Source of the DNA: Onthophagus taurus
Lineage: Eukaryota; Arthropoda; Insecta; Coleoptera; Scarabaeidae
DNA: 64,000 bases
Reading direction: 5' to 3'
Assembly: GCF_036711975.1 (NCBI RefSeq)
Contig: NC_091967.1
Coordinates: 6,014,001-6,078,000, forward strand
Part shown: positions 1-64,000 of the stretch, one piece after another
Layout of the letters: each line of letters opens with the position of its first letter
Position numbering within the stretch: position 1 is the stretch's first letter
Made by a program: the position numbers and the translations under genes
The notes under the pieces: generated by a model
Seen by the model: only the letters and a program-made list of their open reading frames with translations
Told to the model about the DNA's origin: nothing
Database searches by the model: none

Positions 1-641
1 AACCTACTTTTAAAATCTTTATTGAAAGGTCAAATTTGATGCAAATTCCTGAGGATATACTATTATATTCACTAAGGTTAAGTTTATGTCACGAGCGTAC
101 TGAGTGGCATAATTAACCTGAGTGAATAATAGCTCATTATATGTGAGTAGAATACTATACTTTGTCTACGACTATTGAAATTGATTACTTTTTTGAATAA
201 AGTTTAAACGTCAATGTGACACAAATTCAATGTTACTAACTGTAACCAACTTCACAACAATATGTCAAAATTAAATGTCAATTTTATAAACGAAAATTAA
301 TTAATTTATGCTTAAATCATACGAAAAAAGGAATTTGTTTAGGTTTTTTAATGTCAAACCTTTAGAAACTTATCCCTTATCCCTATTCCCTTATCCCTAT
401 TCAAGAATGAAATTTTTTGCGAAAAAAAAATCCAAAAGTGGACAAAGCTTTTTCAGTGATTTTGTGCAGTGATTACAACAAACTTTGTCGTAATTTTTTT
501 TATGGAGCCGTTGCGAAGATATCGACCTCTAAAGTGAGGTGCCTCGACTTTTGGCACCAATTTAAAACGAAAAAGTCAATAAAGAGAGCTTGGCAGTTCG
601 TTGGCAAATCAGTAAAAAAGCTCAACATATTTGGTGCTATG

Positions 642-1085
642 GTCAATCATGTCGGGAAAAGTTTGGTAAGGTTTGCTTTTTAAGAAATGTCAATCATTCC
701 ATTAAATAATGTTGGATTAGGTCAGTTTTGTTTACAAATGTTAATCATCTTGGGAGAAAATGTTGAGTAAGGTTAGTTTTCTTTTGACCTGTCAATCATC
801 CAGGTAAAGAACGTTGAGTAAGGTCAGTTTTCTTTTGTAATGTCAATTATAGTACGAAGGAATGCTGAGAAAGGTTAATTTTGTTTACAAATGTCAATCA
901 TCTAGGGAATGAATGTAAGGTTAGTTTTCTTTGGTTTTCTTTTGAGCTTATCAAGAATGTTGAGTAAGAATGTCAGTTTTCTTTTGAAATGTCAATCATC
1001 TTCGGAAAGAATGTTAGTAAGGTTAGTTTTGTTTTGAAATGTCAATCATCCAGGTATAGAATATTGAGTAAGGTTAATTTTTTCA
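642..1085. repeat. 51-bp minisatellite, about 8 diverged units
   Basis: Successive units start with TCAATCAT, continue through a purine-rich core ending in GTTGAGTAAGGT, and end in AGTTTTCTTTTGAAATG or a close variant. Unit starts fall near 642, 687, 738, 789, 840, 891, 987 and 1037, giving a spacing close to 51 bp; one unit near 891-986 is enlarged. Units differ by substitutions and small indels, so the array is old. No coding assignment is made. Confidence 0.85.
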
Positions 1086-2983
1086 GCGGTAGATAAAAGT
1101 TAAGAAATTGAAAAGGAAGTTGTGATGATAAATGCATCTCTTGTCTTAAATGTAGAAATTGTTGATACAGAAGATTTAAAAGAACTTTAGAGAGAATGAA
1201 TTAAACTTTTGACGAATCCAATACGGATGAAGAGGATTCAAATGTAGATATTTCTTCTAACACTTGGCTATCGATGATCCAAGCTTGGGATTTCCTTAGA
1301 GAGGTAGCTGTTAATAAACACCTCGACACAAAAATGGTAGAAAGAGTTGCGATAACTAACATTTATGATCAAGGTTATTCAAAAATTCATAAATCTAAGA
1401 TTTGACAAACAACATATCTAACAATAAGTCGCTAGGCTTGCAACACCAATTGCTTAATTTGTTGAGAGTACAAAGAAGTAACACCAGATAAAAAATTCAT
1501 TAAAAATAGCCAAAATTGATTCAGGGAAATTAAAACGTATAGTAAATAAAAATATCTAATAATAATTATGACAAGCTGTATTTGAATATTGCTTTATTTA
1601 CATATTATAAAATAAGTTGTGTTTATTTAAATTTTTATTGAAGTTTTAAGAAAATAATGTTTGATTGGCATTTTGTATGACGTCTTTGAAGTTTAATTTA
1701 ACATAATAAAATTTTAATTTTTCTCCTATAAACAATTTGACTTTAGAGTTGTCAATAATTAAAAATTTCCGTTTATTATTCAAATTAATCACTTTTATCA
1801 TTCATTTTAATCTCAAGCGTCACAAAATTGTTTTAATACCTTTATCTAATAGTAAATTATTCACCATTAAAAAACGTATTCATACCTATTTCGTCCTAGA
1901 ATAATTTCAAAGTCACTCTCTGAATAAAAATTTTTTTTCTTTCTGTTTTATCGTGTTTTTTATATTGATTTTGAGGATAAAGATTGCACCGATTAATATG
2001 CTATTAACTGGTTTTGTTGGTAGAATGGAACACTTTGTAAATGGAACGGAAATTCAATAAGGTGACTTTTGACCATCGAGTGATAATAAAAAGATTGTTT
2101 TTAAGCGCATGTAAAAAACATGATCCTTATTTTGTATGGAAATTAAAATAGCGTGCGTAAATAAATTTTGCATCGACAATAACGTATGCAAAGAATTCTT
2201 TAAATTGACAATAAATACGCATTTAAATTTTTAATTAAAAGTTCACATCCGATTTTTTATAACCTTAAGGTAGAAATGTACGCAATAGTATTTTGACGTA
2301 AATCAATGTCCATTTCTATAATTTAGGTGATCAATCAATAATGAATCGAGTTCTAATTATTGGCCTGCACGGAATTTAATTAGTTTGATTCCAATTTACG
2401 TATTTTATAATTTTTTCTTGATTAAAGTTATTATTATAATTGCAATCTACGTAAACTTCATTAATCATTACTGTTTCAATGTAATAATCTGTATCAGTTA
2501 TCTCAAAGTTCCGACAATTAGTCAAAAAATAAACATTAAAAATGTTGTCCAACAAGCGAAATTTGTATCAAGATATTCTGAGATCTAATTTTGGTACGTA
2601 GTCATGCTCTGTCGACAGGAACTAGCCGAAATACAGAGGTCCCTATGAAGTTTTGCAAAATCATTGGATAATGACAGGTAGTATAAAACATTGAGGATAT
2701 CTTTCCTTTTTTCGGATTTAACTCAAAAATTGAATTGTAATACTTTCTCTTTATATACCAACAAATTAAGTTACGTAGAGCTCTGAGTGTGCTCACAATT
2801 ATGCGAAAATGTACTCGTACGATATTCAATGATAACTCAAAAATTTTACATTTCATAAACGTCAGATGCATCGGAAAATGAATTGCACTGAGTGGTCGTA
2901 TCATCAAGATGGCTGGCGACTTCGTGAATTTAATTTCAAATGTGATACACAATGATGGACAAAACTACTGACGAGTTGACGGA

Positions 2984-3420
2984 CTAAGAAGTTGAGGTGT
3001 GTCTTTAATCGGCAGTGCCCAGTAAAGACACCAATTAGAACTTTAATGCTGTTAGTAGCAATTCCTAAAATATTCCCGGGTTTGACAGTGGCGATGTTAA
3101 TAAATGGTCCACAGTGGGCGAAGTCTCTCTTCAGACCACAGTCTAATCCTATGTTTGGCCATCGACTGCTAGCTGTGACCCCAGAAACGTTTTAGTCCTG
3201 CCCTCTCATGCTAGCTCATCTGCCGCTTCATTGCCACCAACCCCAGAGTGACCTGGGACCCAAATCAAAAAAACTCTGTTATAACAACTCAGTATGTTTA
3301 AAGATCTTTTACCGCCTGGAGACCGGCTTGACTGTCTGAGAAAAATCGTACTGTCATCTTCTTCCTCCCTCTCTCAAAAAGGATTTGTACATGCTCTGTA
3401 CATGCAAGAATCATTCAAAC
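2984..3420 (-). mobile_element. Non-LTR (LINE) fragment, RNase H/3' region
   Basis: On the minus strand this matches, almost base for base over long stretches, the better preserved RNase H-encoding fragment at about 30430-31340. Shared landmarks include GTCTTTAATCGGCAGTG, TTTGGCCATCG and GCTCATCTGCCGCTTCATTG. It carries frame breaks and is a dead copy. It is one of three copies of this 3' region in the window. Confidence 0.7.
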
Positions 3421-3509
3421 AGTTCTAATAATAGACTTTTCAGAATAACATCCCGAAAAAAGTCGCTGGTCTTCAACTAGACTTTGCTCAATCTCATATG
3501 ATTTAGGAA

Positions 3510-3680
3510 ATGACTTCCTGGTCCAGGGTTTTGTTTACTGAAAAATCGAAGAACAATATTTTTGGAAATGATGGTTTACCAAAAATTTGGAAGAAACGAA
3601 ACACTGCGATAAAGCTGAAAAATTTGTTACCAACACTAAAGCACGGTGGAAGGTGTGTCATGGTTTGGGGATCTAAGTAG
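3510..3680 (+). mobile_element. Tc1-like transposase fragment
   Basis: Translation from the ATG at 3510 to a TAG at 3678-3680 gives 56 residues with the Tc1 transposase pattern: WSRVLFT, then IFGNDG, IW, LKNLLPTLKHGGRCVMVWG. In active Tc1 transposases the first segment contains the catalytic Asp in a T/SDES context; here it reads TEKS, so the Asp is gone. Nothing like a full-length transposase surrounds it. An old, inactive DNA-transposon relic. Confidence 0.75.
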
Positions 3681-3687
3681 CTCTACC

Positions 3688-3864
3688 AAATAAGGCCACC
3701 TTAAGGGACAAAAACACAAAACAACAATACACAACTGTAATTTCGCGATTAAGCAAGAGACCAAATCGTGACGGAACATGTGCGTAACATTATGTCTTTC
3801 CCCTCATTATTTGCAAATCAACTTTTAGATTTGTATTTTAATCAACAAAAAAGTGGCCTTATTA
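3688..3864. mobile_element. Small inverted-repeat element beside the Tc1 relic
   Basis: TAAGGCCACCTT at 3691-3702 is mirrored by AAGTGGCCTTA at 3851-3861, with one mismatch or a 1-nt difference depending on alignment. The arms enclose about 150 bp with no coding capacity. It looks like a short non-autonomous element or the paired ends of a deleted element next to the Tc1 fragment. The target-site duplication could not be fixed. Confidence 0.45.
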
Positions 3865-4703
3865 CGCCTTTACTTAGAACACTCAGATACACTCAGAACC
3901 TGTTTGGAGCGTCTGATGAAATCCAGAAGAGACAATAAACTTAGTTGCTTCAATGAAATACTGAAAGTTTTAAAAACTACCATTACGTGGATATGCTATA
4001 TGTAGATTTTTGTCATGTTAATTTTTGTGTTATTTGATGAAATTTTGTTATGTGGCTCTTGAAGCTATTTGTGTTTTCTTCTGCTGTGAGTAAATAAATT
4101 TCTCTGATTGCCCTGTAATACTAATTTTTTTGTTACCTCAATATGTTTTTCAAAACCTCACTATAATTAATTATTGCACAAATAACATTTAAATGCGTTT
4201 TTTGTATTATTTTAATTTAATTTTTTTTATTTCCAAGTTAACATCATATTTTTATGATGAAAAAATTACTTTCTTTAACGACTCATCTGGGCAGTATTAT
4301 AACATAACTGTATCTATAATAGTTAAGTTCTGTAAATCCTCAAAATAAACTGCGTTTCCTGAATTGGAAATCTTATCTTGTTCGTATTCTGCACAAGCTT
4401 AAACTCTTTTTCCTTCTAAATATCATATTCAGTACAATTTGGATCAACGGAATTTTGGAAATACGTAGATTGCTTTTCATAACATTCTCTTTCTTGTCTG
4501 GGTGCCTCATACACTTCTCATTTCTGTAGTTATCTTGTCCTGTCCGGGCTGGAACACCTTAAATTTATTAATAGAAATATATTTTGTTAATTTTATTCTT
4601 ATTATCTTCATACCATTAAATATTTTTGTGAATTTTTCTCTTGGGTATCCCTCCACGTGTTACACAATCGTGAATTTTCGTTAAACGTCGTAACCATCCC
4701 AAG

Positions 4704-4713
4704 TATATATAAG
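4704..4713 (+). promoter_or_regulatory. TATA-like box, candidate promoter of the first ELOVL gene
   Basis: TATATATAAG lies in a locally GC-richer stretch (4720-4900) that contrasts with the AT-rich surroundings. A start site about 25-30 bp downstream, near 4735-4740, would give a leader running to the donor at 5292. The link to the ELOVL gene is inferred from orientation and the absence of any other plus-strand gene. Confidence 0.3.
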
Positions 4714-4734
4714 TAACACGTAGCCGATCCGCGA

Positions 4735-5291
4735 GGAATTTCGTCCGTTGTAAAACCAACCAACCAACCAGTAACGAATCGGACGAATCCGGGGCCCCCC
4801 AGTTGAGTCGTCGCCGCCGTTCGAGTTCGACCCAGAGCTTCACTCTCTCGATACATATATCGCCGGGCTTTTAATAGTTAGACGCCGTGCCACCCGCCAA
4901 AAGCCAACGCCTACGGCTCCATAGAAAAAAAAATACATTAACAAACACATCAATTTTAGCGGGTAATAATGTGTAAAAGAATTAAGAAGAAGAATCTAGA
5001 TAAATTGTAATCCATAAATTTTATTATTTATACAAAATTTTCATCCAAAAAACGCGAGTGTATTGATTTTAATTGCCGGTGAAAAGGAGGGTTAAAATTA
5101 TTCGTGATAAACCACGGAAAAAAAGTACTTTTTGATAATATTTTTCAAAGTGAAACAACCGGAAACGTTTTAAACAACTACCGGTTGTTTGTTGAGACGT
5201 TCAAGAAATAACGGAAAAGAAGGGTGTAGAAAGAATTTTAATTTAGAAAAATCGTGTAAAATCAATTAGTTATTTTAAAATTACACTTAAG
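4735..5291 (+). other. Putative 5' noncoding exon of ELOVL gene 1
   Basis: The stretch ends at a strong donor (AAG|GTGAGT, intron starting 5292). The next plausible acceptor is TTTTTTGATTGCAG at 8641-8654, which leads to the ATG at 8691. The first noncoding exon would therefore be separated from the coding exons by an intron of about 3.4 kb. The left boundary is a guess from the TATA-like box. An alternative acceptor with a long T tract is present at 6054. Confidence 0.35.
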
Positions 5292-6565
5292 GTGAGTACA
5301 ACGTTTCTTTTTATTAATATTTGCTTTATTTTATCCATTCAATTTGATTTTAACTATGTTACGTTGGTGTTTAAGATAACGTGTAACTCGGTAACTGTAA
5401 AGTAAATAAAATACATAAATGACTTCTTAGAAAAAACGTTGGTTTATAAAAGGATTTAAGAAAAGAAAAAGAAAAATTTTATTTTTTTATAACTGGACGA
5501 AAGGAAAGAATAAAAAGGGTTTTTTATGGGAGGGTTTTTGACCGCACCCTTTATGCTGCAAACTACTTGGTCTATAAACCCTGTGTTACGTCATTACTAC
5601 TGCCCTAGAAAGTGAAATAGGGTAAAATTTAAATAACACATTACACGAAATCTAAAATTATCCTGAATAAGATAGAATGAAATTACTATGACTCGTTTTA
5701 CTCCTACCAAATCAACTGATAAATTTAATAAATGAGAGAACATATTTCCGATGACTCAGAACGATTTATAATACCTAAAAATGATAAACAATAATGGTTT
5801 AGTAATCTTCCAAATAACTTTTCCAAAATTAAAATATTTGTTTGTTAATTAAAAGCTTAAAAAAAATTCCTTTCAGAAAATTTTACCTGTCAATAACAAT
5901 AACAAACATTTACGTCTAAAACGAAGAAACCGAATAATCGCACATGAATAATGAAAAATTACATTTACATTTTCTTAGATGAAATATTTTAAGAGATTTT
6001 GTAAAAATACCTACATTAAATTTACCACGTTTTTTTAATTTTTTTTTTTTTCAGAGATGTCAGTGTTAAATTTGGAGTGAGAATATGAGTTATTATAAAA
6101 CGAGGAAAAGTAAAAGTTGCAACTGTCCATGAATAAGAATATATCAATTTAATTTTTTCAACCACTCTACACTCTTATTAGAAAAACACTTGCTTTATAT
6201 AATATAGTTTATTTTTGTATAGTACCTGTCAAATTGCTGGTGACAGTTGGCAAGATCAACAGGGAATTTAGTTCTAATATGTTTTGAAATCAACTTATGT
6301 CACGCTGACGTTTGAACTAGTTATTTAAAAAGAATAAAATTAAGTTTTTGGTTTTTTATAATTATGCATTAATAATTGAAATAAAATAAAAGTATAAAAA
6401 AAGCGCAACTAACTGGGAGTTACTAAAAATGTTACTAGATAACACCAATAGAAACCCTAAAAATTTCACTTTGACAGGTATTTAAAAAAAAATTAAACTA
6501 TGCTATATAATTTTATTCTCACCTAAATTTACAACTACATTACCTTACATAAATTATATATAGAA

Positions 6566-6800
6566 TAGGAGAACCAACCAAACTTGCACCGCGACCTCAA
6601 AGATCTATTGTACACCGATAGATAACACTATCAAATTTCACCGTGCAATTCAATGCTCTTAACGAACATTAATGCCTTGCACGGTAAAAAGTCATTCAGA
6701 ACTGGTCCACAGTAGGCGAAGTCTCACTTCAGCCCACAGTCCAATCTAGTGTTTGGCCATCGCAAATGATATACCAATTGCTGGCTCTGGCCCAACAAAC
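6566..6800 (-). mobile_element. LINE fragment in the first ELOVL intron
   Basis: The sequence from ACCAACCAAACTTGCACC through GGTCCACAGTAGGCGAAGTC to TTTGGCCATCGCAAATGATAT matches the LINE fragment at 30430-30850 in the same relative order, with an internal deletion. It is a short relic, in the same orientation as the other two copies. The remainder of 5292-8650 is AT-rich intron in which I see no other feature. Confidence 0.65.
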
Positions 6801-8690
6801 TTAAACTTATAAATGATAGTTCTGACCACTTCCTCTATATGCAAAATTCAAAGGAGATAGGCAAAGCAGAACATCCATTGCTAGAGTTGGCGTTGTAGTT
6901 ATCGCACCAGAGATTAGCTACAACGTTGAATTTGAGAAAAAATTTTACATAATTACAGATAAAAAATTACGTACGGTTTTGACTTTTGCAATTCAAGCTT
7001 GGATGTCAAAACGAAATTTAACCAAGTTTCACATTAAATGTCAACAAAGTACCTAGGTCACAACAAAGTTTTTAAACCATGCTAATGAAGTGGTCTTTAT
7101 GACCGATGTACACTAAAAGTTTATTAAAATATATTTATTTACTTAAATTAAAGGGATATACGAAATTTGACAATTTAAAAATAAAATGTGCAACCTAGTA
7201 TTAAGTCTATTTATTATTGCGCCATAGTTCCAAGTTGAAGGCGATCTTTTAAGAATTCCGATTAGGCAACACCGTCAGGTGTGAATCTTTATTTTAGAGA
7301 AAATAATGATTCATCTCTAAGGATTTTTCTTAATAATGTACCATCAAAGTACACTTTGTACTTTTCAGTACAGTTTGTTTAAGTGTGAACGCCACCTATT
7401 GATTTCTATTACGTACTGTATTGTTATGTACTTAATTTTAGTAAGTACAAATTAAACTCTTATTTTATTTTACCACTCAATCTATTTTCGTTGTAGGTAG
7501 ACTAAAAACTGTATTTCGTAACATTGAATAAATAAAAGAGATAACATTTTTTGAATATTAAGAAAAAATTACAAAGATATCAAAACTTTTATTTAAGTAC
7601 GATATAAAATTCTTAATAATATCGTTTTTATTAAATTTGCGTTACATAAATTTATTATTCGTGTTTATATAAAAGTAAACGACCGGTTTTTTTTATTGAA
7701 TAGAAAGATGATAGCGTCAAGGTCATTGCTAGTTATTGAAATAACGTAAGTGTAGTGTATGTGCACCTTTTAGCATTTCTATGCTAAACGACGAATTATG
7801 TTTGCTGAAAAACATCGCTTACCTTCAAAATATGTATTTCCGCAACCATAAGAAACCAAAGAGTTTACATATTTACAAATGATGTAACAATCTTTGATTT
7901 AATGAAAAAAAAAAAAAAAAAATTTCGTCAACGATTCGCAAAATTATAGCAATATGTGTGTATAAGGTATTAACACCAACTTATTTGCATTACTTTATTG
8001 TTGGATAAAATGTAAATTTAATTTAACGCTATTTGCATTTAATTATAGTTTTAAACAAATTGTTGTCCAAACTTTAAGTAACCACAGTGTTTAAGTAAGA
8101 AAATGAAGTGACCGTTTTAGATCAATTATTTTAAATAAATGAAATGGTTTTCCCATTTACGAAAGGTGTTTACATCAATTATCAATATACCATCGATCTA
8201 AACTATTATATTTAGAACTGTACTAATTACACGTGTAAAGCTAGTTAAATTGCAATAGATCTAGTTTTCACGTGGAAATAATAAGATAATTCTAGACGAC
8301 CTTTTAAATTAAAATTAATTACAATTAAAATCGGTATCGACTGATTTGCCCTATTTTATTAATTAAATTGTAATAAAAAACGTAATCTATTTTTAATTTT
8401 TCTATTTTTCTCAAAAAAAAGAAATTGTAAAATGGAACATTTTGATTTTGTCTTGGTTTAGAAAAGAAAAAGTAGAACGCAATCCGTTTAATTTATCTTC
8501 TTCTCCGGTGAAACTCTTAATTTTTTTTAAGTAACCCAAATTATTCGGCCAACTGACCATTAGATACACGAAATAGTCTATTTTTTTTGTTGTTGTTATG
8601 TTGGACAGTTTCGAAAGGAATCGCAAAGTGAACGAGATTGTTTTTTGATTGCAGACCACCAAGTGAAAGAAGTCCTCAATTCCATAAAAA

Positions 8691-11600
8691 ATGGCACAAC
8701 TCGTCTCAAATATTTTGGAAAAGTACCATGATTTAATGGATAATAGAAGTGGTAAGTAAAAAAAAAAAATATTATTCAACTTCCTTGCTTAAAACGAATT
8801 CGGTTTAATTTAAGATCTCAAATGTTGGAATTTAACCTCCTGATCTCTTCTAATAATTTATTATTACGATTGAGGGTCGTTTTTAGGTTTAGAAATAGTT
8901 TAAATGGGTCAGATTGAATTAAACCTATTTAAATAAGTTCGTTTTTAAATCTTAAATAAATTTTGTGTGGTAAAAGGTTTTTTGGTATTCAATACAGGAA
9001 GAGATTTTGTGACCGTTGGTTTTGCTTTAAATAGTATGTGGCGTGGTTAAATTCTTTCACGCTTATACTTCGGCCGATGAAAGAAAGAAAGTAGAAATCA
9101 GAAATTGGAATAGAAAAAAAATCGTAAAAAAAAATGTGTCGCTGGGGCACAATTTGTATTAATTTGAAAAATATTTTTATGCTATTTAATACATTTTATA
9201 TCAAATGAGATTTATAGTTTTATTTGGGTATAAATATAAAAAAAAATTGATTTTTTTTTTTTTTAATAAAAATTTAAACGTCATTGTGACATTTCTTGCT
9301 AATGTTACCAACTGTTACCTACTTCACACCAATTAGGAGGTATTAAAGTATAACTCTTAATCGAATAATAACTGTTTTCTAGAACAATAACTAGAACAAT
9401 CTACAATAACAAATCAATATAAAAGATAAAAGAGGCCCAATTAATTGATTGCAAACTATACCCAATCTGTAAATACGGTTTTCACGCATTCCGTTGGGAT
9501 TTACATAATTCCAATACCTTACATTACACTAATTTACATTCCCACACAATGTAAAGGTTGCTTCATCGGTAAAACATATCTTTTTAACGAAATTGCCGCT
9601 ATCTACAACTTTTTTAATCATTAGTTTTAGTTTTGAGGTACTAACAGGCACCGCTCGTTTTTTTGTGCATAAATAATAAACCAAAAAATGTTTTTTTTTC
9701 TATTCTATTCTATTTAGCGAGTACTTACAGCTTTTTTATTGCCGCTTCTCGCATCCCAACTGCCAGCGGTTGTTATGATTTTGATTACCTTCACCTTAGT
9801 TCTCTTCATCTCCACATTGATATCCTGGAACCATTTTTTCATCACCTCTATACTCTGTTTTTAAACCAGGAGGAGTAAACGCGAAAGTCAGATTTACACT
9901 AGGAAAAATCACCAGAAAATATCACTAGATATTTTGGCGGTAAATTTAAATTAATAATTATTATTTATTTATTTACTTATTATTGTATTTATTTTCGTTT
10001 GTTATCGTCAACACTAAACATACAAATTAACATTGAAGTTATGAGTGTATTTATTTCAAAATATAATAAAGAAGGGTTTAAGAACACAAAATTTACAATA
10101 ATGACACGAAACTGTCGAATTGTCAATAACCTAACCTTCAAATTCAAAATTGCCTGTGTGTGAACCTTCCTCGCATTCAACCAACCACGTGCAAGGTCAA
10201 TCTGGTGATAAATTTAAAATACTCCTCCTGGTTTAAAAACAGAGTATAACACATTTGTTAAATATCTATTTCTAGGACTTTTATGGTAACATGTTTAACG
10301 AAAATTTAAACGTCATTGTGACATAAATGAATGCCAAAACATGATATAACAAAATTTGCTGTCAATCTTACCAACTGTCATCAACTTTACAAGAATTTGA
10401 CATGTATTAACTAAATTATATAAAACAAACCAAATTATTAATGCCCAAATCCCTGATAAATGAATAACTTTAATAAATAAATAAAAAAGAAAGAGAAACC
10501 TTGCGATTAACACCTCTAAATCCAATTACAGAAAAACATTTCAGCTTAACTGGATATGTTATAACTATAACATTAAATGAAAAAGATAACGAATTAATAT
10601 AGATAACAAAGGATCCATATTACTTTTAGTCGGTGTATTAATAATACACACATCAAGATTCCATATGGATTTTACGACACTTTTAATAATTTGCATTACA
10701 ATCAATTTTTTTCTAGAAACCTGAATTTTTGCAACTTATTCCACTACATTTTGACCTTGCCCTACTTTCAATGCAGACAACAAATCATTTACACTTTACT
10801 TAAATTATCTCTGAAAATAGAAATACAATGAATTTAATGTTTTGTAATTCAATAACATTTTATTGGACAAATTCGATGACTTTCCATAATCAAAAAATAA
10901 TGTGTTTATTACGTTTAAGAAGTACGTTTCGCAACTTTTAACTTTCTTCTTGTCAAGAATCTTATATAATCAAGTAAAAAGTGAAGCGATCCGGGAGTCT
11001 TAAGAACTCCCCACAACAAGAGAAGTAGACGAATGAAAAGTATGTCATCGGTTTTGTTTATAAGAATCAGTTACGAAATCAACCATCATCACCATTAAGT
11101 TACGAAATACAAAAAAGGAAGAAAAATTAATAACAAAAGAATTATAAAAAATGCACATTCACCAAAAGAATTTTTATTATAGCTGACGTAGAAAAAAAAA
11201 TTAGGTGAAGAGTATTGATTGCAGAAAACGACCTTCTTCACTTTTAATTTTAATCGAACCGATCTAATTAATTAGTTAAAAAATAGTCGGAAGGATAATC
11301 GATTATGTAAAATAGTGAGGTAAATTGGAAATTGTTGTTAAATAGGGCATTCGAGATTCAGGTTTTTTACGTAACACATTTATTAAAACGAAACACGGAA
11401 ACTGAATTATAAAGAAATCGAAAAATAGGAAGAAAGAAAAAGTGTGTTTTCATAGCAAAGTCCGAAATTATAAATTTTACTTTCTATTTGCTGGTTAAAC
11501 AGTTTTTTTTTCACGACACAATCTTATCGTTAGTAAAAGACTTTTTTATTATGAAATAAGAAGCAGCCTTGAAATAAGAATCAAAATGAAAAAAAAAACA

Positions 11601-14600
11601 TTACATTTTCACACATTCCAAAATAAACACTTCTATTTCTCTTTATTTTTCTTTTTTGCAATCCAAAGTGAAAGTGAACATGTTACTCTTCTTTCAATTA
11701 ATCTTTATTACGACAAAGAAATTTAATTTAATCATTAATTTTTTTTATTCATCTTTAATTAATTGACTTATGATGATTAAGTCAATTGATGATTAAGATG
11801 ATTAACTTATGATGATTAATGAATAATTAATAGATTTTTAGTTTCTCAGTAAACAAGTCTGGTACTCATTAAAATGTTAGATGTTACGTACAAATCGTGT
11901 GTTTGCTATGGTTTTGTGTCTTTAATTATTCATTTAGCTTAGAATTGGTACTGAATAATTTACTATTTATAGTCAAATTAATCTGTTTTTTAACCATATC
12001 GGTGTCAACATTATTTTATTAAACATTTTCGTAACTTTATCCATATATTAACCTCCCAGTAGTGCTTACACAGTTACACTCGGCGGGTTGTGAGTCCGAA
12101 ATGAATTAAAACTAGAACACTAAATTTTTCTAGTTCTTGGTTTAGTGTTAATTTCTATTTATTATTTTTTTTTAGATCCAAGAGTAAACGATTGGTGGAT
12201 GATGTCAAGTCCGTTACCAACATTAGCAATATGCATTTTTTACGTTTATTTTTCAAAGGTTTTAGGACCAAAACTAATGGAGAATCGAAAACCGTTAAAT
12301 CTTAGGAATGTTTTGATAGTTTATAATTTTCTTCAAACGGTGTTCAGCTTATGGATATTTTACGAAGTAAAATGTTAATACTTAAAGTGTACTTTAAGCT
12401 AAACTTTTCTTTTAAATTTGTTTTAGTACTTAATGAGTGGTTGGGGAGGACACTATAGTTTTAGGTGTCAACCTGTAGATTATTCTTACAGTCCAATGGC
12501 TTTAAGAGTAAAAACGTTTAAATAAAAATTTAAAACAAAACTAATTTTCCTTATTTTAGATGGCAAATATTTGTTGGTGGTATTACTTTTCGAAATTCAC
12601 GGAGTTTTTCGATACGTTATTTTTCATTTTAAGAAAGAAAAATAGTCACGTGTCGACTTTACATGTTGTTCATCATGGTTGTATGCCATTTTCGGTTTGG
12701 ATGGGACTTAAATTTGCTCCAGGTAATTCTTTTTAGCTCCTATTTATTTATGTATTTATTTACCAACATTTTGTTTTTATATTAGGTGGCCACAGTACAT
12801 TTTTTGCATTGCTCAATTCATTCGTACACATCGTAATGTACTTTTATTATATGGTCGCAGCGATGGGGCCGAAATATCAAAAATACATTTGGTGGAAAAA
12901 ATACTTAACAACGTTCCAAATGGTACAATTCGTCGCTATTTTTACGCATCAATTCCAAATTTTACTATATAAAGATTGCGATTATCCAAGAATCATAATG
13001 GTTTGGATTGCGATTCATGGAATTATGTTTTTATTTTTATTTAGCGATTTTTATAAAATTAAATATAGCAGAGAAAAAAAGGCTGTGAAAAATTCTGGTT
13101 TTTGTATGGTAAGTAGAGTTAATAAATATAATAAAAAAGTATTCTTTTTAAAAAAACGTTAATAAGCATAGACATATAGGCAACCCAAATGACACTAAAA
13201 GTCATGTCCGTTTACTTATTGATTATGTAACCATTAAAAATTTAATTTCGTTAAAAAAAACTCAAATAAGAAGTCAAAATTGATCTCCACAAAGTAGAAT
13301 GATGCTGGAGGTGGTTGCTGGTTCATTCAACGATATTAATGACTTGACAAGGCAACCAAATTTCTGTATTATTTAGCCGTTTAATGTGTTCCCCAGGTTA
13401 GCCATCTAGGCCCTTTACTGTTTAATATTTATGTTAATGACATATTTAACGACTCGTCGTTAATTATGCCCAATGTTTAATGTACGCTGACGATTTAAAA
13501 CTCTATCTCCGTATCTCATCACCTCTTGATTGCTCTAGATTGCAATCTGATTTAGATAATCTTCATGGTTTTTGCTTAAATCGCTTTTCATTAGCCACTT
13601 AAGCATCTCGAACGAGACCCTCTCGCGCATCAAATGTGTTCCGATTTGCGCTATCCCGAGAAAATCAATCCCTGGCATTAAGTGGTTAAACTTATCAAAA
13701 TGTAAAAATGATATCCGCTGGATTTGTGTCAGCTGTAGTTGTGCTTTTTGTTTTTGGCCAGCAAATCAGTGAGGCATAGGCAACCATGGGTCTGTTTATT
13801 GCTACGCTGGCTCAGTGAGCCATTCGTGGTTTAAGACCACTTGCGGCAGATCTGGTTAGCCATGATGGTCTTTTTCCTCACCTTCACTATGTGGGAGATC
13901 CAGTTTAACTTACTATCTAGTACAGGGGTGGCCAAGCTCCTTGATACTAGCTTATTAAGTATTAGTAGTATATATTAAAAAAGGGGAAAAAAGGAACTCG
14001 GGTACATTTATCGAGAGCCAGAAATAATCCTTCAAAGAGCCGCAGTTTGCCCACCATTGGTCTAGTATGACTATTTCGATTTATTATTTGTTTGGATTAA
14101 AGTTGAGCCCATTGCTTCTGCACCAAGTGGCAGTAAGTAGTAGGGCTTTCTGCATTACTTGGGTTATGATTGTATCATATTTACATCGCATTGTAATTTG
14201 TGCCTCAGTATACAATAACTATTTATGTAATTACATCGTTGCTTGTAAGAATAAAACCGAGGGAATTCCTCGATCGCGTTGTATCTTTAAGCAACTTCAC
14301 TCTCGGCCGCAAGCATCCTCGGCTTTATTTACCTGACAAGCAATGTAGTTATGATTATTGTATACTAAAGAAGTGAAAATATGTTTCTGCTAATTGAATT
14401 AATATTTTTAATTTTTAAATTAAGTTAATAATTTTGTATTTAGATTGTGGATACTGACGATAATAAGCAACATCAAAATGGTGAATCAAAGATGAATGGA
14501 ATACAAAATAATTACATGGATAGTGAATTTTCAAAAGTCGCCTGTTATTCTAATGGAGTAAATAAAGGGTTCGTTACTCAAAACGGGAAAAAAATCGATT

Positions 14601-14602
14601 AG
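8691..14602 (+). CDS. ELOVL-type very-long-chain fatty acid elongase (gene 1)
   Basis: Six coding exons, 8691-8751, 12176-12366, 12427-12507, 12560-12722, 12786-13108 and 14444-14602, splice in frame to 325 residues. The protein is a multi-pass ER elongase (3-ketoacyl-CoA synthase, the condensing step of fatty-acid elongation). Visible signatures are DPRVNDWW near the N-terminus, the KFTEFFDT motif, the catalytic histidine box HVVHH and a later NSFVHIVMYFYY segment. Length fits insect ELOVLs of the 7/AAEL008004-like type. The last exon encodes a divergent polar tail with no obvious ER-retention lysines. Intron 1 of the coding region (8752-12175) and the last intron (13109-14443) are long and contain transposon debris. 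A paralogue lies 0.9 kb downstream. Which acyl chains it elongates cannot be read from sequence. Confidence 0.93.
9425..9664 (-). mobile_element. Mariner-type transposase fragment in ELOVL intron
   Basis: On the minus strand one frame reads GNFVKKICFTDEATFTLCGN, then a stop, then CNVRYWNYVNPNGM and further on QLIGP. This is the familiar insect mariner/Tc1-superfamily pattern in which the second catalytic Asp lies in FTDEATF and is followed by a VN..NCRYW..NPH segment. It has at least one in-frame stop and no ends. A dead DNA-transposon fragment. Confidence 0.65.
9849..10248. mobile_element. 400-bp MITE with perfect 29-bp terminal inverted repeats
   Basis: Positions 9849-9877 and 10220-10248 are exact reverse complements over 29 bp; the left arm begins TATACTCTGTTTTTAAACC. 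If the target duplication is TA, the element proper starts TACTCTG and ends CAGAGTA, flanked by TA on both sides, which would suit the Tc1/mariner superfamily. The interior has no transposase. Identical arms suggest recent insertion. It sits inside the second intron of the ELOVL gene. Confidence 0.85.
10300..10395. repeat. Copy of a dispersed TTTAAACGTCA repeat
   Basis: AAATTTAAACGTCATTGTGACA is followed after a short gap by ACCAACTGTCATCAACTTTAC. Close relatives occur at about 205-275 and 9270-9345, and part of it at about 49560-49620. All share the order TTTAAACGTCA(A/T)TGTGACA, then TTACCAACTG, then a CTTCAC/TTTAC stretch. Likely a piece of one old transposon family; its ends were not defined. 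Confidence 0.55.
13385..13597 (+). mobile_element. LINE reverse-transcriptase fragment in ELOVL last intron
   Basis: One frame reads VPQVSHLGPLLFNIYVNDIF, which is the G/VPQGS.LGPLLF..YINDI motif of non-LTR reverse transcriptase. A second frame reads YADDLKLYLRIS and then CSRLQSDLDNL, the catalytic YADD block. A frameshift and a stop separate the two, so it is dead. Jockey/CR1-like by appearance. The rest of this intron (13109-14443) holds no other recognisable feature. Confidence 0.8.
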
Positions 14603-15459
14603 TGATTAGATAATAAATCAAATTTACAATAATTAATTAATTCCTCATTATTTTCTTTCTTAGTACTTGTTTTCTTTGTTCTTTATTTGTTGATGTGAAA
14701 GGTACAAGTACTTTTTTGTATAGTTTTGTGTAGATAGATTTATTTATTAGCGATTATTAAAAAAAAAATTTTTTTTTGTATGAACTCTCTTGTAATTTTC
14801 CTTTTTTTGTAGTATTTTTTTATGAATCACTCAGGGGTCTCCGTACCAAGTTATAGCTAAAAAACAATTTTTTTTGTAAGTTTATTTAATTGTTTAAATT
14901 TTTTTTGCCGTCAGTGCCTCTAAATCTATAGAAAAAATTAAAGAGAGAACAAAACAAGTTAAGTCTTAAAAAGTACTTATTTATTTAAAACAAAGTGGGT
15001 GGAAAAGTATTTTGCAATAATAAAAAAAAATAAATTAACGAGGATAAATACATTATCTATTAATTAGGTGCTCGGTTATTTTGAAAATTGTGTTAATACG
15101 GAAAAAGGCATTGTTAATTTTAAAGTTCTAGTTTCTTTTCTGTAAATAGAATAGTTATGTGGGTTATTTTTACAATTTCAGACAATCGATCATTATAATT
15201 GCTTAAAATAATTTAAAAAGTAACCCCGTAACTTAATTAAAATTAAAATTGTTTATATTTAAAAAAATATTATTTATAAGGTACTTTGAACGTGTATACT
15301 ATTTTTGTAAATAAAAACGTGAAATTAAGCTTTATATAAATTTAGTTTCGAATTTCCCGCCAATTTAGTTCTTTTAATTCCCACTTAATTTGGAATCAAA
15401 TCACCTTTGAATTTTGATAGAAAAAAATGAATTTTCCTGTTATCTAAGTAATCAAAAGT
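14603..15459. other. Intergenic stretch between the two ELOVL genes
   Basis: AT-rich sequence following the stop of ELOVL gene 1. It presumably contains its 3' UTR, since an AATAAA-type signal occurs near 15310, and the promoter of gene 2. No coding sequence or repeat was recognised. Confidence 0.5.
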
Positions 15460-16630
15460 ATGAGTGTATTATTAAAAGAAGCTATTCCTTTATTCCTTCA
15501 GGAATATTTAGGTCCTCCAGGTAAAAATTAAAATTTTTTCTATCATTTTTATCTTTGTTAACCAACATAACCTAAAAAATTCAATTAAAACAAACGTCAA
15601 GTATCTATCATAAGAAAGTGAGGTTATGTTTTAATTTTTTTAATTCTTTTTTAAAGATAACAGGGTTAAGAATTGGATTTTTCTAAATTCGCCGTTATGG
15701 CTTATTGGGATTTTGACCGTTTATTTTATCACTTTGGTCGGATTAAATAAATTGATGGAAAAGAAGGAAGGCTTAAAATTAAGAGGCTTATTAACTGTGT
15801 ATAACTCGTTCCAAGTGTTGTATTCAGTATACATTTTTAAGGAAATTATAACTTCAGCGTATTTAAATAATTATAAACTACAATGTACCAATTACGATCC
15901 AAACCCAACACCATTAAACATGAGGGTAAGGAATAAATTTCAAACAAATTAATATTTTTGATAAAATTAATTATTTCTTTTAGATGGCAACAGCTTTTTG
16001 GTATTTTTATGTTTCAAAAATTATCGATCTTTGCGATACGGTAAAATTTTATCATTGATTTATATCAAAAAAGTTAAGTTAATTATCTTTTAGGTGTTTT
16101 TTGTTTTAAGAAAAAAGAGAAATCAACTTACGTTTTTGCACATATATCATCACTCCACAATGATTTTCAATTGGTATCTAGGCACGTTGTATTCACCAGG
16201 GGGGCAAGCGTTTCTCAGCGTTATGTTTAACTCATTTATACACATCATAATGTATCTCTATTATTTATTAGCCGCAATTGGTCCTCACATGCAAAAATAT
16301 TTATGGTGGAAAAAATACTTAACACAAATACAATTAGTAAGTATTAAGTAATTCTAAATTTAAAATTAACAAATTAATAAATTTTTGTTACAGTTACAAT
16401 TTATCGTAGTAATGGTACATATTTTAGTTGGATATCGTAACAATTGTAAAGCATCAAACTGGTTATCTTGGTTTACTGTAATTTATTTATGGACTTTGGT
16501 TGTTCTATTTGCAAATTTTTATTATCAAGCTTACAGAAAGAAAAGCGTTATGCCTTCTGAAACTGATATTGATGAATCGACAACGAAAAAGGTCGATTTT
16601 AAAGCAGGAGGTGATTTTAAAATTGATTGA
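15460..16630 (+). CDS. ELOVL-type very-long-chain fatty acid elongase (gene 2)
   Basis: Five coding exons, 15460-15520, 15657-15925, 15984-16040, 16094-16336 and 16394-16630, give 288 residues. It shares with gene 1 the elongase hallmarks: DNRVKNW after the first intron, KIIDLCDT, the histidine box [21 protein letters not shown] and [13 protein letters not shown]. Intron 1 falls at the same codon and phase as in gene 1, which supports common descent. Later introns differ: gene 2 has one immediately after CDT where gene 1 is uninterrupted, and lacks gene 1's intron after FYE. All introns are short (51-136 bp), in contrast with gene 1. Intronless-looking fragments duplicated from this gene follow at 16745-17285. 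Confidence 0.93.
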
Positions 16631-16744
16631 GAATAACATTAAAAAAATTCTATGTTTCATTTAATTTGTTTTTTTTATATATGTATAATTAATAAAGTAA
16701 TTTAAACTAACCTGAACCAATAAAAAATTTCCACAAAGTTAAAA

Positions 16745-17285
16745 ATATTTGCTAACATAACCTTAAAAATACAAATGAAACAAACGTCAAATACCTGTCA
16801 TAGAAAAATGAGGTTATGTTTTACTTTTTTAGTTTTATAAAGATAACATTGTGAAGAATAGGATTTTTCTAAATTCGCCGTTACGGCTTATTAGGTTTTT
16901 GGCCGTTTATTTTATTTCTTTGGTCCGATTAACCAATTTAATGAAAAAGAAGGGATAAAACTAAGACGTCCAGATAAAAATATTTGCTAAATAACCTCAA
17001 AAGTCACAAACGTGAAGCATCTGTCATAAAAAAATAAGGTTATGTTTTACTTTTTTTTAATTTTATAAATAACATTGTGAAGAATTGGATTTTTCTAAAT
17101 TCTTAAGTAATTATAATGTACCAAGAAACCAATATAGAAAGAATCGCCAAGGAAAGGATTTTAAAGCAGACGATTCTAAAATTGATTGAAAAAAATTCAT
17201 TGTTTCATTTAATTTGATTTTTTATAAATGTATAATTAATAAAGTAATTTAAACAAACCTGAACCAATAAAAAAATTCCACAAAT
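16745..17285 (+). pseudogene. Truncated duplicate fragments of ELOVL gene 2
   Basis: Three pieces line up with the gene just upstream. About 16745-16960 repeats intron 1 plus the start of exon 2 (15560-15790), including the GGATTTTTCTAAATTCGCCG segment. About 16968-17100 repeats the first part of that again. About 17135-17285 repeats the last codons and 3' UTR (16590-16740), including ATTGATTGA and the AATAAAGTAATTTAAAC polyadenylation region. The transmembrane core and histidine box are missing, so none can make an elongase. The simplest history is one or two tandem duplications followed by deletion. Confidence 0.85.
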
Positions 17286-17290
17286 TTCAA

Positions 17291-18724
17291 TTACAGTTCC
17301 ATTAATCGATCAGAATCCATTAACACCTCATTCATAACCTCACTTCCTTCTAAAACTTTATGATTATATCCAACAATACATCCTTTCAACTTCGATCCTG
17401 ATTCAATAATAGCCCCATCGCAAATAATACAATTTTCAATAGCAACTTTTTCCTTAATAGTAACATTATTCATCACAATTGAATTAAAAACTCTTGAAAA
17501 ACTTGACACTTCAGTATTCGCTCCAATATTAGCATTTTTAAATGATGTTTTCTCTGATAATTTTGCTGATTCCCAAATAATACATTTTTCGTCGACTTGA
17601 TTCGATTTAATTTCAGCTTTTGGATCTATTTTAATCAACTCAAGTTTATCATTAATTATTCTTGGCCAACGATCAATAATTTCTTTATTTATTAACCAAT
17701 AATTTTGCAAAGTGTTTACTCGTAATCCAAAAACGTTATTTGGAGCAATATGGGCGTAACACCTAATTGTATCACCATGATAAGTTGGTTTTAAATCACC
17801 AGAATGGTCGTTATAAGTAGCATTATTTCTAATTAAATGATAAATATCATTTTCTTTTGAAAAATGAAAAATATCATTAGCATCTTGAGTATTAACAACA
17901 GAAACATCCATATCAGAACATTTTTTTTGTTTATAAAGTTGTCGTTTTATAATATGAGGTAGTAATTCGCCTTTTATGGTGGATATTGATTCCTCATGTT
18001 TCAAATATTTTAAAATCCAATTTTTTATGATGTAAACGTGTGAATCTACGAGGTTGCTATAGGCTAATATTTGGCGATGTTTTGATAATAAAGCACGTTT
18101 TAATGGTACATCAGTTTCAAAATCACTAGCTGATGCTAAAAATATGATTCTGTTCGTTTTTGGGTCTAATCCAAAAATATCCTTCTCTAAAAATAAAAAA
18201 ATATATAAACCAACTTAAATATTAACTAAAAAATTTTTTTTACCTGGTTTATATTTTGATTTAGGTCCAGGTACCAAAAATCCTTTTTCTAATTCTTGGG
18301 GTTGAAATAATAAGACGCAAATAGCGGCTTCATGTCTTCGATATAAATCAACAACTCGAATTAAGCTGGTGTCCGTAATTAAATCGCAAGATAAAACTAA
18401 TAAGTCTGCAGTGATGTTTAATTTATCATTTAAAAATCTTAATGAATCTGCTGTTCCAAAGTCTTCGTTGGGGGGAATAGGAACATACTCAATTTTGATG
18501 GTAAGTTCTAATTTTTCCAGGTTATTTTGTATCTCAGCTTTTTGATTTTCATAAACAAGGAGGATTACATCGGAGAACCCCGAATTTTCGAGTTTAATCA
18601 AAGGATACCAAACCATAGGTTTTCCACCGATCGGTAATAAACATTTTGGTTTATTTTCCGTTAATTCGGTTATCCTAGAACCTTTACCAGCTGCTAAAAT
18701 TACCGGTTGAAATTCTTTCAACAT
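17291..18724 (-). CDS. eIF2B3: Translation initiation factor eIF2B subunit gamma
   Basis: Two exons on the minus strand, 18724-18244 and 18186-17291, join in frame (KYKP|EKDIFGLDP) to give 458 residues, close to human eIF2B-gamma (about 452). The N-terminal half is a nucleotidyltransferase-like domain: QPVILAAGKGSRITELT, KPKCLLPIGGKPM, NEDFGTADSLRF and LVLSCDLITD. The C-terminal half has the short hydrophobic repeats of a left-handed beta-helix (for example NANIGANTEVSSFSRVFNS). With the epsilon subunit it forms the catalytic GDP/GTP exchange arm for eIF2 in the cytosol. The start at MLKEFQPV is preferred over an in-frame ATG 12 codons upstream because it matches the family N-terminus. Divergent from ELOF1, with 319 bp between start codons. 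Confidence 0.95.
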
Positions 18725-19043
18725 GTTTCTTAAGGTTATTACAAATGTCAAAATTAACATAACCTCAATTTTATTTTAGGTCGTCATTGTTTGAATCGTG
18801 AAATATAAAAGCGATTTAAAAGAAATTTTGTTTCTAATCTTAAAATTAATAAATAATTAATGGATTGGCTATTCGTTTTAGAATAAATAAAAAGAACTTT
18901 CAAAATAAAATTTAATTTTCTCAAACTTGTTGGATAGAAAATCCCTAAACGCTTAAAAAGTAAAAAGTACCCAGCATGTTATGTTATTAAACAATCCAAC
19001 ACTTTTCAATCGATTTAAGTCAGGAGGTTTTTCGTGATTTAAA

Positions 19044-19343
19044 ATGGGTCGTAGAAAATCGAAAAGAAAGCCGCCATCGAAACGTAAAGCGATAGAACCT
19101 TTAGACCAACAGTTTAATTGCCCATTTTGTAACCATGAGAAATCCTGTGATGTTAAAATGTAAGAACTTGTTTTGTGTTCTAAATTGGTTTACTTTGTTT
19201 GTAATTTTAGGGATAAAGGTCGAAATGCTGCTCGGATAACATGTCGAGTTTGTCTGGAGGATTTCCAAACAACAATAAACTTTTTATCTGAACCTGTTGA
19301 TGTTTATAACGATTGGGTCGATGCTTGTGAATCAGCCAATTAA
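19044..19343 (+). CDS. ELOF1: Transcription elongation factor 1 homologue (ELOF1)
   Basis: Two exons, 19044-19159 and 19211-19343, give 82 residues, the normal size of this tiny conserved factor. The basic N-terminus [15 protein letters not shown] precedes a zinc-binding module with Cys26, Cys29, Cys50 and Cys53 (CPFC ... CRVC), and the tail NDWVDACE is typical. It rides on elongating RNA polymerase II and in other animals also helps transcription-coupled repair. The intron interrupts the Met39 codon. It is too short and too split to appear as a long open frame. Confidence 0.96.
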
Positions 19344-20383
19344 ATGAATTACATTTTCTTTTTACTTTAAGGTCTCAATATTAAAAAGATTTTTAAATTC
19401 GTATATTAATAAGTTTGGTTATGTCAAAAAAAAATAATAAAAGTAGGGTTATAATAAATGTTTTTTATAAAAGGTTTTATTTTTGCTTTAATTCAATTAA
19501 CAAAAATGCATAATTACAAAAGAAGTATAATGTCGCAAATAAAATTTAAGTAAGAATAATTAGGAAGTAAGTAAATAATCTCAAAGGTTTTGGGGTGAAT
19601 TTTTATAGGTTAGGATTTTTTAAGATCATTTTTTGCACCTTAAAATTAATTATACAACTATAAGTATTCTAAACTTTACCTAATCTGTACTTGTTCACTG
19701 TAGAATGTTTTTGTAATAGCACTAATATTCTAAAAAAGAAAATTAATTGATTTATTAATAAATCGTAATGAATTTTTGAACTATCTAAAATTATCACTGC
19801 TATTATTCATATATATGTTTAGTTTTAAATATAATAATGTTATTTATATATAGATAACGATATTTTAGGATTTTAATTGATTAAACAAGAAATTTATAAC
19901 CAAAATAATGGAAAATATAAATATTCTTTAATATCTTATTAATTTTTAATTAATTACAGTTGACTAGTTGTTTTTAGCATATTTATAAATTAGAAAAAAT
20001 TTCGCCACTTTGTGCGAAGATTTCATGAAAAAGATAAAAATGTTTAGAAAACAAAAAAAAAAAGATAAAAAAATAGGCCACAAAACCCAAGTTTAAACCT
20101 GTTTTTTTTATATGTAAATTTAAATTATGTATCACACCACAATCATCAACATTTTTTTCTTATTATTCAATATTTCTTATTTGCCATAAAAAGCTTTTTC
20201 TGCAAAAGGTTTTTGAACAAAATTATTGTTTGATAACCTTGTACAGTTTATTTTTAATATTTTTATCTTGTGTTAAATAGCTTACTTAATCTAATAGCAA
20301 AGAGAGGAAACCAATTACACAAAAAAATAATTAATCCAATAAAAAACAAAACATAAAACAGGCATAATTGTTAATTTTTTCCT
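19344..20383. other. Intergenic region between convergent ELOF1 and ARL8
   Basis: Very AT-rich sequence between the ELOF1 stop and the ARL8 stop. Both 3' UTRs should lie here. No coding structure, hairpin element or RNA gene was recognised. Confidence 0.5.
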
Positions 20384-21142
20384 TTAACGCATCCCAGATT
20401 TCGAATGCGCAATCAACCACTGCAGTGTTATATCGATGTTATCTTTCTCTTTACACGATATTGAATAACAACAGATTTCCCTATCTTGAATTGCAGATAA
20501 ATTCCTGAAAAATAGTTTTATCATATAAATTCCCTTTGGTCAAAATGAAATCTAATTAATTGTACATACATTCTTTCAATTAACCCGTTTTCATCTAAAG
20601 CATGGGGTAAATCTCTTTTATTCCCTAAAACCAGAACCGGAATTCCAGCAACTTGCGGTTTATCTAAAAGATTGTGTAATTCGTTTCTTGAAGCTTCAAT
20701 TTTTTCAGGATCAGCAGCATCAACCATGTATCTATATCAATTATTCATTTATATCATCAACAAGTTTTATGTAATTATAAAAAAGATTAAAAAAACTTAC
20801 ACAATTGCATTTACACCTCGACAATATCTTTCCCACATTGATCTAAACCTTGGTTGGCCCCCAATATCCCAAACTTTAATCGTAACGTTACCTTTCGTAA
20901 TTTTTCTCATGTTAAATCCAACAGTTGGAATCATGTCTTCACTAAATTGACCTGACTGAGTTAAAGAAATACTCTTTTAAATTTAACGTTCTAAAATTAA
21001 TTTAATTTTTAATTTTCACCGCAATAACGTTGACGAAAGTTGTCTTTCCGGAAAATTGGAGACCCACAAGTGTGAGTTCCATCTCTTCCTTCCAAAAGAG
21101 ACTCCGAAACCAATCCAATATGCGATTCATTAGCGCCAACAT
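20384..21142 (-). CDS. Arl8: ARL8 lysosomal small GTPase
   Basis: Four exons on the minus strand, 21142-21020, 20955-20801, 20731-20570 and 20504-20384, give 186 residues, exactly the vertebrate ARL8 length. The sequence starts [20 protein letters not shown], the acetylated amphipathic helix that replaces a myristoylated N-terminus in this family. Then come the P-loop GLQFSGKTT, switch [15 protein letters not shown] for guanine specificity and [12 protein letters not shown]8 links lysosomes to kinesin transport. The acceptor of exon 2 must be the distal one (TCAG before GGTCAA) so that the conserved ASGQF is restored. Divergent from the CoA-transferase gene. Confidence 0.96.
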
Positions 21143-21947
21143 TTTTAACGTTTAATGAGTTATTACTTATCTTGTTCAATTTGCTGATTATATATTTATT
21201 AGAGGAGAAATTCGCCGTCGTCCCTAACCCCACGGTTAAAACGAAATTAACACAATGACATTTAGGAACAAACCCAACCCGATGTGTCACTAACAAACTG
21301 TCAGTTTTATTTTCAAATTACAGCGACATCTAACGGATACTACTAAAATTAGTAACGTCAAATATAATTAATCAATATATTTTAGGTTTTTTTATAATTT
21401 ATTTCGATCACTAAAAATGTGATAAAATTGTATTTTGTGTCATGTTATTATAAATAAATAATTCTTAAGATCTAACAGATTGCGCGTTATTAAAAAAATA
21501 AATTTACATTATTCAAATTGATTCAATGATAAAGTAGATTGTTAATTTATTGATGTTATTATGTCAATAATAATTATTTTTAATTATAAAATTAAATAAA
21601 AGAAACAAAAAAAGGATGATTTAAATAATATTTATTAAATATCGTAAAAATTATAAATAATTTCTTTTAGTATCAACAGGTCTTCATTATATTATAACTA
21701 GATGGAGTTCGTAACATATAATATAGTATCATATAAATCCGTCTCTTTTCAATTCATTGAAATTAATTGTGTAAAAAAGGATGGTACAATACTATTTACT
21801 AAGTTGGTTTATTTTTTCTTTTCAGATAACCACTTTACCGACGACGTCCGTGAAAAATAGGTTATATTTCAGTTTGTTTCGGACTGTCACGGTGTGAGGC
21901 TGCTTTTTGTTGGTGAACCGATTTTCCGCGCGTTAATCGTCAACGAG
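21143..21947. promoter_or_regulatory. Divergent intergenic region ARL8 / CoA-transferase
   Basis: About 0.8 kb between the two start codons. The ARL8-proximal end (21143-21300) is GC-richer and probably contains its leader; the CoA-transferase leader lies near 21800-21947. No further element was recognised. Confidence 0.4.
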
Positions 21948-24900
21948 ATGGCATCGGCTTTTAAGAACTTTAACAAGTTCGGCAGTGTCCTGTCCACATT
22001 GAAAAAAGTTTCTCCAAGGAATTATTACACTTACGTAAAAGAACCTGCCCAGCCGATCAAAGGGAAAGAACCGAAATGGTGTTCAGCTCAAGAAGCTTTC
22101 ACAGATTTGCAATCAGGTAAATAAAAAGAATTCCAAATATAAAGTGTTTCTTTTAATTTAGATTAACATTTTGTAGTTTGAGAGATAAATGTGACGTACA
22201 CTAAATGTAATTATTAGTTATGTATTCGCCAAGGTCATTATTATATAACTTTAAAAACAGGTTGGAAATTCTGTATTTTTTGAGGTTATGAGATGATAAA
22301 ATTTGATTTTTTTAAGGTTACGTCTTTTTTTGTTGAATTTGTTTTTGAGATGGTGTTGATTTTAAAATAGTTTCGTGTCAATTTGAACTTTGATCTCTAC
22401 GCGTTAACAAGGATTTGATTAATTTCGATGTTTGCTACTTGTAGCCTTAAGTTATAAATAGTTCTGTATTTCGTATTGCATTTTTGCTTTCCCTCTTCTT
22501 TAGGAGATGGAAAAATCAATAAAAGTATGAATGAAAATGGCACGAAACTTAACACCACAATTGTTATTGGAGGGGGCTTCTTTTGCGTGTGTTTTATCGA
22601 TTTATTAAAAATAATAAGTTAAAATGTAACTTTTGATGCTTTAAATGTTTTGGCACGTTATAAAAATGATGTCTGCATAGTATTCTATTAGGATATGAAA
22701 CAAAAATATCAAACGCCTGGCGCCCGAGTTTAGACTTTGAAAGTCCAAAGGACTTTTTTGACAACCTTTGCCAAGGTAAAAGTAATAGTGAGAAAAATTG
22801 GAGAGCGCTCAAAAAACACTCAATGTTACTAAAACACTTTAATTCTGAGTATTTGTTTATTGTAAATATTATGAAAAGCAAAAAAATGTTTTAAAATATG
22901 TTGTCTGGTTAAAGGTTTCATTTTCGGTACGATAAAAACTGTTCAAAGTTCAACGACGATAATAATTCGCATTGTTTAAGAGTTCTAAATAAATTTTAAG
23001 AATAAATTTACACTTTCAAATATTTATTTTCTTGAATGAAGAATTCGCGAAATAATTCTATTGGCGTTTTGCCCTGTTTTTGGCTATTTTAAAGGAGAGT
23101 GTCTAATCTAACGCCCCATTTGCGTCATCGATTCTTTAGTCGGTGTAGTCGAAGGGCAAAGTAGAGGGGATTTCGGGAACAAAGTACATACTTACGCACG
23201 ATGCAGGTTTTTTGTTTAGCTTCGAAAATAGGTTATTTTTGAACACCGAGATCTGGGAAAATTCGAAATTCGCGGATTAGAAATAAAATGATTAAATTAG
23301 GAATGTTTGAAAATGCAATAATTTGATTTCAAATCAGTATTACCTTAAATACAGTATGCAAAAACCACCTCAATTAACCACTAAACTAGCGGAATCGATG
23401 CCGAGGTGTCTTAACTGCTGTTGTTAAGCAAACAGGCTTCCAAGAAAGTATTAGTGTTATTCCAAATGTATAATTTTCTTAGTTATTATTAAAGTTTGTA
23501 CAGTTGGAATACGGTTTTTGCTGTCAATTGTAATTAAAATGTCCTTTACCGTTGTCGAACTACAGAGGTAACCAATATACCTATTTTTGCTTTTACTCCT
23601 CTTAAGTGAAATAAATCATCAAAATATTTGAAATTTGTACTACCATTTTTGAAGAATTCGTGATTTCCTAATATTTCGGAGGGTGTTCGAATACCGATTT
23701 TGCATACTGTTTGTGTAAAGATAAGGTATCAGCGATGTAACACAATTTTCGCTCCTATAAGGTGACACTTCTTTTTGATATGCAAATTTCAACTATTTCA
23801 GAAAAAAGAATTTTTAGAAAAAATTAACCTGGACTTGATAACATTGAACCCGCAATTGGTGCTCATTTTTAGAAGATAACTATCGAATATAAATATAAAA
23901 AACGTCAACATTTGTTTTAATTTGACATTTAGGTTATAACTCAAAAGTTTTTATCAAGTTCATGTGTCATAGCTGCCAACTTAAATTTTGAGTTTAATTG
24001 TCTTATAAATTTTAATTACTCTTTTAGTGTTTATAAATTTGAATTAATAACTGAAATTATTTGATGTTAAAAAGATTACAGACGCCGAGACGTTTTTTAT
24101 TATTTTTTTAAAGCAATAACCAACCTTATTATAAATCCGAAATAAAAAATGAGGTTAAGAATCTGTCAATGTTTTGTCAAAGTTTTGCATCGAGATAAAT
24201 TATAAATTATTTATTACATTATTTACACTGTCGAAGGGTTAAGTACGTTACAATTCCAATTAAACAGATAAAAATAATCAAGTTTATTGTCGTGATTATT
24301 AATAAACTTGTCGTATTCACCATTAAAATTTCGTAATGTAATTTCTGAATAATACTTTGAGTGGTTTTGAAACCATAATTTCTTCTGAAATCTAATTTAC
24401 TACGTAGTGACAATGTCAATCAATTTAATCAAATTTAACTAATCATTCCAAGTTACCATATTCGATATTTTCGTCACGAAGTTATCGATAAGATAAGCTG
24501 AAGGAAATTAATCGGTGTAGCTTAAACCAAAATATGCAGAACGATATTGTAATTGAAATTAGATATGATGTGATTTGTCCTTTATCACAGAAAATAAATA
24601 CTCTTTACATTTAAATGCGCCATCTTTTGATGGCAAGCCATTTCAAATGACTATTTAATGAATACAAGTCGATTGTAATAACTTCTAATAAGTGTTAATA
24701 TTTGTGAAATGTATATACAAAACGGGTAAATAAAAGACTGTTTAGCCGTGCGTCTGTGTATTTTTATTGAATTAAAAGTAGAACTAACACTAGACCTAGA
24801 ATTAGAAACATTCGGGTTTAGCCGCACGTCTCTAAAGATGGCTAAACCCCAATGTTTCTAGTTCTAAGTTTAGTTTTAGTTCTAGTTTTAGTCCAATAAA

Positions 24901-26917
24901 GATATACAACAGTCTAATGTTGAATAACAATTAAAACTAGAACTAACATTTGACCTGGAACTAGAAACATTCAGGTTTAGTCGTCTTAGGTTCGTTACTA
25001 CCATCTTCTGGTTAAGCTATCTAAGGGATTATTACCACGGTTAGGCTATTTTACGCGCTCTGATTGGCTAGTAGATGGGTTTATCTATAAGATAAATTTA
25101 TCTAAAAGATGATAGTAATGGACCTTAATAGACGAACGGCTAAACCCGAATGTTTCTAATTCTAGTGCTAGTGTTAGTTTTAGTTATTCTGCAAATATCT
25201 GTGCTTATGATGAAAGAGGGTTAAATTTAATAACTTCTAACTAACGCCATCTTTTAACCGACGCATGTAATTGTGTCTAAATACATAAAAATGTTAAATA
25301 TTGAAGTTCTATAAATATAATTTTTCAGGAAATACGGTTTTTGTGCAAGGAGCAGCCGCAACACCCGTTCCGTTACTGGATGCAATGACGGAAGTTGGCA
25401 AGCAAAAAAAATTAAAAGACATCACAGTTTGTCACATGCACACTGAAGGAAATGCAGGATACCATGATAAATCCTGCGAAGGTATTTTCAGGTTTGTTAA
25501 CAACAACAGAAAAATCAAAGGAAAAATTGTGATTTTAACTGATTAATATTAAACATTTATGAATAAAACTTGTTTTTAATTACATTCTACATCATTCTTA
25601 TTTGCAGGTCATGTTCTTTCTTTATGGGCGGAAATGTAAGAAAACCGGTAGCTGAAGGTCGCGCGGATGCCATTCCTATTTTCTTATCAGAAATTCCTCT
25701 TTTATTTTATAGAGGAATCGTGAAACCGGATATCGCAGTTATTCACGTAAATAAAATCAATTTTTTTTTGTATTTTTTCTTAAAATTTTTATGTTAAGGT
25801 TTCTCCCCCGGATAGTCATGGTTTTTGTAGCATCGGCACCAGTGTTGATTGTGTCCGAGCTGGTATGATTCATTCCAAAATCATTGTTGGTAAGCAAATA
25901 TCAAAAAAAAAAATTTTTATATTAACATAATTTTTGTTAGCATTGGTAAATAAGCAAATGCCAAGAACATTTGGAGACAGCATCATCCATATAAGTCACA
26001 TTGATTATGCTGTGAAACACGATGGACCTTTACCAACGCACGGTGGTCGCCCCCCAAGCGACGTCGAAGCCCAAATCGGTAAATTAATCGCTGAAAATTT
26101 AATCGAAGACGGCGCTACCCTCCAAATGGGTATTGGAAACATCCCCGATGCCGTCCTTGCTCAATTAACGAACCACAAAGACTTGGGGATTCACTCCGAA
26201 ATGTTCGCTGATGGTGTTGTTGATTTGGTTAAACTTGGTTGTGTGACAAATAATAAAAAACAAAAACACCAAGGAAGAGTTGTTGGCTCGTTTTTGATTG
26301 GGACGAAAAAGTTGTATGATTTTGTTGATAATAATCCTTTTGTTGAAATGCTTAGAGTCGATTATGTAAATAGTACAAGTATGTAAATAATTAAGACATA
26401 CATAAATGTTTTTTTTAATTAATTTTTTTAATTTAATTTCAGGAATTATTGCTGAACAACCAAAAATGACCGCGATAAATTCTTGCATTGAAATTGATTT
26501 AACTGGACAAGTTAATTCAGATTCAATCGGTACAAGAATGTATTCCGGATTTGGGGGACAAATAGATTTTATTCGAGGGGCCGCGGAATCTTTAGATGGA
26601 TTGGGAAAACCAATTATTGCTTTACCATCGGTTACTAATAAAGGAGAATCTAAAATTGCCCCCGTTTTAAAGCAGGGTACAAAATTTTTTAATAAAAAAT
26701 TTCGTTTATATTAATAACGTTTTTTTTATTAGGTGCTGGTGTTGTAACAACTCGTGCTCACGTTCATTATGTTGTAACCGAACATGGAATTGCTCATCTT
26801 TTTGGAAAATCATTAAGACAACGAGCTCACGCTTTAATCCAAGTCGCTCATCCCAATCATAGAGAAAGTTTAGAAAAAGCCGCCTTTGAACGTCTTAAGT
26901 GTATGCCAACTCCTTAA
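21948..26917 (+). CDS. Acetyl-CoA hydrolase / acetate CoA-transferase family, mitochondrial
   Basis: Seven exons, 21948-22116, 25329-25491, 25608-25746, 25799-25889, 25941-26378, 26443-26676 and 26733-26917, encode 472 residues. The start MASAFKNFNKFGSVLSTLKK is basic and amphipathic with no acidic residue, fitting a mitochondrial targeting peptide. The body has the family landmarks VFVQGAAATPVPLLDAM, HMHTEGNAGYHD, FFMGGNVRKPV, HVSPPDSHGFCSIG, LQMGIGNIPDAV, HSEMFADGVVDL (likely containing the catalytic Glu), FGGQIDFIRGAAES and YVVTEHGIAHLFGKSLR. Relatives include 4-hydroxybutyrate CoA-transferases and the Drosophila protein CG7920. The exact acyl donor and acceptor are not readable. The ATG at 21948 is chosen because no in-frame ATG lies upstream. 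Intron 1 is 3.2 kb and carries hairpin repeats. Confidence 0.93.
24771..25191. repeat. Two hairpin repeats of the AACTAGAACTAACA family
   Basis: The first unit (about 24771-24892) is a palindrome. AGAACTAACACTAGACCTAG and TTCGGGTTTAGCCG are mirrored after a short centre by GGCTAAACCCCAATG and TTCTAGTTCTAAG. The second (about 24921-25191) has the same arms but a 140-bp spacer. Both lie in intron 1 of the CoA-transferase gene. Related sequences recur at about 41195-41265, 42086-42330 and 57540-57620. Probably a non-autonomous foldback family. The rest of this intron (22117-25328) shows nothing else I can name. Confidence 0.7.
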
Positions 26918-28590
26918 AGTAATCGATTAGGTATTTTATTAAAATTTTATAAAGAAAAATTAACAAATTAATGATTTAATTTTTGTTGTAGGTACAAAAA
27001 TCAGTTACATGTTTCGAAACATGAAGCTAGGTATTAAAAATATTGTTATCAGGTTATCTTCGTAAGCACACATACCATGTGATGATGAAGTTTTATATCA
27101 ATATACACAGGATTAAAAAAAAAAGTTTTAATAGCAATTAATTAAAGTTGGACAAATCGAACGATTTTTAAAGATGGTTTAGTGTTTAAAAAAAGCCTAA
27201 GGAAAAAATTTGGTTATTTTTATTGATATTTTATCATAGCATTTTATATGTACATTGATTATATTTGTTATTTTTATTTGTTTTCATTTTATATACCACC
27301 AAGAAGAAATTTTCGTCATGACATAAAAAGTGAATATATCATAAAAATTTTATAAAATGTCGAAGTTTAGGTAAATAAAAATTAATTAAATAACAATAAA
27401 ATCATTCATTTAAGTCTTTAAGAGTTTTATTTATTAATTCAATACTCCACTTAATGATCTTAACCATCAGCTCTTTGAGTCAGCTTTTAACACAATTCAG
27501 TAAAATTCAAAATTTCCAAACATATTTCTCCAATCCAAAACAATACAATCCATTAAATATTTCCGTATTAACAGTTGGTGTAATAAATATAATTATTTGT
27601 TTTTAAATACCAGGAAAATAATACTCCGTAATTTACAGGAAACTGTAAATTTCATTTCTTCGACGACACTAGATTTCGGCGGCGTTTAGAAATTTTATAA
27701 AAAAAAGTTTATCTTTATTCTAAAACAATAAGAAAAAGACCTGTCGAACCTTATATTTTTGTAATCAGAAAAAAATAACGAATTTAATAAGCGAATAATC
27801 AGTGGTTGTTTCAATAACCAAGATAATTGCACTTTCTCGTTTTAAAATATTTTCAATTTTGGCCTCTAGAGGAAAAACAAAAGAAGATAGCGCTTTGAGG
27901 TTTTCGACATTGGAACTTATTTAAAAAAAGAGATCGAGACATGTAAGCTACTTTCTTTCTAACTCTTATAGTTTCTGAGATAGCCTATTCGGACATCGAA
28001 TTAGAACCATCCTGTAATTATTTCCCAATAATAATAATTATTACAATTTAAATTGATTTTACGATATTGTATTAAAATAATATTATTATATATGCATTTA
28101 ATTTAAATTTAAAATAATTCCATATATTCGGTGTTGTGATAACACCGCCATCTAACAATAAAACCCAGAATATAGGATCAATAGCGAGAATACCCCCTGC
28201 TTTGTATGTGACCTTGATAAACGTTATCGGCAAGTTTGACATCTGATTTATATTGCCAACATTATTATTCCAATAAATCAAATTTTTTTTATTCCACTAT
28301 CAGCGTGTTTACATAACTTCTTTTTAGATTTTTACATTATAAAAAAAAACGATGATTTTATATTATCAATAAAATTAATAATGACCCGATATCTTTATTG
28401 ATTTACCATCGATAAATTTATTTTTCGTTAAGTTGGTATCACCTGAATCTATAGTTGGTATGAATTATCGCCACTTTATCTTATTTGTTCTGATAAAGCT
28501 GTTAATAATTATCAGTTTTCGCCCCAAAAGCACCTAGGTATGTGTGTTTTTTAAATTTTGTGAAGTCAAACTTAAAGCACATTGAGAACA
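26918..28590. other. Intergenic region before the caspase gene
   Basis: AT-rich sequence following the CoA-transferase stop. Its 3' UTR probably ends near 27420, where AATAAAATC occurs. The caspase promoter should lie just upstream of 28591. No coding structure or repeat was recognised. Confidence 0.45.
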
Positions 28591-30200
28591 ATGTTTAGTA
28601 AATCGAAGAAAAAAACTAAAGAGTAAGTTATAAAATAATTTATTATTAAGATTTTTCTTAATTTTCTATAAAATGACTCATTCTTTTGTTGTTACTTATT
28701 TGTTAACCATTTATAGATATTATTTACTAAGTAGATAAAAGTAATCTTATCTATAATTTTTTTTATTTTAGAAATTCTTTAATGCCATTTAATACAAGTA
28801 GTTTTACTCAAACTCAAAACACTATTACAACTACGACAGGTGGGATTACAACAACAACGCGAATTGAAAGATCTTCATTTCAAGAATATCGTTCAAGTTC
28901 ATCTATAACAAGTTCCTCACTCAATTCATCAAGTTCAGGATTCACTCGTTTATCCAATGATCGATCTTCATTGCCTAAATCGGCTTTTGGTAACCCCATT
29001 CATAATTACAATGCAAATACAAAAAGTGTTCCACCACTAAAATATAATTCCAATGAACTTCAAAAACGTATTGAATATAAACCAACAAATGATGCAAAAC
29101 CATTTCCAACTACGAATACTAGTTTTGGTTCTCAACTAAATCAAATAAAACCGAGTGCAAGTAATGTTTTAAACTCTAGTAATTCAAATAATGTTCCTTT
29201 ATCTAGATTTCAATTAAATCAAACAAACCCGAAACCAATTGTAACAACTTTCTCTAATGTAAATCAATTAAAATCCAATTTAAATGATTCCAAGAATGCT
29301 TTTAACAATGAATTGAATGAAAAATTAAAGATAAAAGTTAAAGCAACTGGAATTTATCTTGGGGATGGTTCGAAAATTCCAAGTTATGATACAAGATCAT
29401 CAAGAAATCGTGGAAAATTATTATTAATTAACAACATTGATTTTAAAGACGAAAAGAAAAAGAGGAGTGGTGCTGAAGTTGACCAAGTAAATTTAGTAGC
29501 AGTTTTTAAACAAATTGGTTTTGATATTTTACAATATAAAAATAAAACTAAGGCTGAAACTGAACGTATTGTAAAATCGTTCGCTTCAGATTCAAGTTTA
29601 AAAAAATATGATATGTGTGTAACTGTTATTATGAGCCATGGTACAACAATCGATGCACAGACTGTGATCGAAACTACCGATGAAAAAGAATTACCAACTG
29701 AATGGGTTGTGCAACAATTTCATGGAGATATTTGTAAAGGAATGAATGGAAAACCGAAAATTTTTATATTTCAATGTTGTAGGTAAGTCAATAATTTCAT
29801 TTTTTGCAAAAACCAGATTGTAATAATTCTTTTAAGAGGTGACAAATCAAATTCTGTTCTTCACACGGATGCAAAACCTTTTCAAGCGCCACGAAAAGTA
29901 CAGGATATTCTAATAAGTTATTCAACTTTACCAGGTAATGCAACAAAATATTCTTTTAAATTTAATAAATGAATATGTTTTCTAGGTTTTGCTGCTTATC
30001 GTGACCCAACATTGGGTTCATGGTACATTCAAGGATTGTGTAAAGTATTTATGGAGCATGCCCATGATACCCATATAGAAGATCTTTTAAAAATTGTCGA
30101 TGATGAACTAAAAAAAGTAGATGCTGGCCCCAATCATCGACAAACTAGTAATTATGACAATCGAGGTTTCAAAATTTGTTATTTAAATCCTATTAAATAA
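28591..30200 (+). CDS. Caspase with long Ser/Thr/Asn-rich prodomain
   Basis: Four exons, 28591-28622, 28772-29782, 29837-29934 and 29986-30200, encode 451 residues. Residues 1 to about 190 form a low-complexity Ser/Thr/Asn/Gln-rich prodomain with no visible CARD or DED. This recalls Drosophila Strica/Dream more than Dronc or Dredd. The p20 part has RGKLLLINNIDF, KRSGAEVDQVNL (substrate-binding Arg and Asp) and the catalytic histidine in VIMSHG. The active-site cysteine lies in QCCRG, where most caspases have QACRG; the intron splits the Arg codon. The p10 part has PGFAAYRDPTLGSWYIQGLC, keeping the S1/S3 pocket. A possible inter-subunit cleavage site is HTD in the linker. Likely active, since both catalytic residues are present; the prodomain suggests an initiator or regulated role, which is inference. 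Confidence 0.92.
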
Positions 30201-30429
30201 GTATTAATAATTAATCGAGAGAAATCTTAATATTTTTATTTTATTATGTATTGATTTATATTTGGTGTTTAATTTATTGTATTTTTATAAAAAAAATAAA
30301 TAAAACTAAGTAGATTTAACTTTTTCTTAATTATTCTCACCACCTTCTCTGTGGTCAGTAAATTACATTACATTACATAGATTACATATTTGGTAGGCGG
30401 ACCAACCCAAGGTTTATATATTAACTTAT

Positions 30430-31340
30430 ATATAAACCTTGGGACCAACCAACCTTGCACCGCGAACCTAAAAATCTCTGCAACCCGCAATGTTCTTAAC
30501 AAACATTGCACATGCCTTGCTCAGTAAAAAATCATTCAGATTCTTTGGGGAGATAAACTGCGACATAACATGCTCATTTATGTTCTAGTCCTCCACACAT
30601 AGTCGGCATTCAACATCGTCGGCTAGACCCAACAAGTTGAGGTGTGTCTTTAATCGGCAGTGTTCAGTAAAGACACCCATTAGAACTTTAATGCTGCTAC
30701 GAGCAAGTCCTAAAATATTCTCGGGTTCCATAATGGCGATGTCGATAAACAGCTCAGCACGTCTCATTCCAGAAGAACAGGTCCACAGTAGGCGAAGTCT
30801 TTCTTCAATTTTATGTTTGGCCATCGCAAATGATATATGCCAACTGACTTTCGTACTAGCTCATCTGCCGCTTCATTGCCAGCAATCCCAGTGTGACCTA
30901 GGGCCCAGATCAAACAAACTCTGTTACCACAACTCAGTGTGTTTAATGTTCTTTTACAGTTATTAGCCGGAGCCGACACCGTTTTCACGGCCTGCAGCGC
31001 CTGGAGAGCGGCTTGACTGCCTCAGAAAAATCGTACTGTCATGTTCTTCACCCCTCTCTCAAGAATGATTCTAGCACCCAAGTCAATAGCAAATACTTCC
31101 GCCTGAAATACGGTACAGTACGTACCCAGGCTGTAAGCCTGCTTAATTGGAAGTGGGTGGCAGCATACTCCTGCCCAGACACCATCCGGAGTTTTTGATC
31201 CATCTGTGAACATGCAAATATCTGCTTGAACTTTGATCCAGGACAATCTGGTATCGAGCATTAATCACTGATCAGTGCTTATAATGTCTTTGGCAGCCCG
31301 TTAGTAGGACATGTCGGAACAATTTTGAGCATTTTTCAGA
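30430..31340 (-). mobile_element. Non-LTR (LINE) fragment, RNase H domain and 3' end
   Basis: On the minus strand three overlapping frames encode pieces of a LINE RNase H domain. These are ICMFTDGSKTPDGVWAGV with the first catalytic Asp, then QAEVFAIDLGA, then LGHTGIAGNEAADELVRKS with the His/Asp pair. Next come RLLWTCSSGMRRAELF and a CRLCVED zinc-like end. Frame breaks show it is inactive. The 3' part is shared with copies at 2984-3420 and 6566-6800. It lies between the caspase and the CaaX microprotein gene. The family looks like the I/Jockey/R1 side of LINEs, which carry a C-terminal RNase H. Confidence 0.8.
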
Positions 31341-31887
31341 ACATCCATTGCTACTCGTTGAATTCGTGAAAGTTTACTGATCACTGAAGCCTATCGGACT
31401 TTCCTATACTAGGCTTAATGCTAAATGTGCTGATTCTGGAATCGAAGCGCTTCTAACTAATAAGTCTGATTCTATTTATGACTATAAAGGCTTATGTATT
31501 GAATTATGAAGGTATTTATCTCAGTTTAGAATGACTTTCTATAGAAAAAAAAACATGGTATGTAATCAGATAAAGTGCCATTTCCGATTACGGCATCTGA
31601 TTGAAATTTAAAGGAACAAATACAATTGTGTTTCCACATATTCATGCATACACACATTCATATAATCTATGACGATATAAAGATGTTAATTTCGATTATA
31701 AATTATTTTTCAGTTAATGTTTTTTTTTTAAATTCATTCTTATTCTTATATATAATCATTTCAAATGCAATGATTAGATTATAAAAGTCGATTAAAAAAG
31801 CGATAAGATATAAATTTTGCTAAACTGTTGATTCACTAGTTAATTTATGTTTTATAGTCATTCAGAAATTAGTGAAATTTTCCTATA

Positions 31888-32382
31888 ATGTAAGTAAAAG
31901 TCAGCTACATATATGTCATTATTTTGTATAGGTTATGTTACAAATTTAAAAAAATCTAATAAAATTGATCATTTCTAAAATTATTAATATACAATTATTT
32001 CTAAATTATCCATTTAATTGTTGCAGGCCAAATCCAACCAATACAGGTAAGAAAAAAGTTAAAAAAAAATTTTTGTAATAAATTTGGGAAGTTAACTTTC
32101 TTATTTGAGGTTAGAATATTACCCTAACCTCAAAAAATTAGGTTTTATTATAAAGTTAAGTGTTGATTATTAAAATTTATATCCTTTCTGGTTAGCACAT
32201 ATTTTTGTTTTATACTTGTAAAAATATGTACAAAATAATATTTTTTTAATAAAGGGAACCTTGAAACCGATTCTAAGGTGTGGAAATCACCTAGTAATCC
32301 CCCAACCGACTCAGCACCAACTCCACCAACTACAGAAAAGATCTCGTCTTCTCAACCAAAACGGAAATGTGTAATACTTTAA
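31888..32382 (+). CDS. Candidate 49-residue prenylated microprotein (CaaX box)
   Basis: Three pieces splice in frame: the last two bases of exon 1 (31888-31889), a 20-nt microexon (32027-32046) and 32255-32382. The start codon ATG is itself split, AT|G, by the first intron. Splice sites are good: AAT|GTAAGT, TTGTTGCAG|G, ACAG|GTAAGA and AATAAAG|GG. The product is 49 residues, rich in Pro, Ser and Thr, beginning MPNPTNTGNLETDSKVWKSP. It ends in a basic stretch and a CaaX motif, KRKCVIL; Leu at the last position favours geranylgeranylation, so membrane attachment is expected. I do not recognise the family. Exon 1 probably starts near 31858. It is convergent with EBP2, about 100 bp away. The alternative is that this is the 3' end of a longer gene whose upstream exons I missed. 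Confidence 0.5.
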
Positions 32383-32485
32383 ATATTAAGATAGTTCCTT
32401 TTATTGTTTAATTAAATTTGATAGTTATCACTAAAATGAAACGAAAAAATTAAATGTAACATTAAATTTTATTACTTAAAAAAAG

Positions 32486-33511
32486 CTATTTTTTTCCTTT
32501 AACCTTATTTCTCATTCTACGGTTTTTCCCTGGCCTTTTATTTACTACTTTCCCTTTCCCCGTTTTTTTGCCTTTTCCACTTTTACCACGATAATAATCA
32601 TCCATATTTGCGCTACTTTCCTTTGAATTTTCTTTCAAGCCACGTTTTTTACCTCCAAAACCAAACTTTTTATTTTTCATGTTACGCTTTTCCAAGGCAC
32701 CCTTCCTTTTGCCACCCTCCAAAAAACTTGTATCATTCGTTAAACCTTTCCTTACTTTTTTCACCTGATTTAACATGTCTTTCTTTTCCTTTTGTCGTTC
32801 AATTTTTGCTTGGGTTTGTAATGCTTTACCTTCCTTTCGTTGCATTCGTAATTGTTTTACTCTTTCACTTTGTTGTTTACCTGCTTGTTCTTTAAGCAAT
32901 CGTTCCCTAATTTTTTGCATATGTTCGTCAGTTTTAACCATTTCTGCAAAGTAATCTTCAGGTCTTTTTGTAGGAATTCCAAAAGCGTGTAATCTTGGAA
33001 AACATTGTAAAACAGCGCCTTGAGCTTGCCTTTGAAATATTAATTCTCGTTTAAACTCATTGATAATGGGATCTTCGCTCGGATCATATTGAGGCAATTT
33101 TCGATTGTTTTTTAATTGGTTTTGACGTTTTTCTTCGTGTTCTGTAACACGTACTTGCATTTCAGGTGCTATAGGTGCTGGTAAATTTACACAATCTAAA
33201 GTTTCAAGCCATGGTAGATCTAACGACATTTCCTTTTGTTTTTGCAACAAACCTTTCTAAAACAAAGATGAAACAAAATCACCCAATTTTTTATAGATTA
33301 ATTCAGCTTACTGTATCGTTTGGGAATTGCCGTTTTGATTCGATTTTATTCAAACCAGGTTTTAACACACCATGTGCCAAAGCTTCTTGTAACTGCAAAT
33401 TCAATTAGTTAAAAAAGGCAAGGTAAATGTCTATATATTATTTAAAACGCTTACATCAACATCACTATTATCCGTTTCGGATTCACTCGAATTAAACTCA
33501 AAGTCACTCAT
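32486..33511 (-). CDS. Ebp2: rRNA-processing protein EBP2 (EBNA1BP2 homologue)
   Basis: Three exons on the minus strand, 33511-33455, 33392-33312 and 33256-32486, encode 302 residues (human about 306). The acidic N-terminus MSDFEFNSSESETDNSD leads to LPWLETLDCVNLPAPIAPEM and DPIINEFKRELIFQRQAQ. Then come LHAFGIPTKRPEDYFAEMVK and a coiled-coil, Lys/Arg-rich C-terminal half (KKVRKGLTNDTSFLEGGKR, then Gly/Lys repeats), all characteristic of EBP2. It is a nucleolar assembly factor of the 60S subunit, needed for 27S pre-rRNA processing. It starts 376 bp from BRX1 on the opposite strand and ends about 100 bp from the CaaX microprotein gene. Confidence 0.95.
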
Positions 33512-33887
33512 TTTTAACAAATTTTGATTAAAACTAAACAAACCCACGTGTTGTCTTGTCCGGTGAAAATATCGACAGTTTAAAATTAAGTAATCATTAC
33601 ATAGATGGCGTTTATAAGTATATCTAAAAACCTTAATTATTTATCAATTTTAGTCAAAATCTATGTACTCCTTAACTCGTTGGGTATTAATCTAAAAAAT
33701 ACATTATAACATATATAAATTAAAAGAATTTACGAAAAAAACCACATTTAATTTGTTAAAATAATCATGAAAATAGACGCGATCGTATTTACCAACTTCA
33801 CATCAGTTACATTTAATTGTCATTAATTTGTCGGTCGTGCGTTTTTATAGGTTATAAACAAACGTGTTATTTCTGATAATTTTAAAA
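33512..33887. promoter_or_regulatory. Shared EBP2/BRX1 promoter with CACGTG E-box
   Basis: 376 bp separate the two divergent start codons. A perfect palindromic E-box CACGTG lies at 33545-33550, 34 bp upstream of the EBP2 ATG. CACGTG is the Myc/Max site widely used in animal ribosome-biogenesis promoters, so shared growth control is a reasonable inference. No TATA box is evident. Confidence 0.5.
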
Positions 33888-35121
33888 ATGGTTAAAAAAT
33901 CGCAAAAACGGAAATTGCAAGACACCAAAGTTGAAGAAATAGTTGCGCTTCCATCAAAACGATCATCGGATGAACCAATACCGAAGAAAGTAAGTTGTAG
34001 GAAACATAACCTCATTGTTTTAAACCAGCAATTTTCTTATAGGTGAAATGGATTAATAAACAACGCGTTATGGTTTTTGCTTCCCGTGGTATTAGTTTTC
34101 GGGATAGACACTTAATGGAAGATTTAAAGAAATTGATGCCTCATCATAAGCCAGAATCAAAAATGGAAAGATCAAAGACTTTATCGGTAATCAATGAAAT
34201 GTGCGAAATGAAAAACTGCAATAAAGCGGTCATGTTTGAAGGTCGAAAAAAGAAGGATTTGTATTTATGGATGTCTAATGTTCCGAGTGGTCCTTCCGTA
34301 AAATTTTTTGTGGAAAATAGTGAGTTGATTAATAATTTCATTTTAAACAATTATTAATATTTGTAATTTATTTAGTTTACACAATGGCTGAATTAAAAAT
34401 GACTGGAAATTGTCTACGAGGATCCCGTCCCTTATTATCATTTGACCCAACTTTTGAAGAAAAGCCCCATTATTCCCTTTTAAAAGAAATTTTATCACAA
34501 ATATTTTCTGTTCCAAATCATCACCCAAAAAGTCAACCATTCTTTGACCACGTTTACACTTTTACCATCTTAGACAACAGAATCTGGTTTAGAAATTTCC
34601 AAATTTTATCTGAAGATGGTGCTCTAGCGGAAATTGGGCCCCGTTTTGTGTTAAATCCCGTCAAAATCTTTTCGGGTAGTTTTGGCGGTGTTGCTTTATG
34701 GGAAAATCCCAACTATATCAGTCCAGCAAAGTTCCGATTACAATTTAAATTGAGCACCAAGAATCGCTACATGAACCGGTTACAACAAAAGGTTCATGCC
34801 GAAGCCACAAAACCTAAAGAAAGTTATAAATTCCATCCATGGCATGGAGATACCAGGGAAATTGCTCAAAATTTAATGGAAGTGGAAAATGCGAAAAATG
34901 AAAATTGCGAAAACGAAGGGAAAGAGGTTAAAAATGATGATGGTGAAGATATTAAAGAGGTAAAACGGGTTAAAAAAGTTGGGAAAATGACAATAAAAAA
35001 AGATGGAGTTAAAAATGGAAAAATAGTGAAGAAAAAAGGGGTTATTGTAAAGAAAAATCGTGTGAATATTCGAAAAAAAGTAGGTGTTAATAAGAAGAAT
35101 GCTAAAAATGTTAAGAAATAA
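33888..35121 (+). CDS. Brx1: Ribosome biogenesis protein BRX1 (Brix domain)
   Basis: Three exons, 33888-33989, 34043-34319 and 34376-35121, encode 374 residues. The Brix domain begins around residue 35 (VKWINKQRVMVFASRGISFR). It continues through DLKKLMPHHKPESKMER, the junction-restored VENIYTMAELKMTGNCL, SRPLLSFDPTF, HHPKSQPFFDHVYTFT and DNRIWFRNFQI to IGPRFVLNPVKIFSGSFGG. Brx1 joins 5S RNP and 27S pre-rRNA steps of 60S assembly in the nucleolus. The last 80 residues or so form a long Lys/Asn/Val-rich tail beyond the usual family end. That tail may be a nucleolar-retention extension; its repetitive basic makeup has no other recognisable motif. Confidence 0.96.
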
Positions 35122-35252
35122 ATAAGTTGGGTTAATTAAGAATAAAACTGAAACTTAATAAATAATTAAATTCTTTTAACATGAGTTTTTAAAATTGTAG
35201 GTTAGAAAACTGTCAAATTTGAAATATAAAGCTGATATAAGAAATGTTAGTT

Positions 35253-36330
35253 ATACAGAGTGTATTTGAATGACTGCAACAAATTTCAAGGGGTGATTCT
35301 TTAGTGAATATTAAGGGTACTTTGATATATGGACCATGAGGCTCCCCTAAGGAGCTACACCCCTCCAAAAATGTTGGTTTAATTTTTTTTTCACAAAAAC
35401 CATAAACACTAAGAAAATGAAATTTAGGGAATATGTTTAACTCATAATAGGACACGTTTTGCCCTGTTTGTACTTTCAACCTACTCTTCTAAACTACTAA
35501 ATGTAACCACCCCCGGTCCAATTATGCCTAGATTTTTTTTATGAAGATGATAAATACATTGGAAAAATTTCGCTTAGATTAGATAAAACTATTCTAAAAC
35601 TTTTTTGTCTCTCTGATGTTCTTCTAAAATTTAATAATTTCTGAGAAAAAAAATAATTAAGCAAACACTAACTGCAAAGCTGTAGGGTTGTTAATCGAAA
35701 GTTGGAATGAATTTTTAATGAAAAAATCTTAGTAGGCTTTGCAATCTTTGTCAGAAACATTTTTGACGTTTAAATGTCAGTGGTTTTCTTACTTTATTAT
35801 TATTTTATTTAAAATTTTGAAACGTCGCGTGAGCGAGCGTAAATGCGATAGAACTTTATTTAAAAATTAATTTGAAAAACAATAATAATAGTAAGAAAAA
35901 CTGACATTTACACGTCAAAATATTTCTGACAAAGATTGCAAAGCCTACTGAGATTTTTTCATTAAAAATTTATTCCAACTTTTGATTGACTTTTGATTTT
36001 TATATTTTTCTCAAAAATTAGTCGTTTTTGGAAAAATTTTAGAGAGGCAAAAAAGTTGTAGAATACTTTCATCTATCTATGTATAATTTTTCTAATGTAT
36101 TTATCATCTGCATTAAAAAACAATTTTAGAAAAAATGTAAAGAGTGTGGTTACGTTTAGTAGTTTAGAAGGGTAAGTTGAAAGTACGAAAGCACAAATAG
36201 TGTCAAAATGTGTCCTATTATGAGTTAAACATATTCCCCAAATTTCATTTTCCTAGCGTTTATGGTTTTTGAGAAAAAATAAATAAATAAACCAAAATTT
36301 TCTGCCATTTTTAAAGAATATACACCTGTA
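35253..36330. mobile_element. Foldback (long inverted repeat) element, about 1.08 kb
   Basis: The outer ends read TACAGAGTGTAT on the left and ATACACCTGTA on the right, flanked on both sides by TA. The whole element is a long imperfect palindrome centred near 35840, with a GC-richer core around GCGTGAGCGAGCG. Arms show strong complementarity, for example GCTTTGCAATCTTTGTCAG (about 35736-35754) against CTGACAAAGATTGCAAAGC (about 35926-35944). CTCATAATAGGACAC (left) pairs with GTGTCCTATTATGAG (right). No protein is encoded. It sits between the BRX1 and RanBP3 3' ends. Confidence 0.85.
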
Positions 36331-36925
36331 TAACCATTTAAAAGTTGTTGTGCTTAGTAACAGGCATATACTAAAATTTCTCCTAGTTTAAAGAAGATTG
36401 AGTAAAAAATTCGCAAAATGTTGAGGTTAAAATCAAGCATGATAAAAATCTCAAGTTTGATTCCAATACTTTCTCTTTATATATGAGAAAGTAAAAAGTG
36501 TTATTCAGAAAAGATGTGTTTATTCTCTATAATTTTGCACAATGAATTTTTGATCATTAAACATTTACAAAAAATATTAACTTAAAAAGTAATTGAAATG
36601 ACAGCTAACTTTGACATCTACATTATAAATAAGACCAAATCGAGTTTTCCACGTTCAAATCAATCAAAAAAGTAGAAAGAAAAATTCTATGATCTATTTT
36701 TATTGCCTATATGTTTTATTTTTGTACAAAAAAGAAAAAAATCGCTTCTTCCTTAAACATAACCTCAAAGGTGTGACAAGAAATCATATGAATAAAAAGA
36801 AAATGTTTCAAAGTACACTCAGGGTTTTTAAGACGGTAGTCATTAAATTGTTTTTTTTTTAAATCTTAACCATTATAGGCGCATAAATTAACCGATAATT
36901 AAAAAAAAAAGATGCGTTAAGTCCG

Positions 36926-38389
36926 TTAAGTTTCTGTTGAACTTGTAGTTTCTTTTTCTGATTCTGGTTTTGTGGTTTCAATGCTCATCTTCCTTTGCTT
37001 ACAACTAGTGGTCTGTTCACTTTGCACACGATCTTGCAACAGTTTATGCAACCGCCCTGTATCTTCTATACTAGCCATAATTAAAAACACTTTTATATCT
37101 CCCTTACTATCCATTGCTGTTAAACGAATACTTTTTGGACCTGCTTTTTGTATCATCATATCAGCCCAAATCTAAAAATTATTTAAAAATATTACTCAAT
37201 TAAAAGAAAAAAATCTTATCTTACTTTTGTGTTCATTAAAACTCTTAAGCTACCAGATGTACGAAAAACAAGCCGACTTTGTTTAAAAGTTTTTTTATCC
37301 TCAACAACTTCACGATCATTTAACCGTAAATTTCCTCGCCCACGTTCTTGCCATGATAAACTTGTACTGTCATAAGCAAATAATTTACATGAAACATGCG
37401 TAATATTTGTTTCACCTTCTTCACCAGTTATAACCTCAACTTCATCATATTTTCGTTTAACTGCTCGACTTTCTTCATATTCCCTTGCAGATTCACTTAA
37501 TGATTTTCCTTCTTTTGATGATGTCCCAACGGCTTCAATGTTATTTTCTTTTATAGCACTACTAAAAAGTGATTCTGAGGTTCCGTTAGAGTTAGAACAA
37601 CTTGTTGATGGGCGACAATCATCAGCTATTACTCGTTCTTCTAAATTTTGACCAAAAACAAAATTTGTTTGAATTGGCTAAAATAAAAAAAAATAAGCTT
37701 GGGAATTATCTTATGAGAATTATATCTTACTTGGGTTTGAGTACACGTTGTAGTAATTGGTTTAATAATTTTGTCACTATCCTTTTGTTCAGATTGAACT
37801 AATGGAACAAATTTTAATCCCTCTCCATTAGAATTTCCACTTTTCCCAATATTATTTTCATTATTTCCATTCTTCTCATCATCAACTTTATCGAAACTAG
37901 TGACAAGATTTAAGCTGCTTGGTTTTAATTTGAAACCACTTGTAAATGTGGGGGGTTTTAAAATCGATTTAGTACGAGCGGGAGAATCTGTTCCTGATGT
38001 TTTACTTAGAAATGCATCGTTTTTCAATCGTGGAGGTGTCCCAGAATTAAGTTGTTTCGTGACACCAGGCACTGAGTACGAACTACCAAAGTGAGATTGG
38101 GTCAGAATTGGTTTTGAGACTGTGGGCGAGCAAATTCTTGGAATTTCAACTTCTTTACTTTCGTTATTTGCATTTTCTTCGCTTACATTTGAGGGTTTTG
38201 TTTCTTGATCATTAGTGGCGGACGCTTTTTCGCTATCTATAATGTAAATAAATGAAATTTATTGTGATTTTCTTTAAACATATTTATTGATTTAAGAAGA
38301 GGAACGTTACAATTAGGGTTTGTTTATGGGGAAATTATTGATAAATGTTTTAAAACAACAATAAGCATACCTGTGATACCGTCAGCCAT
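36926..38389 (-). CDS. RanBP3: Ran-binding protein 3 (RanBP3)
   Basis: Four exons on the minus strand, 38389-38371, 38236-37731, 37677-37225 and 37171-36926, encode 407 residues. The first coding exon is only 19 nt (MADGIT). A long polar, Ser/Asn-rich N-terminal region includes SILKPPTFTSGFKLKPSSL and one FVFG phenylalanine-glycine motif. It is followed by a Ran-binding domain: HVSCKLFAYDSTSLSWQERG, GNLRLNDREVV, QSRLVFRTSGSLRVLMNTKI and FLIMASIEDTGRLHKLL. The acidic/Ser/Thr tail is short. RanBP3 is a nuclear cofactor that binds RanGTP and helps CRM1 export. Starts divergently from SLC44A1, 491 bp apart. Confidence 0.93.
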
Positions 38390-38880
38390 TTTTTGCGATT
38401 CACTGATTGTTGCAGCATCTAGCGGAACTAAATGAACTAATTGTTTGACAGTTTGTCATTATCTCAATGATATTTTAAATTTTTTAAATATTGTCTCTAC
38501 TAAAAACTTTTATTAATAAACTCCAATAGAGGTCCAATTTAATTTTTTGTAAATCAATTTTCTTTTTGATGACTTCGAAATTAAAAAGTATGATACAAAC
38601 TAAAGATGGCGCTGTACATTCTGTATCGACATAATTTAATAATTAAAAAACAACTGAATAATTATTTTAAATAAATAATTTTCAAATTTTAGATTGACTT
38701 ATAATTATCTTATAAAGCAATAAATTTATTTAAAACAAATTTAATAAACTAAACTTAAGTTATTTTACCTCTAGATGTCGCTACTTATTAATATTTGTTA
38801 ATCATACGTCAAAAAAAAATTAAATGGCGGTCGATTAGTGTTTACAAACATTCAATATTTTTTTTCAAAATCGCACAAAA

Positions 38881-41800
38881 ATGGGTTGTTGCGACGCCGA
38901 AAAGGAGAATATCGAACAACAAACGACCGTCCGATCGTGTACTGACGTTTTCTGGTTGTTACTGTACGTGGTTTTCTGGTTTTTCATGGTAAATTAACCC
39001 CGCCTAACCCAAACATAACCTCTTATACATACTAAACTCTTTTCTAGGTATTAATAGCGGCTTTTTCGTTTGTGTACGGCAACCCAGTAAGAATAATAAA
39101 TGGATACGATTCATTTGGGAATACTTGTGGGTCAAAAAATAAACCAATTGGAAATCTGGAGTTATCAGGCCAAGACACAACAAATAAACCGTTTCTTTTA
39201 TTCTACGATGTACATGAATTAAAAACGTCTTTAAAAGTGTGCGTGGAAGAGTGTCCAAGGAAAAAATTGGAAAAATTGGATGATATTTATCAGTATAATA
39301 AAAATACTCGAGTTGAGTTGTGTAAATATAATTTTCAATATGAGGATATTAAAAATAATACTGTTAAGCATAAAGAATCTATTTTGAGTGGGTCTTTAGG
39401 ACCATGTCCATCTTTACCTATTTACGAAAGGTGAGATGTTTTTAAAATAAAATTATAACCTTAATATTTTTTTTTAGTATTTCCGTTTTAAACCGTTGCG
39501 TGCCGAAGTTTGTAAATGACGTATCAGAAGTAGTTTTAAGCAATTTTTATGATCTTTTAAATAATTGGGATACTCTGGAACAAATTTTGGGTGATCTCTA
39601 TATCACATGGAGGGAAATCCTTTGTTTAACATTTTTAGCACTTGGTAAGGCTAAGAAAATCCTGCATTGTTGATGTTTTTTTTATGTATTTTTGGTTGCA
39701 GTAATTTCATTAGCGACGATTTGTATATTGCATATTTTAGCGCACATTGTTTCCTATGTAATAATGATTTTAGTTAGTGTAGCTAGTGTAGCGGGAACTA
39801 GTTTTTTATGGTATACTTACATTGAAATTAAGTATGACTTGAATAATAAAATGGAAAATGATAAAGATAAGATTTTATTAGAATCTATTAGAAATGGCAC
39901 TGCTTTTTTCTGGTATTCCATAATAGCAACAATAATCACCGTAAGATTTCTGTGATGAAAATTAAAAGATGCTAAAGATTTTTGTTTGTATTTTATAGGT
40001 TATACTTTTAATTTTAATCATTTTCATGAGGAAAAAAGTCGACTTTTTAGCTGAACTTTTCAAAGACACTTCAAAATGTTTATTGAGCATCCCCGCCTTA
40101 TTTCTTCAACCTTTAATAACTTTTGTGATTTTGCTCGGATTTTTCGCTTTCTGGGTTTTTGTGATTGTAATTTTCCTTTTATTTTTATCTTGTAAACCGG
40201 TGTTAATCTCATTTTTTTAGCTTTGTCTTGCAACTTCATATTATCCAGGTGTTAATGGAATTCCAACGAAATTTATGCCCGGACCAAACGTTTCTACAAG
40301 TGAATTAGCTACTGAAACTAGTATTCCCAGAGATATACCCGCAGAAACAAGCAGTAAAATCAAAAATTCTAACCTCAATATTTATCTAATTAAAAAAATG
40401 TTTTAGAATTAACAATTATTGAATATATTGATCCAATTTGGGTGAAATATATGTGGTGGGTGTATTTTGTAGGTTTAATATGGACGTCAGAGTTTATTAT
40501 GGGGTGTCAATCGATGGTGATTGCTGGTTCTGTGGCTCATTGGTTCTATAGGTATTAATAAAAATATATAGCAAATTTCCCTTAAGATGCAATATACAAA
40601 AATATATTCCCATATATACCTACTTATTTTGTCCAGCATAAGATGCAACATGTCAATATAATTTGACATTACAGTAAAACGTCCATATAACTATAATTTC
40701 TTGTATATGGAGGCTTTATTATTATTTTAATATATGAAATATGACACCAATTTCCTCCTTTAAAATGTTTATTTGTAAACCATTACAAATAATATATCAG
40801 TCTTTTATAAATTTCTTACCTAAAGTAACAAATAATTACATTTTTACACAAATAAAAAACAGATTTATTTTCTTACACTTAAACCACAACATGCAGAATA
40901 TGATTCTTACCCAACAACTTTTCACCAATTTTATAATTATTGATCATTTCTTATTATACTTTTCTTGATATAGGTATGCATCTTAACACGTTTACAAATC
41001 AGGTCTTTTTGGTAATTCATAACAAGGTCAATTGCAATTCTATTCTTTGTTGGAAACCTGTTTTCATCTCCCTTACTCCATCATATAAGTAATTTATTTA
41101 AAATATCCGCATAATACGCCCCTAGTCCATATAATGGATTAATACTGGGAACGCAATGTCCGTTATAGTTCAATAAAAATGTACAACAATCTAGGGCTGA
41201 ATAACAAATAAAACTGGACTAACGCTAGCACTAGAACTAACAGCATTCCGTTTAGCTCTCTAGTTAGCATAAGAACACGTAGTTATTATAAGCATTTTAT
41301 TGTTTTTTAATATTTACACTTTTCCCTCCTACTATACATTCTACTATACAGGTAATTTAAATTCGACCCCCACCATAGGGATCTCAGAAACCATAAGATA
41401 TAGAAATGGTCATGGGGGCAGTTGCGTATCTTAGAGCTCATCATTTTTCAACTCATCGTCCGCCCAGTCCACCTATTCCCCCTCTCCTCATTACCACAGC
41501 GGAATCTGGCCACCAATCTCTTCTCTTCATCATCCCGCTCCATCAACTAATATTTTGGCAGTTCCTCTGTCACTACATTCGTCTCCACATTTCACATCTC
41601 GATCCCAGTTAGTGAGTATCCCGCTCTTCTATAATATTCTTACCTGTCTCTTTGCCCATAGATCAGCCTCCTTTCCTTAATTTCCCTCCAGCACTCTCCC
41701 AGGGTTCTGCAATGTGGTCTTGCTTCTATCATTTCCTCATACTTCACTGCTCTTCTCCCCGCCTCCACCCTTACTGCCTCCATCTTAACCTCCCCCTCAC

Positions 41801-43470
41801 TACATACCCTGGGGTCTCCCTTACCAACCTTAGTACCCATCTCCAATATCGTGTTTGTATATCTTCCAGTAAACCTTGTTCTCTCCATCCCCATACTTCT
41901 GCGCCGTACAGCATTGTGCTCCTTACCAAGCCATCAAACATAACCTTTCTTTTTCCCACGTCTCTCCCAAAAGTTCTTTCTCCCCATCCCCAAACTTGTC
42001 CCATTACCCTGTTCGCTCTTTTTGCCATCACCCTCACGTGCGCCCCGACCTTATTACTTTCGGACACTTACCAATTTTTTCACACGTAGGTCTACTGTTA
42101 GTTCTAGTTTTACACTATGACTAGAACTAACATAAGACCTAGAATCATTCAGGTTTAGCCATCTTGAGAGACGTGCGGCTAAACCCGAATGTTTCTAATT
42201 CTAAGTCTAGTGTTAGTTCTAATTTTAATTGTTATTCAGCGTTATATTGTGGTATATTTTTATTGGACGCAATTTAGAACTAACAGTAGACTTAGAACCA
42301 GTATTATTCTGGTTTAGCCGTTCGTCTCTTAAGACGGCCGAAAACTCAGGATTATCATAAGGACGTCACATTTTCCAAGCAAAACTTTTACTTTACAAAA
42401 CTACCCAATACCTGTATTGGGTAGTATACCTACTATTAAGTTATGTTGCATCTTATGTGGGACAATGCAAGTGCATAATAACTATGGTGACTGCATTCAT
42501 TTTCATATATTGCGAATTATATGAAATTCCTAATATAATAATAAAATATATTGCGAAAACAGCGCATAATCAATTTAAACCGGTTTCTATATTAATGTGC
42601 TATTTTCAAAGTGATAAGTAAATTTTAATGCTGTTTTTGTTTCTTAGACATAAATATAGGGACAACTCGCATGTTTTGTACGCAATATCAAAGTTAATTA
42701 AGTACCATTTAGGTTCTGTGGCTTTGGGTTCTTTGTTAATTACAATCGTTAAAATACCCAGGTTAATTTTAATGTATCTCCATGAAAAGTGAGTTGCTGA
42801 TTTGGTTTAATTGCAATAAAGTTAATTTTGGTTCATTTTGCTTTTAGGTTAAAACGTAATAAAGATAAAGGAAGTGAATGTGCTTCTTGTGGATTAAAAT
42901 GTTGTATATGTTGCTTTTATTGTTTGGAAAATTTTTTAAGATATTTAAATCAAAATGCTTATACTGTTGTTGCTATTGATGGGGCTAATTTTTGTGCAGC
43001 TGCTAAAACGGTGAGAATTACATGAATTAACTATATAATAATGGTCTTTAAGATAATTTTTTTTTAATATTTTAGGCTTTTGAAGTATTAGTAAGTCACG
43101 CATTAGAAGTTGCAACAATAAATTCGATAGGCGATTTCATTTTATTTTTGGGAAAATGTTTAGTAACGGCCGTAACTGGAATGGTGGGACTTTACTTTTT
43201 CCGACAAAATCCCAAGTTGAATTTTTTTGCTGCCCCAACATTAATTGTTTGTATTTTCGCCTTTTTTGTCGCACATTGCATTTTATCCTTATATGAGGTA
43301 AGTTGGATAATAACAATGAATAGAAGCAATAAACATTTTTTTAGACTGTTTTAGATACTGTTTATTTGTGTAAATGTGAAAGTGGAGATAACGTTGGCGA
43401 AGGTTTACAAATGCAAAACTTGGAGGGTGTTACAAATGGAACTCAAAATCAAGAGTTGCAATCTCGATGA
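38881..43470 (+). CDS. Ctl1: Choline transporter-like protein 1 (SLC44A1)
   Basis: Eleven exons encode 664 residues: 38881-38988, 39048-39430, 39478-39644, 39702-39940, 39999-40166, 40221-40353, 40407-40551, 42648-42788, 42848-43010, 43076-43297 and 43345-43470. The N-terminus MGCC, then RSCTDVFWLLLYVVFW and INGYDSFGNTCG, matches CTL1. A Cys-rich extracellular loop (residues about 60-200) is followed by clustered membrane helices. Diagnostic segments are YMWWVYFVGLIWTSEFIMGCQ, IKYHLGSVALGSLLITIVKIPR, CCICCFYCLENFLRYLNQNAYT and VATINSIGDFILFLGK. About ten transmembrane spans are expected; the protein moves choline across the plasma or mitochondrial membrane. Intron 7 (40552-42647) is 2.1 kb and packed with repeats; the other introns are short. 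Confidence 0.94.
41190..42335. repeat. AACTAGAACTAACA hairpin repeats flanking the LINE fragment
   Basis: At 41190-41265 GGGCTGAATAACAAATAAAA leads into CTAGCACTAGAACTAACA. At 42086-42215 TACTGTTAGTTCTAGTTTT is followed by AGAACTAACATAAGACC, TTTAGCCATC, CGGCTAAACCCGAATG and TCTAGTGTTAGTTC. At 42225-42330 another arm begins ATTGTTATTCAGC. The central copy is itself a hairpin. Same family as 24771-25191. Confidence 0.65.
41390..42075 (-). mobile_element. LINE fragment in SLC44A1 intron 7
   Basis: Minus-strand frames read KRANRVMGQVWGWGERTFGR, then MFDGLVRSTMLYGAEVWGW, RYWRWVLRLVRETPGYVVR and AGRRAVKYEEMIE. This is the C-terminal thumb region downstream of reverse transcriptase that is common in insect LINEs (compare LVRSVMLYGVEIWGW and WVLGLDRRTPGYMV in active elements). 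It is CT-rich on the plus strand and broken across frames. Members of the AACTAGAACTAACA hairpin repeat lie on both sides, so it may have inserted between, or into, such a repeat. Confidence 0.75.
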
Positions 43471-44180
43471 AATTAATTCAAAGATCTGCTTTATTTATAA
43501 TCTATTTTATATTTAAAACGAATGTTGATGTTAAAATTAAGTGGAAAAAGTTAAAGTAAAGTTAAAATTTTTCACCAAAAACGATTTTTAAGGTTATATT
43601 TACAACAATTTTAGTACTTAATATTTAATTAAAATGGTTTTGTATTTTTGTACGTTTTATATTATAATACACAGTATTATTAACTATAATTTTAATTCAA
43701 CTTATTATGTGCAATCAATGCTTGTGAATTTGATAAATATATCAACAAATTATATATTTATAGCACAAATTAATCTTAAACATTAATATTTTAATACTCG
43801 AAATATTTTTAATATTTGTAACTGAATTATTTATTATTTTTTATAATAAAAGCACAATGTAATTAAAATGTGTCATTTTAAAATTATATTTAGAAAAAGT
43901 TATGCAATCCCAACATCTTTTTAAAAAATCCCACTTTCTAAAATAATGTAGGTAAATTTATTCAAAAACAATGATTTATATTAATAGTTCTTTTATGCTA
44001 AACGAATAATTCTCTCACATCGATTAAAATGTAAATTTACCATCATAACCTGAATGCAACCTTCAGACAAACCGTTTAAATAAAGAGAATTATATTAATA
44101 ATAAATTATTAATGCTGTATTATTATTACTATTTGTTTATATTTATTTATTATTAAAAAAAATTTTACGTCTTTTTTAGA
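43471..44180. other. 3' flank of SLC44A1
   Basis: Extremely AT-rich sequence after the SLC44A1 stop. Potential polyadenylation signals include AATAAA at 43846 and at 44087. No gene or repeat was recognised. Confidence 0.45.
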
Positions 44181-44243
44181 GATCTCCTTTCTTCATGTTC
44201 TTCTTGGCATCTTTGCATAAACATTGCAGGGCGACGCCACTGC

Positions 44244-44422
44244 AATGCGCTGTGACGCCGGGCGTCGGTTTCAACTCATCCCCCGCGCAGTTTCCACCCG
44301 TCAACCCCCTCGATAATTCGTCGGGGGCCACGATGGCGCCACAGTATCCGATCGACAACAACGAAGTGAACGAAGGTGGTGGTTATATTTTCACGGGGAG
44401 ACAAGAATTAATCAACAAATAG
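44244..44422 (+). other. Putative leader exon with a 29-codon ORF ending at the splice site
   Basis: A sharply GC-rich island in AT-rich surroundings. It opens after a pyrimidine-rich stretch and CATTGCAG, and closes at a near-perfect donor AAATAG|GTAAGT. An ATG in a strong context (GCCACGATGG, ATG at 44331) starts a 29-residue frame beginning MAPQYPIDNNEVNEGG and ending RQELINK. Its TAG stop is the last codon before the donor. The frame is also open for about 45 codons upstream of the ATG. It may be a first or early noncoding exon of the downstream WBP1-like gene, or a small gene of its own. No family recognised. Confidence 0.35.
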
Positions 44423-45499
44423 GTAAGTAATTAGTATTTAATTAAAAAAAATCTTTTTTAATTAAAAGAGCTTTATAAATAAATTAAAAATCAAACATAA
44501 ATATTAAATTGTTTATACAAATATATTTTTTAATCCTCTTACTGTGTGAGAAATGATTCCCTTAAAGTATACAAATAATAATCTCGTTATTTTTTCTTGA
44601 TTTTAATTAATGATGGCTCCATTAATTGTGGTGAATTTCTGATACGCAATAGAAACTTAATTATGACGATGTTCATTACCGGTTTGGTTGAAGTATCGCA
44701 TTTTTTTTGTTAAAATTGCTACGGATGTTGTTTGATGTGGGTGGGTAGTCGAAAGAGAAAAAGGAAACGGTGATGTAAAAAAAAAATAGTGACCGGTTGT
44801 GTTGTAAAGAGAAAGAAGGAGAGAGTTTTGGCCAGCTTCCAACTGGGTTAGCAGCCCCCTTTTGGGCGCACTCTCCTTTCATAGTCGAGGTGGTTCGGAA
44901 ATCTCTTTCGGTTTTCGGGGAGACTTACTATATTGCGCGGTAAAAAAGATAATATATCGATTTTAAATATTTAAATTACTATTAATGACTAAAATTTTAG
45001 TTAAAATATTTTTGGTGGATAATCTTTCAAAATATATAAAATTTTCTTTGTTTGAAAAATTCCAAGTTTCTTTATGCAAAGAGATAAAATTTTATAAAAG
45101 AAATTGTAATTTATTTGTTTTACAATGTTTTCTAGAGTTTCAATTTCCTTTCTCTTTGTGTTAGGATTCGGGAAGTCGTACGAAAAACACCGTAAAAAAA
45201 GTCTTGGTCGTCTCTATAGCAACGTTTGGACCAACTACTGAAGGTGGTTTCAAATTCACCCCCTCATTTTCCATGGTAGGGGATCGTCGACGGGAAAACG
45301 ACGAAACAGCGGAGTTCGGCGCCAAATGTTTGCAATCTGTAAACAAAACCTAGATTTTCTTATTCTTGAAGATTGACGAAACCGGAAACCCACAAACAAA
45401 TAAAGCAAAAAGGAACCGAAATCGAATAAAATTTCTAATAATAAAGAAAAAACCTCGCTCATCGATTTTTTTAGACAAATTTTTATTATTTTATTTAGG

Positions 45500-45593
45500 A
45501 AATTGTACGTGAATGGCCAGAATTTGTCGGGTACAACTGTGTTGTACTCAGGAATCACGAACGTTACGTCTACTGCTGTACTCATGACGACGG
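45500..45593 (+). other. Putative second leader exon of the WBP1-like gene
   Basis: Bounded by TTATTTTATTTAG|G on the left and GACGACG|GTAAGT on the right. Two of three frames are open. In one, the final codons are ATG ACG ACG, and direct splicing to 46980 would start the protein MTTQILVKSCDGG. In another, the exon continues the TAG-terminated frame of the 44244-44422 exon in phase and, spliced to 46812, ends EPLKKYFA. The third frame has a 24-codon uORF. I cannot decide from sequence which is used. Confidence 0.35.
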
Positions 45594-46234
45594 TAAGTTG
45601 GTAACAATGTAGCTCGTTAATTTTAATTGCCTTTTTGAATCAAAAGAAAAGAATGGAATAATAGCAGTAAACAAGATGCGAGAGATTTTACGAGGAAATG
45701 GGGTGTTCGTTTTGTTTTAGCAATTATTCCGTTTTAAAACGCGAAAAAATTCTTGTAATTTTTTTTAGCGGTATTCATTAAATTTGCAATTGAAACGTTT
45801 AACTCGAGTAGTTTGTGGATGAATTATAAATAACATAACCGAAGCGCATTTCGCAGATTTAAATCGATTGTTCGTTTAATATTTGTTTTATCGCTTTCAT
45901 CGAATCGAGAAATGAATGGAAGAGATTGACTTACGTACGAATCTTAGTACTAAAGAGGATTGAATGTATAAATATAACATCAATTATCTTAATCTATTAA
46001 CGCAATGCAATTTTAATAATAATTAATTGTTTTTTTAAGATTTCCCAGCATAAAATAGCTTGTTGATGTTCTTGTGGCAAACGTTTAGTAATGAAAGAGG
46101 TAGAAACGTGCTTGAATGCAATCTAAGTAGACTTTAAGAACCCTTTTCTTTGTAATAAAGGTTAAACCACAGAATAACTAGAAGAAACGACGTCGGTTGC
46201 TTTCATGCCAAAAGAACCGCATTTTTGTAATAAT

Positions 46235-46504
46235 TTATAGGGGAACAAGCACTACTTCATCAAAAGATAAGAATTCTTTAGGCTCAACAAAATGATAAGA
46301 TAAAGCATGCCTTTTGAAAAACTTAATTTCGTATTCATCACTTAACTTTTCAGTTACTTGAGCGACATACTGCCTCATTATATTATACTTACCCACGTCA
46401 ATGATTTCTCTATCGTCCTCAGATTCATTTGAAGAATTTAAATTGTCATTAGAACTGTCTGACTTCCATTCTTCACACTGCTCATCAAACGATTCATCAT
46501 CCAA
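46235..46504 (-). other. Unassigned minus-strand ORF in the WBP1-like leader intron
   Basis: An 89-codon frame with an acidic start (MDDESFDEQCEEW) followed by VGKYNIMRQYVAQVTEKL and YEIKFFKRHALSYHFVEPKE, ending LSFDEVVLVPL. The second half resembles a module seen in many repeated insect proteins of likely transposon origin (a YVGQV..VKFLKR..F.FPE pattern). It has no clear upstream partner exon. Probably a mobile-element remnant; no function assigned. Confidence 0.3.
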
Positions 46505-46884
46505 AACTTTCCCCGTTGCTGTATCATTTTCAAAAACTTTCTTCCTTGGCGACTTTTGGTTTTAATGTCTTACGTGTCATAATACTTTTCCTTGTTTGAG
46601 GTGTTATGGGAAATGGGCGAATATCTTCAGATTCCATAAAAGGGTTTTATCTAGGATTACTCCTAGAGATTTGACTTCCTTTGAGAAAGGGAATTTAAAT
46701 AAATTAAGTTTTTGCTACATTTTATCACTTTATAATAAAACTTTTAAAGCTCTTTATACATTATAAAATACTTTTATTCTCCACTTTTCATTTTTATATT
46801 TTTCATTTTAGAACCATTAAAGAAGTACTTTGCATAATAAATCTCGCATCTGCGTCATCTCGGATTTTATCCCCGCGAATTTTT

Positions 46885-48648
46885 ATGACTCTTTTACGAC
46901 CCCCACAACATGCCGCACATGTATATACGGAATATTGATTTATATTTTGCTCAATTTTAAACAAATCCATTTTTTGCAGCAAATTTTAGTGAAAAGTTGC
47001 GATGGTGGTCACGTGTGTCATCCGCCGAAGGAATGTTGTAAACAAGGATGTTGTTATTTGCCGGATTACAACGTTTACAAACCTCCGGTTATTCCAACCG
47101 GAAATATGTTTAATCCCTTATTTTTGGGTCATTGGTATTTTTGGGCGGCGATTACGGCGACTTTAGCGGGAATAGTATGCGCTTGTTCGTTGTGGAAACG
47201 ACACAACAACTCTTCTGGTTGTTGGTTTTTGTGTTGTCGCGATTCCGGGAGGGATGAACGGACGTCTCAACCAGATTCGACTGGATCATGTTATGCTCCG
47301 CCTCAATACAGCAGATGTAGTAGTTTTCATCAAGCTCCTCCACCTTATTCAGAGGTAATTTAAAAAGAATTGAGTTAAGAAGTGATTCTTAAAGATATAA
47401 TTTTTTAGGTTGCTTCAAAACCGGATCTTTATCCTTTGGTGATAAGTTACAATGGTGAGCCAATAATAAAAAATAACGGACAATCAACTGGTTATTTAAT
47501 GGTGCAATATTTTAGAAATTTCATTGTTAGACCAGTTGGTAATATTCAGTTCAGATTTCAAAAATGATTTAAACTTTAATAATGTTGTTTTAGGATCTCT
47601 TTCAGCAACGAGTACAATTGACTCCTTAAGCTCTAGCTTTATATGTAACGCAACAAATGAGGCCAATAGTATAATTCCACCTCCGTATTCTTGTACCGGG
47701 AGTTTAGAAGAGGTGAATTCGATAAATAATCATTCGGTGGTGACGCAAATTCCGGTTTCGACTACATCAAACGATCTTCGGCAACAACAACCAAAAACGA
47801 GTCCAAGTGTGCATTCATACGCAACATCAACAAATTTCGTTTGTACTTCTTCAACTTCAAGTAATAAACCGGAAGTTACGTCATCAAATAAAGGATTAGC
47901 AACGACAATGGGAAATAAGTCTGATAATTTTCAATCGAGCACAATTCAACAGCAGCAAGTTGTAGTCAATAAAAAATTGCATATTAACGGCGGTATTGTT
48001 AAGAATTCGAGCGTTGACTCGGAAAGTCAAGAAGATGATCATAATTTCTCCGATTTACTTAATTTATCCGTTTGTTTGCCAAGTAGTGTTATTCATTTAC
48101 CATCTGGTATGCAATCGAATGCGATTCATGAACAAAATTACAGCGTAACAAATAGCATGACAAGTTCCGATATAAGTAGTTTAGCTAATTTGGGGACGCC
48201 GGATTCGCCACCTCGGGCAACATCTCCAACGGTGGAAATGCGCGAATTATTAGATAAAATTCAACAATTACCGCAACACAAAAGCCCCCCGCTCATACCG
48301 GAAACCCCGTTTCATCAACCTCGGATGAAGTTATATTTTAATCGAACGAAAGCAAAAACTCTTTATATGCCTTTACAAAACGGCACTAATAACGTTTTTC
48401 AGACGAAGATATCCCCAAAAACAAATTGTTCGAGTTCTTGTGGGATCTTTTCAAGAACTTCGTGGCTTTCGCGATCAGCCCCAAACACACCGTGCGGAAA
48501 TTTTGTACCGAGTTTTTCAGTACCAAAAAAACCTGGGAGTCATAAAGGAAGTAAAGTAAAAATTAATAAAGACGGAAGTCCACTTTTAAGAACTAATAAA
48601 GAAGATTCGGATGAGGATAACCAATCGTTAAAGGACGAAAGATTATGA
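46885..48648 (+). CDS. WBP1/VOPP1-like single-pass membrane protein with PPxY motifs
   Basis: Exons 46885-46920 (part of an exon from 46812), 46980-47354, 47409-47454 and 47594-48648 splice in frame to 503 residues if the ATG at 46885 is used. A short Cys-rich lumenal segment (CDGGHVCHPPKECCKQGCCY) precedes one membrane helix, WYFWAAITATLAGIVCACSLW. A long cytosolic tail follows with PPPYSE and PPPYSC motifs (WW-domain ligands, typically NEDD4-family ligases), Ser/Thr-rich low complexity, and a C-terminal SAPNTP / KEDSDEDNQSLKDERL region. The Cys-rich-TM-PPxY order matches WBP1, WBP1L and VOPP1. No signal peptide is visible, so the N-terminus is uncertain. If intron 47455-47593 is kept, a stop follows after NIQFRFQK, giving a much shorter tail. 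Confidence 0.7.
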
Positions 48649-49785
48649 TCATTTAAGGGGGTTGATTTATTATATTATAATAAAAACAATAAAATTTTTT
48701 ATTTATTTAGCTACGTGTAATAATAATAAAATAATATTTTGGGTAAATCTCAAAAAGAAAATGCTAAAAGTGTACTTACGAATCAAAAGAAATTACTGTA
48801 AAAAACGAATTTGAATGCCCCCAATTTAAAATATTAAAAGAAATCAATAAAAATAAATTTGTGTAGATGGAAAAAACTCAGTACAAAACTACGACAGGTT
48901 GAAGTTATACAGCGGAAGTTTAACATGAAAATAAAAGATAAATAATAAAAAAAAACCTTCGGAAGTCCTCGCTATTTTTTGTTGGTAAAATGAACAAAAA
49001 TAAAAAAAAAAAACAGGTTAGTTATAACGTGAAGAAGAAAAAGATGATTGTTACGTGTTTTAACGCTAAATGTAATTTTTTATTAATGATGTCAAAGCGT
49101 TTAATAATGTATTAATAAAAATTATACAAACGTATATTAACAATTTATTTAGAACCTAACCACACTAAAATCCCGATTCAGTATTAAAATTTAAATTTAA
49201 TTATAATCAATTGCGTTCTCTTCGACTAAAATATTTTCAGATTTCTAGCACTTCCGGTTATACCGGAAGGAACACCCTATATACTTTTACATATTAATCA
49301 CAGCATCCAATGCTGTGATTAATGAGATTTTAGTAACATTTTTATGGAACCAGTTCAAGTTGGTGACACTGGGTCATTAATTATTCTAGTTGTCAATGTG
49401 ACAATGTTTGTCGATGGATGTTTAAACACGTTCTTAGCATCAAATACAAGGTCCACAATGATGAGAACATTGAACTCTGAGCAATTTCTCTTGAGATGTA
49501 CATGAACCACTTTTGTCAGGTGAATACATTTTTTGTTTTGACAGTTTCTAATTGTCAATTCAAATTTCTATTTTCTAGTGTTACCAACTGCTACATACCT
49601 ATTTCCCTACATTGTCAAAATTTATTTTTATTTTTGAGAAAAAAAAAGGATAAAAACGCGAATTACAAATAATAGTATAAAAAACACGTTTCAAAAGACA
49701 AAGCACTCATTCATTAAAAAACTCGTAACTGTATAAGAAGTAAGGCGGCATTATCGTTTAGAAAATTCAAATTAAACTAATTTAA
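48649..49785. other. Intergenic region with two perfect small palindromes
   Basis: Follows the WBP1-like stop. CTTCCGGT/ACCGGAAG form an 8-bp inverted repeat at 49251-49269. A 14-bp perfect stem (arm ATTAATCACAGCAT) with a 3-nt loop lies at 49293-49323. Part of the dispersed repeat with TTACCAACTG lies near 49560-49620. No gene was recognised. Confidence 0.6.
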
Positions 49786-49787
49786 GT

Positions 49788-49898
49788 AATAAGTTCATTT
49801 GTATAATTGCAAAGGACCAAAAGGGATTACAGGTGAAGAAATTATAATAAAACCCTCAATTGGAAAAATCTAAATTAAGCGATGCGTCGATGTTTTAA
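49788..49898 (+). pseudogene. Intron-lacking fragment of the neighbouring URB1 gene
   Basis: ATTTGTATAATTGCAAAGG through GGACCAAAAGGGATTACAGG to CAATTGGAAAAATC and AAATTAAGCGATGCGTC matches URB1 at 52350-52400 joined to about 52510-52550, with roughly 85-90% identity by eye. The 104-bp URB1 intron (52401-52504) is absent and replaced by about 16 unrelated bases at the junction. Either a retrocopied mRNA fragment or a duplication whose intron was deleted. It lies just 3' of the SUPT7L stop, in sense orientation to URB1. Confidence 0.8.
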
Positions 49899-49910
49899 AT
49901 ATACAATTAT

Positions 49911-51220
49911 TTATCTATTCCTTTTCTTTTTTGGATACGGTGATAAATTCGAAGAATCCGATTCAGATACAACAACACTTGGCGACGCATTCACTTTAAT
50001 TTCATCTTCCCCTTCCGGAATACTTTGCAAACTATAATTTGAACAAGTTCAAAAAATAATTACAAACATTTATTAAAGAATTTACTTCGTTTCAGCTTCT
50101 AAGCTGTTTAACAATTGAAACCCAGTTTCTAACGATAACAGACCAATTTCACCTTCCAACGTTGGAAAATGCATTTCTGGATTATCAAAATCGCTTGTAT
50201 CTTCTTCTTCTACTTTAACTTTTACCATCCTACAAATTAAGTTTAAAATACTAAATACAGATAATATTTAATATTATTACCTATTTAATTTATCAACAGG
50301 GGATGAAGTCCTTGGTATCAATAATTGGGTGTAATAATTATTGAGCTCTCTACAACGTTTTTGCATCACCTCAATATATTTAATTACTCTGTTTTGGTAG
50401 TAATCATGAAGACCTTTGGTTCCACCAAGTCCTAATTCAGTTAAAACTCTTTCAATTGGATTCTTTAACAAATAATAATAAATTAATACAGAATTAAAAG
50501 GAAATTTTATTACATACAGGAAATCCACATAATCTTCCTTCTTTTTGATCATCGATAGCAACCCTTAAATCTTCTCCTAACTTCAATAAAAACGCTTCTA
50601 AAATTTCAGTTAAGAAATCTAAAACACTTTGATGAGTTGTTTCAAAACCAATATGAGCGGTTAAAACAGCTACACATTTAATTAGAACCTGTTTGGCTCC
50701 GGCATAACTTATTTCAGGGACATCAATCTCTTTCCCTAACGAAAATGCCCTAAAAATAATCTTTAATAAACTTATTACATTTAAAGTTTACAACATACGT
50801 AAATCTTTTTGGTATATAATTTAAACTATTTCGTGAATGTCTTAATATAAGGTTTGGTTTATCTGGAATAGGAGGTATTGCATCTTCCGGTGGAATTAAA
50901 TTTGATTCAATAGCTAATTCGGCAACTCGAATCATCTCCGTCATATCATTAGCATGTTTATGTAAGTTTATTGTGTACATAATTAATGGATCCATGTTTT
51001 GTAGACTATAAATAAAGATATATAAGTAGTTTAAGTCAAAATAAAGCTTTTAAAATTACGTTATTTGTTCCGTTTTATTTAGGTTATGTTGATCTTGATT
51101 TGCATCATATTCAGCTAAACAAAATTTGTTCATCGATCTTTCAACATCGGCCGTTATGTCTGGAACGAAAATATCATCGTTTTCACGTTCAATTTCACCC
51201 CAATGAGTAATTTTATTCAT
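49911..51220 (-). CDS. Supt7l: SUPT7L / STAF65-gamma, SAGA/STAGA complex subunit
   Basis: Six exons on the minus strand, 51220-51060, 51005-50799, 50749-50518, 50462-50281, 50229-50086 and 50031-49911, encode 348 residues. The N-terminal part (MNKITHWGEIERENDDIFVP ... TLQNMDPLIMYTINLHKHA) precedes a histone-fold of the bromodomain-associated (BTP) type. Its landmarks are SYAGAKQVLIKCVAVLTAHI, SVLDFLTEILEAFLLKLGED and LRVAIDD. FPNPIERVLTELGLGG and DYYQNRVIKYIEVM follow, then an acidic stretch and the basic nuclear-type end PKKKRNR. It is the metazoan Spt7-like core subunit of the SAGA acetyltransferase coactivator, pairing its histone fold with TAF10. Divergent from URB1, with 320 bp between start codons. 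Confidence 0.9.
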
Positions 51221-51540
51221 TTTAAAAGTAAATAATAAAAGTGACAGGTTAATTTAAAAAAATAGGTTATGTTTATTACCAAACCAAGATTACCAACTTA
51301 AAAATTTAAAATAAATTATTTTGAAAATAACTGATTTAATTTAAAAAATTATAAAAATGTTGTTAATTTTTTATTACAAATTGAATCTAATTAAAAGTTA
51401 TTACATAAATGAATTACTTAAAATGTTATATTATAATTTATTTTGAGGTTATGTAAATATAGTTGTTTTTTGAGGTTATGTCTTCTAGTCACCACATGTT
51501 TTGTGTTTTCTTTTCTTAAGAAATTAAATCTTAAAGCAAA

Positions 51541-54500
51541 ATGAAGCAAATTCATGAACCTGAAGCGAAAAAACAAAAAGTGTTTTCAATTACTGATTTT
51601 CGACAAAATTTGTATGGCAATTACAAAATATCTTGTAAGTTAATTTTTTTTAATCAAAAACTTTTATTAAACTATATACATTTTTAGATTTGCAACATTT
51701 TTTAAAGTTATGTGCCGAAAATAAGCACAATTATATCTTGGAATATCTTGAAAGTGGTGGAAATTGTTCGGAAATATTACAAATACTTCAAAATGATCCG
51801 AATGCACCTCCAACATTAATTCTCGAGATAATTTCCTATGTTTTATTAGAAATAGTGGCTCGTCACCCTAATTTACATAATTCTGAGCTGAAAACATGCA
51901 ACTTATTATTAAACCAACAAATTACAACAATTAACAAGATGTTGAGTTCAACATCAAAACCATCGGAACGTAAAATTGTGTTAAAACTACTCACTACCAT
52001 CGTTTCTTTTTCTCCAAATCTCGCAAAAGATGTTTTAATTCACGTTAATTTTAACGCTACCAATATAAAATTATTAACAAAAACTCCTCAAGATTCAGAA
52101 AAGGATTCAGTTCGTAAAGCGTTTTTAAATTTTTTGTGCGCATTTCTAGTTGATGGGCGATTTCCAACAATTTCTGCTATTTTGGGAAAATCAGCTTTGT
52201 TAATGAGTGTTATAAACGGATTACGCTTTGATCCAGTTGAGAATGTTTCCGTTTTTTTGAGTGCTTTGAAAAGTTACGTTTTGGAAAATACCTCTGTCAC
52301 GAAAACAACAAAAATGAAAGTGTTTTCAACGCAAGTTATTAGAGATATCGTTAATTTGTATAATTGGAAGGGACCAAAAGGAATTACTGGCGAAGAAAAG
52401 GTAATAATTTTTTTAATTTGATTTTAACCTAAAATAATTACATTACAGTTTCCTGTAATTTCATAACCTTGAAATGTCAAATTTATTTGATTTAAACCTT
52501 TTAGGCAAATCAATTGGAAAAATCGAAATTAAGCGAATGCGTCCACGATTTTTTATTAACATTATGCACAACGAAACACGGCGTTATTTTTAAAGATCCT
52601 GAATTGGGTTTTGGAAAAACTTTTCATAACAATCTCATTTTAACGGTTATCGATAGTCTTGAAAGACCTTGGGATCATTCTTACGCGAGTGAATTGGTTA
52701 TAAAAATATGCGGAGCGTGTCCTGATTTAACAAAGGCCGTGTGGTCGAATTTATCCGATTCATTAAAACCGAGAGATACCGAGAATTGGTTAAAAGCTGT
52801 TCAATTCGTAAAGAAGTTAATTGATGAATTACAACCTCAAAAAGTTTTAAAAGAAGAAATAGCTAAGAATTTTAATGTTCCACAATTAGTTAAAGTCACT
52901 ATAAGTTTAAACGCACCTAATTCAGCGATTAAACCGCTTAAATCTTATTTAAATCAAGATGAGGAGAAAAATGTTGAGGTTATGCGAAATATATTTGAGG
53001 TTATTTTGAGTATGTTGAAAGGAATTGATGGTTATTTGAGTGTTTTAAAGGGTTATTTGGATTTAAAAACTTTTTTGGAGTATAAAAAAGGATTAAATGA
53101 ATACATTCTTGGGGCTTTTCCTACAATTAATATTAATTTAATGGGTTTTGATGAAAACATCGATTTTTCTAACGTTATTTTGAACGTTTTGGTGATTTAT
53201 AAAAAGTTATCTCCCCAATTACTCGTTGATTTAGAAATCGACGAAAAAATTTTTGATCAATCTAACTCTATGGTTGAATCATATAAAATTAAAGTGAAAA
53301 TAATCGATTTGGTCTTAGATAGGTTCGATTTAAATTCGAAATTATTTCCTCGGGTTTTATCGCTTTTATTGAAAGCTTATTATTTTTTGAAAGATAACGA
53401 AACTTATCGTGTTATTTTTCAGTTATTTTTGAAGACGAATCTTTTTGATTTGAGCTCACAATATGAGATTGATGTTTGGATTAATTCGATTTTTAATGCA
53501 AAACGATGTGATGATTATTTGTGTGAATTTATAAATGGTGTTTTAAAGACAACTTCGATTAATTGTGTTGAGTATACAAAGAAATTGGTTGAGATTAATG
53601 ATTTAATTAAAAATGAACCATTTAACGATTTTGACCTAAAACAATTTTTGACAAATATGAACGAGAATAGTTATAAAAATGCGATTTGTCATAATCAGAT
53701 GAGTTTATTAGTTTTTGGTTTAATGGATTGTTTAGAAAATGTGGATAAAAAGAAAAGTGTTAAAGGTTATGTTAATTATTTATTGATTAATTTGTTGCAT
53801 CAGCAAACACAGCCGAAAATGTTTTTGAAATATTTAATGGGGGTTATAAGGAGTGGGAAAATTGATCTTGATGAGGAAATTAAAGATTATTTTATTGGTT
53901 TTGATGAAAATGCTGAGAAAATAATCAGTTTTGACGTTTCCAAAAGAAGTAATTTGGGTTGCCTATCCGATGTCAATAAAATTTTTTTTGATGAAAATGT
54001 TGATTTAAATGACGATTTTTTAGACGAATTAAGCCCGATTTTTTTAAAACGAGATGTTCTGTATATGCTAATCTTTTATGTTAAAAATTTGCATTCGAAA
54101 AAGTTATTAAAAAAGAGACATTTGAGGAAATTGCAACATTTAGCACACAAATCAGAGGAATTCTTGTTGTTGGTTTTAAAAAATGTGTATTTTTTGGAAA
54201 ATTTTTCAATGTTAAAAAGCGATTCACTTAGTTTGTTTATTTTGAAATTAATCGAGCATGGGTTAAAGATGGAAATTAAAGACTTTGAAAGTTTACTTGA
54301 ATCGTATCGAAGTGCTGTTTTAAAGGATATTTTGGTTATAATTAAAACGAAAAATATTGAGGTTGATTTAGAAAATACATTGAGCGTTATTAAATTGTTT
54401 GATTTAAAACGAGAGCAATGCTTTTCAATTTTAACTGAGACCAATTTTGATTTAAACGATTTTGTAACTAATGAAAGAAATTTATCTATAAATTACCATT

Positions 54501-56964
54501 TAATTTGTTTTTCTTTAAACAATTTATGGTTAAAAAGTAAAAATTATGATTCAACCGAGTTTATTTTAACCCAAAAGAACGTTAATTTCTTATTGGAACT
54601 TTACGTTTATTTATTGGAATTTAACTTAGATTTGAGTTTCTTAACAACGTCTTTATTTAATTATTTAAAGCTGTTTCCTCACTTAATCAAAAATGATTCA
54701 GAATTGTTTATAAAATTGATTTTGAAAGATTTAACCAAAGAAAACGTTTCGTTAATTTGTTTATTTTTAGAAAAAAATCCAAAATTAATTGATATTTTAA
54801 TTAATAATTTAGAAAAAATTAATTTAACCAAATCAAGTTTAGCTATTTTGGACGTTTTAGTTAAAAACAAAGTAAAAATTGATGAATTAAAACTTATTTA
54901 TGAAAAATTTGAGGGTATGTTGTTAAAAAATTTGGAGAAGCCCCAAAAAGCCGGAAAATATTTCGAGATTCATCAAGCTTCGGTCGGCGAACTCATAAAA
55001 ATGTTTTTAAAACCCGAAATAGCAACAACTTTTATTTCAAAAGTTAATAAATACGATGTTATCGATCCATTTTTGGGTTATTTATTGAATATTATTTATC
55101 AAATTGCGTTTAAATGTGATGAAAATAACCGTTTTCTTTCAAATTCTCTTTTGACATTCATTAATTTGTTATGTAACGTTTTCAAAAAGGATCAAGATCT
55201 TCTTAAATTAGATGAGAACGTAGCCAATTTTAATAATTTCTTAAATTTTTTGATCCAAAATAAAAAGGTTATTAACACCCAACAAGTTTTAAACAACAAT
55301 TTAAAATCTTTAATTAAATTCTTATTAAAATTTGGTTTATTAAACCGTCCTAAATTACTTAATTTATTAAACAATTTGATTCAACTCGTCGAGTTTCCCA
55401 AAGAAGATTTAAATAATGTTATGGAAATGTTAACCTCGCATTCGGAATTTATGGATTTAATCATTTTGGAGGGAAAAAACACACAAAAATGTGAAACTAA
55501 ACTAGAACTATTAAAAATCCTTTTAAGACTTTTTCAAAAGAACGAAAATTTGATTGAGCCTAATTTTGTTCCATTAATTTTATCGAGTTACGAAGCAACC
55601 AAGTCAGAATCGGATCGAATTTTACTTGAAATATTAAAGATGTAAGTTAATTATTTATTTCCTCATTATTTTGATTTAATATAATTATTTATAGATTTGA
55701 AGAGCACCCACAAAGAAGTAATTTTTACGAATACAAACCATTTTTATGGGGAAAAGCAGCAGCTAATCACTACTCGATTAAATCCAACGTTGAAACATCG
55801 TTATTTCGACAACCAAAAATCTCAACAATCCTAGATTTATTAGAAATTGAAATCGTCCTAAACACAATTAAATACAACGAAACGCCATCAAACAATTTGA
55901 GTCCAAGAAAAACGATTTATGATTTAAACTTTTTCTTGCCATTATTCTCAAATTTATTACTCCCCGAAAATCCGATTCAACTCTATCGATTTACTAAATC
56001 CGGAGCTTTAGCATTAACAATTTTAGGATTATCAAGTCAAGATGCACATCAAAGAGGCTCATCTTGTTATGTTCTCTCATTATTTTACACCCATTTAGAC
56101 GCTAAACGTTCTAAAAAAGATAATTTAATATGGATTCGTTTCGTTGAAGCAATTTGTAAAGGAATTTCCGCATTAACAGACGACTTAAACAGCGATTTCG
56201 AATTAAACAACTTCGTTTCTGTTTTCTTATCACGAATGGCTCTAATTTTAACGAATCCCCAACATGTTATGTACCCACCTCTATCGCAATATTTAACCGC
56301 AAAATCGGTTTTAGACTTTAAATTAATCCCTGAGTTATTAACATTTTTACATTCGCCCGATGTGAATTATAAGGAACATAAAAAGTTTATTTTGCAGGTT
56401 ATTTTCGATGGTTTAAAAACGAAACGAGATTTTAAAGCAGCCTTAAACTCAATTTCTTTTAAATTAATCTTGGAAAGTTTTAATTCTTGCTTGTTCGACC
56501 GCGAATGTAAACTGTATGTGATTAAAATTGTCGAAAAAGCTTGCAAATTAGATGTTGGCACGAAGTTATTGTGCGAAAATTACGGATTATTTTCTTGGAT
56601 TTACAATTATGTAGAAAATTTTGGTAAAGAAAACGATTTCATTTCTATTATTTTAGACATTCTTTCGCATATAATCAGTTTCAAAGAAGATTATAGCCAA
56701 ATAAACGAAATTTTAATTTGTTTTATTAACATCTTAAATTCGTTTAATGAAGAAAATACAATCAAGTTATTAAAAATTTTGTGTTCGCTAAATAAGTTTA
56801 GGTTAAAAGAGAACATGTTACGCCATGTATTTAATGTTTTAAATAATAAGGAATGTTTATATTATTTGAATCATCTACAAACGATTCATTTAGGTGATGA
56901 TCATATCGAAAATGTTGATTTTTATTTGAAATTGTTAACTTCAAAATGGATATTGTCTAAATAA
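51541..56964 (+). CDS. Urb1: URB1 / Npa1 nucleolar pre-ribosomal-associated protein 1
   Basis: Four exons, 51541-51634, 51688-52400, 52505-55641 and 55695-56964, encode 1737 residues, shorter than human URB1 (about 2270). The N-terminus MKQIHEPEAKKQKVFSITDF is followed by the Npa1 N-terminal region (YILEYLESGGNCSEILQILQ, SERKIVLKLLTTIVSFSPNL, VNLYNWKGPKG). KSKLSECVHDFLLTLCTTKH and DPELGFGKTFHNNLILTVI follow, then a very long Leu/Asn/Lys-rich alpha-helical HEAT/ARM-like array. The C-terminal block has FLPLFSNLLLPENPIQLYRF and SGALALTILGLSSQDAHQRG, typical of URB1. It acts early in 60S assembly in the nucleolus. The middle is fast-evolving and AT-biased. A fragment of exons 2-3 is duplicated at 49788-49898. 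Confidence 0.94.
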
Positions 56965-58469
56965 AATATTATTTTTCGAGAATATCTTGGTTTTTTATAT
57001 ATTCAAGACATTTCTGAGAAATAAGTCCATATAATACAACACCTTTTGATACAGTACCAAAAGAAGAAATAGGGAAAACCTTAAAAGCGTGACATACAGT
57101 TATTTCTACAAGTACTGTTATACTGGAGTGAAAATTAAGGTTGGTATTAATATTTAAAAATTAAATTGCTATCTATTGTTGCTAACTTCGGGTTTAACGA
57201 TTTTTATTCTAACTTTCTTATTTTTTGAGACATCTTTGGACTCATTTTAAAGGTTTTTTTAATGAAGATGACAAATATGTCAAAATTGACATTGACGTTT
57301 CAAACCGGAAGTGATTGTGTTTCCATTAATATTAAAGTTACATATGTCGAGATTGAACTCATTTTAAAGGATTTTTAATGAAGTTGACAAATATGTCAAA
57401 ATTAAAAGTTGAAACTTCGAACTTTTTGGTTTTTTGAGATAAATGCGTCAAGTTTGGACTCCCTTTAAAAGTTACTTTATGAAGATTACGAATATAATAA
57501 TAAAATTAAAGTTGACATTGACAAATGAGAGTTTTTTTTTCACGACTAAACCCGACAGTTTCTAGTTTTAGGTCTAGTGTTAGTTTTAATTGTTATTTAA
57601 CCCTAAATTCTTGTACATTTTGATCTAAAAATGTTTTTTTTTGATTTAATGCACTTACCTTGTTTATAATTTCATCTATTTACCCATTTTGAATTAAATA
57701 CAACCTTTAAATCCAATTAATTATGTGTTTTTCATTAAAAAAAACTTAAATTCAACGTCAATTTTGACAAGCAACTGCAATATTTGGATCTTAATCACCA
57801 TGGTAACCGAGTCAAGTTGGATAACCTATAAAATAAAAAAATTTTATTCCGATTTTTTTATCAATTCTAACCTAATTTTTGTTAATTTTAAAACAATTCG
57901 AAATCTTTACGATTATCTCGCATTCATAACAAATTCGTTAATTGTAGTTAATTTAAATCGATTCTAATTAAGAGAAATAAATTAAAAATATCTTTTTTTG
58001 ATTTAATCCACTTACCTTGTTTATAATACCCTAGATAAACCAATTTTGAGTTAAATACAGCCTTTTAAACCATTTAAATAAGACTTTTTCCTTAAAAATA
58101 CTTAAATGTAATTTCAATTTTGACAACCACCTGCAATATTTGTATATTAACCATTTAATCACCATGGTAGCCGAGTCAAGTTGGATAACCTAACAATAAT
58201 AAAATTATAACCGTTAATATTTCGCTGTATATTTTAATATTTTTTAAATTTTATTTTATTTTTTCTTTTTATATTTGTATTTTTGTTTATTGCTTTTTAA
58301 ATGAAATACACTGTATAAATAAAAACATAGAAATGTCAATTCTTCCAATTACGTCACAGCAAGGCCTTTGCGTTCATATATTTAGGCAACCAATTATACT
58401 CTCAAAACACATTGTCAAAAATATAACCTAAAAAACGAATTTATTTAGTAAATATATTAATTATAAAAA
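56965..58469. repeat. URB1-RCL1 intergenic region with tandem duplications
   Basis: A direct duplication of about 190-210 bp lies at about 57640-57830 and 58000-58192, period about 357 bp. Shared landmarks are CACTTACCTTGTTTATAAT, CAATTTTGACAA, CACCATGGTA and CCGAGTCAAGTTGGATAACC. Just before it, CATTTTAAAGG...TTTTTAATGAAG.TGACAAATATGTCAAAATT recurs two or three times (57240-57490). A fragment of the AACTAGAACTAACA repeat lies at 57540-57620. No coding capacity is evident. Confidence 0.7.
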
Positions 58470-59656
58470 ATGGTAGCAATTTCAAATAAAGATAACACTT
58501 TAGTGTATAAAGGAAGTGCTTGGTTTAAACAACGTTTAATTCTATCAATATTAAGCGGAAAAGCAGTAAAAATAATTGATATAAGAACGAAAGATGATGA
58601 GCCGGGTTTAAGAGAATACGAAGACAAATTAATACGATTATTTGATAAACTAACAAACGGAACGATCGTTGAATTAAACGCAACTGGAACAAGTATTTAT
58701 TTTCAACCTGGTTTATTAAACGGGGGTGTTATTAAACATGATTGCGGAACGGAACGATCTATAGGTAACTTAACCTCCTTAAATATCCGTTTATTTTATA
58801 GTTTTATTTATTTTTAGGATATTATTTGGAGGCTTGTTTAATGTTGGGATTTTTTTGTAAGCAACCTGTAAATGTAACGTTACAAGGTGTTACATCAAAC
58901 GTTATAGACCCATCTGTTGATCATATTAAAATTTCTTCAATACCTGTTTTAAAAAAGTTTGTTGTTGATGATGAAGGTATTGAATTAAAAATAACTAAGA
59001 GAGGTGTTTTACCAAACGGAGGTGGTGAAGTTGTTTTTAAATGTCCCATTCGAACTAAATTAAGACCAATTCAATTACTTGATTTTGGAATGGTTAAAAG
59101 AATTCGGGGGACGGCGTATGCGCTAAGAATGTCGCCTTCAATGGCTAATCGTATGGTTGAATCCGCGAAAGGAGTACTTTTAAATTTTTTACCTGACGTT
59201 TTTATAAGTACTGATCAACGGAAAGGGAACCAATCTGGTAAAAGCCCCGGTTTTGGGGTCCATTTATATGCTGAAACAACAACAGGGATTTTTTACTCAT
59301 CAGAAGCTGTTTCAAAAGTATTACAACCAGGCGATACGCCTTCGATTCCAGAAGATGTTGGGGTTATGGCTGCTCAAAGGTTATGTGAGGAAATTTTGAA
59401 TGGAGGATGTACTGATTCCGCATCTCAATCATTGGCGATTTTATTTATGGCTTTAGGACAAAAAGATGTTTCAAAAATCGTTTTGGGACCACTTAGTGAT
59501 TATTCAATTAACTTTTTACAACATATTAGAGAATTTTTTGGGGTTACATTTAAAATAGAAAATTATCAATGTGAAGATGATGAAGTGGAAAATGATAAAG
59601 TGTTGTTAACTTGTTTGGGAATTGGGTATAGTAATATAAGTAAAAAAACTTTTTGA
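58470..59656 (+). CDS. Rcl1: RNA 3'-terminal phosphate cyclase-like protein (RCL1)
   Basis: Two exons, 58470-58764 and 58818-59656, encode 377 residues (human RCL1 373). The cyclase-like fold is clear: YKGSAWFKQRLILSILSGKA, DEPGLREYEDKLIRLFDKL, GTSIYFQPGLLNGG and CGTERSIGYYLEACLMLG. KRGVLPNGGGEVVFKCP, GTAYALRMSPSMANRMVES and SPGFGVHLYAETTTG follow, then EDVGVMAAQRLCEEILNGGC and DSASQSLAILFMALG. RCL1 proteins lack cyclase activity and work with Bms1 in the small-subunit processome during 18S pre-rRNA processing. It follows URB1 on the same strand after a repeat-filled 1.5-kb gap. Confidence 0.96.
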
Positions 59657-60404
59657 TAGTTTACTTAGGAATTTTTTAATAATAAAAATAAAGTTGAAAC
59701 TCTATTCTAAACATTTATTAAAATTTTTCTTACAAATACACATACACATATAAATTTTCCACATTATGCTTTGATTAATACTCGATACAGATGGAATACA
59801 CCTTATAAATAGATCCTTATAAATACTTTCTTCTTTATGTTCGTATATAAAGACTTAATTAATTTATTCAAAATTGGAATCATAATACAATTTATCATGT
59901 AAATAATAACAACAAGGTATATATTTATATAAAAACATATATCATATAGTAATAATATAACAAATCGATTTTTATTTTTAGTTGTAAACATCATTTACCA
60001 TTTTTTTGAGTTGGTCCTTTTTTAAACATAACTTGTACTTGTACAAAGTCTTAAACGTTACTAAACAACTCGAATTATCTTAATAATTATCCTAGTTTAT
60101 TTTTAACTTTGTTTTAATGTATTAAATTACGCTTACGATCCGATTTAATTTAACCTACATACCTTTTTGACGTCTATACAACAATTAAAAACGATTATTC
60201 GAGGTTATGTCAATAATATGTAAATGCGACCACTACATTAGTAATTAATTTATGAGTACGTGAGCTTTATCAATTTTTTTCCATTCATTTTCTTTTGATT
60301 AATTTGTTAGTATTAAAAAAATTTGGTTAATAACGTTCAATCGCATTGTTACTCCCATTTTCAAAAGTTTCCGAACTGTTAGCAGCGCCATCCGGCGCCT
60401 TCTC
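59657..60404. other. Intergenic region between convergent RCL1 and cytochrome b561
   Basis: AT-rich; contains both 3' UTRs. AATAAA near 59685 is a likely RCL1 signal. No other feature was recognised. Confidence 0.5.
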
Positions 60405-60552
60405 CTACAATCGTTCCGTTACGTAAACCTTTGTACCTTCGCGCATAGATGGCGATCGAACCGCGTAAGATACCAACACGCCCAGTGCTACCAACGCGGC
60501 ACCCAGTGCATTAACAATTATCCCTTCTTCCTGCCACTCGGAGTATTTTGAT
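60405..60552 (-). other. Distal alternative last exon of cytochrome b561
   Basis: After acceptor TTTAACTCACCAG, the exon reads ...E|SKYSEWQEEGIIVNALGA and a hydrophobic stretch, then an Arg/Glu tail ending KVYVTERL and TAG. This aligns with the sixth transmembrane segment of CYB561. It joins the shared donor at 61122 (CTTGA|GTAAGT) in the same phase as the proximal exon. Adds 48 residues plus stop. Confidence 0.85.
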
Positions 60553-63190
60553 CTGGTGAGTTAAAAAAAATCTATGTTAAGTAAGCACAGTTAAGAGATG
60601 GTTAATAAAGGTTAAGAAAGCAATTCAAATAATAAAAATAGCCAAATTTTATTTGTCATGCAAGTTTTAGTACAAAAAAGCATTTAACCTCAAAAAAAAA
60701 ATTCAAAACAAAAAAAACGTCAAAAAGCTGTAAATATGGCCGATTTTTTTAAAGATCCCCGGACCGTATTAAAATATGAGCGCGAAATCGAAATTCATCT
60801 CGTTGTAATATATAAACCATCACAACTGCCAAACCGATTAAAGACATTCCGATCGAATTAACGATGATCCCTTGAGAGTCCCAGCGCGAATACCTTGATC
60901 TGGAATAATTCATCGAGAAAATAATATTATGATTCATCCAAAATGACCTTATAATCATAAATGTCACTATAGGTCTCAGGATGAATTAACCTCTTAATAT
61001 CCTTTTAACTTGATTAATTAAGGAAAGATGTTTTTTTAATAGCAACAAAAAACACTCACAAAAATCGTAAAACTCCAACAAAATGGGTAATAAGAATAAT
61101 TAATTAAAAAAAAAAACTTACTCAAGTGTCCAAATAACTTTTTCGGTTAAACCGGTGAGGCACGCTGCTATGGCTAACATGAATGTGGTAAGTCCAAAAG
61201 AGGCGTGTATGGGTACCAATGACGCTCGAAAAGCTGCTGTGGCTCCTTCACAGCACAATAGGACTAAGAAACTGAAGAATCCCACTACAAACTAAATATA
61301 TTAAAGATTAAAGATGCTTAATTATTAAAAAGTTGCAATTTATATTAATAGAATGAAGAGGAAATATGTCTACCAAGCTCTATATAATATAATAGGTATA
61401 GCATCTATTGCTTAGGAAAAACAGATCATGATTTGCGTTTCAGAAGATATAGAAGGTGGAACGCAGTACCAAGCTCCCTTCCAAGAACTCTTTGACAACT
61501 GGATGAAATTAAATATAGCATGTTGGTTTTGTAGTTAATAGGTATCCAAGACTTTCTAGGGAAACAAGAGCTTTCTTTGTGTCATTTTAGACATCGCAGG
61601 TACATATAAGTCTTGTGTAAGCAGTAAGTAATACTCTGCAAGCAGTATCTAAGCCTTTGCCAACAATTTCTAGTGGTTCATAAGTAGTAGAAAGTCTTTT
61701 GCCAACAGTATCTAGTTTTCTATTCGCAGCATCTACACTTCTCTACACTCAGTGTTTAGTCTATAAATAAGACCTACTCTTCTATTGGTATTATTTTATC
61801 TTCCACCAGTAATATCTAATCTTCTGCAAGTAGTAAATATTATTCAGCAAACAGTATCTAGGCCTTTGCTAACAATATTAGTTATGTGCCAACACTATCT
61901 AGTGGTTTGTAAACTGTAAGTAGCAATCTGCAGACAGCAAGTAATCATCGGCGTTCAGTATCTAAGCCAATCAACAATATCTAGTTTTTCGCCAATAGTA
62001 TCTAGTGATTTGTAAGTAACAGGTAGTTTTTTGCAGTGGTATCTAGTTTTCCATCAGTAGTGTTTAGCCTCCTATAAGCAGGACCTACTTTTTCATTGGT
62101 ATTACTTTATCTTTTATCAGCAGCATCTAATTTTCCGCAATCAGTAACAAGTATCTAATTTTCTACTACGAATATTAAGACTCCAAGTAGAAAAATCTCT
62201 TTTTATACTCTTACTTCTAAAACTATTCTATCCCACCTCCCTCATTCTTATTTTACTTCTGAAACGTCTACATACTTAGAAAGCACCTTAGTGCTTTTTT
62301 AAACCATCTTTATTGTATGTATGTATTAGTTATTGATTAATGTTGTTATACTTCATCCTCGTCTGATGCCCGTTTGATTCTCCGTTAATATATTCTTGTC
62401 TTATTTGCAGTTTCAGTACTCTTTTACTCTCGTAGTATATATTTCACATAGGTTACCTAACCAGATAATTTACCTACCTGTCACGGCGACTTATTACCGC
62501 AGTATTTCGCAGCGGAGCTATAACACTATAGCATATGTTAAAGCTCGAAGGGAAAAGTGTTTTATTTTTATGTTTTGAAAGTAATTGTCACATGATTATA
62601 TTATTATTATATTATTTTATGCGTGTTATTAGCGTTTATGTTAAATGTAATTAAAATCTGTCAAGGTAGTATTAGAATATGAACAATAATCTTTTACCTG
62701 AATAGCAAATAAACCCATTGTAACAAGTCCAATCCAGCTGTGGAGTGAATAAAAATTGGGAATTGGCGGTGTTTTAAGGTTATGATAATCTAAAACGGCT
62801 AAAAATCCGATTGCAACGCATGGAATGGCGAGGGCGTGAAACACCGTGTGGAGCAGTTTAACATATATCCTTCTGCAACATCTACAGATGCGGTAAAGAA
62901 GAATTGCTGGAAAAGATAATAAAAAAAAATAAATAAAAGAAAGTGAAGAAGATAGCAATAACTTACAGAAACCGCTAAATGTAATAAATCCGGCCACCAT
63001 AAGCACCGGATGCAAATTGAACTGTTTGTTTCCGTTTTCACGCCACGCGAATCCATTGTGGTACTGTATGGTCCAGTATAGGGTAAGCGCCAACGAACCG
63101 AGAAGTAAAATACTCGCCAAAACAACCACCAGGGTGTATTCGAACCAACTACCGCAACCCCATTCGTTTTCTTCCTCATAATGTCTGTGT
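60405..63190 (-). CDS. Cytochrome b561-family transmembrane ascorbate reductase
   Basis: Minus-strand exons 63190-62967, 62906-62698 and 61291-61122, then either 60899-60749 or 60552-60405, stay in frame. The protein has six membrane spans with four conserved haem-ligating histidines, visible in NLHPVLM, LLHTVFHAL (the second is the likely ligand), YSLHSWIG and VPIHASFG. LDYHN and LTGLTEKVIW are further family landmarks. It moves electrons from cytosolic ascorbate across endosomal or secretory membranes to monodehydroascorbate or ferric iron. The start is not settled. A contiguous ATG at 63249 reads into the exon through what looks like a T-rich acceptor tract (ending at 63191), so a short upstream first exon, possibly beyond 63250, is more likely. 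Intron 61292-62697 contains a complex tandem repeat. Confidence 0.88.
60749..60899 (-). other. Proximal alternative last exon of cytochrome b561
   Basis: After acceptor GAATTATTCCAG, the exon reads E|SRYSRWDSQGIIVNSIGM, a hydrophobic stretch, then a charged tail ending HILIRSGDL and TAA. It is clearly homologous to the distal exon (S.YS.W...GIIVN) and in the same phase, so the two are interchangeable. The tails beyond the helix share no similarity. Confidence 0.85.
61610..62190. repeat. Degenerate higher-order tandem repeat in b561 intron
   Basis: Short variants of GCCAACAGTATCTAG and GTTTTCTATCAGCAGCATCT recur many times. On top of this a longer unit repeats with a period near 310 bp. GTGTTTAGTCTATAAATAAG through CTACTCTTCTATTGGTATTA to TCTAATCTTCTGCAA (61749-61823) is matched by 62058-62140. 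Heavily diverged. The rest of the intron holds no recognised feature. Confidence 0.7.
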
Positions 63191-63249
63191 CTGTCAAAAA
63201 AAAAAAGGTAAAAAATTAAACACCAATTTTTTTTGGACTTCAAATACAT

Positions 63250-64000
63250 TTAAGTTTTGAACTGTCACTTAGTAAGTTGTCATATTTTACCAACTTAAAA
63301 CAGTATAAAATAAAATAACTTTTTTAATATATTTAATTTGACATTTCAAGAATGTTAATGTTAAATAATAAATTTAGAATAATTTTCAATCTTATAGATA
63401 ATTACGAAAAAATAAATAAAGAGAGCGAATTAAAAAAAAATCGATTCTCCTTTCTGAAAGACGGTTCATCGTGAAGACTTCAACATTTGTTTGAAACTAA
63501 CGGAACGGTTTTCTCTTCTCACACGTCGATAATGACCTACTCTAGGAGAGTTCAGAGAGAGTCTATTGAAGCTGGAAGCTGGGTGATCTCTAGATGTTAA
63601 TACGTTAGAAAAATCGCGCTCAAATAAATCCAACTTTATAGTAAACTAGTTTTGTTTACATTTTAAATTAGAAACGATGGCATTAAATGATTTGATTTCG
63701 TAGAAGATTAATTTGACATTGACAGGTAAAGATACCAACTTAAAAGTTAAGTTATTTTTTAAGGGAAAAATAAATAAATAGATGGAAGCTGACGTTTCTT
63801 ACTTTCGCACGGTTATTCGAATAGCTTTATTCAATTTAAAACGGGGAATTATTCTGTTAAGGTTCGCAAATAACCATCTACCCACGCATTATACTCTTCT
63901 CTGTTCGCGCTCAACTCAAACTAAAAATTCTAAACAAATTTTGAACCAACCTAAGCTAACGATTATAAATTTGATTACAATTATATATTATTTAAATTTT
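63250..64000. other. Right edge, upstream of cytochrome b561
   Basis: Probably contains the b561 promoter and a 5' exon, since orientation demands it, but no convincing coding first exon with a matching phase was found. A GC-richer stretch at about 63470-63590 could be a noncoding first exon. No other gene is visible to the window end. Confidence 0.35.

Follow-up and report, generated by a model that had tools for sequence, protein, structure and literature searches.

Exchangeable duplicated C-terminal exons are an established class of gene arrangement, and the cytochrome b561 gene described here is a new example of it. Tandem duplicated exon substitutions have been reported as 236 events in human, 77 of the 236 being C-terminal, and in 154 genes of the fly, and nearly half of the human and fly genes with such substitutions encode products with at least one membrane helix (PMC9741552). 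The terms b561, CYB561, CYBRD1 and nemy do not occur in the main text of that survey. Homologous 3'-terminal exons of the multiple poly(A) type have also been described, e.g. in human capping protein beta (PMC3228551), and ELAV proteins of Drosophila bypass proximal poly(A) sites of last exons via U-rich sequence downstream of the cleavage position (PMC8055025, in which nemy is not mentioned). On the side of the protein, Drosophila Nemy is reported to support secretory-vesicle monooxygenases for neuropeptides and octopamine, with isoform-specific roles (PMC4523183). No report of a duplicated last exon in a cytochrome b561 gene was found in the open-access literature, though the isoforms in public gene sets may already list one.

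Most of the gene lies on the minus strand, from 63190 to 60405, of a 64,000-nucleotide stretch of the Onthophagus taurus genome (hereafter the window). Its features are as follows (a slash marks a splice junction).

62967..63190, minus strand: exon E2, with the N-terminal part, TM1 and the first heme His (from the Dcytb alignment)
62698..62906, minus strand: exon E3, with the Cys-rich cytosolic loop RICRCCRR and the second and third heme His (from the Dcytb alignment)
61122..61291, minus strand: exon E4, with the second double-Cys loop LLCCEG, TM5, the fourth heme His and the common donor GA/GTAAGT
60749..60899, minus strand: terminal exon A (151 nt), encoding SRYSRWDSQGIIVN, helix 6 and a tail ending RSGDL, stop TAA
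60672..60736, minus strand: tract rich in U (31 T in 45) in what would be the 3' UTR of A, a candidate site for a U-rich-binding protein (e.g. ELAV)
60648..60653, minus strand: AATAAA, candidate proximal poly(A) signal, 96 nt past the stop of A
60405..60552, minus strand: terminal exon B (148 nt), encoding SKYSEWQEEGIIVN, helix 6 and a tail ending VTERL, stop TAG
60096..60101, minus strand: candidate distal poly(A) signal, the first AATAAA downstream of exon B's stop

The identity of the gene, proposed in the original prediction, was borne out by a PF03188 match with an E value of 7e-39 (133.7 bits for both isoforms at a cut-off of 23, profile positions 1-136 of 137). E2, E3 and E4 join in frame and together encode all four heme His along with the first five helices, while helix 6 comes from A or B, so that all six helices are present; these assignments follow the alignment to human Dcytb, with a hydropathy calculation confined to A and B. 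Nemy proteins are characterised by double cysteines in each of the two cytosolic loops of the core (PMC10691727), and with RICRCCRR and LLCCEG in its core the gene bears the marks of the Nemy group of insect cytochrome b561. The E2 acceptor follows TTTTTGACAG and E2 starts in phase 2. There is no in-frame Met ahead of helix 1 in E2, and an upstream coding exon is expected 5' of 63190. E4 was returned at a single place in the genome search, and 2 of the 10 PF03188 matches returned in the genome lie on the contig of the gene, both within the gene itself. Contigs C10 and C7 carry six more PF03188 matches, of which five exceed the Pfam cut-off and two lie about 4 kb from each other on C10. Convergent with the gene, open frames at 58467-59656 on the plus strand belong to what we take, by appearance, to be an RNA 3'-terminal phosphate cyclase-like (RCL1) gene.

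A paralogue on contig C16 (minus strand, frames between 2980427 and 2979500) is without double cysteines in its loops and has EDEIAL after helix 6, in place of EDxxLL; we take it to be of the CG1275 type, judging by these features. Its final intron matches that of the Nemy-type gene in position and phase (AG/T), and a single helix-6 exon was found within the 8 kb scanned, so that the doubling of the exon is absent from this paralogue. With its one helix-6 exon, it provides a built-in comparison for the duplicated exon.

The two terminal exons are exact at base level as originally predicted, i.e. consecutive on the minus strand, each with a good acceptor, the same Glu codon and its own stop. 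The E4 donor reads ...CTTGA/GTAAGTTT, with 61122 as the final exon base. Acceptor A (...AATTATTCCAG/ATCAAGG) opens its exon at 60899 and the stop finishes at 60749, and acceptor B (...TTTAACTCACCAG/ATCAAAA) opens its exon at 60552 with the stop finishing at 60405. Both joins are in frame, GA and A completing one split Glu codon in each. A and B are thus adjacent, homologous, of similar length and both in phase 2, as in tandem duplicated exon substitutions. The motif S.YS.W...GIIVN was found in both exons as it had been given, the hydrophobic helix that follows aligns in either case to helix 6 of Dcytb, in line with its predicted role as the sixth span, and the tails (RSGDL versus VTERL) do diverge as strongly as claimed.

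Homology of A and B is evident at the protein level, with 16 of 38 residues identical in a gapless alignment and an ungapped local score of 94, which none of 5000 shuffles reached (mean 20.3, SD 4.1, maximum 46). In searches of the whole 291-Mb assembly, with two candidates scored for each query and E 10 as the cut-off, each exon found, besides its own locus, only the other one (E 4.6e-4 for query A, 6.3e-4 for query B); a weak third relative may be missed because the first look passed only two candidates each. The helix-6 exon of the C16 paralogue was absent from both results and was returned by the Dcytb query only. Whichever exon is attached, the match to human Dcytb also covers helix 6, at 122.1 bits for the A form and 127.7 for the B form, the helix-6 stretch alone scoring 56 for A and 66 for B. 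Over 35 positions, A and B share 14 identities; A has 8 in common with Dcytb and 9 with the C16 paralogue, B has 12 and 10, and Dcytb shares 15 with the C16 paralogue. These values fit a duplication inside the Nemy lineage, 35 positions being too few for a firm tree.

A helix-6 profile detected no third exon copy above the threshold besides A, B and the C16 exon (next best E 0.21) in open stretches of at least 20 residues in all frames of the window, 12 kb past its upper end and 8 kb on C16; the three positives are themselves among the four sequences on which the profile was built (A, B, the C16 paralogue, Dcytb). At the DNA level, the repeat search of the window returned no A-B pair, the exon-to-exon local score was 15 compared to a shuffle maximum of 12, and the flanks scored 9 both upstream (shuffle maximum 17) and downstream (maximum 12). 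Searches of a prokaryote contig collection with E4 plus B (211 stretches matching the pattern) and of a viral one with E4 plus A (26 stretches) yielded no relatives, and little was expected from them because these collections hold prokaryote and viral sequence.

By codon position, 19, 26 and 11 of the 38 codons are identical between A and B at positions 1, 2 and 3, respectively. Maximum likelihood gave a dN of approx. 0.60 and a saturated dS of about 15.6, the NG86 estimate was undefined and two further methods returned no value; dN/dS is therefore not measurable for this pair because silent sites are saturated. With silent sites saturated and second codon positions kept, A and B look like old copies under selection. 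The G+C content of the exons (0.40 in A, 0.49 in B) exceeds that of the flanks (0.25-0.29). The codon score peaks in the true frame of both (0.114 in A, 0.05 in B; best of 42 overlapping noncoding windows -0.057), but this is a weak test trained on 2734 codons from uncurated open frames, in which a wrong frame of B reaches -0.031 and the gene's own core no more than -0.011. In neutral simulations (2000 each), the open frame survived in 5.2% (A) and 4.8% (B) of the runs at 0.75 substitutions per site, an assumed value, and in 19% (A) and 16% (B) at 0.3.

The reading that we consider probable is that of a Nemy-type gene with an anciently duplicated terminal exon whose copies A and B are used as alternative last exons, and one gene would very probably give two proteins differing in the last membrane helix and the tail. 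The terminal exon, comprising helix 6 and the cytosolic tail, would have been tandemly duplicated long ago, and the single E4 donor would since be joined to either A or B, both presumably being used in vivo. The AATAAA after A would then specify a cleavage that competes with splicing on to B, and anything that blocks this proximal site would favour B; an ELAV-type protein bound to the U-rich tract, in the manner described for Drosophila neurons, would be one example. Such an ELAV-type bypass is a possible model. Within the 196 nt between A and B, the AATAAA is the sole match among seven hexamers scanned; alone it proves little because AATAAA occurs at 2.97 per kb on the strand of the gene. T tracts as dense as that of A occur at six places on the minus strand (that of A included) and at five on the other, and the densest U tract of A lies upstream of the hexamer, whereas the published ELAV signal lies downstream of cleavage (PMC8055025). 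Regulated alternative poly(A) sites are reported for Drosophila nemy, which is also in the overlap with a gene set under regulation of poly(A) as well as alternative 3' splice site choice (PMC13228862, a preprint), but the nemy event displayed there is a tandem 3' UTR and not an alternative last exon.

A proximal AATAAA no better than chance also suits a variant of this reading in which A and B would be alternative acceptors on a composite last exon with a common distal poly(A) site, B lying inside the 3' UTR of the A form. Competition between acceptors would then decide, perhaps via RNA structure, for which precedents are reported in PGRP-LC, CG42235 and pip (PMC9013439). Among five region pairs, one, between intron 4 and the sequence ahead of acceptor B, reached -27.2 kcal/mol and exceeded all 60 two-base-block shuffles, but dinucleotide shuffles matched it in 14 of 400 and 11 of 400 cases, uncorrected for five trials; this pairing was rejected as evidence of competing RNA structure, and we regard the variant as possible but the less likely arrangement. 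It is more doubtful still that one exon is a dead or dying relic and only the other is used. B would more likely be the used one, since A is without the Glu common to Dcytb, the C16 paralogue and B and falls below B in both comparisons with Dcytb. On the other hand, the frame of A is intact, its acceptor is canonical, its G+C content and codon score resemble those of coding sequence, and its second positions were kept after silent saturation; a neutral copy would seldom stay open at the higher of the two simulated divergences. Finally, tandem duplications may leave fragments behind, and B might be the remnant of a second tandem copy of the gene. This is highly improbable, as no second core is found on the contig among the PF03188 matches listed and the acceptor of B is in phase with the shared E4 donor.

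Under alternative last exons, as preferred here, the swap would exchange helix 6 together with the last part of the lumenal loop before it and the cytosolic tail after it. Residues of cytochrome b561 for ascorbate, metal and heme have been listed (PMC10691727), and those that could be placed by the Dcytb alignment, i.e. Glu H4+21, the aromatic H4+25 (Trp) and His H2+22, are all in the shared exons. Since these and the heme His are shared, both isoforms would keep the electron-transfer core. At H4+25, where an aromatic residue is typical (PMC10691727), E4 has Trp in the place of Phe184 of Dcytb, a lumenal ascorbate contact; the residue is aromatic but not the usual Phe. Lys225 in helix 6 of Dcytb contacts a propionate of the cytosolic heme (PMC10691727), and its position is Arg in both A and B. 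At the entry of helix 6, A (DSQGIIVN) has Gln before the conserved Gly, where B, Dcytb and the C16 paralogue have Glu, and this substitution is a possible functional difference between the isoforms. Both tails would be cytosolic under the topology of the family (PMC10691727). Tail A has an RxR triplet (RFR). Tail B ends in ERL, which is class III PDZ-like, and carries two RxxS/T sites and a single SP site. All of these patterns are short and common.

Most likely, the difference between the isoforms concerns not catalysis but their binding partners, their stability or where they are expressed. The original prediction had proposed that the tails direct the reductase to different membranes, and the tails are indeed divergent and cytosolic. 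Moreover, Drosophila nemy isoforms are reported to have different effects, with one transcript localised differently (PMC4523183). However, these transcripts were distinguished by their forward primers and by an insertion in the first exon, all sharing one reverse primer, and not by their last exons ("last exon" and "C-terminus" do not occur in that paper). A scan of both tails found no dileucine, DxxLL, YxxPhi or KKxx pattern, and without dileucine, YxxPhi or KKxx the sorting idea has no positive sequence support. The lysosomal EDxxLL signal is described in CG1275 proteins only (PMC10691727), and no match to it was found after helix 6 in tail A or B, so neither has the mark of the CG1275 group. 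We therefore consider divergent sorting unlikely. The contact of helix 6 with the heme propionate, together with the Glu to Gln change in A, would also allow an ancient switch in Nemy electron transfer. The two isoforms would then not be alike in their redox behaviour, or would serve different monooxygenases (PHM or tyramine beta-hydroxylase), and the choice between them would fall to a neuronal poly(A) regulator; this speculative view is slightly less probable again.

A duplicated last exon would offer a clean and testable route from one gene to a pair of membrane forms that share their heme core, and parts of this arrangement are found in several known systems. The double-Cys loops, His H2+22 and Glu H4+21 are those of Drosophila nemy and the insect Nemy group (PMC10691727), but the papers on this group describe no duplicated last exon; the words "exon" and "splice" do not occur in PMC10691727, where isoforms were removed before the analysis. 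Proximal and distal coding last exons with U-rich sequence near the proximal one are shared with ewg, nrg and px of Drosophila under ELAV/Hu control (PMC8055025), although the exons of these genes are not described there as homologous duplicates and the U tract at A is a predicted site. Capping protein beta is likewise similar in its two homologous last exons, own stops and candidate poly(A) signals (PMC3228551), but it is a different gene, b561 and nemy are absent from the main text of that paper, and the poly(A) sites of A and B are predicted only. The C-terminal tandem duplicated exon substitutions (PMC9741552) differ in that the use of both A and B is here deduced from sequence, and share with this locus neighbouring homologous exons of equal phase, either of which could be used, an exchange of helix and tail, and old divergence.
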